A stretch of DNA of 64,000 bases from assembly GCA_000069925.1 (NCBI GenBank), contig AM422018.1, forward strand, positions 806,001 to 870,000, given 5' to 3'. Positions 1 through 64,000 of the stretch are shown one piece after another. The position numbers and the translations under genes are program-made. The notes beneath the pieces are model-generated. The model ran no database searches. It was given only the letters and a program-made list of their open reading frames with translations, and was not told the origin of the DNA. Origin of the DNA: Candidatus Phytoplasma australiense (lineage in GTDB: Bacteria; Bacillota_I; Bacilli_A; Acholeplasmatales; Acholeplasmataceae). Each line of letters starts with the position of its first letter. The stretch's first letter is position 1.

Positions 1-8552: not shown

Positions 8553-8578
8553 GACCGCTATTTTTAGCGGTCTTTTCT
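8551..8578 (+). terminator. Intrinsic terminator
   Basis: Perfect 10-bp stem AAGACCGCTA/TAGCGGTCTT then a T run, overlapping the stop of the membrane-protein gene. Inverted copy at 26607-26633. Confidence 0.9.
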
Positions 8579-8658
8579 TGTAAAACCCCATTTCCTGGTG
8601 CACAGCATCACAAACATGCCAACAATTTCAGATAATAAATCAGAAAGGAGCCGATAAC

Positions 8659-8865
8659 ATGAAAATTAAAAAAATATTATCTTTTTGTTTAAAAACCTTA
8701 TCGTTTTCTATTCTCGCTTGTTATTTTCACTCTCATACTTCTTCGTTCTTTTCATATTTGTTTTGGTTGTTCTTTGTTTCTCATTTTGTAGATAAAATAA
8801 TTGACTATATTTTTTCATATGAATTTATTTTATTGATTCTTAGGATGACGACAATATCTTTATAA
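8659..8865 (+). CDS. Small hydrophobic protein, copy 1
   Basis: 68 residues, ATG at 8659 with a good AAAGGAG site 9 bases upstream. It begins MKIKKILSFCLKTLSFSILAC, like a signal peptide or membrane anchor, followed by a second hydrophobic stretch (SYLFWLFFVSHFV). A lipoprotein-like cysteine at position 21 is possible but no clear lipobox is present. Repeated almost unchanged at 26319-26525 (I6K, H24R, D45V), so it is under some constraint or recently duplicated. Function not recognised. Confidence 0.6.
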   Translation: MKIKKILSFCLKTLSFSILACYFHSHTSSFFSYLFWLFFVSHFVDKIIDYIFSYEFILLILRMTTISL

Positions 8866-8920
8866 AAATATCAAATTTTCTTAAATAAAAAAAATACCAA
8901 ACGAAAGGAAACATAAAAAA

Positions 8921-9202
8921 ATGCAAAAAATAAAAAAACAAAGAAACCGTTACACCGAAGACATTATCGAATACGACCCCATAACAGGCAACCAAACCAA
9001 ATTAATCCGACACAGAAGAGACGGCTCAAAACTATTCATCAAAGAATACCACCCTGCAACAAGCAATTTAATTCAAGCAATTTATTTCTATCCAAATGGT
9101 ACAAAATATGTCTACATTTATGACTCACAAACAGGTCGCCGAACTAAACGAACTATTTACAACAAAGACAATACCATCAGACATAACCAAAACTTTAATT
9201 AA
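8921..9202 (+). CDS. DUF2963-type repeat protein
   Basis: 93 residues, AAAGGAAA site upstream of the ATG at 8921. It is built of the phytoplasma repeat in which short blocks such as YDPITGNQTK, HRRDGSK and YNKDN alternate (pattern Y-P-x-T-G-x2-T/I-K and D-G-x). Similar proteins in this window are at 21020-21481, 21562-21738 and 61178-62668. Function of the domain is unknown; the repeats resemble MORN or RHS-like beta hairpins. The inverted copy at 26133-26262 is cut after 43 codons. Confidence 0.75.
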   Translation: MQKIKKQRNRYTEDIIEYDPITGNQTKLIRHRRDGSKLFIKEYHPATSNLIQAIYFYPNGTKYVYIYDSQTGRRTKRTIYNKDNTIRHNQNFN

Positions 9203-9290
9203 ACACCAAACCCTTCAGGACCTTTTCTTCCAATCAAAACAACAACAACGCTCGGCAAAATAAAATACCAAAAGAAAGGAAATGTTCCAA

Positions 9291-9839
9291 ATGAAACAAA
9301 CGAAAAAAATTAATGTTTTTGATGTTGCAAATTATATTATTATAAAATTTAAAAACAACAACCAAAATTTAACTCACATGAAGCTACACAAATTAATTTA
9401 TTTTTCTTATGTAAAATATTTAATTGAATACAAAAAAAGATTAATTTTAGAGCATCCAAAAGCCTGGAAATATGGACCTATTTTTGGAGAATTATATGTT
9501 GTTTTAAAAGATTATTTTGAAAAACCGATTGTAAAACCATTATGTGATGGGAGAAGTCAAAAAATAATAACCGACGAAAAAAGAAAGAAAAACATTGATG
9601 AAGTTTTGTTGTTATGCAAAGATAAAACTGGGAAGGAATTAGCTAATATTTCTCACCAACAATCCCCACAGGACGAAACATACCATTATTATCGTTACAA
9701 AAACAACGACAGCACAATTTCAGATGAAGATTTAAAAAACTTTTTTTCAAATCATAAACTTTTAGAAACAATCCACCAAGATGAATTAAAACAAAATTTT
9801 AATAAAAAATTTGGTATTTTCGGTAAAGACTGGTGGTAA
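9291..9839 (+). CDS. Panacea (DUF4065) domain protein
   Basis: 182 residues from the ATG at 9291; the upstream ATG at 9282 lies inside its own AAAGGAAA site. The N-terminus (INVFDVANYIIIKF, THMKLHKLIYFSYVKYL, HPKAWKYGPIFGELY) matches the Panacea domain, known as GepA/SocA in older annotations and established as an antitoxin domain able to neutralise unrelated toxins. A toxin is normally adjacent; here the neighbours are a DUF2963 protein upstream and a truncated second Panacea gene downstream, so no obvious toxin is visible. It may be an antitoxin left without its toxin, a protein stabilising the PMU, or a proteolysis adaptor. Confidence 0.8.
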   Translation: MKQTKKINVFDVANYIIIKFKNNNQNLTHMKLHKLIYFSYVKYLIEYKKRLILEHPKAWKYGPIFGELYVVLKDYFEKPIVKPLCDGRSQKIITDEKRKKNIDEVLLLCKDKTGKELANISHQQSPQDETYHYYRYKNNDSTISDEDLKNFFSNHKLLETIHQDELKQNFNKKFGIFGKDWW

Positions 9840-9865
9840 AAAAATCAAAAAGGAAAATAAATAAA

Positions 9866-10114
9866 ATGAACCAAACAAAACAAATTAACGTTTTTGACGT
9901 TGCCCTTTATATCGTCAAAAACAACCCTTCTTCAACTACTAAAATGAAACTGAATAAAATGATTTATTACGCTCATGCCAAACATCTAGTACAAACCAAA
10001 AAACCTCTTTTAAAAGAGCAAATACTGGTAAGCTCCACAAAAATGGCACCATTTGAGAACAACATTTTTTTCCAAAAAAAATATGATTTTTTGAAAAACC
10101 AAATTGTTTATTAA
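9866..10114 (+). pseudogene. Second Panacea-domain gene, truncated
   Basis: ATG at 9866 with an AAAAGGAAAA site. The first 52 codons (INVFDVALYIVKN, TKMKLNKMIYYAHAKHLV) match the start of the gene before it. At about 10021 the similarity stops and the frame runs on through unrelated sequence to 10114. The foreign part contains an inverted version of a motif (TTGTTGTTCTCAA..AGTACCA) found also at 10176-10203 and 24413-24440, so the break is probably a recombination joint. Confidence 0.7.
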
Positions 10115-10175
10115 TTACCTTTATTATAACATAATTAAAATTATTTGTCAAAATATAAAATATTAATTGTTTCTA

Positions 10176-10203
10176 AATTTGTTGTTCTCAACCAGTACCA
10201 TTT
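10176..10203 (+). repeat. TTGTTGTTCTCAACCAGTACCA motif at breakpoint
   Basis: Shares over 25 bases with 24413-24440 upstream of dnaB and, inverted and degenerate, with 10034-10058 inside the broken Panacea gene. All three lie where gene order is disrupted. Confidence 0.6.
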
Positions 10204-10256
10204 TTTTTGGTGGTTTTTTGAAGAAAAAATTTTATATTTTATTAAGTATAGAGTAA

Positions 10257-10376
10257 TAATATTATAATAGTATAATATATGTATATGTAATATAAAGAAA
10301 GAAATAAAAACTTTTGAATAGTTTTTATTTCTTTCTTTATATATTAACCATATATATTATACTATTATAATATTAT
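10257..10376. repeat. Large near-perfect palindrome
   Basis: Two 57-base arms around a 7-base centre (TTTGAAT). The outer 25 and inner 22 bases of each arm pair almost without mismatch, and a few bases in the middle (10284-10293 against 10342-10350) do not. Pure A/T except AAAGAAAGAAA blocks. It lies between the left and right gene blocks, which face each other, so it could be a bidirectional terminator, a cruciform-forming site, or the trace of an inversion. Confidence 0.85.
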
Positions 10377-10671
10377 CCTTGTCAATGCTAAAATATAAGA
10401 AAAATTATTTTTTTACGCAATAATCACAAAATAATTGATTTAAAGAACTTTATTAATTATAAAAAAATAAATATTCAAAATATTACCTCTTAAATGATTT
10501 TATATTTACGATTTGATATTTATCATTCCCTACCCACTAAAAGTGTCATATAAGGGCGAAATTTTGAGTTTTTAGGGGTGATTATGGTTTTTTAAAACAC
10601 CTTTTTTTTGAGGTCTATAAAAAAACCTACACAAAATGCCCTCCATGATGAAGGGCTTATAGTTTTAATTA
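10377..10671. other. Intergenic; hairpin at 10637-10657
   Basis: No gene seen. A short stem GCCCT/AGGGC at 10637-10657 followed (minus strand) by a weak T-rich run may end transcription of the neighbouring transposase. The sequence AAGGGCGAAATTTTGAG near 10554 is similar to 18926-18943. Confidence 0.4.
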
Positions 10672-11844
10672 TTAATTAATATTTTTAGTTTTAAATTCTT
10701 TGGGTGATAAATAATTTAGGACTTTCATTTTGCGATAAATATTATAATATTCAATGTAATCAGTAATAATTTCTATAATTTGAGGTTCGTCTAAATTTTG
10801 CATTTTTTCATAATGGATAGTTTCACGTTTCATGTTGGCCCAAAATGCCTCCATACAAGCATTATCAGTTGGCATGGCTTTAGCTGAGAAACTAGTTATT
10901 AGATTATTTGCTTTTAACTCAGTTTGATATCTTTTAGAAGTATAAACACTTGCTCTATCACAATGAAGAATGCAAGGGTTTATTAATGTAGGAATAACTT
11001 TTAAAGTATTAATTACAAAATCAACATCAGCAATTTTAGAAATATTGTAACAAATAATTTCGCGGTTATACAAATCCATCATCGCAGAAACAAATAATTT
11101 TTGGTTATTTTTCCCAAAAGGTATATAAGTTATATCAGTACATAATTTTTCAAATGGTCTTGTGGCATGATAATTGTTTTGAATTAGGTTTTTTAAATTA
11201 TTTTCTTTTTGAATAGCTAAATCATAATAATATTGAGGTTTTCGTTGTATTCTTTGTGATAATAACCCAAATTGATGCATCAGTTTTAAAACAGTTTTAG
11301 CGTTTATCTTAAATTTAAGGTCAATTAATTTTTGATGAACCACGCGATAACCAAGCCTTCTTTTTCTTTTGCCATCAGTTGTGATATATGAACCTTGTTT
11401 GCATATTTGAAACAAGGCTTTTTCCAATTCACTTTGAGGTCTAGGATGAAGACTTTGTTTAATCCATCTAAAATAACTAGTTTTTGAAATAGATAACCAT
11501 TTAATCAATTGTTCTAATGAAACTTCTTTTTGATATTTATTAATAATGTCTAAATATAATTTTCTATTTTTCTTGAAACTAGTTTTTAGTTGTTTTTTAA
11601 TTGCCTTTTTAATTGGATTAATCCCTTTTTCAACAACCTTTCTTTTTCCTCTAATTGATTGTTCTAGCCTTTCCGCCCCTTTTAATTCATACCACTCTAC
11701 CCATTGATAAATCTGACTCCGATTTTTAATCTTTAAGTTTTTTTGGATTTCTTTACATCTTTTGCCTTCCTGTTTCGCAAAAACAGCCTTTAATTTAACA
11801 TCCAAAGAATATAATTTTAATTTTTTCTCCATTTCTAAGCTCAT
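10672..11844 (-). CDS. IS3-family transposase, IS150-like, single frame
   Basis: 390 residues carrying both parts that IS3 elements usually split. An N-terminal helix-turn-helix (about 14-45, VFAKQEGKRCKEIQKNLKIKNRSQIYQWV) and a second DNA-binding region are followed by the rve catalytic core, with D in LCTDITYIPF, D in ILHCDRASVYTS and E in NACMEAFWANMK. The HCDRASVY motif differs from the usual HSDxGxQY but keeps the aspartate. It is distinct from tra5. Start ATG at 11844. I could not find terminal inverted repeats by eye, so the element limits are unknown. It lies just beyond the end of the dnaB operon, on the same strand. Confidence 0.88.
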   Translation of the reverse strand: MSLEMEKKLKLYSLDVKLKAVFAKQEGKRCKEIQKNLKIKNRSQIYQWVEWYELKGAERLEQSIRGKRKVVEKGINPIKKAIKKQLKTSFKKNRKLYLDIINKYQKEVSLEQLIKWLSISKTSYFRWIKQSLHPRPQSELEKALFQICKQGSYITTDGKRKRRLGYRVVHQKLIDLKFKINAKTVLKLMHQFGLLSQRIQRKPQYYYDLAIQKENNLKNLIQNNYHATRPFEKLCTDITYIPFGKNNQKLFVSAMMDLYNREIICYNISKIADVDFVINTLKVIPTLINPCILHCDRASVYTSKRYQTELKANNLITSFSAKAMPTDNACMEAFWANMKRETIHYEKMQNLDEPQIIEIITDYIEYYNIYRKMKVLNYLSPKEFKTKNIN

Positions 11845-11920
11845 TTCTGTTTTGTTAACATAACTTTATTTTTTTAAGCCTTTATTGTTAAAAAAACTAG
11901 TTTTGTCGGGTTTTATAAAA

Positions 11921-11962
11921 AAAACAACAATAAAACTTTTTAAAAGATTTTATTGTTGTTTT
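11921..11962 (-). terminator. Terminator at the end of the dnaB operon
   Basis: 15-bp perfect stem (AAAACAACAATAAAA with its complement) and a 12-base loop, followed on the minus strand by a T run. It lies about 60 bp beyond the stop of the last operon gene (12026). Confidence 0.85.
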
Positions 11963-12025
11963 AAAATATTAATTATTTTTTTAATTGATTTTTTAATTTA
12001 AACATTAATTACTAAACTCCTTTTT

Positions 12026-13117
12026 TTAATTATTTTCATTATTTTTTGTATTAAATTTCTTAGTGTAAAGCGTGATATATCTTTGTTTTGGGTTGAAGTG
12101 AAGGTAGTAATTTTTCATTTCATCTTTGGGATATGTAGAATATTTGGGGTCTATGATATGACAACGAACTTCATCCATGAAGAAGTCTTTATCTTCTTCA
12201 ATTAACCATTTCGGGCCTTCGTATTCGAGTTCTGTGTAGTGGTTTGAAGGGTCATTGATAAACATATCATCAAATTGTGAATCATCATCTTTATTTCTTG
12301 TATGGAAAGTTCTAAAAAAATCAATCCTGCTATCTTTTACTTCCCATTTTTCAAAAGGGTTTTTCATAAACGGCATTATATCATTTGGCTCATATTCACG
12401 GTGATGTCCGCGACCAAGGCCATTGAGACCGTAGAAAGTGTATTTAACTTTAATCATTTGGTGGCCCAAAACAAGGTGATTAACATCATGACTATAACTT
12501 TGACAAGGACTACCTTTCCAATCTTTTGTGGCCCCAAATTCTGCATTGGGGTCATAACCATCTGCTTTATAATATTTCTTAATTTGGTAGTTATCATCTC
12601 TAGAACGGTATCCTTCAAACCATTCAGATTCAATTTCTACTTTCGGTTCAGAAATAGTATAAGTTTTGGGTTTTGAATTTGTTATATCGTATTTATTGTC
12701 TAAAAATATAAAACCACCAAAAATAGCAATTATACAAAGCATGATAATATAATATATAATTATAGCTTTTATTGGATTTCTTTTTGTATATTTTTTAGCT
12801 TTTAATTTTCCTGTCAACATTTGATTTTGTGATAATTCTGCTTGTTTTTGGTTTAATTCAGTTTGAATAGTATTTATTTCTTCTTGTAATTCAGTTTTTT
12901 CTTGAACTGATAAAGCTTTATTATTTACTAACTCAGCTATTTTTTGGTTTAATTTTTCTTGTTTAGTTATTGTCTCAATTTCAATTTGTAATTTAATATT
13001 TTCTACATTATTTAATTTATTATTTACGTGTTTTTGAACAACCCAAATCAATAAAGGACCCAATCCAAAAAAAACTCCTAAAATACCTATAATAACTAAT
13101 ACTTTAAATAACTCCAT
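12026..13117 (-). CDS. Two-TM coiled-coil protein sharing its C-terminal domain with the AAA+ protein
   Basis: 363 residues. An N-terminal membrane helix (about 5-28) is followed by a coiled coil (40-108, many NQKQAEL-type heptads), a second membrane helix (about 118-141) and a soluble C-terminal half. The last 140 residues, beginning MIKVKYTFYGLNGLG, are almost identical to the C-terminus of the AAA+ protein at 16721-18838, and the DNA of the two regions is a 421-bp direct repeat (12038-12458 and 16724-17144). An additional piece before it (ESEWFEGYRSRDDNY to VNHLVLGHQ) is unique. Last gene of the operon. Function not recognised; probably acts at the membrane with the AAA+ protein, through a shared partner or self-association. 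Confidence 0.7.
   Translation of the reverse strand: MELFKVLVIIGILGVFFGLGPLLIWVVQKHVNNKLNNVENIKLQIEIETITKQEKLNQKIAELVNNKALSVQEKTELQEEINTIQTELNQKQAELSQNQMLTGKLKAKKYTKRNPIKAIIIYYIIMLCIIAIFGGFIFLDNKYDITNSKPKTYTISEPKVEIESEWFEGYRSRDDNYQIKKYYKADGYDPNAEFGATKDWKGSPCQSYSHDVNHLVLGHQMIKVKYTFYGLNGLGRGHHREYEPNDIMPFMKNPFEKWEVKDSRIDFFRTFHTRNKDDDSQFDDMFINDPSNHYTELEYEGPKWLIEEDKDFFMDEVRCHIIDPKYSTYPKDEMKNYYLHFNPKQRYITLYTKKFNTKNNENN
12038..12458 (-). repeat. 421-bp direct repeat, copy 1 (copy 2 at 16724-17144)
   Basis: The offset is a constant 4,686 bp with only a few base differences (H/Q, E/K and N/T changes near the joint). It encodes the shared C-terminal domain of the two proteins and runs into the 3' non-coding side by only a few bases. 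The abrupt joint at 12458/17144 marks a recent copying event. Confidence 0.9.
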
Positions 13118-13178
13118 CCTATAATTAACTTCCTTTTTTATTTTTATAACTTATCATCATTGTATCATAATCTAATCT

Positions 13179-13203
13179 GGTAATGCAAAAAAATTGCATT
13201 ACC
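13179..13203 (-). promoter_or_regulatory. Perfect hairpin over a stop codon
   Basis: 10-bp stem GGTAATGCAA/TTGCATTACC with a 5-A loop; it covers the TAA of the coiled-coil gene. No T run follows, so it is more likely an RNA-stability or partial-attenuation element than a terminator. Confidence 0.6.
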
Positions 13204-16200
13204 GACCAAACCATGTTTTAACTACATCCCATTTACTAGAAACAGCCGCAGCACCAGCAATTACACCACCAACAGTTCCACCAACAACCGTACCTATAGG
13301 CCCCGCAGCACTTCCCCAAGCAGCTCCCATCATCACACCAGCTTTGGTGGAAACACCTATGGTAATCGCAGTACCTACGTTTTTTACAGCATCTTCCCAA
13401 TGTTTTTCTTTTTCTTTTAATTGTTCCGAATCATTGGTTAATTTTAAATTTTTGCCTTGCAATTTAACAATCTTTTTTTCCAATCTTATTTTTGTTGCAA
13501 CGTGCGCTTTTTGTTCAGCTTTTAATTGGGCTTTTAGTTTATTGATTTCGTGTAATAACTCTTTGTTATTACCACCCATCGCCCCATTTGCATCTTCAAG
13601 TCCTGCAATTGCCCCTTCTAGTTGTTGAATCTTCATTGCTTGTTGCTTGAAAGTTTCTATATTGTTTTCAATTTCGGCAGTTAATTTTATAATTTGTTCT
13701 GCTTGTTCTTGAATTGTTTCTTGTAATTGTTTAATTTCTTCGTCTTTTTGTTTGATTGTTTCTTGCAATTTAGTTTCATTGGCTTCTAAATTAGTAATTT
13801 TACCCTTTAATTCTTTTATTTGAGCTTCTTTGTGATTTAATTGTTTAACTAATGCTTCATCAACGTTACCATTTTTAACCAATTCAACTTGTATCTCTTG
13901 CATCTCTTTTTCTAGTTGATTGTTTTCAGTTTTAGTTGCATCAAGTTCTTGTTGGATTTTAGTTAAATCATTAGTATATTTTTCTTTTAAGTTTTTGTTT
14001 TCTAATTTTAAAGTATAAATTTCACTTCTAAAACCTTGTTCTTTAATTTCTAGTTTTTGCATTTCGTTTTTTAAAGTTTTAATATGATTTGCTTTATTAT
14101 TTAATTCTTGTTGCAAACTATCATCTGGTGTTTGATTTTCTAATAATTGATTATATTCTAGTTGAGTTTTTTTTAAATTAGTTTTATAATTTGATAATTC
14201 TTGAGATATATTTTTTAAGTTTTCTTTTGCTTCATCAAGTTTGATTAAATTTTGTGGTGGTTCGGTCTGTGAGGTTGGTTCGCTAAAAATTAAATTAGCT
14301 CCATTAGTGGAATATGGTATATTTCTCATATTAATAGAAGGTTCGCAATAATATTTACCTGGGGATAGTTCTATACTTTCTCCTTGTATGGTATTTCTTC
14401 TAATCATCTCATTATATGTTCTTAGACTTCTTGGAATATAGGGTAATCCAGTTTTATCAAAATCAATCTTTGGAACAATTTTATATGTGAAAGGTTTATC
14501 ATTCCAAAAACGAGGGAATTGGATTTCTTTACTACTAGTGTCATAACTATATTCTTTTTGATTTTTTGATTTTTGCCAATCTGTTATTGTTGTGTCATTT
14601 TCTAAAAATGTTATTGTTTGTAATAAGTTATCTTTATTTGCTGTTAAAATCCCTATTGTTTTGTTAATTTCATCTAATTTTGCTTGTTTAGCTTTTAACT
14701 CTTTTTGTAGTTGTTTAGCATTTTCATTGTTTTTTTCAATTTGTTCTTTTAGTTTTTGGGTTTCATTTTCTAGTTCAGAAACCATGTTTTTATAATTTGT
14801 AATTTGTTTTTGGATTTCTTCCAAAGTTTTTACATGTTGTTCTCTTAGGCTCATAGTTTCTGTTTGGGTTTTTGATAATTGTTGTTTTAAGTTTTTTTCG
14901 TTTTCTTGTAATTGTTTGATTTCTCCTTCTTTAAGTGATAATTGAACTTCAAAATTAACTTTTTCTTGATTGATGTTGTTTTTTAGGTTATTGATTTCTG
15001 AATTTAATTGCTTGACTTCATTTGCTGATAAATCTTTTTGTTCAGTTAATTTTCTTTCTTTTTCTTCCAATTCAACTTCTTTATCAAATATTTTTTGTTG
15101 TAATTTGTCTAAATCTTGTTTATTTGAAGCTAATTGGTTTTCTAGTTGAATTTTTTGACTTTGCATTTGTTCTATTTCTTTATTTTTGTCTTCGGTAATT
15201 TTTTCTTGTCTATTTAAATTGGTTTGAATATCTTTAACTTTATTGTTTAATTCTTGTTGTTTTTCTTCGCTAGAAGTTTTGATTTGTTCTAAATTATTTT
15301 CTTGGGTTTGGATAAAATTGTTTAATTCAGTTTGTTTTTTTGCTGCTTCTTCTAATTTTTGATTTAAGTTATTTAATTCTTCGTTTTTAGATGTTAAATT
15401 AGTATTTATGTCCGCAATTTGCTTAGTTAATTGTTGTTTTTCTGCATCTGATAAGTTTTTTTGTTCTTCTAATTGCTTGGTTTTTTGTTGTAAATTTTCC
15501 TTATCTTTATTGATAACATCATATAATTCTTGTCTTAATTCTGCGTGGGCTTCTTGGTCTTTTTTTAAATTGTTTAATTCTTCGTTTTTAGATGTTAAAT
15601 TAGTATTTATGTCCGCAATTTGCTTAGTTAATTGTTGTTTTTCTGCATCTGATAAGTTTTTTTGTTCTGCTAGTTCTTTTTCTAAATTATCTTTTTGATT
15701 TTTTATATTTAACATTTCTAATTGTTGTGCTTGTAAATTAGCTTCAAAATAATTTCTTTCTTGCAACAATTGTTCGTTTTTGGCTTTTTCATGTTGCAAT
15801 AACTCCTCAACTTGTTTTTGCATGTCTGGATTCAATAAACTTTTATTATACTCTTCTTTGTTAATTTCTTTTTGTTTATGAATTGGTTGTTTTAAAGTTG
15901 GTTGAGGAGTTGGGGTTTCATCATTTAATTCAGTTGATTTGGTTGTTTTTTTTTTTTTTTGAGTTTCTTGTTTTTCTGAATCTCTGTTATTTTCAGTTAA
16001 TTTATCTGGTTCAATTTGTTTGTTTGTATTATCTACTTTGTTTTCTACTTGTTGTGGTGGAGATGTATTTTTTGGTGGTTCTTGGTTGGTTTTTTCGGTA
16101 AGTGTAATAGTTCCTATATAAGCGATAGTACTTATTAAAACTGTTCCTCCTAAGAATGTGCCAATTCCTGGGATTAAACAACATGCAGCCGCAAGTAAAC

Positions 16201-16693
16201 AACCACCAACAAGCCATAAAACTTTTGATGCAATAGCAGAATATTTGGGGTCTATTCCTGCATTTTCTAAAGCTTTTTTTGTTTTATCATCTAGATTATG
16301 ACATGTATCTTTAATAAATTGCCAACATGTATCAACAACTCCGCCAATTTTTGCAGCTACTTCAGGGAAAAACTTAGAAATTACAAGCCATATTCCTCCA
16401 CCAATTAGTATGAATGGTAATAAAATAAGGGTTATTTTGACAATTGATTTGATTAATTTTACAAACCAATTCTCTTTTTTGGTTTCAACAATTATTTTAG
16501 TAGGTTGGAGATTTTTTTTGATTATAGTTTTTGAAGGTTTTTTTATTTTTTTAATTTTGGAAACAGTCTTTTTGGGAGTTGGAATTATTTTTTTAGTTTT
16601 TTTAGTAGGAAGTTTCGTTTTTATTTTTTTGATAGTTTTTTTAATTGGTTGTTTTTGTTTTGATTTTTTAGTTTTGATTATTTTTTTCGCCAT
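13199..16693 (-). CDS. Giant membrane-associated coiled-coil protein (smc-like, no ATPase)
   Basis: 1,164 residues. Order: lysine-rich head (1-70, many KK pairs); hydrophobic helices at about 78-108 and 150-195 with small-residue patches; a long coiled coil from about 270 to 690 of Q/E/K/N-rich heptads; a folded island at about 725-815 (DWQKSKNQKEYSYDT to GKYYCEPSINM); a second coiled coil (830-1080); and a glycine/alanine zipper-like tail (about 1100-1150, GAAWGSAAGPIGTVVGG). Two copies of a 33-residue unit containing NLSDAEKQQLTKQIADINTN lie at about 346-435. PMU genes of this kind are often labelled smc, but there is no Walker A, hinge or signature motif. Coiled coils combined with hydrophobic and glycine-zipper segments also recall phage tape-measure proteins. 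ATG at 16693 with AAAGAGAG upstream, 28 bp after the AAA+ gene. Confidence 0.7.
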   Translation of the reverse strand: MAKKIIKTKKSKQKQPIKKTIKKIKTKLPTKKTKKIIPTPKKTVSKIKKIKKPSKTIIKKNLQPTKIIVETKKENWFVKLIKSIVKITLILLPFILIGGGIWLVISKFFPEVAAKIGGVVDTCWQFIKDTCHNLDDKTKKALENAGIDPKYSAIASKVLWLVGGCLLAAACCLIPGIGTFLGGTVLISTIAYIGTITLTEKTNQEPPKNTSPPQQVENKVDNTNKQIEPDKLTENNRDSEKQETQKKKKTTKSTELNDETPTPQPTLKQPIHKQKEINKEEYNKSLLNPDMQKQVEELLQHEKAKNEQLLQERNYFEANLQAQQLEMLNIKNQKDNLEKELAEQKNLSDAEKQQLTKQIADINTNLTSKNEELNNLKKDQEAHAELRQELYDVINKDKENLQQKTKQLEEQKNLSDAEKQQLTKQIADINTNLTSKNEELNNLNQKLEEAAKKQTELNNFIQTQENNLEQIKTSSEEKQQELNNKVKDIQTNLNRQEKITEDKNKEIEQMQSQKIQLENQLASNKQDLDKLQQKIFDKEVELEEKERKLTEQKDLSANEVKQLNSEINNLKNNINQEKVNFEVQLSLKEGEIKQLQENEKNLKQQLSKTQTETMSLREQHVKTLEEIQKQITNYKNMVSELENETQKLKEQIEKNNENAKQLQKELKAKQAKLDEINKTIGILTANKDNLLQTITFLENDTTITDWQKSKNQKEYSYDTSSKEIQFPRFWNDKPFTYKIVPKIDFDKTGLPYIPRSLRTYNEMIRRNTIQGESIELSPGKYYCEPSINMRNIPYSTNGANLIFSEPTSQTEPPQNLIKLDEAKENLKNISQELSNYKTNLKKTQLEYNQLLENQTPDDSLQQELNNKANHIKTLKNEMQKLEIKEQGFRSEIYTLKLENKNLKEKYTNDLTKIQQELDATKTENNQLEKEMQEIQVELVKNGNVDEALVKQLNHKEAQIKELKGKITNLEANETKLQETIKQKDEEIKQLQETIQEQAEQIIKLTAEIENNIETFKQQAMKIQQLEGAIAGLEDANGAMGGNNKELLHEINKLKAQLKAEQKAHVATKIRLEKKIVKLQGKNLKLTNDSEQLKEKEKHWEDAVKNVGTAITIGVSTKAGVMMGAAWGSAAGPIGTVVGGTVGGVIAGAAAVSSKWDVVKTWFGR

Positions 16694-16720
16694 TTTATTT
16701 TCTCTCTTTCTAATTTATTT

Positions 16721-18838
16721 TTAATTATTTTTTGTATTAAATTTCTTAGTGTAAAGCGTGATATATCTTTGTTTTGGGTTGAAGTGAAGGTAGTAATTTT
16801 TCATTTCATCTTTGGGATATGTAGAATATTTGGGGTCTATGATATGACAACGAACTTCATCCATGAAGAAGTCTTTATCTTCTTCAATTAACCATTTCGG
16901 GCCTTCGTATTCGAGTTCTGTGTAGTGGTTTGAAGGGTCGTTGATAAACATATCATCAAATTGTGAATCATCATCTTTATTTCTTGTATGGAAAGTTCTA
17001 AAAAAATCAATCCTGCTATCTTTTACTTCCCATTTTTCAAAAGGGTTTTTCATAAACGGCATTATATCAGTTGGCTCGTATTTACGGTGCTGTCCGCGAC
17101 CAAGGCCATTGAGACCGTAGAAAGTGTATTTAACTTTAATCATTCTTGCATCTTTAGGAGGTTTGAGGTATTTTAAAAAACCTTGTTTCCATGATTCATA
17201 TTGTTCTTCACATTCTTTTCTGCGTGCTTTAATTTCTGTAATTGATTTGTTGATTCTTTGTTTAGTGTCAATTACTTCATCCAAATCAGAAGGTAACATT
17301 ACTTCATGGTTTGGATTTAGGGTTTTGAATTTATTAGTTTTATTATAGGCATCATTAATGATAGTTGTTAAATCGCGGTTAGAGTAATTTTTGCCTTTAC
17401 ATCTGTTTGCAATTTCTTTTAAATGAAGGTAAGTGTGATAACTGATTTGATAAGGTTCTATCAAGAATTTTAAGAAACCTTCAATTTCTTCATCTTTAAT
17501 TAAATCAATTTTAATTTCTTTGCTAAAACGACTTCTGAGGGCTTTATCAATTTGGTCTAGGTGATTAGTAGCTCCCATTAAGACAATTTTTTTGTCAGAA
17601 CGGTTAAAACCATCTAATTTAGTTAAAATGTTATTAACAATATTAATACTTGTTTTATTAGAATTTTTGTCTTCACGGTTAGCCATGCCACTAATTTCGT
17701 CAATAAAGATAATAGTTTTATCATGTCTTTCAGCTTCCATCCAAATCTTTTCCCATTCTTCTACTCCTTCGCCGACATAGGTTTTATCTAGTTTAGAAGG
17801 TTCAAATTCAATAAAATAGGCGTTGCATTCATTACTCAATGCTTTCAGTAAAAAAGTTTTTCCCGTACCAGGCGGTCCATATAATAAATATCCTTTGGGT
17901 CTTATTTTGTCAAAATTTACTAAATTGTTATTGGATTCTTTAAAATAAAAAATTAAATCCTCTAATTCTTCTTTTTCACTTTCCATACCATAAACGTCTT
18001 TAAAAGTAATTTGTTTTTTGGCGATTTTTTCAATATTTGGGTTTTTGATTGCTTCAATTTCATTTTGAAGTTGTTTAATTTGTTTATCAAATTGGATTAA
18101 TTGACCGTCTAAAAATAAATCATAACTTTTGAGATTTTGAACTTCTTGTGGGTTGTCTTGATGTTTAATTATTAGTTCTTTGATGTTTTCTTTGTTCGCG
18201 TTATTATAATTTATTGCTTGTTGTAAGTCAGATATTTTTTGATAAATAGTTTTGAATTGAGTAGTTTGTTTGGTTTCTGATTGGATGCTTTCAATTAGTT
18301 TCTTATTGTTTACTTGTGATTTTGTATTTTCCACTCTTTTTTTGGTTAATGGTTGGGTAGCTTCATTGATTTGTTCGCGTTGATTTGATAAATCAGCTAT
18401 TTTTTGAATTAAATTTTTTATTTCAGTTTCTAATTGGGATTTTGTTTCATCATTTAAATTAGTTTCTTTATTGTTTAATTCTTCGGTTTTTTGTTTTAAT
18501 TCTTGGTTGAGGTTGTTAATTTGAAGACTTAAAGTTTTGATTGTTTCTAAATTAGAGTTGATTTGTTGTGATAATTGGTTGTCTTCTTCTATAAGTTTTT
18601 TGTTATTGTTTATGTTTTGTTGATTGATTATTTCTAAATCTTTTAAACGTTTTTGGAGTTTATTAAGTTCTTCTTTTGCTTCTGAATCAAGTTGGTTATT
18701 GGGTGGTTGTGTTATTGTTGGGGTTGTTGATGATTTGGATTTGGTTTCTGTTTTAGATATTCCAACAATAAATAAAATCAACAAAATTAAACTAAATAAA
18801 GATAAGAAACTAAGATATATTTTGGTTTTAAGCTTCAT
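16721..18838 (-). CDS. Membrane-anchored AAA+ ATPase, FtsH-like without the protease
   Basis: 705 residues. One N-terminal membrane helix (7-27), a coiled coil (about 50-270) in place of FtsH's outer domain, then an AAA+ module: Walker A GPPGTGKT (about 319-326), Walker B IIFIDE (about 374-379), second region of homology with GATNH and the arginine finger in RSRF (about 436), and a helical lid (NYSNRDLTTIIND). Annotated hflB in related PMUs. FtsH continues with an M41 zinc protease holding HExxH; here no HExxH exists, and from about residue 565 the protein switches to a 140-residue domain shared with the protein at 12026. It may be an unfoldase, remodeller or motor. ATG at 18838 with AAAGGAG upstream. 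Confidence 0.85.
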   Translation of the reverse strand: MKLKTKIYLSFLSLFSLILLILFIVGISKTETKSKSSTTPTITQPPNNQLDSEAKEELNKLQKRLKDLEIINQQNINNNKKLIEEDNQLSQQINSNLETIKTLSLQINNLNQELKQKTEELNNKETNLNDETKSQLETEIKNLIQKIADLSNQREQINEATQPLTKKRVENTKSQVNNKKLIESIQSETKQTTQFKTIYQKISDLQQAINYNNANKENIKELIIKHQDNPQEVQNLKSYDLFLDGQLIQFDKQIKQLQNEIEAIKNPNIEKIAKKQITFKDVYGMESEKEELEDLIFYFKESNNNLVNFDKIRPKGYLLYGPPGTGKTFLLKALSNECNAYFIEFEPSKLDKTYVGEGVEEWEKIWMEAERHDKTIIFIDEISGMANREDKNSNKTSINIVNNILTKLDGFNRSDKKIVLMGATNHLDQIDKALRSRFSKEIKIDLIKDEEIEGFLKFLIEPYQISYHTYLHLKEIANRCKGKNYSNRDLTTIINDAYNKTNKFKTLNPNHEVMLPSDLDEVIDTKQRINKSITEIKARRKECEEQYESWKQGFLKYLKPPKDARMIKVKYTFYGLNGLGRGQHRKYEPTDIMPFMKNPFEKWEVKDSRIDFFRTFHTRNKDDDSQFDDMFINDPSNHYTELEYEGPKWLIEEDKDFFMDEVRCHIIDPKYSTYPKDEMKNYYLHFNPKQRYITLYTKKFNTKNN
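16724..17144 (-). repeat. 421-bp direct repeat, copy 2
   Basis: Partner of 12038-12458; encodes the substituted C-terminal domain of the AAA+ protein. The joint at 17144 lies exactly where the ATPase-specific sequence (YLKPPKDAR) ends. Confidence 0.9.
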
Positions 18839-19039
18839 TTTTTCTCCTTTCTAGAAAAAATAATTTTTTTTGATATTTAAGTTTTGAACTTGTGAATATA
18901 ATAAGTCAACTTTTGTTTTTTTGAGTGAAAAAAGGGCAAAATTTTGAGTCTATTTTTGTAGGTTTTTGTAATTTTTTATTATCGGTTAAATTTGCTTAGT
19001 TTCTTTAAATAAGTTGTTTGGGATGATGGATTTAAATTA

Positions 19040-19276
19040 TTAATTTTCATTTATTTCTTTGTCACTTTCTAAATTATTTTTATTTTTTGATTCGTTATTT
19101 GGATTTGGAATAATTGAAAATGATTTTTTAGGTTTGGTTTCTTTTTGTGTTTCATCTTTTTTATTGATTTCTGGTAATGGAAGAAAATTAAAAAAGATTT
19201 TTTTAATGATAAACATTAAAGCAGTTGTGAATAGGGCGCCAACGATAAATCCGATGGCGAAATTTAGATCATTCAT
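19040..19276 (-). CDS. Small single-TM protein
   Basis: 78 residues: an N-terminal membrane helix (about 5-33, FAIGFIVGALFTTALMFIIKKIFF) and a charged Lys/Asn/Glu-rich tail. Its start overlaps the stop of the gene before it by 8 bases, showing translational coupling in the operon. Function not recognised; the layout resembles small phage- or conjugation-type membrane proteins. Confidence 0.65.
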   Translation of the reverse strand: MNDLNFAIGFIVGALFTTALMFIIKKIFFNFLPLPEINKKDETQKETKPKKSFSIIPNPNNESKNKNNLESDKEINEN

Positions 19277-19709
19277 TTTCTTCCTCCTTCTTAATAATTG
19301 GATTGATATTTTGAGATTTTAATTGTTTTTTTCTTGCTTTTTTCTCTTGCCAATGAGAAACTTTAACTCTTTGAACCATAATTTGGGATTGGAGTTTTTC
19401 TTGGTTTTCATTGATTTTATCTAGTTTTTTTAATAATTGTTTTTCTAAATATTCTTGTTTGGCATTTTGGATTTCTAATTTTTGTAGTTTTTTGTTGGGG
19501 AAAAAAATACCCAAAATTAAATCTTTGAAGAAATTTAAAGTGTTTGCAATTAATTTAAAAATTGGTTTGAACCCAGAAACAATAAGAATAGTGAAAAGTG
19601 TTGTTTGGATTCCATCCATTCTTCGTTCAAGAATTTCAGTAGTTGTAAATCCTTTGGTATAATTTAGAATAAAATTGCTAATTGTTGCAAATATTGAAAA
19701 TAACCACAT
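19269..19709 (-). CDS. Membrane protein with C-terminal coiled coil
   Basis: 146 residues. Hydrophobic segments at about 1-18 and 34-70 (TTLFTILIVSGFKPIFKLI and FFKDLILGIFF), then a basic coiled-coil tail (LEIQNAKQEYLEKQLLKKLDKI). ATG at 19709 with an AAAGG site. Overlaps the next gene by 8 bases. Unknown function; the context (AAA+, coiled-coil and membrane proteins in one operon) suggests it is part of the same membrane assembly. Confidence 0.65.
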   Translation of the reverse strand: MWLFSIFATISNFILNYTKGFTTTEILERRMDGIQTTLFTILIVSGFKPIFKLIANTLNFFKDLILGIFFPNKKLQKLEIQNAKQEYLEKQLLKKLDKINENQEKLQSQIMVQRVKVSHWQEKKARKKQLKSQNINPIIKKEEENE

Positions 19710-19724
19710 ATTTTTTTACCTTTC

Positions 19725-19913
19725 TTAATAATCTTTAATAACTTTTCTTTGTTTTTTAAACGATTTCTTTTTGTTTTTAAAAGTTTTATTGGGGCGGTCT
19801 AAATTAAGCCATTTCCCTTTTGGTTGATTATATTTATTAGTTTTTTTCTTGGATTGGGAATTGCGGGATTTGAAATAAGTTCCGCGGAATGCTTCTGTCA
19901 TGCCGTCGCTCAT
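19725..19913 (-). CDS. Small basic protein
   Basis: 62 residues from the ATG at 19913, MSDGMTEAF. An AAGGAG lies 10 bases upstream inside the preceding gene; the more upstream in-frame ATG would sit only 2 bases from that site. Rich in K, N and Q (QSKKKTNKYNQPKGKW), possibly nucleic-acid binding. The start overlaps the preceding gene's TAA (TAATATG). Confidence 0.6.
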   Translation of the reverse strand: MSDGMTEAFRGTYFKSRNSQSKKKTNKYNQPKGKWLNLDRPNKTFKNKKKSFKKQRKVIKDY

Positions 19914-19914
19914 A

Positions 19915-20082
19915 TTATTCATTCTCCTTATTATTTTCTTTATCAAGTTTTTCTATTAATTCATCCAGTTTTTTATGTGTTTTATTGAATCGTTCTTGGG
20001 TTTGGTTTCTTGTATCATTAACTTCATCGAGAACTTTATTTTGGGATAAACCAATTTGACGAGTTAATAAATAAGTAGTCAT
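19915..20082 (-). CDS. Short coiled-coil protein
   Basis: 55 residues starting MTTYLLTRQIGLSQNKVLD and ending DELIEKLDKENNKENE; one amphipathic helix. It begins inside the end of the methyltransferase gene (47-base overlap) and ends on top of the next start, so it fills the gap in the operon exactly. Coupled translation is likely. It is too short for usual gene finders; function unknown. Confidence 0.55.
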   Translation of the reverse strand: MTTYLLTRQIGLSQNKVLDEVNDTRNQTQERFNKTHKKLDELIEKLDKENNKENE

Positions 20083-20713
20083 TTTGGTTTGTGGCTATTC
20101 CACAGAAATAATGCGGTTTTAAATGGTTAACGTTAAAAATTAAAATTTCTGAATGAAAAACAACGTTTTCAAAAACGTCTTTGGGAAGACTAATAATAGA
20201 AGAGATTTCGGGATATTCTTGATTTAAAAATTTCTGTAATCGCTTGCTATTTAGTGATTGATTAAGTCTGAATCCATAAGGAGTAAATAAAACAATTGGG
20301 ATATCTTTACCAAAAAGTTCAATTATTTTACTTAACCACAACTCAGGCAACAAAGGACGACCACCATATTTTTCCTTAACGTAGTTTTTAGTTTTAAAAT
20401 CCAAATTAAAGGGTGGGTTTGTAATTACCAAGGATATTTTTTGTGTATTTAAATCCTTTTGGGTTAATTCTAAAAAGTTGTTATGAATTAAATTAGGGAA
20501 GGTTGTTTTTTCTATATCAACCCCTAAAACATCAAATCCTTTTTGTTGCCAAGGTAGTAATAAAGAACCTTCACCAACACAAGGGTCAAGGATTAAACCG
20601 CGTTGGATTTGAGGTGATAAAATATTATATAAAAATTGCGATACCCAACTGGGAGTATAAATAGTAGCTTTTTTTTCATTTTTGAAAAAATTATTTCTAT
20701 CAACTCGATACAT
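20036..20713 (-). CDS. Adenine-specific DNA methyltransferase-like protein
   Basis: 225 residues with a TPxWVxQFLYNIL element (20-32), SAM-binding motif I DPCVGEGS (43-50), an acidic residue in GVDIEKT (64-70) and catalytic motif IV NPPF (99-102). The fold matches N6-adenine methyltransferases, but there is little room for a target-recognition domain, so it may be a stand-alone or tRNA/DNA variant. ATG at 20713 with AAAGGAAAA upstream, 23 bp after the HU gene. It shares the operon with the nuclease-like gene at 22395-23027. Confidence 0.8.
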   Translation of the reverse strand: MYRVDRNNFFKNEKKATIYTPSWVSQFLYNILSPQIQRGLILDPCVGEGSLLLPWQQKGFDVLGVDIEKTTFPNLIHNNFLELTQKDLNTQKISLVITNPPFNLDFKTKNYVKEKYGGRPLLPELWLSKIIELFGKDIPIVLFTPYGFRLNQSLNSKRLQKFLNQEYPEISSIISLPKDVFENVVFHSEILIFNVNHLKPHYFCGIATNQNDYLFINSSNWFIPK

Positions 20714-20736
20714 TTTTTTATTTTTCCTTTTCTTTT

Positions 20737-21027
20737 TTATTTTAATTTAAGGTTTTTAACTTCATCTTTGAGGGTTTTTGATAGTTTGAAATTTACCACA
20801 GTTTTTGCAGGGATTTTTAGTTTTTTACCTGTTTGAGGATTTCGTCCTTTATGGGCTTTTCTTGATTTTAAGATGAATTTACCAATTTTTGGCGAAATTA
20901 TTACTTCTTCGTTTGATGTGATTGCTTCAATTAAAGCATTTTCAAACGAATTGTAAAAATCTTGAGTTTGAGTAACCGAAGTGTTATTCATTACTGCGAT
21001 GTTTTTAATTAATTCTTTTTTAGTCAT
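20737..21027 (-). CDS. HU/IHF-family DNA-binding protein (PMU himA type)
   Basis: 96-residue histone-like protein that bends and compacts DNA as a dimer. It begins MTKKELIKNIA and shows the family arm motif GRNPQTG (61-67) with K and P residues for DNA intercalation (IPAKTVVNFK). ATG at 21027 overlaps the stop of the DUF2963 gene by 8 bases; AAAGGAG lies inside that gene. A PMU-encoded HU could help replication initiation or transposition complexes. Confidence 0.92.
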   Translation of the reverse strand: MTKKELIKNIAVMNNTSVTQTQDFYNSFENALIEAITSNEEVIISPKIGKFILKSRKAHKGRNPQTGKKLKIPAKTVVNFKLSKTLKDEVKNLKLK

Positions 21028-21481
21028 TGTTTTTGCTCCTTTCTTTTATGATTGTTCCATCGGAGTTGTAGTAAGTTCTTTTAAACAATTTACCATTAGG
21101 ATGGTGTTTGTATATAAAAGCTATTCTTTTGCGATCGAAGGAAAAACCAGTTGTTTTAATTAATTTGTTTGTTTTGGGATGGTACTTAAATTCTGTAATA
21201 TAGTCAATTGTTTTGCCATCTTCTCGGTATTTAGTAAATTTAATTAATTTACTTATTTGGGGGTTGTATTCTCGGATGACATAAATTGTTTTGCCATCGC
21301 CATCATAAAAAATTTCTGTGGTTAATTTACCATCAGAATTATAATTTGTTTGTTTAATTACTTCTTCTGTTTTAGGGTGATATTCAGTGATGTAATATAT
21401 TGTTTCCCCATCTGAGTAGTATTCAACAACAGATTTCTTTGTTTTGCCATCAAGGTAATAAAAAGTTTTTTGATAATTCAT
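21020..21481 (-). CDS. DUF2963-type repeat protein
   Basis: 153 residues made of about six repeats of the kind DGKTIYVIREYNP plus a K-T-x-Y step. ATG at 21481 with AAAGGAG upstream. It shares its first seven residues, MNYQKTF, and leader sequence with the small paralogue at 21562-21738, so the two arose by duplication. Function unknown; it lies between replication genes. Confidence 0.75.
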   Translation of the reverse strand: MNYQKTFYYLDGKTKKSVVEYYSDGETIYYITEYHPKTEEVIKQTNYNSDGKLTTEIFYDGDGKTIYVIREYNPQISKLIKFTKYREDGKTIDYITEFKYHPKTNKLIKTTGFSFDRKRIAFIYKHHPNGKLFKRTYYNSDGTIIKERSKNND

Positions 21482-21561
21482 AATTATTTTTCTCCTTTAA
21501 TTAAAATATTTTTTTATTGATTAAAGTTTTAATTATTTGTTCTAAATTTTTTTATGAATGA

Positions 21562-21738
21562 TTAATATTTTTTTGTTGTTTTTATACTTCCATTAGGGTT
21601 GTAATAGATTTCATTAAAAACAGTTCCATCTGGGTTGTATTGGGTATTTTTGATTAATTTACCATCTGGGCTATATTCAGCAACAAATTTTATAGCTGTT
21701 TTAATTCCTTTGCGATAAAAAGTTTTTTGATAATTCAT
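21562..21738 (-). CDS. Small DUF2963-type protein
   Basis: 58 residues starting MNYQKTFYRKG, with three repeat units (YSPDGKL, YNPDGTV, YNPNGS). ATG at 21738 with AAAGGAG ten bases upstream, 19 bp beyond tmk. Shorter duplicate of the neighbouring gene. Confidence 0.65.
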   Translation of the reverse strand: MNYQKTFYRKGIKTAIKFVAEYSPDGKLIKNTQYNPDGTVFNEIYYNPNGSIKTTKKY

Positions 21739-21757
21739 ATTATTTATGCTCCTTTAA

Positions 21758-22405
21758 TTAAAATATTTGTTTGTTAATTAAAATTTTCATTATTTGGTCT
21801 AAATTTTCTTTTTGCGAGTTGGTTGCGTTAATTAAGAAATGATGGCAATTTTGGTGTTTACAATTTGAATCATTACAGTATTTTTGTTGGTTTAAATAAT
21901 GTGCGCGGACATTTTTAAAATAATTTAAGGGTTTTTTCTCAATGAGGTCTAATTTATGATTTGATTGGGTTTGTTTTCGTTTTAGCCCAATTTTAGGGTC
22001 AATATCTAGGTAAAAAGTTAATTTAGGTTTAATTAAGAAATGATTGATGATTTTTGAAGTAATTTTATCATCATAATCTATGTAATTACCTTTGCTTTGA
22101 TACGCAAAAGTAGAATCATACCAACGGTCCACTAGAACAAGACAACCACTCAATAAAGCAGGGATTATTAATTCATCTTGGGATTGCATCATGTTGGCAA
22201 GGCTTAATAAATATTTAGTTTTAGGGCTTATTTTGGATTGATGTAAAAATAAATTTCTGATTTCTTTTCCAACGATGGAACTGCCTAAACCTTGAAAAAC
22301 TTTGGTTTTATAGCCTTTATTTTCAAAAAAAGCTTTTAATTCGTTAATTAAAGTAGTTTTGCCACTTCCGTCAATACCTTCAAAACTAATTAATTTATTT
22401 GTCAT
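21758..22405 (-). CDS. tmk: Thymidylate kinase
   Basis: Phosphorylates dTMP to dTDP in the cytoplasm, supplying dTTP for DNA synthesis. 215 residues with the P-loop FEGIDGSGKT (8-17) and the DRW motif DRWYDS (93-98), followed by STFAYQ. An odd cysteine/histidine cluster near the C-terminus (YCNDSNCKHQNCHHF, about 176-190) is not part of the usual family and could bind a metal. ATG at 22405 overlaps the preceding gene by 11 bases. PMUs commonly carry extra tmk copies. Confidence 0.93.
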   Translation of the reverse strand: MTNKLISFEGIDGSGKTTLINELKAFFENKGYKTKVFQGLGSSIVGKEIRNLFLHQSKISPKTKYLLSLANMMQSQDELIIPALLSGCLVLVDRWYDSTFAYQSKGNYIDYDDKITSKIINHFLIKPKLTFYLDIDPKIGLKRKQTQSNHKLDLIEKKPLNYFKNVRAHYLNQQKYCNDSNCKHQNCHHFLINATNSQKENLDQIMKILINKQIF

Positions 22406-23027
22406 TAGGGCGAACCATCTTTTTAATTAAATTAATAGGTGAAAAGGGAATGAATTGGTTGGTTAGTAAGTTTTGTAAGAAGAGATTAGCTGAATTGGAA
22501 AATAAATTGATTACTTTGTTAATTGATTGTACTTTACCATTTTTAATTTTATTATTTAATCTTTGAGTTTCGGATTCATCATTTGTTAACAAATAAAACT
22601 CAAAGCGAGTGTCTAGTTTTTTGATTTGTTCCCCTTCTACTATTGATTGTTTGTATCTATCTCTAAGGCAAGTTTTGAAATTGAAGGCAATAATTCGTTT
22701 TCTTTTAGTAAACAATACTAAATCAAATTTAATATCAGGGATGAAAAATAAATATGATTGAGGGTATAAATACTTAATTCCTTTGTGATTTAGATAAAGC
22801 AAAATTAAGTATTCGTTAATTTTACCACGAATTGATTTTTGACTTTGAGAGTTGTATTGGTTGTTGGTTAAATATTCATTGAGTATATTATGGCAATCAA
22901 ACATATACTGATTAAAAGCTTTATTGAAAAAAATTGGTTGAACTATTTGTTTGGTTATGTTAACGCACAAAGATTTATGATTAAAAACGTTAATATTATT
23001 AAAATCTAAATTAGATATTTGTTTCAT
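22395..23027 (-). CDS. Putative PD-(D/E)XK nuclease-like protein
   Basis: 210 residues from the ATG at 23027, chosen for its AAGGAAA site and because earlier frame positions lie inside dnaB. The core reads GKINEYL (E72), a strand with D102 (KFDLVLF) and then AFNFKTCLRDRYKQ (114-127). In many type II restriction enzymes a catalytic strand ending x-x-K-T/S-x-L-R-E/D-R-W/Y-K/R-Q occurs, and this fits well, although the position before K118 is N-F rather than the usual E/D-x. It lies between dnaB and tmk in an operon that also holds a methyltransferase. It may be a PMU-borne nuclease (restriction-like or for element processing) or a degenerate form. The motif is seen; the activity is inferred. 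Confidence 0.45.
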   Translation of the reverse strand: MKQISNLDFNNINVFNHKSLCVNITKQIVQPIFFNKAFNQYMFDCHNILNEYLTNNQYNSQSQKSIRGKINEYLILLYLNHKGIKYLYPQSYLFFIPDIKFDLVLFTKRKRIIAFNFKTCLRDRYKQSIVEGEQIKKLDTRFEFYLLTNDESETQRLNNKIKNGKVQSINKVINLFSNSANLFLQNLLTNQFIPFSPINLIKKMVRPNDK

Positions 23028-23049
23028 ATTTTTATTTCCTTTTTTATTC

Positions 23050-24333
23050 TTATTCTTTTGCTTCAAATCTTTGGATTTGTTTATAAAAATTAAAACTACA
23101 TTCACCTAATTGACCGCTACGGTTTTTGGCAATAATTAAATTCGTATGTGGGTCAATATCAGGTTTTTGATAATAACTTTCGCGGTGTAATAACATCACA
23201 ACATCAGCGTCTTGTTCGATTGTTCCCGAATCTCTTAAATCTGTTAATTGTGGGCTTTTAACTTCTCTTACATAGGTTGCACGGTTCATTTGACTCAAAG
23301 CTACAATTGGAATATTAAGTTCACTTGCTAGTTTTTTTAATTTGCGTGAAATCACAGATATTGCTTGGTATGAATTAAAACTTTGGTCGTCTTTTAATAA
23401 ATGGAGGTAATCAATGAAGACAATATCAAGTCCCTTAGTATATTTCATTTGACGGCATTTGGTTTTAATATCTTCAATTTTGTTATTTCTATCATCATCA
23501 ATTAAAATGTTTAATTGCGTAATTTTGTCATCAGCGATAAGTAACTGTAATTTGTCATTTTTAGTTAAGTTTTTGTGTTGGAGTTGTTTTAAAGGGATTT
23601 GAGAAGCAGAAGAAAGTAGCCTAATTCCTAATTCTTCTGCTGCCATTTCTAAACTAAAAATAACTGCTTTTTGGTTTTCGGGGTTGGTAGTAAATTTTTT
23701 TGCAATATTACAAGCCAAATTTAACATAAAAGCAGTTTTCCCCATTCCAGTTCTTGCTCCTAAGATAATTAATTCCTTTGGTTTGAAACCAGAAATTAAT
23801 TCATCTAGATTTTTGAAACCTGTTTTTATTCCTACAAATTGGTTGTCTTTTTCATCATTAACTATACTTTGGCGAATATAAGGAATTAATTTTTTTGTAG
23901 AAATGAAAGGAGATTTAGTTTTTTGCATAAAACTTTCTACTTGGGTTTTGACTGCTTGCAAATAATTATGGATATTTTTACTTTTTGATAATTCAGTAGG
24001 TAATTGCTTGATTAATCCTAACAAATCTCTTTTAAGGGCATTTTCTTTAATTAAATCAATGTAAGTTTCTAAATATTCACTTGCAGGGGACGTCTCCACT
24101 AATTCAATTAAATAATCAATTCCTCCTATTTTGTATAAATTGTTATCTAAAACAGAACCCACCGTAACATAATCAATTTCGCGATTTTGCAGTTTTAATT
24201 GCTTCATTGTCTCAAAGATACAACGATGCTTGGGGTTGGAAAAATTGTTTGTGTTAACTAAATTTATAACAACATCCATTTTTTCTGGATTTAATAATAG
24301 TGCTCCCAATAATGCACGTTCGGCTTCAATCAT
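23050..24333 (-). CDS. dnaB: Replicative DNA helicase DnaB (PMU copy)
   Basis: Ring helicase that unwinds DNA at the fork. 427 residues: N-terminal primase-interaction domain (MIEAERALLGALLLNP), linker, and RecA-type motor with Walker A GARTGMGKT (192-200), Walker B IVFIDYLHLL and the C-terminal motif LRDSGTIEQDADVV. First gene of the long minus-strand operon; AAGGAG before the ATG at 24333. dnaG, which usually stands next to it in PMUs, is missing, replaced by the recombination joint at about 24440-24453. Confidence 0.95.
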   Translation of the reverse strand: MIEAERALLGALLLNPEKMDVVINLVNTNNFSNPKHRCIFETMKQLKLQNREIDYVTVGSVLDNNLYKIGGIDYLIELVETSPASEYLETYIDLIKENALKRDLLGLIKQLPTELSKSKNIHNYLQAVKTQVESFMQKTKSPFISTKKLIPYIRQSIVNDEKDNQFVGIKTGFKNLDELISGFKPKELIILGARTGMGKTAFMLNLACNIAKKFTTNPENQKAVIFSLEMAAEELGIRLLSSASQIPLKQLQHKNLTKNDKLQLLIADDKITQLNILIDDDRNNKIEDIKTKCRQMKYTKGLDIVFIDYLHLLKDDQSFNSYQAISVISRKLKKLASELNIPIVALSQMNRATYVREVKSPQLTDLRDSGTIEQDADVVMLLHRESYYQKPDIDPHTNLIIAKNRSGQLGECSFNFYKQIQRFEAKE

Positions 24334-24352
24334 CTTTCAAACTCCTTTTTCT

Positions 24353-24380
24353 CAGTTTGGATACAAAAAAATCCAAACTG
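24353..24380 (-). promoter_or_regulatory. 10-bp hairpin in the dnaB leader
   Basis: CAGTTTGGAT/ATCCAAACTG with an 8-base loop, 20 bp upstream of dnaB. No T run on the operon strand, so it may be an operator or leader structure rather than a terminator. A half copy (ACAATTTGGATAA) follows at 24400-24411. Confidence 0.55.
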
Positions 24381-24452
24381 TTTATTTTTAATTAATAAAC
24401 AATTTGGATAAATTTGTTGTTCTCAACCAGTACCACTTTTTTGGGGCAGTCT
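24381..24452. other. Recombination joint between dnaB leader and the inverted repeat
   Basis: Holds the TTGTTGTTCTCAACCAGTACCA motif (24413-24440). Beyond 24453 the sequence is the right arm of the long inverted repeat. No gene. Confidence 0.6.
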
Positions 24453-24695
24453 AATCTATGTGATGTTTATTTACCCAGCACTTGTTTCAAAGGAATGAAA
24501 GCTTACGAATCATTCAACCTCCTTCCCAACAAAAGAGGATATGGAATCAAAATTCTCAAAAACATCTCTGAAATCAAAGCCCTTCTTTTGAATCACGACT
24601 GGACTAAAACAGCCTTTTTATCTACCAATAGTGCTTTAAATTTACGCACAAGCTTAATAACGAAAGTAATAACTGAGGCTGGTTATAGTGATTAA
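24453..24695 (+). pseudogene. Methyltransferase 3' fragment
   Basis: Carries the last 80 codons of the gene at 4751-5845 (from NLCDVYLPST to GYSD), identical, as part of the right arm of the inverted repeat. It lacks all catalytic motifs. An ATG at 24414 happens to be in frame but has no binding site. Confidence 0.85.
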
Positions 24696-24807
24696 ACAAA
24701 CAACTATTGAATAATAATATTTATTTCATTGAATAATTTTTGTCACAAATATGTTATAATATGTTACAATGGTTTTTGTAATTGGCAAAAACATATGGAG
24801 ATAATCG

Positions 24808-25770
24808 ATGTCAGAAACACAAAAAATGCAAAAATTAAATAACAAAATAATATTATTACAAAATATGATTTCTCAAATTAAAACCATTGATAAAGAAATT
24901 GTTTTTAAATTAGTTAAACGTTTTTTCAAAACTCTCAATTTATCTACCATCCTAAGAACAATCAAAATCAACCGCAGCACTTATTACTATTGGCTAAAAA
25001 ATCAAGAAAAGAAACGATTACAACGCGAAAAATACCTTTTACAACAAAAACGTATCCAAGCTTTATGTTCTCGTTATCAATATTTTTACGGATATCGTAA
25101 AATAACTCATTTATATCAAAAAACTTTCAACGAACAAATCGCCAAAGAAAAAGTGTATCAAATTATGAAAGAAAATAATATTTGCTGCCGTTTAAGAATA
25201 AAAAAAGTCAAACGTGCATATAAAAACAACTTAAAACCTAAATTAAGTATAGCACCCAACCTTATCAACCGCGATTTTATTGCAACCAAACCGCTTCAAA
25301 AATTATTTACCGACATCACATTTTTCCCAACTCCTGAAGGTTTTGTTTATTTTTCTGCCATCATTGATTCTTTTAACAATCAAATAATCGCCTACCACAC
25401 CTCAAACCGCCAAGATAAAGAATTAATTTTAAATACAATCAAAAAATTACCCCCACTAAAAGACCCTTGTGTTATTCATTCCGACCGCGGCACGGTTTAC
25501 CAATCGCTCAAAGTACAAAATAAACTAATTAAAAAAGGCCTTTTAATCAGCATGTCCAGCAAAGCAACCCCACGCGATAACGCCGTGATTGAAAACTTTT
25601 TCGGCCAAATGAAAAGTATTTTATTCAACCAACATCCGTTTTTATTTCAACAAGAAGCACACGAAATTAAAAAAATTATCAATCGCTTCCCTTCTTTTTG
25701 GAATAAAAGATGGATGTTGGCTAAATTAAATAATTTATCGCCTTTAAAATATTCTCAATCCTTCAGATAA
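24808..25770 (+). CDS. tra5: IS3-family transposase (tra5), right copy
   Basis: 320 residues, same sequence as the copy at 3676-4638, with the complete D-D-E set (FTDITFF, HSDRGTVYQ, VIENFFGQMK). It points out of the element on the right. Upstream, TTGCCA..TATAAT-like AT-rich sequence (24745-24790) includes CAAATATGTTATAATATG, a probable -10. With one copy at each end facing outward, the two could mobilise everything between them as a composite element. Confidence 0.93.
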   Translation: MSETQKMQKLNNKIILLQNMISQIKTIDKEIVFKLVKRFFKTLNLSTILRTIKINRSTYYYWLKNQEKKRLQREKYLLQQKRIQALCSRYQYFYGYRKITHLYQKTFNEQIAKEKVYQIMKENNICCRLRIKKVKRAYKNNLKPKLSIAPNLINRDFIATKPLQKLFTDITFFPTPEGFVYFSAIIDSFNNQIIAYHTSNRQDKELILNTIKKLPPLKDPCVIHSDRGTVYQSLKVQNKLIKKGLLISMSSKATPRDNAVIENFFGQMKSILFNQHPFLFQQEAHEIKKIINRFPSFWNKRWMLAKLNNLSPLKYSQSFR

Positions 25771-26132
25771 TATTTTAATTAATGATAAAATCAACTGCAA
25801 CCTTTTTTAAAGAGAGGTTGCTTCACTGTACATTTTTTTGAGCAAAAATACCCTTGCAAAAACACAAAACATCAAAAAAACGTGATTATTGTGTAAAAAA
25901 ATGCACACCCCTTCATTTTCGAGGGGAATTTCGATGCTTTTTTGCCTATATATAGAGTGAAGGGATAAAAACATATCTTTTGAAACGAGCAAAATATTAA
26001 AAAACTTATAGACAATTTTTTATTTTAATTATTTGTTTTGTTGATTTGAAGAGATATGAAATTATCTATTATTTTTTAGTTTTAAAGAATATTTTTAAAA
26101 CAAAAAAATGTCTAAAAAACATCATCTCCCCA

Positions 26133-26262
26133 GGTATTCTTTGATGAATAGTTTTGAGCCGTCTCTTCTGTGTCGGATTAATTTGGTTTGGTTGCCTGTT
26201 ATGGGGTTGTATTCGATAATGTCTTCGGTGCAACGGTTTCTTTGTTTTTTTATTTTTTGCAT
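26133..26262 (-). pseudogene. DUF2963 gene cut by the element terminus
   Basis: First 43 codons of the same gene as 8921-9202 (MQKIKKQRNRCTEDIIEYNP...), ATG at 26262. It ends exactly where the terminal repeat begins. This shows that the element (or its end) inserted into the second copy of the sigma/ssb block. Confidence 0.85.
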
Positions 26263-26318
26263 TTTTTTATGTTTCCTTTCGTTTGGTATTTTTTTTTATT
26301 TAAGAAAATTTGATATTT

Positions 26319-26525
26319 TTATAAAGATATTGTCGTCATCCTAAGAATCAATAAAATAAATTCATATGAAAAAATATAGTCAATTATTTTAACTACAAAA
26401 TGAGAAACAAAGAACAACCAAAACAAATATGAAAAGAACGAAGAAGTATGAGAGCGAAAATAACAAGCGAGAATAGAAAACGATAAGGTTTTTAAACAAA
26501 AAGATAATTTTTTTTTAATTTTCAT
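26319..26525 (-). CDS. Small hydrophobic protein, copy 2
   Basis: 68 residues, same gene as 8659-8865, with AAAGGAG upstream of the ATG at 26525. Differs by I6K, H24R and D45V; the hydrophobic pattern is kept. Confidence 0.6.
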   Translation of the reverse strand: MKIKKKLSFCLKTLSFSILACYFRSHTSSFFSYLFWLFFVSHFVVKIIDYIFSYEFILLILRMTTISL

Positions 26526-26606
26526 GTTATCGGCTCCTTTCTGATTTATTATCTGAAATTGTTGGCATGTTTGTGATGCTGTGCACCAGGAAATGGGGTT
26601 TTACAA

Positions 26607-26633
26607 GAAAAGACCGCTAAAAATAGCGGTCTT
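26607..26633 (-). terminator. Intrinsic terminator (copy 2)
   Basis: Same 10-bp stem as 8551-8578, ending the gene at 26632-27429. Confidence 0.9.
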
Positions 26634-27429
26634 ATTCTTTTTCTTTTCCCATGATTCTTAAAAGAAGGTTTACAATTCTTAAAAAAATGCTAATTAAAGT
26701 AGCGGCAAAAGCTAATGATACTTGCCATTCATATTTTTCTGGTAATCCTTGTTGAATCATTTGTTCAGTATAATCAAAATGAATAGCTAAATACATTGAT
26801 AAAAAACCTAACATAAATAAACTTAAAGGAATGGCCAAAATACTGTAATATAAAATATTTTCAATTGTGCCCACTCCAAAAAGAACAAAAAACAGACGAA
26901 TTAAATAAGTGAAAAATAAAGCGATTGAAATTATTTGCATAATTGTTGTAAATCTTTGAGTAACTTTTAAAGTACCTTTATAATAAGCATGAGCCATTAC
27001 ACAAAAAATAATCAAAGTTGAGAAAAGTGCGATAAAAACTATTTCTAATAAATTAGAATATATGCAATTAATGAAATGGAAAAAAATTCCTATTGTCAAT
27101 CCTTCTAGAACAGCAAAAAGACAAGAACACAGACGCGACATTTCTACACGTAGCATTGCAGCGATATAAAATATGCTAGTTGCAAAAGATGAAGTTAGAA
27201 AAATTACTTTTATCATCCATAAGTAAGGAAACTTTAATTGAGTCATTTTAAAAAGACTAAAAAAAGTTCCTGCAGTAAAAGCGGTGATTAATAAAAGTAA
27301 AATTGTTTTAAAAGCGACACCTTTGCGTGAAGCTTTGCGTTTGTAATCGGTTGTATCAGAAGAAGAAAGGAAATTATCATTAATTTTTTTAAATAAATCG
27401 TTAACTTTAGTGTTGTTGTTTGATTTCAT
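26632..27429 (-). CDS. Bax inhibitor-1/YccA-like membrane protein, copy 2
   Basis: 265 residues, about 98% identical to 7755-8552. Visible changes include S to A in the first membrane helix, D to G after HAYYK, R to I after TIMQ, and D to G in FGVDTIEN. The GLPEKYEW motif before the last helix is unchanged. Its own promoter region and AGAGGTAACT site are also duplicated, so it should be expressed. Confidence 0.65.
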   Translation of the reverse strand: MKSNNNTKVNDLFKKINDNFLSSSDTTDYKRKASRKGVAFKTILLLLITAFTAGTFFSLFKMTQLKFPYLWMIKVIFLTSSFATSIFYIAAMLRVEMSRLCSCLFAVLEGLTIGIFFHFINCIYSNLLEIVFIALFSTLIIFCVMAHAYYKGTLKVTQRFTTIMQIISIALFFTYLIRLFFVLFGVGTIENILYYSILAIPLSLFMLGFLSMYLAIHFDYTEQMIQQGLPEKYEWQVSLAFAATLISIFLRIVNLLLRIMGKEKE

Positions 27430-27559
27430 TTTAAGTTACCTCTATAATAAATTTAATTTTATACTTTTTAAAGTGTACTTATATATTATTTTTTTTGGTT
27501 TTTTTGTGTTTCGGTTGTTTGCCGAGCGTTGTTGTTTTGTGTGGTTTGTTTGTTAAAGA

Positions 27560-27583
27560 GAAAGGCCCGCTAGCGCGGACCTT
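27560..27583 (-). terminator. Intrinsic terminator after sigma-ssb (copy 2)
   Basis: Inverted copy of 7601-7625. Confidence 0.85.
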
Positions 27584-27663
27584 GTGAAATTTTGATATTT
27601 TATTATTTTCTTTTTTTGCAGTTATTAAAAGACATAAGTTAAAAAAGGATTATTAATGATTTA

Positions 27664-27975
27664 TTAGTTTTTAGGGTCTAAAAAGACGATATGTTTAATA
27701 ACAACTCTTACGTATGTTTTGGTTTCTTTGTTGTTATTGGTGTACTTTTGGACGTCGATTGGTCCTTCGGCGTATATTCTGGAACCTTTGCGTGTATATT
27801 GAGATAGGTTGTCGGCTTGCGTGCGGAAAGCGACGCAGGGTACGTATTGCACTTTATCTTTTATATTTACAGCTAAGTCAAAATCAACTTTAGCAATTTG
27901 TTCTCCTTTGCTGTTTAAAAATTCTTTTTTTGGGTCGTTTGTTAGACGGCCGATTAATTGGGTTCTGTTTAACAT
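27664..27975 (-). CDS. ssb: Single-stranded DNA-binding protein, copy 2
   Basis: 103 residues with the same truncated OB-fold form as copy 1; N13, Q26 and Y60 replace K, R and N. It lies 3 bp after the sigma gene and is coupled to it. Confidence 0.9.
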   Translation of the reverse strand: MLNRTQLIGRLTNDPKKEFLNSKGEQIAKVDFDLAVNIKDKVQYVPCVAFRTQADNLSQYTRKGSRIYAEGPIDVQKYTNNNKETKTYVRVVIKHIVFLDPKN

Positions 27976-27978
27976 TAG

Positions 27979-28650
27979 TTATTTTCTCCTTTTTTTGAAT
28001 ATTTTTTGTAATTTAATAATGCCATTTTCCCGGAGCTTAAATACCTGTCTCGGAGAAAAGTTTTCATTGTATTTCTTTTTTAATTCTTCCGCAATTTCTT
28101 CGGTGGAGCGAATAAATTTATTGTTATCTTCAACATCTTTTGCAGAAATTCCAAGACTTAATTTGATTACATCAAATTGCTTGGGAGTTAAATTTTTGGT
28201 TAATATTAGCACAAAGATGTCGTGATGCGCTTGTTTAAGCCATAGTTGATGAGGCGTAAGGATTTTGCTCCATTTGGGTTGTGTTGCTTCTTCCCATTCT
28301 TCAAAATCAACTTTATTTATTTTTTTATTGTTTTGCCGAGGCATTGCTGTTTGGTGGCATTTTTTAATGAGGCCTCTGATGTGAGATTTGATGTTTTTTG
28401 AAGCATAATAAATAAACTGGTCAATGTCTACTTGAAAATCATACCCTTCGAGGGCATTGATTAAACCTAAAACGCCTTCTTGAAATAAATCTTGTCTTTG
28501 AAGTATTGAGGGGAAGTATTTGAACTTACTAACTATTTTATTAACTAGTGGGTAATAAATTTCTACAAGTTGATTTCTGATTTGCAAATTTTTTTTATTT
28601 TTTAAAAATTCTTGAAATAATTCTTTTTTTCTATTTTCATCTGTCGGCAT
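27979..28650 (-). CDS. Sigma-70 family factor (PMU type), copy 2
   Basis: 223 residues, same domains as copy 1 (region 2 at 52-72, region 4 at about 183-215). G93 and T101 replace D and A between regions 2 and 4, and F replaces V before region 4. Same AAAGGAG site inside the hairpin 28657-28686. Confidence 0.85.
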   Translation of the reverse strand: MPTDENRKKELFQEFLKNKKNLQIRNQLVEIYYPLVNKIVSKFKYFPSILQRQDLFQEGVLGLINALEGYDFQVDIDQFIYYASKNIKSHIRGLIKKCHQTAMPRQNNKKINKVDFEEWEEATQPKWSKILTPHQLWLKQAHHDIFVLILTKNLTPKQFDVIKLSLGISAKDVEDNNKFIRSTEEIAEELKKKYNENFSPRQVFKLRENGIIKLQKIFKKRRK

Positions 28651-28656
28651 TGTTCT

Positions 28657-28686
28657 CCTTTCTAAAAAAACGTTTTTTTAGAAAAG
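28657..28686 (-). promoter_or_regulatory. Hairpin over the sigma-gene ribosome binding site (copy 2)
   Basis: Identical to 6498-6527. The terminator-like stem at 28724-28751 upstream is also conserved. Confidence 0.7.
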
Positions 28687-28797
28687 ATAGAAAAATTATT
28701 ATTATTTAGTTTTGGGTACAAAAAAAGACCGACTAAAATAAGTCAGTCTTAAAGAATTTTTAAAAAATAAAAAGTGTCCTAATTATTTCATCAGCCC

Positions 28798-29644
28798 ATT
28801 ATTTTAAAAAAGAAAAAATTATTATAAATTACTTAATTTGGAATCACAGAAGGGGGATTGTTTTTTATTATTTTAAAAAATTAGTTAAAAAAATCTATTT
28901 AATAAAATTAAAAAAAGTTTAAAAAAGATTTCAGTTTGATCCTTCCGAACAATGTTACTTTTGGAAAAAAACAAGCATTTTTTTAAAAGTTTCAAAAGTA
29001 AAGAAAATGAATTATAAGAATATATGGATAATTATACCATGAAATAAATATATTCTTTCATTTTAAAATTACAACAACTGAAAAATGAAGATAAAATTGA
29101 GACCAGATTTCTTTTTAAAAATCCAAAACAATTGATAATGTGTGTGTTTTTGCTTATTTCCTGTTGCCTTTGAAGAATTAGAAAATATTTTCAAAGCAAT
29201 TGAAAAATTAAAATAAAATAGAGAAAAGATGATTTTAAAAATTAAAAACAATTAATAACGTTTTTTCTTCCAATTGTTTCTCTAAACATTCATCATTATG
29301 ATTAAAAAATAATTTTATTTTTAAATTCAACCGAAAAATGATTAAAAACAACGGGCTTAAAGAATTTTAAAAAATTAAAAAAGGATATTAAATGTTTCAA
29401 CATCCAATCAAGTCAAAAAAATAAAAAAAATTCAAAGTGATTGAAAAATGAAAATCTACTTGCCATCATTTTTTTTGAAAAATAAAAAAACAGTCACCAA
29501 ATAATTTTAAAAGAGTTTTAAAATATTTATAATCATTAAAACATAACAGAAAATATATCTACTTTAGTCTCAAGAACTGAAAAATTAAAAAAACTGATAA
29601 CACCAAATTTTTTTATTTCTTCTGATGACTCACTTTCAAAAAAA
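28798..29644. other. Gene-poor AT-rich region
   Basis: No gene with a binding site. Diverged repeats of a unit with (A/T)CAA(T/C)TGAAAAAT..AAAT..ATTTTTAAAAA..CAATTGATAA recur at about 29070-29145, 29195-29265 and 29430-29480. These look like remains of amplified non-coding sequence. Confidence 0.4.
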
Positions 29645-30313
29645 TTATTTTTTTGGATCAAGTTCATTAGGTGAAAAATTTTTCACAATCAGTTGAAAAT
29701 TTTTGCAAAAATAATCTATCCCTGAAATAATAGTTAAAAAAGTTGCTAAAAGTAAAAAAACATCTCCAATTTTATTTATATGTCTAAATATTTCTTTAAT
29801 GGATGGAGGGATTCCTTCTGTATTCAAATATAAACCAAAAAAAAGGAAAAAAATAGCTAAAAAAGTAAATAAAGTTTTGGCTTTGCCTAAAAAAGAAGCC
29901 TCAACCACAACTTCATTTTCAGCAGCCAACATACGAACACCCGAAACCAAAAACTCCCTAATAATAATTACCATCAAAATAGGAAGGAAAAAACGCTTCT
30001 CAATAAAAAAGTTTTTTGGGATTGTTAAAAAACGAAATTGGCAAAGATAAAAAAGAGCGATAATCACGAGCAGTTTATCAGCAATCGGATCAAAAAATTT
30101 ACCAAAAACTGTTTGCTGTTTATACTTTCTAGCAATATAACCATCTAGATAATCAGTGAGTGCGGCTGCTATAAAAATAATTTGAAAAATTAAAATGAAT
30201 TTCCAATCATACTCATCAAAAGACATTAAAGGCAAAAGAACAAAAATTAATAAAATACGAAATACGGTCATTAAATTAGCTAGCAAAGGAAACACAAAAA
30301 AACCTACTTTCAA
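29645..30313 (-). CDS. pgsA: CDP-diacylglycerol-glycerol-3-phosphate 3-phosphatidyltransferase
   Basis: Membrane enzyme that makes phosphatidylglycerol phosphate, first step to phosphatidylglycerol and cardiolipin. 222 residues with about six hydrophobic helices and the complete CDP-alcohol transferase motif D-G-x2-A-R-x8-G-x3-D-x3-D (D57, G58, A61, R62, G71, D75, D79). The frame opens with TTG at 30313; nearby ATGs are out of frame, so TTG is taken as start, with the first in-frame ATG only at residue 15, inside the conserved N-terminal NLMTVFRIL. No strong binding site is visible, so the start is uncertain. Stands alone. Confidence 0.9.
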   Translation of the reverse strand: MKVGFFVFPLLANLMTVFRILLIFVLLPLMSFDEYDWKFILIFQIIFIAAALTDYLDGYIARKYKQQTVFGKFFDPIADKLLVIIALFYLCQFRFLTIPKNFFIEKRFFLPILMVIIIREFLVSGVRMLAAENEVVVEASFLGKAKTLFTFLAIFFLFFGLYLNTEGIPPSIKEIFRHINKIGDVFLLLATFLTIISGIDYFCKNFQLIVKNFSPNELDPKK

Positions 30314-30557
30314 ACATTTTTTTCATGTAAATATTCGCAAAATTACAAAATGATTGGATTAGTCAAATTCAAATTGTTTGCAAAAATTTATTTCTAAACA
30401 TCAACGCTACCATTATTATAACAATTATTGTATTCGAAGAGAAAAAATATTATCCACAAAAGACAATCAAAAAAATTAAAAATATTTGGAAGAGAAAAAA
30501 ATTAACATCATCAACGATACTTTTTTGACTGAAAAAACTAAAATAAGCTTTTTTTAC

Positions 30558-30586
30558 TTTACAAATCGAAAATTTAAAGGTATAAT
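30558..30586 (+). promoter_or_regulatory. Sigma-70 promoter of the tRNA cluster
   Basis: TTTACA, 17-base spacer, TATAAT; tRNA-His starts 33 bases after the -10. Confidence 0.8.
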
Positions 30587-30618
30587 AATTTTGTATTATT
30601 AAATTTATATTGTTAGTT

Positions 30619-30695
30619 GGCGGTTGTGGCGAAGTGGTTAACGCGGCGGCTTGTGGCGCCGATATTCGTGGGTTCGATTCCCATCAGCCGCCCCA
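30619..30695 (+). tRNA. tRNA-His (GTG)
   Basis: Full cloverleaf with anticodon GTG. The extra 5' G pairs with C73, the identity mark of tRNA-His. CCA is encoded. Confidence 0.95.
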
Positions 30696-30718
30696 ATAAT
30701 ACAAAAAAGATAAAACTA

Positions 30719-30793
30719 AGGCCCATAGCCAAGTGGTAAGGCAACGGACTTTGACTCCGTGATTCGCTGGTTCAAATCCAGCTGGGTCTGCCA
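30719..30793 (+). tRNA. tRNA-Gln (TTG)
   Basis: Acceptor AGGCCCA/TGGGTCT, anticodon TTG in ACTTTGACT, encoded CCA. Confidence 0.94.
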
Positions 30794-30824
30794 TTTTTTT
30801 TAAACCTTACAAAAAAATTTAAAA

Positions 30825-30906
30825 GCGGGTGTGGCGAAATGGTAGACGCACTAGATTTAGGATCTAGCGCTTGTGCGTGCAGGTTCGACTCCTGTCACCC
30901 GTACCA
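30825..30906 (+). tRNA. tRNA-Leu (TAG)
   Basis: Class II tRNA with long variable arm, anticodon TAG in ATTTAGGAT, encoded CCA. Confidence 0.95.
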
Positions 30907-30917
30907 TCAAATATTTA

Positions 30918-30992
30918 AGGGATATGATGTCAACGGTAGCATAACGGTCTCCAAAACCGCTCGTTCGGGTTCGAATCCTGATATCCCTGCCA
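30918..30992 (+). tRNA. tRNA-Trp (CCA)
   Basis: Anticodon CCA, acceptor AGGGATA/TATCCCT, encoded CCA end. Reads UGG only, in line with UGA serving as stop in phytoplasmas. Confidence 0.95.
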
Positions 30993-32862
30993 TTTCAAAA
31001 AACAAAAAAGATAAATAAGATATAATGGGTTTTGAGTTCATCAAAGCTTTTTTTATTTGGGTTCAATTTAAAAATTTTTTTTATTATAAAATCCAAGATG
31101 ATAAATATTTTTAAATTAATCAAAGCTTCTGTTGTTTTAAATTTAACCGAAATAAAAACACTAAAAAATTAAAATCTTATAATTAAACATTGAAGGCTGA
31201 CTTTTTTAAGTTATTTTTTTTATTTTTTGGCAAAATTTTTTTCCAAAAATTAAAAAAAGATCATAATTTTAATTTATTAGTAATAATCAAAAATAGTTGT
31301 TGAATGAAGTGTTTTTAATTATTTTGAAGTTTGCCCAATATTCTTAAATGTGTGCATAAATTTTGCATAAATTAATGCTTCCTAGATAATTGGATAAAGC
31401 TTGCTTTTGTTTTATATTTTATATTGCTTTTAAGTTAAAAATTTGGTTTTTTGAACTAAATAACAAAAAAATATTAGATATAAAAAATGAAAAATGAAGC
31501 GGTTTAAAAAATAAATTTAGGATTGGGTTGTTGAAAAAATTAGCCTTCTAGCTTGAGGGCTTTAAGTATTGCAAAAAAATCTCTTTATTAAATTTTTGTT
31601 GTTGATAATTTTTTTTAATAGTTATAATAATAGTAATAATAGTAAGTTAATAAAAAGTAATGTTTTAGAAAATGATAACAAATATTTAGGAATAAATTTT
31701 TGCTTTTCATCATTGGAAAAATACTTTTGTTTATTCAAAACCCCAATATTTGGGAGCATTCGCTATTGGATACTTTTGTTTTTTAAAAAAATATAGAACT
31801 TACTATAAAAAAATGAAAAATAGAGCTGTTTTAAAAAAATAAATTTAGGATTTTCAAAAACTTATGGATACTTTTTATTTTTGACAAAAATATAGGATTG
31901 ACCGAAGTGTTAAGTTTTTAAAAAATTTCAAAATTTTAATCAGTCTTTAAAATTTAAAATCAGTGAAGTTTTTGCGTATCTTTTTAGAATAAAAAATAAT
32001 TTTTAAATTTTGGTGAAAAAAGTTTTTCAACTGCAATATTAGAAAACATTTTAGTTGGTATAAATTTTTAAAACAATTTTTTAAGTCAGTCTTTTTTTCT
32101 TTTGGAAACTTAAAAAAATAATTTTTAAATTTTGGTGAAAAAAATCAAAAAACATTACAGTCATAAATTACAAAAATATCAAAAAAATATTTTGCAAATA
32201 TACACAAAAGAAACAAAATCATCAAAAAAAAGATCGCAACCCCACTAAAATTATATTTGGAGTTGATAAAAAATAAAAAAGCCACAAAAAGCAAAATGTG
32301 GCATTATTTTTTTGAAAAAAGATATTAGAGTACAATTTTGTTGGTGAAAAAATTTAACTTATCTGTTTTGATAATTTTTTTGGCTTGAGAAATTATTTTT
32401 GTAAGCTTGTGAGATTAATGTTTTTTTGTTTGCGGCAAAAATTGAATACCCAAGATAATTCGTAATCGCAATTAAATGAAATTAAAAAAACCAGCAAAAA
32501 ACTAATTTATTTAATAAAATTTTAGAATTTTTTAATCTGAAGAAATTAAAAATTATTAAAATATTTGTAATTTGTAAAGAAAAACCAAAACAAAAGTTAT
32601 CTACAAAAGAAAACAACTCAAGAATTTTAAGTTAATTAAAACTTTTTTTGTTTTGGTGGAATTTAAAGGGTTTTTGTTGTAAAATTAAAAAATAATGAAA
32701 TTTTTAATTAATTAAAGCTTTTTTTATTATTTTAATCACGATTAAAGGTTGACATTTTAATATTTTTTTGATTAAATACAATTGTAGATGAATATTTTAT
32801 TTAGTTAAAAAAAGTTATTTTAATTTAAAAAAAATTAAAAGTAGGAAAGGGGGTAATTTTTT
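30993..32862. other. Long non-coding AT-rich region with diverged repeats
   Basis: Nearly 1.9 kb without a supported gene. Repeated pieces: 31455-31530 resembles 31795-31870 (AAATGAAAAAT..AAATTTAGGATT), and 31988-32017 resembles 32113-32143 (ATAATTTTTAAATTTTGGTGAAAAAA). At 31737-31772 is a piece (CCCCAATATTTGGGAGCATTCGCT) that recurs inverted at 52657-52692. A TTG-initiated 75-codon frame at 31569 has a hydrophobic start but no binding site. Confidence 0.5.
32281..32311 (+). terminator. Orphan terminator-like hairpin
   Basis: GCCACA/TGTGGC stem with a 10-base loop then ATTATTTTTTT. No gene lies upstream on the plus strand, so it may close a small RNA or be a relic. Confidence 0.5.
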
Positions 32863-33543
32863 TTGGACATAAGCGGAATGTTTAATCAAATTAAGAGTCT
32901 TATAGAAGCAAAGCCATTAATGTTTTTGGGAACTCTTTGCATTTTTTTCCCAGTTATTTTATTTCTCTTAATAAAATTAATTGTTAAATTATTGTTGTTT
33001 ATCTATTATATAAATTTCAAAATTGCTAACCTATTTAGTAATTCTACAAACTCTCAAAAAAAGAAGAAAGATGATGATCAAAATAATTTACCAAATATTT
33101 TAATCAATAATAGAGATTTAAATTCTAATTTGGATTCTAATTGTTTAATTAATTTGAAATTAATGGAACTAATGGCAAAAAAAGAAAATAATGGCCGTTT
33201 GCAAACTGACTTCTTAGAAATAAGACAAAAAATGTTAGAAACACAATTCAATCAAAAAATTTTTGAAATAGAAATGAAGCAAAAAATAAAAGATCTAGAA
33301 GAAAGTAAAAAACAAAATAACATCGCTCAACAACCAAGAAAAAATTACAATGAAATCCCTGACGCTTTGAGGAAAATTTTAGAAAAATTAAACAACGTTG
33401 AAGAAATGCAATTTGAAATTTTAAAAGACTATACTCAAAAAACTCACTATGACTCCAAAGACAAAACATTATACGTTCATCCAGAAGACTTTTTGCATAT
33501 GAATAAAGCATTAATGGAAGAAAAATACAAAAAATTAAATTGA
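32863..33543 (+). CDS. Membrane-anchored hypothetical protein
   Basis: 226 residues from TTG at 32863, preceded by AGGAAAGGGGG; an ATG at 32878 is the alternative. A long hydrophobic stretch (about 19-50, MFLGTLCIFFPVILFLLIKLIVKLLLF) is followed by a lysine/asparagine linker, a coiled coil (about 103-150) and a C-terminal helical part ending in MEEKYKKLN. The stop is TGA. It has its own terminator. I do not recognise the family; a single-anchor cytoplasmic scaffold is plausible. Confidence 0.7.
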   Translation: MDISGMFNQIKSLIEAKPLMFLGTLCIFFPVILFLLIKLIVKLLLFIYYINFKIANLFSNSTNSQKKKKDDDQNNLPNILINNRDLNSNLDSNCLINLKLMELMAKKENNGRLQTDFLEIRQKMLETQFNQKIFEIEMKQKIKDLEESKKQNNIAQQPRKNYNEIPDALRKILEKLNNVEEMQFEILKDYTQKTHYDSKDKTLYVHPEDFLHMNKALMEEKYKKLN

Positions 33544-33547
33544 ATTG

Positions 33548-33578
33548 ACCATCACTTTATTTAAGTGATGGTTTTTTT
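33548..33578 (+). terminator. Intrinsic terminator
   Basis: ACCATCAC/GTGATGGT stem then seven Ts, directly after the stop of the preceding gene. Confidence 0.92.
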
Positions 33579-33910
33579 ATTGGATAATTAACCTTGGTTA
33601 TTTCAATGATAATTATTAATTGGAAGATATTTTGTTGGTTTTTCAAGATTTTTATGTATTTTTAATTTTTTTTATAAATTTTTTATAAAAAGATAATGTA
33701 TAAGAAAATAAAGTAATTTTTGCAATATTAAGCACGAAGTTCAAAAATTCTTTAATTGTTTTATTTTTTTGTCAATTTTTATTCCTGAAAAAAATTAATA
33801 AGTCAAAGGGAAATAACAAAAGATAAAAATAGGATTAATTAATCAAAAAATTCAAAAAAACTAAAAAAGGATAAAGTTATTTTTTAGTTTTAAGAGTTTT
33901 TTTATTTTTT
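33573..33910. other. Intergenic, nothing recognised
   Basis: AT-rich; no gene, RNA or clear hairpin seen beyond the terminator at its left edge. Confidence 0.5.
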
Positions 33911-36364
33911 TTAAAGTTTGCTAATAATAACATAAATTGTTGTAATAAATAAAACAGCGGCAGCAACAGATGCAACAATAATTTCTGTAATGTATTGTGC
34001 TATAGCGCTTTTAGCTTTTTCAGGAACGTCTTTTTTAGCTATTTCAACTTGTTTATGTACTTCTCCTCCTAAACCATCAAACATATTTTGAGCTAATTTA
34101 GTAGCGATTGTATCTAAATCTGTGACTTTTTCTCCCAAAGCTGTTGCAAATATTTTAGTAAAAAAAGGATGTCTTTTAAAAAAATTTGTAATTGCTGGAA
34201 GTCTCTTTTGTGGGTCATCATTGGTAAAGGAGGAATCAGTTTGGGCGTTAAGGGAAGGTATTTGTATTTTATTCAACAATTTACTAAACCAATTTTTTTT
34301 ATCTTCTGTTGTTTTGCGGTTGAATTCATTTGCCTCATTTATTTCATTCAAAATAGTTTGCAAAATAGCTTGATAAACATCTGCTAAAGATTTTTGAGAA
34401 TCATCTGATGGATAAAAATAAGATTTTAGTTTTGTAAACCAACCTTGAGAAGGTTTTAATTGGTCTAAAGCTTTTTGAAAATCTTTGTTTTTTAGGAGTT
34501 CGTTAGCTTTTTTATATCTTTCTTCAGCATCTTTCCAAGTTTGGGATATTTCGGTGTCTTTATTTTCTTGAAAATATTTTTCTTCAATTATTTTATTTCT
34601 ATTTGTATCTACTTTTTCGAATTCTTCTTGGGCCTCTACTTGCTTCAAAATAACTTGATAATCTTTTGCTAAAGTTTGTAATTCACCTAAAGCTTCTTGA
34701 AATTCGTTGTTTTCTAGATGTCCATTAGCTTTTTTATATCTTTCTTCAGCAGCTTGCCAAGTTTTGGAGTTTTTGATTGCTTCATTTTTTTGAAAATATT
34801 TATTGTCAGTTATTTGTTTTTTGGTTTCATTTACTTCTTTTAATTCTTTTTTTAAATTAGTTTGTAATTTTTCTTGGGCTTTGTTTTCTAAGTTTTTTTG
34901 GGATTCTTGTTGGAATTTTGCTTGTTTTTCGGTTTTTTTCACTTGATTCAAAATAGCTTGATAATCTCCTTCTAAAGTTGTTGTTTTAAATAAGCCTTTA
35001 GAAACTAATTCATCTAAAGCTTCTTGAAATTTGCTGTCTCTTAGACATGTTTGAGTTTTTTCATATCTTGTTTCAGCAGCTTGCCAAGAACCTTTCCAAT
35101 TTGTGGATATTTCGGTGTCTTTATTTTCTTGAAAATATTTGTTTTTAGTTATTTTATCTCTAATGTCTTTTGCGTTTTGGAATTCTTCTTGGGGTTTGTT
35201 TTCTAATTTTTCTTGGGCTTCTACTTGATTCCAAATAGCTTGATAATCTTTTGCTAAAGTTTTTAATTCATCTAAAGTTTTTTGAAAATATTTGTTGCTT
35301 AGATATTCGTTAGCTGTTTCATGTCTTTTTTCAGCGTCTTTCCAAGTTTTGGAGTTTTTGATTGCTTCATTTTCTTGAAAATATTTTTTGTCAGTTATTT
35401 GATTTCTATTTTTTTCTACTTCTTGTAATTTTTCTTGGAGTTGGTTTTTTTGTTGTTCTACTTGATTATTAATATCTTTCTGAATATCTTGATAAACAGC
35501 TAATAAAGTTGTTGTTAAAAGACCGAACCAACCTTGAGGAACTTTTAATGCGTCTGAAGCATTTTTAAAATCTTTGTTGTCTAAATATTCTTTGGCTTTG
35601 TTATATCTTATTTCGGCACCTTGCCAATTTTTGAATTCTTTAGCTTCTGCAGTTTCGTTATTTATTTGATTTCTAATTGTTTCTACTTCTTGTAATTCTT
35701 TTTTTGTGTCAGTTTCTAATTTTTTTTCTTCAGCTTCCACTTGCATCCAAATACCTTTATAAATGTCTACTAAAGCTTTTTTAGGAGTAGGCGAAGAAGC
35801 AGCCGATTCAGAAAAATAAGATGAAACACGAGATGCAACATTAGATATGGTTCTGACTACCATATTTCGAGAATCTTTTAATTCTTTTAATTCATTTAAT
35901 TCATCTAAAGCTTCTTGAAATTTGTTGTCTCTTAGACATGTTTGAGCTTTTTTATATCTTGTTTCAGCATCTTCCCAAGTTGGAGACTTTTTGATTGTTT
36001 CGTTTTCTTTAAAATATTTATTGTTATTTATTTGATCTATAATTTTATCTACTTCTTCTAATTCTTTTTTGGCGGCAGTCTCTAATTTGTTTTGGGATTC
36101 TTGGGAGTTATTTTCTATTTCTTCTTCTCTTTCTACATATGTTATTTCTAGTCTTGTATCTGGGTTTCCAGAATTGGTATTATTTTTTATAGGGATGTTT
36201 TTAGATCCATCTTTTTTTCCATTTTCGTTATCCCCTGAAACCGCTGCATAAACTACCGATTTTTTTGAATTTTGGATTTTATTAAAAAAACAAATACTAT
36301 ACAATGCTATAAAACAAAGCATAATTTTGTTAAAAATTTTTCTTACTATTTTAAAATTATTCAC
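33911..36364 (-). CDS. Large secreted/surface protein with six helical repeats
   Basis: 817 residues. GTG start at 36364 with AGGAG at 36371-36375. It has a basic N-terminus and hydrophobic core of a Sec signal peptide (about 1-40, cleavage likely after VVYA), an Asn/Lys-rich spacer, six repeats of roughly 75-130 residues, and a C-terminal membrane helix (about 790-812, IIVASVAAAVLFITTIYVII) with a short tail. Each repeat has the form N-K-Y-F-x-E-N, W-x-x-A-E-x-R-Y-x-x-A, L-x-x-x-x-F-x-x-A-L-x-E-L, like TPR-type helix pairs. Repeats 3 and 5 and repeats 4 and 6 are most alike. A phytoplasma surface protein of this form could contact host or insect proteins; the exact role is unknown. It stands alone and no clear terminator is seen. 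Confidence 0.78.
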   Translation of the reverse strand: MNNFKIVRKIFNKIMLCFIALYSICFFNKIQNSKKSVVYAAVSGDNENGKKDGSKNIPIKNNTNSGNPDTRLEITYVEREEEIENNSQESQNKLETAAKKELEEVDKIIDQINNNKYFKENETIKKSPTWEDAETRYKKAQTCLRDNKFQEALDELNELKELKDSRNMVVRTISNVASRVSSYFSESAASSPTPKKALVDIYKGIWMQVEAEEKKLETDTKKELQEVETIRNQINNETAEAKEFKNWQGAEIRYNKAKEYLDNKDFKNASDALKVPQGWFGLLTTTLLAVYQDIQKDINNQVEQQKNQLQEKLQEVEKNRNQITDKKYFQENEAIKNSKTWKDAEKRHETANEYLSNKYFQKTLDELKTLAKDYQAIWNQVEAQEKLENKPQEEFQNAKDIRDKITKNKYFQENKDTEISTNWKGSWQAAETRYEKTQTCLRDSKFQEALDELVSKGLFKTTTLEGDYQAILNQVKKTEKQAKFQQESQKNLENKAQEKLQTNLKKELKEVNETKKQITDNKYFQKNEAIKNSKTWQAAEERYKKANGHLENNEFQEALGELQTLAKDYQVILKQVEAQEEFEKVDTNRNKIIEEKYFQENKDTEISQTWKDAEERYKKANELLKNKDFQKALDQLKPSQGWFTKLKSYFYPSDDSQKSLADVYQAILQTILNEINEANEFNRKTTEDKKNWFSKLLNKIQIPSLNAQTDSSFTNDDPQKRLPAITNFFKRHPFFTKIFATALGEKVTDLDTIATKLAQNMFDGLGGEVHKQVEIAKKDVPEKAKSAIAQYITEIIVASVAAAVLFITTIYVIISKL

Positions 36365-36797
36365 CTTAGTCTCCTATCTGTAAACATCTTTTTAGTTTTT
36401 ATTTTGATTATCAGAATTATCATTAAATAATTAAAAAAATTTTAGAAATTTAGAAACTGAAAGATAAATTTATTGAATTATATATTATATATAATGTTTA
36501 CTTAATTATTATAACTATTTTTAATTATAAAATCAAGCATTTAAGTTTTTTAATTAATGGTTCTTTTGGAATTTTTTTCGTCTTTTGCTATTAATTTTTT
36601 TAGAAAGTTTTTATTTTTATATTTAGTATAAAGTCTTTAATTCTTTGTTGTAAGATGAAAAAACTAAAATATGTTATAATTTAATAGAGGTTATAAATAT
36701 TTTGTATTTATATTTGTTTTTTATTAGTTTATTAGTAAAAAAACCTTAACTGTTTAGAAAAAATAAAATTTAAAATGACTAAAAAAATTAAAAAATT
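36365..36797. other. Divergent promoter region
   Basis: Between two divergent genes. Contains AT palindrome TATATATTATATATA (36480-36497) and a -10-like TATAAT at 36675-36680 reading rightward toward the DAK gene. Confidence 0.45.
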
Positions 36798-38462
36798 ATG
36801 ATGAAAGAGAAAAAAATGAAGAAAAACAAGACAATCACAAATATCGATGGTATACTTTTTCAAAAAATGATTATCAACGGAGCTGTTAATTTACACAATA
36901 ATTATCACAAAATTGATAATTTAAATGTTTTTCCAGTTCCTGATAGAGATACAGGCACCAACATGAAAATCACTATGATGTCAGGTGTTGAAGCTATCAA
37001 AAATTTAAAAAATGATTCAATTGTTGAAGTTTCACAAATTTTATCAAAAGCTTTGTTGTTGGGCGCCAAAGGAAATTCAGGCGTTATTTTATCGCAATTT
37101 TTTGCAGGAATGGGAGAAACTTTTGCCAAATTACAAAAGAACTCAATTCACCTTGAAGAATTTATGCAATCTTTGGAAAACGGTTATAAAAAAGCATATC
37201 AAGCAATTATTAAACCAACTGAAGGGACTATTTTAACTGTTTTTCGACTGGCTGTTGAAAAAACAAGCGAACAAAAAAATAAATTTACATCTATAATTGA
37301 TTTAATAGAACTTTTTTTAAACAACGCTAAAGAAGCTTTAAAACAAACAACTAATTTATTAGCAGTTTTGAAAAAAGCTGGAGTAGTTGATAGCGGTGGG
37401 GCTGGTTTTGTGGAAATCTTAAAAGGTTGGTTGCACTTCTTCAAAGAAAATCAAATGATTGAATTAAAAGATACATCCATCAAAACAGAAACCGCTCATC
37501 ATATTCATCATTTAGGAGAAGTAGATATTAAATACATTTACTGCACTGAGTATGTTTTTGAATTAAAAAATAATGATTGTGACACCGAAGAATTAGGAGC
37601 TTATTTTGAAACAAAAGGTGATTCTTTAGTATTGGTCAAAGACGAAGAAATCTTGAAAATACACATCCACACTAACTGTCCTGGAACTATTTTAGAAAAA
37701 CTTTTAAATTATGGAAATTTAAAAATTAGTAAAATCGATAATATGAAAGAACAGCACCAAAAAATCATCGATGAAAAACCCACTTCAGAAAAAAAACAAC
37801 ATTCTTTGATTGTTTTTGTCAAAGATGCCAAAATGGAAAAATTATTAAGTGATTTTGAGATTAATTATATTATTCCACAAAAAGATTTTACAAAAGAAGC
37901 GTTATTAAAAGTAATTAACCAAATTGATTCTCCATATATCTTTATTTTCCCTAACAATTTAGAAACATTAAATGAATTGAAAAAAAATACTATTCTTTCC
38001 CAAAAAGATCAAAAAATTATTATTGCACCAAGCAAAAACATTGCTCAAACATACAGCGCTCTTCTAGCATTTGATCCATCATTAGATTGGGACCAAAACC
38101 AAGAAATGATTGAAAACACAATTAAAAACATTCAAATAGGAGAAATTATTGCTGCTGATAAAATGAATGAAAAGCTTGCAATAAATAAAGAAATCGATAT
38201 CGCAAAAGAAAGTTATTTATCCATTTATGAAGGGGAGGTGGTTGCTGCAAAACCAAACAAATATGAAGCAATCAACACTCTTTTAAAAAAAATGATTAAA
38301 CCTTGTCAAAGTTTTTTAACTATTTTTTATAATTCTTCCGTCACAAACACTCACGAATTAGCTGAAATTGAAAAATATTTGAAAAAAAATTACGATCACT
38401 TAGAATTAGAAATTCTTGCAAATGAAGGAGTGGAAGCTGCTTATATTTTATCATTAGAATAA
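36798..38462 (+). CDS. fakA: DAK-domain protein, fatty acid kinase FakA-like
   Basis: 554 residues in the YloV/FakA architecture: N-terminal DhaL kinase domain (about 20-210), middle domain, and C-terminal DegV-like domain. In Firmicutes FakA phosphorylates fatty acids held by a FakB carrier so they can enter phospholipids, fitting an organism that takes lipids from its host. The ATP/Mg motif normally reads NVFPVPDGDTGTNM; here position 50 is arginine (PDRDTGTNM), from GGA-like to AGA, while both aspartates (49, 51) remain. The other nucleotide-loop sequences (GAKGNSGVILSQFFAG and DSGGAGF) are intact. Start ATG at 36798 or, better spaced from AAAGAG, at 36816. Ends with a bidirectional terminator. 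Confidence 0.85.
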   Translation: MMKEKKMKKNKTITNIDGILFQKMIINGAVNLHNNYHKIDNLNVFPVPDRDTGTNMKITMMSGVEAIKNLKNDSIVEVSQILSKALLLGAKGNSGVILSQFFAGMGETFAKLQKNSIHLEEFMQSLENGYKKAYQAIIKPTEGTILTVFRLAVEKTSEQKNKFTSIIDLIELFLNNAKEALKQTTNLLAVLKKAGVVDSGGAGFVEILKGWLHFFKENQMIELKDTSIKTETAHHIHHLGEVDIKYIYCTEYVFELKNNDCDTEELGAYFETKGDSLVLVKDEEILKIHIHTNCPGTILEKLLNYGNLKISKIDNMKEQHQKIIDEKPTSEKKQHSLIVFVKDAKMEKLLSDFEINYIIPQKDFTKEALLKVINQIDSPYIFIFPNNLETLNELKKNTILSQKDQKIIIAPSKNIAQTYSALLAFDPSLDWDQNQEMIENTIKNIQIGEIIAADKMNEKLAINKEIDIAKESYLSIYEGEVVAAKPNKYEAINTLLKKMIKPCQSFLTIFYNSSVTNTHELAEIEKYLKKNYDHLELEILANEGVEAAYILSLE

Positions 38463-38468
38463 AAAAAA

Positions 38469-38497
38469 TAAAAATGGTCTTCAAAAGATCATTTTTA
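38469..38497. terminator. Bidirectional terminator
   Basis: AAAAATGGTCTT pairs with AAGATCATTTTT (one wobble); both strands end in T runs. Confidence 0.8.
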
Positions 38498-38505
38498 TAT
38501 TTACC

Positions 38506-38591
38506 GCGGGTATGACGGAATGGTAGACGTGCATGTTTGAGGGACATGTAAGATTTTTCTTGTATGAGTTCGAATCTCATTATCCGCACCA
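38506..38591 (+). tRNA. tRNA-Leu (GAG)
   Basis: Class II cloverleaf with long variable arm. The anticodon loop is TTGAGGG, giving GAG. CCA is encoded. Confidence 0.93.
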
Positions 38592-38927
38592 AATCTAAAT
38601 TTTAGACCCTTATCTCTTTTAAAAAGTTGTTGTGGTTTTGAAAAACAAACAAAAAAATAAAATTATTAACTATTTAAATAATTTTTTTCAATAACTGATA
38701 AATGATGCAAGACATATTTTTTCAAAAATCTTTTATAAACTTATTTTAAAAATAAACAAAAAAATAAAATAACTTATTAAAGACTCTTTTTCATTATAAT
38801 AAAAATATCAAAAAAAGCAATTCTTCTTTTGATAAAAGATTGCTTTTTTTGATATTTTTATTTTTAGGAGTAACTATTATTATTTGGAATAAAATAAATT
38901 TACAAAAAAGAAACTGAATTTTTTATT
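38592..38927. other. Intergenic between convergent tRNAs; hairpin 38801-38859
   Basis: Contains a 21-bp perfect stem (AAAAATATCAAAAAAAGCAAT with its complement) and 17-base loop at 38801-38859, with T runs on both sides: a strong bidirectional terminator for the tRNA-Leu read from the left and the two tRNAs read from the right. Confidence 0.75.
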
Positions 38928-39002
38928 TGGAGCGGGCGAGGGGAATCGAACCCCCGTCTCATGCTTGGCAAGCACGTATAATAACCACTATACGACGCCC
39001 AC
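38928..39002 (-). tRNA. tRNA-Gly (GCC)
   Basis: Anticodon GCC in CTTGCCAAG, acceptor GTGGGCG/CGCCCGC, encoded CCA. Confidence 0.94.
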
Positions 39003-39022
39003 ATTTTGTTAAGCAGTTCTTT

Positions 39023-39096
39023 TGGTGCCCTTAACAAGAATTGAACTTGTATTTCAGCATTACCATTGCTACGTTCTACCATTAAACTATAAGGGC
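39023..39096 (-). tRNA. tRNA-Thr (GGT)
   Basis: Anticodon loop ATGGTAA gives GGT; acceptor GCCCTTA/TAAGGGC, encoded CCA. Confidence 0.93.
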
Positions 39097-39210
39097 TTTC
39101 ACGTTCCTTATTATTATATCATTAATTTTATAATTGTCAAAGTTTTTTTCACAATGCAAAATTAAAAAAGCAATTTGGCAATAAAAAAATAAATAAAAAA
39201 GCAAAAAAAC

Positions 39211-39238
39211 TTGACTAAAAAAAAAAATAGGTTATAAT
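39211..39238 (+). promoter_or_regulatory. Sigma-70 promoter of the cold-shock gene
   Basis: TTGACT, 16-base poly-A-rich spacer, TATAAT, about 50 bp before the start codon. The leader (39245-39289) may itself be regulatory, as in other cold-shock genes. Confidence 0.85.
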
Positions 39239-39289
39239 ATTAAATAGGTTATCAAACTGAAACATTGTAAAAAGGAGTTATTATCAATA

Positions 39290-39523
39290 ATGCAAGATCA
39301 AAGACAACAAGGAACATGTAGATGGTTTTCTGGAGACAAAGGATACGGTTTTATCGTTTCTGCAGAAGGCAAAGATGTTTTTGTTCACTACAGTTCTATT
39401 CAAACTGAAGTTCAAGGAAGAAGAACATTAAACAAAGATGATAAAGTTGAGTTCAGTATAAAAGAACACGACAACAGAATTCAGGCAGTAGACGTTGTCG
39501 TAATTAACGACAGAGAAGAATAA
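39290..39523 (+). CDS. cspA: Cold-shock domain protein
   Basis: 77-residue RNA/DNA-binding beta barrel acting as RNA chaperone. RNP1 KGYGFI (17-22) and RNP2 VFVHY (30-34) are intact; the first strand reads GTCRWFSGDKGYG, slightly longer than the usual KWFN. AAGGAG eleven bases upstream of the ATG. Monocistronic, with its own promoter and terminator. Confidence 0.95.
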   Translation: MQDQRQQGTCRWFSGDKGYGFIVSAEGKDVFVHYSSIQTEVQGRRTLNKDDKVEFSIKEHDNRIQAVDVVVINDREE

Positions 39524-39527
39524 TATT

Positions 39528-39570
39528 TGCAATTTAACAAAAAAAAGATTAATTTCTTTTTTTTGTTGCA
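39528..39570 (+). terminator. Intrinsic terminator
   Basis: TGCAA..AACAAAAAAAAGA pairs with TTTCTTTTTTTTGTTGCA after the cspA stop. Confidence 0.75.
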
Positions 39571-39982
39571 TTAATTGCATTGTGATGTTTCGTTTTTTAA
39601 GATGGATTTTGTTTTATTTTTTTAAAAACTTGCAAACATTATAATAATACAAACAAAAATTAAAAAAAATCAGATTAAAAAAAATTTAGAAAATTTATCA
39701 AAAAAATATCTATTTTTATATTTTTGCTAAATACAATAAGATAAGTTTAATTTTTTTCATCAAAAAATTAAAAAACAACATATTTTTTTACACAACTATT
39801 TCATTTTTTTAATGTTAGAAGAAAAATATTTCTTATTGATTATTTTTGTCATTCATACTTGTGATGGTTTTTAAAAAATTTTTTTAGTCAAAAGGTAAAA
39901 ATTATTTTGAGTTTAAAAAAACTTTTTAAAAATAAAAAATAGCTAATATTTAGGAAAAGATTGTATATTTAAAATTTTAATG
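39571..39982. other. Intergenic, nothing recognised
   Basis: AT-rich between cspA and tmRNA; no supported feature. Confidence 0.5.
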
Positions 39983-40010
39983 TTGATTTTAAAAGTTAAT
40001 GAGATAAAAT
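39983..40010 (+). promoter_or_regulatory. Promoter of tmRNA
   Basis: TTGATT, 16-base spacer, TAAAAT; the -10 ends 9 bases before the mature 5' end. Confidence 0.75.
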
Positions 40011-40018
40011 AAAAGTAT

Positions 40019-40435
40019 GGGGGTGTTTTTGGGTTTGCCAGGGTCATCAAGGTTTATATTGCATATCTTGGTTACGCAAGTAAAAACGTCGAGGTTTCTA
40101 ATAACTGGAAAACAAACAAATTCTGCTTCTGAAGGTGATCAAATTTATAATTGGGTTCCATCTCAAAGCAGCCAAAATTTACAACAATTAGCTTTTGCTT
40201 AAAAAATAGCAAAACCCGCCTTAAATTAGCTTAAAGATTTAAGGGCAGGTCAAAAAAGTTAGGCTTGCATCATAAGTTTGCCTTTGGCTTTTGATAGCAA
40301 ATTATACAAAGACTCGTAATTTATTTTTTTGTTTGTTTTAAAATAAGTTATTAAAATATTAAAATAAACTAAATATGTAGAATTTATAAACTAAAATGGC
40401 CTTGCACATGGGTTCGATTCCCATCATCTCCACCA
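40019..40435 (+). ncRNA. ssrA: Transfer-messenger RNA (tmRNA)
   Basis: Rescues ribosomes stalled on broken messages. The tRNA-like ends pair as GGGGGTG (40019-40025) with CATCTCC (40425-40431), then A and an encoded CCA. The 3' part has a T arm ATGGG-TTCGATT-CCCAT (40408-40424). The tag frame runs from about GGA at 40107 to TAA at 40202. It begins GKQTNS, like the GKTNS start of the Bacillus tag, and ends NLQQLAFA, the small hydrophobic end used as a degradation signal in mollicutes. It is about 31 residues long against 10-15 in most bacteria. An ATG-initiated frame at 40017 that spans it is not a gene. Confidence 0.93.
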
Positions 40436-40474
40436 AAAAAAACATAGTAATTATTTTTCCCAAAGAGAATTTTT

Positions 40475-41299
40475 CTAGGAAGTTTCTTTTTTGGAAAAAT
40501 CATAAAATTTCGTTAATTCGTTAATTTTATCAATAATTTTATGGATTTTAACATAACTATTATCATTATAAGCAACATTGCCTATTAAATGTTTATCCAA
40601 TTGCAAAAAATTATAATTACTACTAATAAAAACAGGGAGTTTCCTTTCTGCACGATAATACAAAAGAGGTAATAAAATCTCATCGCGAAACCAAGGGTTA
40701 ATGTTTTCAGCGCCTAAGTCATCTAAAAATAAACAATCAGTTGTTTTTAATTGATAAAACCTTGTTTCTAATAAATTACTATACACAAGAGCTTTAAATT
40801 TACGTGTTAAATTCGGCATAAAAAGAAATAGAACAGAAATTTCTTTTTGAAGCAACTGTTTGGCAAGAGCTTTCAAAAAAAACGTTTTACCTGTTTTAAA
40901 AGAACCACAAAGATAAAAACCCTTGTTTACTTTATTAAAGTTTTTGATAACTTTTTGCATTTCTTTATAAACTTGTTTTTTAATTTCGCTATCAACTATT
41001 AATTTGCTTAAAGAATATTGCTCTAATTCCAGCTCACTATCAAATAAAGCATTTATTTTTTTACAATTTTCTTGGAATTGCATTTTGTTAGATTGCACAG
41101 TAGGAACCAAAACAACCCTTGGAAAGGGCTTTTTTTTTAACTCTGGACGAAAAAATGTTTCATTTTGATGTTCTTTTGTTTTGTTTTTATAATAATTATA
41201 ATAAGTTAATAAATCATCATCATCAATTTTAAGATCTTTTGTTTCTGGATTTTGAGCAAGTTTTTTTCTTATTTCTTTTTTGATATCTGATAAAGACAT
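40475..41299 (-). CDS. dnaI: Primosomal protein DnaI (helicase loader)
   Basis: AAA+ ATPase that loads the replicative helicase. 274 residues: N-terminal helicase-binding part and C-terminal AAA+ domain with Walker A GSFKTGKT (132-139), Walker B CLFLDDLGAE and sensor region VFISSNYNF. AAGGAG-like site before the ATG at 41299. Together with the gene at 42017 it forms the Bacillus-type loading system, though 700 bp of AT-rich sequence separates them. Confidence 0.9.
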   Translation of the reverse strand: MSLSDIKKEIRKKLAQNPETKDLKIDDDDLLTYYNYYKNKTKEHQNETFFRPELKKKPFPRVVLVPTVQSNKMQFQENCKKINALFDSELELEQYSLSKLIVDSEIKKQVYKEMQKVIKNFNKVNKGFYLCGSFKTGKTFFLKALAKQLLQKEISVLFLFMPNLTRKFKALVYSNLLETRFYQLKTTDCLFLDDLGAENINPWFRDEILLPLLYYRAERKLPVFISSNYNFLQLDKHLIGNVAYNDNSYVKIHKIIDKINELTKFYDFSKKETS

Positions 41300-42016
41300 T
41301 AAAACTTCTCCTTTATAATTCTTGTTTAGAATTATTTTTATCTTTATTTTTATAATAAATAAAATAACTGTAAAAAAATATTAATTATTTTTTTGTCATT
41401 ATAAATAATTTTTTTCTTAAATTATTTATAATATTTCAGTTGTATAAGACAACTTTTAATTTGAAAATTATTTTTTAAAACTTCAAATATTGCAATAATT
41501 ATAATTTATTCAAATTCAAACCATTAATTAAAACCTTTAAGTTTTGATGGTTTTTTTGATTTCATTTAATTACTTAACTTTAAGTATTCAATTTTTAACA
41601 TAAAAAAACACATTAACCTTTCAAACTTACAAAAAAATGAATCGGCCAAAACCAAAAAATTATCAAAATAAATAAGTTTTTTTACCAACAAAATGACAAA
41701 CGAACATTTTTGTAAAAATGCCACATTCTGATTTTTTATGGTTTTTTTGTGAGTCTTTTGCTAGTTAAAAATAAGTTTTTGTTTGTTCTTTTCTTAATGT
41801 GGGAGGCATTACAAATATTTAATTATGCCAAACTACTTATTTGATTTTTTATAATTTATGTCCTTAATGGTTTTTCTAAAAAAAATTATAAAAAATGAAA
41901 ATTGTTTTGAATTTTTAAAGATTTTCTTAAAAGCGCAAATATCTCTCATTTTTGCAACAGTTAAATTTTTGATAGCTGATAAAAACATTGGAAATCTTTA
42001 AAAATTCATAAACAAA
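41300..42016. other. Intergenic, no gene
   Basis: AT-rich. Two hairpins: AGTTGT/ACAACT at 41434-41451, and AAAAC..GTTTT flanked by CCAT/ATGG at 41518-41553 followed by seven Ts on the plus strand. No transcript start is obvious. Confidence 0.45.
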
Positions 42017-43186
42017 TTAAGATTGCCAATTTTTTTTAATTTCGTCTATCCATTTCGGTTTATCTTTTGGTTTTTTAAAGTTGACTTGCTTTTCGGTTTT
42101 TTCTTCCATTAAAAAATCATAAGCTGTTTCTGCATCTAAAATACCTTTTTGGGACCACGATTTTAAAGTTTTTTCTAAATAAACAACTGAAGGCAAAATA
42201 CCATTATGATACCTTAAAATATAAATTAATAATGCGTTAACTAAACCTATTTCTAAATCATTTCTTTCTAATAACTGAAAAACGGTATCACTTGCAATGG
42301 TTTGATTACTTTTTTGACAATAACCTTTAATAATTCTTTGAGTTGCATTAGGTTTTTTTAAAAAAGTAATCATTTCTTCTTCGTTATAGCCTGTTTTTTT
42401 AGAAGAAATAATGATTTGTTCTTTATTATTTTGATGATAATTTTTTTTGACATTTAAACGTAACTTGGATAAATCTATATCATTAGGATTAGGAAAAGTA
42501 TTTTGATAAATTTCTGCTATTTTTTGAGGAGTTAAATTATAAACTAAACTTAATTTATTAATAAAGTCAATTGTTTGCGACTCTACTAAAAAAGTTTTTT
42601 TAAAACGTTCTGGCAAGGATGATAAAAATGCTTCATAATCAAAGTTGCTTTGCAAAAAACTCTTATCAAAAGGGTTCATGGTTTTGTGTTGTTGAATATT
42701 TTGGTTAAAATTGATTTTTTCAAATTGATATATATCATCAAATTTTTTGCTAATATCTTGAAAACCTTCTAAATTGAGGGGCTTTAATAAAAAATGGCTT
42801 TCCAAATGAAAATAATTTTTTTCACCCATCTCACTTAATAAAAAATCACCTAAAAGTGGGTCTTGCAAAAAAGCATTACTTTTATAAGGAGGAAAAACCA
42901 AATAAATTGTTTCCCGAGGATTTTCTTTTTGATAAGTAGCCAATAAATTAAGTGCTTCTAATTTTTCTTTTTGTTCTAAAAAAACATCTTCTGAAATAAA
43001 AGCGATATCAAATAAAAATTGATGTTGATATTCGAAATTAGCTTTTAAAGACAATAAAATATAATAAATACTTAACGCTTGAGCACCTATTAATGGTTGA
43101 TAAAGTAAACTAAGAGTTTGATGGTCTTCAAATGATAAAGAAATTTGATTTTTAATTTTAAATAAGGTAAAACGATTGCTTATCAT
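42017..43186 (-). CDS. Replication initiation and membrane attachment protein (DnaB/DnaD type)
   Basis: 389 residues from the ATG at 43186, chosen for AAAGAGG upstream; the open frame extends earlier into mutM. An N-terminal winged-helix-like part (LSFEDHQTLSLLYQPLIGAQALSIYYILL, as in Firmicutes DnaB) is followed by a C-terminal DnaB_2-type domain with YNEEEMITFLKKPNATQ and LLIYILRYHNGILPSVVYLEKTLKSW. In Bacillus this protein helps load the helicase at the origin with DnaI and DnaD. Not the helicase itself. Four base pairs or so beyond mutM, likely one operon. Confidence 0.83.
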   Translation of the reverse strand: MISNRFTLFKIKNQISLSFEDHQTLSLLYQPLIGAQALSIYYILLSLKANFEYQHQFLFDIAFISEDVFLEQKEKLEALNLLATYQKENPRETIYLVFPPYKSNAFLQDPLLGDFLLSEMGEKNYFHLESHFLLKPLNLEGFQDISKKFDDIYQFEKINFNQNIQQHKTMNPFDKSFLQSNFDYEAFLSSLPERFKKTFLVESQTIDFINKLSLVYNLTPQKIAEIYQNTFPNPNDIDLSKLRLNVKKNYHQNNKEQIIISSKKTGYNEEEMITFLKKPNATQRIIKGYCQKSNQTIASDTVFQLLERNDLEIGLVNALLIYILRYHNGILPSVVYLEKTLKSWSQKGILDAETAYDFLMEEKTEKQVNFKKPKDKPKWIDEIKKNWQS

Positions 43187-43202
43187 TTTATAACCTCTTT
43201 TT

Positions 43203-44018
43203 TTATTTAATTGGCTGACATGAAGGACAAAGATAAGTTCCCCTGCCACCAACCTTGATTTTAATAATATTTGTCATGCAAACAGTGCAAGGAATTTTTT
43301 GTTTTCCGTGAACTAAAAGATGGTTTTGAAACGAACCTTTAGTTCCTTCTTCTGGTTCAAAAGTACTAATACTAGAGCCACCAAAAAAAATTGCCTTTTT
43401 TAATACTTTTTTAGCAATTTCTAAAATATTTTGAACTTGTGATGGGTTTAGATCGCAAGCTTTTGTTTCAGGATGTAATTTAGCTAAAAATAAAACTTCA
43501 TTAACATAAATATTACCCAATCCAGAAATTATTTTTTGATTTAATAAAACTTTTTTTAAAGCTGTTTTGGACTTGACTACTTTTTGATAAAAAGTCATAA
43601 AATCAATTTCAAAAGGATCTGAAGCTAGTTGATTGAGGGTTGTTTTAGTTAAAAAATCTTTTTGATTTTGCACTTCAAACCTTCCAAATTTACGAAAATC
43701 ATAATATCGCAAAGATAAATCATTATCAAAAAATAAAACAAAATGTTCAGTTGCTTCATGAGGATTGGATGCAGGTTTAAGAAATAATTTTCCTTCCAAC
43801 CTTAAATGACCGATTATAACAAGTTTTTGAGTAAGAAAAAATAATAAAAATTTGCCTTTTCTTTGAATATCTAAAATAGTTTTTTCTTCTATTTGGCTAA
43901 AAGCTTCGAAATTTTTAATAACCGGAGCATAAAAAACTTTTGTTTTGATGATTTTTGCACCAATTAGTTTAGATTTCAAAATATTCACAATAATTTGGAC
44001 TTCAGGCAATTCAGGCAT
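43203..44018 (-). CDS. mutM: Formamidopyrimidine-DNA glycosylase
   Basis: Excises oxidised purines such as 8-oxoguanine and cuts the abasic site. 271 residues, catalytic start PELPEVQ (P2, E3), helix-two-turn-helix LNQKIISGLGNIYVNEVLFLAK, and the C-terminal zinc finger C-x2-C-x16-C-x2-C. All key residues present. ATG at 44018 with AAGGAG upstream. Confidence 0.96.
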   Translation of the reverse strand: MPELPEVQIIVNILKSKLIGAKIIKTKVFYAPVIKNFEAFSQIEEKTILDIQRKGKFLLFFLTQKLVIIGHLRLEGKLFLKPASNPHEATEHFVLFFDNDLSLRYYDFRKFGRFEVQNQKDFLTKTTLNQLASDPFEIDFMTFYQKVVKSKTALKKVLLNQKIISGLGNIYVNEVLFLAKLHPETKACDLNPSQVQNILEIAKKVLKKAIFFGGSSISTFEPEEGTKGSFQNHLLVHGKQKIPCTVCMTNIIKIKVGGRGTYLCPSCQPIK

Positions 44019-44501
44019 AAATTTAACTCCTTAAAATTATATAATTGTTGAAACATAAGAAAAAAATTTAAAAAGAGATTGCAATATTAAACTTTTAAAT
44101 CTAAATTGTCTTTTATGAAAACATTTAATTATTTTTATTTTGCTTCAAATTATAAAATAATTAAAAAAACAAAAGAAGCAAAAAGGGGATTAATTTATAT
44201 CAAAAATTCAATCCTTAAAATGATCATAAAAATTGATTTTGATGTTTTTGTATCATGCCCACAATGTTTTTTCTAAAAATTTTTTTAGATAAAATTGAAA
44301 AATTATTTTTAATCCTAAATTTTTTTAAAAGTAAAAACCGAATATGAATTTTTGAATGGCTCAATTATTTAAAAAATGAAAAAATCACAAAAATGGAAAA
44401 ATTAAGATAACTTATCAACAATTATTTTTGAAAAAAATTTAAATAAAAGACCGTTGGCAGTTGTTTTTAGCACTTAAAAATCTTCCAAAATCAAAATTGC
44501 C
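44019..44501. other. Intergenic, nothing recognised
   Basis: AT-rich, no supported gene or hairpin terminator. Confidence 0.5.
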
Positions 44502-46532
44502 TTAAAAAATCTCTAAAAAGGGGTTGCAAGCTTTGGCAATTAAAGGTATGTTTTGCTTTAATTGATTAATTGGTTTCAAATGACGAAACAATTGTAAAAA
44601 AGCGATTTTTTGAAGGTCTAAAATATTTGCTTGCAAAAATAAAAACAAAAGAGATAAAGGATGTTTCTTTTTGTCTAAAAAAGGCAAAGAAAAACAAAAT
44701 ATTTTTCTTTTCCAAAAAGTTTCTAAATATTGATGTTCTTTGATTTGTTGCAATAACTTATCAAGGAAACAAGTTATATCGCCATCAACAGTTAAATATT
44801 GATTAATAATTATATTAGCATTAGAAAGAGATATATTCAATTCTTGAGCGATATCGTTAATCATATCATCAAAATAGTTGGGCAATGAAAAATCTTGACG
44901 GTAATTGGTTGTGTCAAGGCCGAAAAAAGTTATTTTTTGTTGTTCTTTCATTACTTGGTTTTTAGAAGCAAAAAAAGCTTTGATTTTTTTAACATTACCT
45001 AAAAAAGCTAATGTTTTTAAAGTAACTTTAGGGAATTCGTTTAAAAAAGGTTTGTTATTAAAAAGATAATACGGCAATGATGTTTGGCAATTTTCTAATT
45101 TAGCAAAAACAGATGCTAAAGGTAATTCTATTTCATGAAACAAAAATAATTGGTTATTTGTTTGAAGTAGTTTTAAAACGTGCTCTTTGCTTTGGTGAAA
45201 TAAAAAAGCTTTGATGGCAGTCTTTTTTTCTAAATTAACATGATTGAGTTCATAATCTCCTAAAAGATCTGTTTTCGTTAAAAGATCAATTAAATTATCG
45301 CTTTCCAAAGGAAATAAAAGATAGGCTGCTGGCAATAAATCAAAACAAATTCCTTCAATTATTATTCCTTTATGTTTTAAAAACAACTGTGTTTGATAAG
45401 TATTAAAAACATTTTTAGAAAAAGCAGGATTTTTGAGATAAGAAATAAAAAATTGATTCGCCAAAGCAATATCAGGATCAAGGAAAAAATTATGATTGCT
45501 GCCGCAAGAAAAACCAATTCCTAAAATACTTTTGTAATGAAGGTCAAATTCAAAATACAAAGACCATGTTTGCTCTTCGGTAATTGTTTGAATTACATGT
45601 TCTAAGGCTTGGTTTTGGTCAATATTTTGGTAAATAAAATTTTGAGTTAAATCTGGTTTCAAAGAAGTGTTGGGGGTTATTTTTAACCTTTTAAAATCCA
45701 TCTCTTGATAAAAATCTTGTAGTTCAAAAGATGACATATGTTTTATTTCTGTTTGTTCCAATTCGAAAGGCAATGGAACTTTGGTATCAATCGTTGTCAA
45801 AATTTTAGATAGTTTTAAATCTTCCATACAATTATTAATTTTTTCTTTTAAACTTGGTTTAATCGCATCTAAATGAGAAAGTAAATTATCTAAATTATCA
45901 TAAGTTTGCAACAAATTTTTGGCTGTTTTAGGACCTATTCCTGCAACACCTTTAATATTATCGGAAGAATCACCCATTAAAGCTTTATAATCGATCATTT
46001 GATATTCTTTCAAACCGTATTCTTCTAATAAAGTTTTGGGATTATAATGTTTAATCAGTTTTAATCCTTTTTTAATTAAATAAACGCTTGTGTTTGTATC
46101 TACTAATTGCAATAAATCTTGGTCGCTTGAATAAATAGAAACTTTTATGTTTTTGTTGCTGGCCATTTTGGCTAAAGTACCAATAATATCGTCTGCTTCA
46201 AATTCGGCTTGAAAATGATGCTTAACCCCTTTTAAAGTTAAATATTTTTTAATTAAAGGTATTTGATCAATTAATTCTTGAGGTGTTTCTGGTCTACCTT
46301 TTTTATAATTGTCATACATTTGATGCCTTTTGGTTGGATGATGCGTATCAAAGGCTACTAATATATAATTTTTTGTTTGTTCTAAAATTTTTTCAAACAT
46401 TTTAATAAAAGATAAAAGGGCGTTAGTATAAACACCTTTTTTATTTTGCAAAAGTTTCTTTCCGTTATTAGCGGTTGCATGATATGCTCTAAAAACAAGC
46501 GAATTGCCATCCACCAAAACTAAATGTTGCAT
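44502..46532 (-). CDS. polA: DNA polymerase I-like protein with degenerate polymerase half
   Basis: 676 residues. The 5' nuclease domain (1 to about 290) is complete: D8 in LVDGNSLVFR, EADD (112-115), SSDQDLLQL (135-143), MGDSSDN (186-192) and helix-hairpin GIGPKTA (198-204). It should process Okazaki fragments. Next comes a 3'-5' exonuclease-like fold without its acidic residues (about 320-470, ends HEIELPLASVFAKLE). The remaining 200 residues stand where the polymerase fingers and palm should be, but the palm motifs DYSQIELR and VHDE are not found; only a faint match to the ISLSNANIIINQYL / YLETFWKRK region survives. E. coli PolA is 928 residues. Probably a 5' nuclease with a structural tail. 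ATG at 46532, AAAGGAG upstream. Confidence 0.87.
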   Translation of the reverse strand: MQHLVLVDGNSLVFRAYHATANNGKKLLQNKKGVYTNALLSFIKMFEKILEQTKNYILVAFDTHHPTKRHQMYDNYKKGRPETPQELIDQIPLIKKYLTLKGVKHHFQAEFEADDIIGTLAKMASNKNIKVSIYSSDQDLLQLVDTNTSVYLIKKGLKLIKHYNPKTLLEEYGLKEYQMIDYKALMGDSSDNIKGVAGIGPKTAKNLLQTYDNLDNLLSHLDAIKPSLKEKINNCMEDLKLSKILTTIDTKVPLPFELEQTEIKHMSSFELQDFYQEMDFKRLKITPNTSLKPDLTQNFIYQNIDQNQALEHVIQTITEEQTWSLYFEFDLHYKSILGIGFSCGSNHNFFLDPDIALANQFFISYLKNPAFSKNVFNTYQTQLFLKHKGIIIEGICFDLLPAAYLLFPLESDNLIDLLTKTDLLGDYELNHVNLEKKTAIKAFLFHQSKEHVLKLLQTNNQLFLFHEIELPLASVFAKLENCQTSLPYYLFNNKPFLNEFPKVTLKTLAFLGNVKKIKAFFASKNQVMKEQQKITFFGLDTTNYRQDFSLPNYFDDMINDIAQELNISLSNANIIINQYLTVDGDITCFLDKLLQQIKEHQYLETFWKRKIFCFSLPFLDKKKHPLSLLFLFLQANILDLQKIAFLQLFRHLKPINQLKQNIPLIAKACNPFLEIF

Positions 46533-46568
46533 CTTTTTCTCCTTTTTGTTATTCGAGGGGGATTATGA

Positions 46569-46597
46569 AAAAAAGAAAGTTGAAAAAACTTTCTTTG
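46569..46597 (-). terminator. Terminator of ftsY-ffh
   Basis: AAAGAAAGTT/AACTTTCTTT stem then T run on the minus strand. It lies beyond the duplicated ffh tail, as expected if that duplication arose inside the transcription unit. Confidence 0.8.
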
Positions 46598-46627
46598 AAT
46601 TGTTATTTGAATGTGAATTTGTTTCTT

Positions 46628-46986
46628 CATTATTTCAAGTGATGGAAAAAAGATAAAGGGTCTTCTTGTAATTTAATAATATCTGCATCAAAAATTTTTC
46701 ATTTGTTTAGCTAACTTTTTTTGCTGTTCTAACAAAGTCATCAATTGAGAAACATCGCTTAATTGATTGAAAGAACTTTAGCAATCCGCATTCTTCTGCG
46801 ACCACTTAAAGCAATTAAACGCGGTTTTTTACGTTCTTCTTTAGTCATACTTTGGATTAAAACTTCAAATTTTTTTAAATTATCATCGTTAATCCCTGAA
46901 GAAAGTTGTTTCATTTTATTGCCTAATCAGGAAATAAAGCTTAAATATTTTACTAAATGAACCTATTTTTTTCAAAGTTTTTAATT
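46628..46986 (-). pseudogene. Duplicated 3' end of ffh
   Basis: Tandem copy of the last 360 bp of ffh (46988-47347), aligned end to end, with several small indels and base changes that break the frame (for example GATTGAAAG for GATTACCAG near 46765). It holds only the C-terminal M-domain region. Confidence 0.88.
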
Positions 46987-46987
46987 G

Positions 46988-48349
46988 TTATTTCAAATGA
47001 TTAAAAAAGGATAAAGGGTCTTCTTGTAATTTATTAATATCTGCATCATCAAAATTTTTCATTTGTTTAGCTAACTTTTTTTGCTGTTCTAACAAAGTCA
47101 TCAATTGAGAAACATCGCTTAATTGATTACCAGAACCTTTAGCAATCCGCATTCTTCTGCGACCACTTAAAGCAATTAAACGCGGTTTTTTACGTTCTTC
47201 TTTAGTCATACTTTGGATTAAAACTTCAAATTTTTTTAAATTATCATCGTTAATCCCTGAAGAAAGTTGCTTCATTTTATTACCTAACCCAGGAATAAAG
47301 CTTAATATTTTACTAAATGAACCTATTTTTTTCAAAGTTTTTAATTGCTTTTGAAAATCATGATAATTATAATTATCATCTAACAAACGATCCATCATTT
47401 TTTTACCTTGGTCGGCATCAATTTTATCAGTTACTGTCTCAATCAAAGTTAAAACATCGCCCATCCCCAAAAGTCTGGAAGCCATCCTATCAGGATTAAA
47501 AGGTTCTAAAAGATCAATTGACTCAGATGATGAAATAAACTTTAAAGGCAATTCCGTCATCACTCTAACAGATAAAGAAGCGCCTCCTTTAGTGTCTGCA
47601 TCCATTTTAGTCAAAATAACCCCAGTTGCTCCCACTTGTTGGTGAAAAGTTTGAGTGTTTTTTGCGGATTGTTGCCCTGTTAAAGCATCAATAACTAATA
47701 AAACTTCTGAAAAATCACACTTACTCTTAATTTCTTTCAATTCTTGCATCATTTTTTCGTCAATTGTTAATCTCCCTGCAGTGTCAATAACAATTGCATC
47801 ATAACCGTTTTTTTGAGCATATTGCAAACCTAGTTCAACAATTTCTATAACTGGAGTGTTTCCTTGGGAAAAAACATCAATTTTAATTTGTCGGCCAATA
47901 ACTTTTAATTGTTCAACTGCCCCAGGACGATAAATGTCACAAGCAATTAACAAAACTTTTTGATGGTTTTTTTTTCTTAACCAAAGAGCTAGTTTTCCTG
48001 CTGTAGTAGTTTTACCGCTCCCTTGCAAACCAATCAACATCATGGCATTTAAATGGGGTTTTGGTTGGACAACTAAATCAGACCGAGTGGAACCCAAAAT
48101 TTGGGTTAAAGTTTCATTAATGATTTTAATAATGTGTTCTTTTGGTTTTAAACCTTTTAAAACTTCTTGTTTTAGGCTTTTTTTACTAATAAGTTCATGA
48201 AAAGTATCGATAACTTTTATATTAACGTCTGCTTCGATCAAAGATAATCGAATATCTTCCATAATGTTTTCAATATCTCGAGATTCAATTATTTTTTTGC
48301 CTCTGATTTTATTAATGATTTTTTGAAATCCATCTCCTAATATACTCAT
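46988..48349 (-). CDS. ffh: Signal recognition particle protein Ffh
   Basis: GTPase that binds signal peptides and SRP RNA and brings ribosomes to the membrane. 453 residues: N domain, G domain with G1 GLQGSGKTT (107-115), DTAGR and TKMD, then the methionine-rich M domain (about 300-450) with the RNA-binding SGRRRMRIAKGSG. ATG at 48349 with AAGGAG. It follows ftsY by 18 bp in one operon. Its 3' end is duplicated downstream. Confidence 0.97.
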   Translation of the reverse strand: MSILGDGFQKIINKIRGKKIIESRDIENIMEDIRLSLIEADVNIKVIDTFHELISKKSLKQEVLKGLKPKEHIIKIINETLTQILGSTRSDLVVQPKPHLNAMMLIGLQGSGKTTTAGKLALWLRKKNHQKVLLIACDIYRPGAVEQLKVIGRQIKIDVFSQGNTPVIEIVELGLQYAQKNGYDAIVIDTAGRLTIDEKMMQELKEIKSKCDFSEVLLVIDALTGQQSAKNTQTFHQQVGATGVILTKMDADTKGGASLSVRVMTELPLKFISSSESIDLLEPFNPDRMASRLLGMGDVLTLIETVTDKIDADQGKKMMDRLLDDNYNYHDFQKQLKTLKKIGSFSKILSFIPGLGNKMKQLSSGINDDNLKKFEVLIQSMTKEERKKPRLIALSGRRRMRIAKGSGNQLSDVSQLMTLLEQQKKLAKQMKNFDDADINKLQEDPLSFFNHLK

Positions 48350-48367
48350 TTGAATAGCTTTACTCCT

Positions 48368-49363
48368 TTAAATATTTTTCAGAAAAAAATTGTTAAATAA
48401 ATGAAAAAGATAATTTTGAATATCAAAATCGACTAAATCTTCGGGTTTTTCTCCTAAACCAATAAATTTAATTGATAAATTATATAAATGTTTGATAGCA
48501 AAGACAATACCGCCCTTGGAAGTTCCGTCAAGTTTAGTTATAATTGCTCCTGTTAAAGGGACTGCTTCATTAAATAATTCTACTTGATTTAAGGCGTTTT
48601 GGCCTGTGTTTGCATCAAGCACTAAAAAAGATTGTAAGTTTTCAGGATTTAAATGTTTTAAAATAACTCTTTGAATTTTGGCTAATTCTTGCATTAAATT
48701 AGCCTTGTTTTGCAATCTTCCTGCAGTATCGCATAAAACTACATCATAAGCGTTTTTTTTAGCATATTGCAAGCCTTCAAAAATAACACTTGAAGGACTT
48801 GGGAAAAGTGTTCCTTCTTTAGCAAAAACTTCTGTTTGAGACCAATTGCCCCAAATTTTTAATTGTTCAACCGCTCCTGCGCGAAAAGTATCGCCTGCAA
48901 CTAAAAGAACTTTTTTACCTTCTTGTCTCAACTTAGTTGCCATTTTTCCGATAGTGGTAGTTTTTCCAACACCGTTAACACCAACAAACAAATACATTTG
49001 AGGGTCAGTAAGAGTAGTTTTGGAATTGGTGTTCAAAATTGGGGTTTGTGATTGTTTGGAACTATCTTGATATAGGTGAAGCAAATGTTTGATAATAATT
49101 GATGGTAATTGACGCGCTTCTTTAATATTTGATTGATTCAGATAGTTTTTGATAGACTGCATTAAAAAAAGCGTTGTTTTAACGCCAAAATCACTTTCTA
49201 TAAGGATATTTTCTAAAGCAGATAATAAAGATTCTTCAATATTTTTAGCTTCTTTTAAAAGAGTTTCAAAATTAACAAAATTGCCTTTTGTTTTTGCCAA
49301 CCCTAACTGATATTTATCACTATTCTTCTTTTTAAAAAATTTATTTTTAAACCATTGAAACAT
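48368..49363 (-). CDS. ftsY: SRP receptor FtsY
   Basis: Membrane-linked GTPase partner of Ffh. 331 residues from the ATG at 49363 (MFQWFKNKFFKKK), preferred because GAGG lies nine bases upstream; the frame also opens at TTG 49384. NG domain with G1 GVNGVGKTT, RAGAVEQL, DTAGR and TKLDGTSKGG. The acidic A domain of E. coli is absent; instead a short basic amphipathic start may bind lipid. Upstream TATACTATAAT-like sequence (49388-49400) is a probable promoter. Confidence 0.96.
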   Translation of the reverse strand: MFQWFKNKFFKKKNSDKYQLGLAKTKGNFVNFETLLKEAKNIEESLLSALENILIESDFGVKTTLFLMQSIKNYLNQSNIKEARQLPSIIIKHLLHLYQDSSKQSQTPILNTNSKTTLTDPQMYLFVGVNGVGKTTTIGKMATKLRQEGKKVLLVAGDTFRAGAVEQLKIWGNWSQTEVFAKEGTLFPSPSSVIFEGLQYAKKNAYDVVLCDTAGRLQNKANLMQELAKIQRVILKHLNPENLQSFLVLDANTGQNALNQVELFNEAVPLTGAIITKLDGTSKGGIVFAIKHLYNLSIKFIGLGEKPEDLVDFDIQNYLFHLFNNFFLKNI

Positions 49364-49465
49364 TTCTTCAACCTCATTTGTCAAACTTAGTATACTATAA
49401 TTATTATAACTAAAAAAAGTTAGTTTTGGAAGTTAATTTTTTAGAAAAAAGAATCGTTATAAAAA

Positions 49466-49498
49466 GAAAAAAAGAAACTTTCAAAAGTTTCTTTTTTT
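49466..49498. terminator. Bidirectional terminator
   Basis: AAAAAGAAACTTT/AAAGTTTCTTTTT stem with short loop; ends the surface-protein gene that follows on the minus strand. Confidence 0.85.
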
Positions 49499-49517
49499 AT
49501 ATTAATTAATTTTTTAA

Positions 49518-52328
49518 TTATCTTTTTGTTGATTTTGGATTAGGATTTTTTTTGCCTTGAGTGTAATAATATCCACTACCACTAATTAAAGCGACAACTA
49601 AAACTATTAATAAAGTCCATGACCAGAAGTATGTTTTGGTTGGTGGAGTCAATATACTACTTGGTGGAGCTTGTTGTATTCCGTAAACAACTTGGCCTTT
49701 AAAATTCTTAGTCTCTTCTTTAGTTGCTACTGTTACTGTTTTCTTATCGTTGTCAAAAGTAATTGTTACATCATTTAATGTAAGTGTTTGGTCTTTTGCA
49801 ATTTGTTCTAAAACAGCTTTTTTGTTTGCTTCTGTATCAAGATTTTCTAATGAAGGTAAAGTTACTTTTCGTGGTACTGTTGATGGTTCTAAAACATTGG
49901 ATAATTCTGATGCTTGGGTTTGTTGTAAGTTATATATAACTTCGCCTTGGTAACTAGATGTTGCTAAAGCTTTTACTTGTAATTTTTTATTGTTGTCAAT
50001 CAAAGTAATTTTAACATCCTCTAATTGAACTTGGCTATCAGTGGCTTTTTTAATTTTATCTAAAACTGATTGGCTTTGAAGATTAGTTCTTTCATTTTCT
50101 GCTAACTCAATTTGTGTTGTAGCTGCTGGTTTCAAAACATTAGGTAATTGTGGAGCTAAATTATATACAACATTACCTTGGTATCTAGTAGAACCTGATA
50201 CAGGGGCTACTGTTAATTGGTTGTTGTTCAAAGAAATTGTTACATCAGCGTTTGTAACAACTGGGTTATCGTTACTTAATCTAACTAATCCTAAAACAGC
50301 TTCTGTGTTAGGGTTATTTCTTTGTTCTGGAGTTAAATTAGGTTGTGTTGAATCTGGGTTTAAAACAGTATCTAATTGTTGTGGAGCTAAATTATATACA
50401 ACACTACCTTGGTATCTAGTAGAACCTGATACAGGAGCTACTGTTAATTGGTTGTTGTTCAAAGAAATTGTTACATCAGCGTTTGTAACAACTGGGTTAT
50501 CGTTACTTAATCTAACTAATCCTAAAACAGCTTCTGTGTTAGGGTTATTTCTTTGTTCTGGAGTTAAATTAGGTTGTGTTGAATCTGGGTTTAAAACAGT
50601 ATCTAATTGTTGTGGAGCTAAATTATATACAACATTACCTTGGTATCTAGTAGAACCTGATACAGGGGCTACTGTTAATTGGTTGTTGTTCAAAGAAATT
50701 GTTACATCAGCGTTTGTAACAACTGGGTTATCGTTACTTAATCTAACTAATCCTAAAACAGCTTCTGTGTTAGGGTTATTTCTTTGTTCTGGAGTTAAAT
50801 TAGGTTGTGTTGAATCTGGGTTTAAAACAGTATCTAATTGTTGTGGAGCTAAATTATATACAACACTACCTTGGTATCTAGTAGAACCTGATACAGGAGC
50901 TACTGTTAATTGGTTGTTGTTCAAAGAAATTGTTACATCAGCGTTTGTAACAACTGGGTTATCGTTACTTAATCTAACTAATCCTAAAACAGCTTCTGTG
51001 TTAGGGTTATTTCTTTGTTCTGGAGTTAAATTAGGTTGTGTTGAATCTGGGTTTAAAACAGTATCTAATTGTTGTGGAGCTAAATTATATACAACATTAC
51101 CTTGGTATCTAGTAGAACCTGATACAGGGGCTACTGTTAATTGGTTGTTGTTCAAAGAAATTGTTACATCAGCGTTTGTAACAACTGGGTTATCGTTACT
51201 TAATCTAACTAATCCTAAAACAGCTTCTGTGTTAGGGTTATTTCTTTGTTCTGGAGTTAAATTAGGTTGTGTTGAATCTGGGTTTAAAACAGTATCTAAT
51301 TGTTGTGGAGCTAAATTATATATAACACTACCTTGGTATCTAGTAGAACCTGATACAGGAGCTACTGTTAATTGGTTGTTGTTCAAAGAAATTGTTACAT
51401 CAGCGTTTGTAACAACTGGGTTATCGTTACTTAATCTAACTAATCCTAAAACAGCTTCTGTGTTAGGGTTATTTCTTTGTTCTGGAGTTAAATTAGGTTG
51501 TGTTGAATCTGGGTTTAAAACAGTATCTAATTGTTGTGGAGCTAAATTATATACAACATTACCTTGGTATCTAGTAGAACCTGATACAGGGGCTACTGTT
51601 AATTGGTTGTTGTTCAAAGAAATTGTTACATCAGCGTTTGTAACAACTGGGTTATCGTTACTTAATCTAACTAATCCTAAAACAGCTTCTGTGTTAGGGT
51701 TATTTCTTTGTTCTGGAGTTAAATTAGGTTGTGTTGAATCTGGGTTTAAAACAGTATCTAATTGTTGTGGAGCTAAATTATATACAACACTACCTTGGTA
51801 TCTAGTAGAACCTGATACAGGAGCTACTGTTAATTGGTTGTTGTTCAAAGAAATTGTTACATCAGCGTTTGTAACAACTGGGTTATCGTTACTTAATCTA
51901 ACTAATCCTAAAACAGCTTCTGTGTTAGGGTTATTTCTTTGTTCTGGAGTTAAATTAGGTTGTATTGAATCTGGGTTTAAAACAGTATCTAATTGTTGTG
52001 GAGCTAAATTATATACAACACTACCTTGGTATCTAGTAGAACCTGATACAGGAGCTACTGTTAATTGGTTGTTGTTCAAAGAAATTGTTACATCATTAAT
52101 TGCAACTGTTTTACCTTCAGCTACAAATAGATTTAAAACATCTTGATCTTGAGGTTTAGTTATTTGTGCTTCGGTTAAAGTAATTTGTGTTGTAGCTGCT
52201 GGTTTCAAAAAATTAGGTAATTGTGTTAGGCCTTCAGCAAACACACTCATTCCTACAGATAACAACATGAAAAGAGATAATAAATATAAATTAATTTTTT
52301 TGAAAAATGGTCTTTTAGATAAATTCAT
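49518..52328 (-). CDS. Surface protein with eight identical 77-residue repeats
   Basis: 936 residues. Sec signal peptide (1-31, FFKKINLYLLSLFMLLSVGMSVFA), a unique N-terminal unit, eight full repeats plus a partial ninth from residue 79, then two diverged relatives of the same unit, and a C-terminal membrane helix (about 900-920, WTLLIVLVVALISGSGYYYTQ) with a basic tail. This fits a protein anchored in the single membrane and facing outward. Each repeat holds DVTISLNNNQLTVAPVSGST and ends with SNDNPVVTNA; the diverged units (DVKITLIDNNKKLQVKA, DVTITFDNDKKTVTVA) show the ancestral form, a small beta-rich domain. ATG at 52328 with AAAGGAA upstream. Probably an immunodominant or adhesin-like protein; no known Imp, Amp or IdpA recognised. 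Confidence 0.82.
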   Translation of the reverse strand: MNLSKRPFFKKINLYLLSLFMLLSVGMSVFAEGLTQLPNFLKPAATTQITLTEAQITKPQDQDVLNLFVAEGKTVAINDVTISLNNNQLTVAPVSGSTRYQGSVVYNLAPQQLDTVLNPDSIQPNLTPEQRNNPNTEAVLGLVRLSNDNPVVTNADVTISLNNNQLTVAPVSGSTRYQGSVVYNLAPQQLDTVLNPDSTQPNLTPEQRNNPNTEAVLGLVRLSNDNPVVTNADVTISLNNNQLTVAPVSGSTRYQGNVVYNLAPQQLDTVLNPDSTQPNLTPEQRNNPNTEAVLGLVRLSNDNPVVTNADVTISLNNNQLTVAPVSGSTRYQGSVIYNLAPQQLDTVLNPDSTQPNLTPEQRNNPNTEAVLGLVRLSNDNPVVTNADVTISLNNNQLTVAPVSGSTRYQGNVVYNLAPQQLDTVLNPDSTQPNLTPEQRNNPNTEAVLGLVRLSNDNPVVTNADVTISLNNNQLTVAPVSGSTRYQGSVVYNLAPQQLDTVLNPDSTQPNLTPEQRNNPNTEAVLGLVRLSNDNPVVTNADVTISLNNNQLTVAPVSGSTRYQGNVVYNLAPQQLDTVLNPDSTQPNLTPEQRNNPNTEAVLGLVRLSNDNPVVTNADVTISLNNNQLTVAPVSGSTRYQGSVVYNLAPQQLDTVLNPDSTQPNLTPEQRNNPNTEAVLGLVRLSNDNPVVTNADVTISLNNNQLTVAPVSGSTRYQGNVVYNLAPQLPNVLKPAATTQIELAENERTNLQSQSVLDKIKKATDSQVQLEDVKITLIDNNKKLQVKALATSSYQGEVIYNLQQTQASELSNVLEPSTVPRKVTLPSLENLDTEANKKAVLEQIAKDQTLTLNDVTITFDNDKKTVTVATKEETKNFKGQVVYGIQQAPPSSILTPPTKTYFWSWTLLIVLVVALISGSGYYYTQGKKNPNPKSTKR
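50155..52094 (-). repeat. 231-bp tandem repeat array
   Basis: Eight complete 231-bp units and a partial ninth, nearly identical at DNA level. Units alternate between two types (S or N before VVYN, with linked silent T/C and A/G changes), so the array has grown by 462-bp pairs. Confidence 0.95.
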
Positions 52329-52408
52329 TATTATATGTTTTCCTTTTCGTTTTTTTTAATATTTTTTTCTAAAGATTAAAATTATATTCTTAGTTGATAC
52401 CCCTTTCT

Positions 52409-52441
52409 ATAGTAATTATTTAATGAATCACCAATTACTAT
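52409..52441. promoter_or_regulatory. Dyad ATAGTAATT/AATTACTAT, copy 1
   Basis: 9-bp inverted repeat with a 15-base spacer, 80 bp upstream of the surface-protein gene; second copy at 52793-52824. Confidence 0.55.
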
Positions 52442-52792
52442 TACTTTCATTATACCAAAAAAAAAAAAAACAACCAAAAATTAATCTAAAAATATTTTTT
52501 TAATCCTTTTATTTTTAAACAACATAAAAAGACTCTTAAAGCTTGAACAAATTTAAAAACTAAACAAATAAAAAAGCTAAATCCCAAAAAAAGTTCAAAA
52601 ACGCAATAATGCATATTTTCTTTAAAAGTTGATTCCTTTGAAAAACAAATTATAAAGCGAATGCTCCAAAATATTGGGGTTTTGGATAAGCAAAAATAAT
52701 TTTTTCTTTAAGTTCATTTTCTATGTCTTTCTTTTTTGCGATTTTTTTAAAGATAAATTATATTTTATTTTCTTTAATTGTTTCCTCCTTCT

Positions 52793-52824
52793 ATAGTAAT
52801 ATTTAATAAATTATCAATTACTAT
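52793..52824. promoter_or_regulatory. Dyad ATAGTAAT/ATTACTAT, copy 2
   Basis: The same dyad in the diverged duplicate; both arms are kept although the spacer has changed. Confidence 0.5.

Positions 52825-64000: not shown

Follow-up and report, generated by a model that had tools for sequence, protein, structure and literature searches.

The window analysed here is a stretch of 64,000 nucleotides that covers positions 806001-870000 of the 880-kb chromosome of Candidatus Phytoplasma australiense. It contains a module of three genes, all on the minus strand, which follow one another in the order ATPase, coiled-coil protein, partner. The first gene (16721-18838) encodes an AAA+ ATPase of 705 residues. 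An earlier reading made from the letters and open reading frames alone, here called the sequence-only reading, had singled out this gene; it is real, although its minus-strand orientation had been left unstated. About 30 bases past the ATPase stop codon begins the second open reading frame (13199-16693), which encodes a coiled-coil membrane protein of 1164 residues with hydrophobic segments. The third begins about 80 bases past the coiled-coil stop (12026-13117) and encodes a membrane protein of 363 residues with two transmembrane segments, called the partner below. A palindrome, TAATGCAA-TTTTT-TTGCATTA, lies at the coiled-coil stop codon, between the second and third genes (13181-13201, minus strand).

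The trio is found inside an element that also carries genes for a sigma factor, ssb, thymidylate kinase (tmk), DnaB and an IS3-type transposase (tra5), all recognised from their open reading frames rather than by profile search. This gene order and setting are those of a potential mobile unit (PMU) of phytoplasmas. The genes hflB, hp1/hp2 or smc/smc-like, and hflB-like are listed by position in type 1 and type 2 PMUs (PMC10210161, in the portion of the paper used here). The ATPase, coiled-coil protein and partner correspond to hflB, smc (hp) and hflB-like in that list, an identification that follows gene order and content, not locus tags. The genes and their order are the same, and the name "hflB-like" fits a partner whose C-terminus is common with that of hflB.

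Further repeated features lie in the window. The element is flanked by two near-identical copies, in opposite orientation, of a block with sigma-factor-like, ssb-like and membrane-protein genes (6534-8552, plus strand; 26632-28650, minus strand). Two identical IS3-type transposase frames of 320 residues, likewise in opposite orientation, are located near both element ends (3676-4638, minus strand; 24808-25770, plus strand). Farther away, 49518-52328 (minus strand) encodes a 936-residue protein with an N-terminal hydrophobic stretch, about eight near-identical repeats of some 77 residues and a C-terminal transmembrane segment. Its product looks like a repeat-variable surface protein.

The ATPase consists of a transmembrane segment, a long coiled stretch, one AAA module and a C-terminal domain (CTD) of 140 residues. 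Hydropathy places the single transmembrane segment at residues 9-27 (18758-18814, minus strand). As the sequence-only reading had held, the Walker A motif GPPGTGKT (residues 321-328; 17855-17878), the Walker B motif IIFIDE (residues 376-381; 17696-17713) and the arginine-finger motif RSRF (residues 435-438; 17525-17536) are complete, all on the minus strand, and an HExxH motif is absent from the sequence. The AAA family PF00004 is matched with E 1.6e-34, at 119.6 bits against a cut-off of 21.2.

Like FtsH (HflB), the protein has an N-terminal membrane anchor followed by one classical AAA module. It differs from FtsH in its long coiled N-terminal part and in having one transmembrane segment by hydropathy, where FtsH has two at its N-terminus. 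Against the FtsH family profile TIGR01241, with a cut-off of 600 bits, it scores 129.4 bits and aligns with profile positions 22-379 of 598 only. Its second region of homology, ATNHLDQIDKALRSRF (DKALRSRF), is without RPGRFDR, whereas the genome's real FtsH reads TAILRPGRFDR. The genuine M41-bearing FtsH genes of this genome lie elsewhere, at 486.7 kb and 158.7 kb. Single-sequence matches in the PDB favour the CDC48/p97 family. Judged by these motifs and profiles, the protein belongs with the classical AAA ATPases and is no FtsH. The earlier description of a membrane-anchored ATPase that lacks a protease and shares its C-terminus with a second gene of the operon is thus upheld, and only its label "FtsH-like" was loose. 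Elsewhere in the genome (contig C1, about 519383), an open frame of 2029 residues with an AAA module has a second region of homology nearer to that of the PMU ATPase than FtsH is.

The CTD occupies residues 566-705 of the ATPase (copy 1; 16724-17143, minus strand) and residues 221-360 of the partner (copy 2; 12038-12457, minus strand). The two copies agree at 137 of 140 amino acids and at 429 of the 438 nucleotides compared, a likeness far above chance. Homology starts at one ATG codon and stops around the stop codons. The near-identical domain of the sequence-only reading is therefore borne out, with its start moved from residue 565 to 566 and its 421-bp repeat replaced by the 438 nucleotides compared.

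This domain recurs widely. A search finds 30 matches in the same chromosome, 28 of them beyond the window pair and some of them fragments or split pieces. Matches also occur in 24 other genomes of the genus, and the rest of the family yields a single weak one (E 0.007). The 55 CTD stretches compiled lie mostly in pairs 3-5 kb apart, and the paired cases run ATPase, coiled coil (as one or several open reading frames), partner. Trios with the CTD on both end genes are present in PMUs of the ten phytoplasma genomes examined, this one and nine others. The module also exists in a second, more distantly related form, with an ATPase of about 766 residues and a partner of about 240-300 residues with one transmembrane segment; its CTDs are found at both places. 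No convincing CTD was found outside phytoplasmas in 88 genomes of the family, 296 of the class, viral contigs and plasmids, and the phage matches listed are to the AAA part rather than to the CTD. On these searches, the CTD is confined to phytoplasmas.

Nor does the CTD resemble a known binding domain in Pfam, family-profile or Foldseek searches. A low-confidence AlphaFold2 model built from five sequences is mostly beta strands, with a pLDDT of 45.6, and Foldseek returned nothing at E<=0.001.

Within the CTD, residues 33-83 form a centre of about 50 amino acids that changes faster than any other part of the module. It corresponds to residues 599-648 of the ATPase (16895-17044, minus strand) and residues 254-303 of the partner (12209-12358, minus strand). 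Between elements of this genome, omega is about 1.0-1.2 for the centre, against 0.12-0.35 for the CTD flanks; alignments of the centre have gaps, and recombination among alleles can inflate its value. In the AAA core, omega is 0.12 for three copies and 0.03-0.24 in sliding windows over nine. Relative to the flanks, the centre has lower pS and higher pN.

The boundaries of the cassette can be seen in both genes. Identity between ATPases of different elements is 89-100% over residues 36-560 and drops to 73-86% from about residue 561, at the CTD boundary. In the partner the same kind of drop begins at about residue 246, roughly 25 residues into the CTD. Synonymous divergence climbs at the same positions in both genes, so that the cassette must have had a separate history. 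Three partner centres (L068, L069 and L072) look like mosaics that join halves of other alleles from the same genome.

Variable between elements, the centre is matched within them. In 23 elements, the centres of the ATPase and of its own partner are 93.5% identical, compared with 72.2% when partners are shuffled within each genome. None of 20000 shuffles reached the identity of the true pairs, the maximum being 91.0%. The own partner is the best centre match in 21 of the 23, in both directions. In this genome alone, centre identity is 97.8% within the same element versus 68.9% otherwise, and the between-element distances of ATPase centres and of partner centres are correlated (r=0.987, Mantel p=0.0002). 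Five further pairs include four that are matched and a fifth that is matched up to a frameshift. The whole set comes from ten genomes of one genus.

Copies that are no longer intact follow the same rule. The frame-shifted copies L067 and L115 are still matched, and the broken copies L067 and L068 are matched once each frame is read separately; in L068 both genes have one and the same mosaic allele. Clear mismatches are limited to two of the 28 elements, L040 and L054, the latter with an N-terminally truncated ATPase. When a tree is built from the centres, the two copies of a pair are sisters in 22 of 28 cases, and four of the six failures involve alleles present in at least two elements. Sister pairs are found in 3 of 21 cases in the tree of the N-terminal flank and in 8 of 27 in that of the C-terminal flank. 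Thus a three-gene module bears one domain on both end proteins, with a centre that varies between elements yet is matched within each.

Agreement between the copies extends to synonymous sites, since pS is 0.034 within the same element versus 0.16 otherwise. The copies are therefore kept alike by exchange of DNA and not by codon-by-codon adaptation. The sequence-only reading had the domain copied between the two proteins; as a single event this does not hold, because both genes have long carried the domain, and its copies have been re-homogenised independently from one element to the next.

Not every repeat of the operon is homogenised in this way. The coiled-coil gene contains two tandem repeats of 192 bp (15283-15474 and 15484-15675), which are 80% alike in the window. 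Across elements such repeats are 80-83% alike within an element and about 97% alike to their orthologues in other elements, so that repeats of the operon are not homogenised in general. As a control, these adjacent repeats fall short of the CTDs in length and have diverged further, and the comparison is helpful rather than final.

Near its C-terminus, the coiled-coil protein has a second variable segment (13401-13600, minus strand), which is a candidate third player in the CTD system. It co-varies moderately with CTD type (Mantel r 0.54, p 0.001 for that window alone, uncorrected for the 35 windows scanned). From this segment to the partner CTD, most of the intervening sequence shows no co-variation with CTD type, and 14251-14600, the remaining variable part of the coiled-coil gene, is uncorrelated with that type (r 0.03).

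Membrane topology can be predicted for the partner. Its second transmembrane segment (residues 119-137; 12707-12763, minus strand) is preceded by a strongly basic stretch of net charge +7. The positive-inside rule puts the CTD outside the cell for every partner type, whether with one transmembrane segment or two. For the ATPase, the charges on either side of its segment leave the topology ambiguous.

The model proposed here is that the CTD centre is a recognition or docking cassette private to each element and kept matched by gene conversion. We give it an even chance of being correct. In this model, the cassette would change through mutation or through recombination with other elements, and repeated gene conversion inside the element would then re-match its two copies. 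The CTD would serve as an element-specific recognition surface, whose two copies would interact directly or would both be required to bind one target. Only an ATPase and a partner from the same element would work together, among the ten or so sister elements of a cell, and the ATPase would then act, by pulling or remodelling, on whatever its cognate partner keeps at the membrane. A docking or oligomerisation role had already been suggested from the sequence of this locus; it is a reasonable inference, and the telling evidence for it is the matched hypervariability, a pattern absent from that earlier suggestion. Counting against docking are the low confidence of the predicted CTD fold and the mismatched elements L040 and L054, as well as the matching at synonymous sites, since conversion can be neutral.

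Neutral concerted evolution is the main rival to docking. According to this explanation, the centre is a loop under little constraint and diverges freely between elements, recombination of long direct repeats a few kilobases apart is all that homogenises the two copies, and the matching has no function. An omega near 1 in the centre fits this rival, as do the matched synonymous sites and the fact that dead copies match as well. Moreover, any conversion tracts in a 420-bp island of homology would be expected to span its centre more often than its edges. The flanks of the CTD and the AAA core are strongly constrained, however, which implies that the CTD is used, and a centre with pS below and pN above that of the flanks is not what the rival favours. 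The same is true of the adjacent coiled-coil repeats that escaped homogenisation, with the reservation about their length and divergence given above. Differences within elements are also less biased towards amino-acid changes: a McDonald-Kreitman-like comparison gives 11N:7S within pairs versus 94N:17S between elements (p 0.04 in this genome, p 0.09 over all genomes). This leans suggestively to constraint on the match. Neutral conversion is weakened but alive; that it is the whole explanation seems doubtful to us.

Another explanation retains a function for the centre and moves its object outside the cell. Both CTDs might face outward and bind the same fast-changing molecule of a host, a vector or a rival element; the copies would then match since each has to see that one target, and the many elements would give the cell a repertoire. 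The predicted outward position of the CTD in every partner type would suit this explanation, and an omega of about 1 with some ten alleles per genome is what diversifying pressure would give. Phytoplasma membrane AAA+ ATPases are described by Seemueller et al. 2013, as cited in PMC6981957 and PMC3984173, with some predicted to face outward; in Ca. Phytoplasma mali this applies to about half of the AAA+/HflB proteins (PMC3984173, PMC6981957, in the portions used here). On the other hand, the topology of the ATPase is ambiguous by its flanking charges, an outward AAA ring would need ATP from the host, no target is known, and the searches described above found no homology of the CTD to known binding domains. 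A shared external target is therefore unlikely.

Two further possibilities are highly improbable. One is that the CTD is a diverged FtsH protease domain, as might be expected from the annotation of the gene as hflB in related PMUs. The sequence-only reading had raised this itself, and it proves not to be so: besides the missing HExxH, the ATPase has no Pfam match to M41 at E<=1, and hhalign gives a probability of 0.04% when its CTD is compared with the M41 domains of the same genome, whose true FtsH genes are separate. M41 in disguise was rejected on these grounds. The other is that the fusion is a local assembly artefact, a unique joint at a place where other PMUs would have M41. Other PMUs bear the CTD on both genes instead, and recurrence of the same fusion across many elements and genomes led to its rejection.

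If the docking model holds, it may be extended. A private code, written on ATPase and partner, could allow each element to distinguish its machinery or its copies from the ones that belong to sister elements. This code might serve element-specific assembly, exclusion or transfer, with gene conversion synchronising both copies while they diversify, and the variable segment of the coiled-coil protein may belong to it. This extension is speculative and probably goes too far.

A comparable concept is known from polymorphic self-recognition receptors such as TraA of Myxococcus, in which the fit between variable domains determines who can partner with whom. In that system identical receptors of two cells are matched, whereas the match described here concerns two different proteins of one operon, so that the likeness is one of concept.

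Nearer in kind are the phytoplasma AAA+ proteins of Seemueller et al. 2013 (via PMC6981957 and PMC3984173), which are likewise membrane-anchored and without zinc and protease domains. In what those two papers relay, as far as used here, a C-terminal cassette common with a partner gene is unmentioned. Likewise, the PMU literature represented by the consulted portion of PMC10210161 treats the genes as separate markers and is silent on the domain common to ATPase and partner, on the hypervariable centre of that domain and on the matching within each element. A literature search whose coverage left out most subscription journals found no report on the shared CTD or its matching, and nothing relevant on gene conversion between paired domains.

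The AAA+/HflB genes of phytoplasmas have been linked with virulence for years, to our knowledge with the mechanism lacking. The matched cassette points to two PMU proteins that should be studied jointly, and to 50 residues that would be expected to decide their specificity. One genome provides a natural panel of cognate and non-cognate pairs of ATPase and partner. If the matching is functional, the module would be an unusual case in which gene conversion holds a diversifying recognition code equal in two different proteins.
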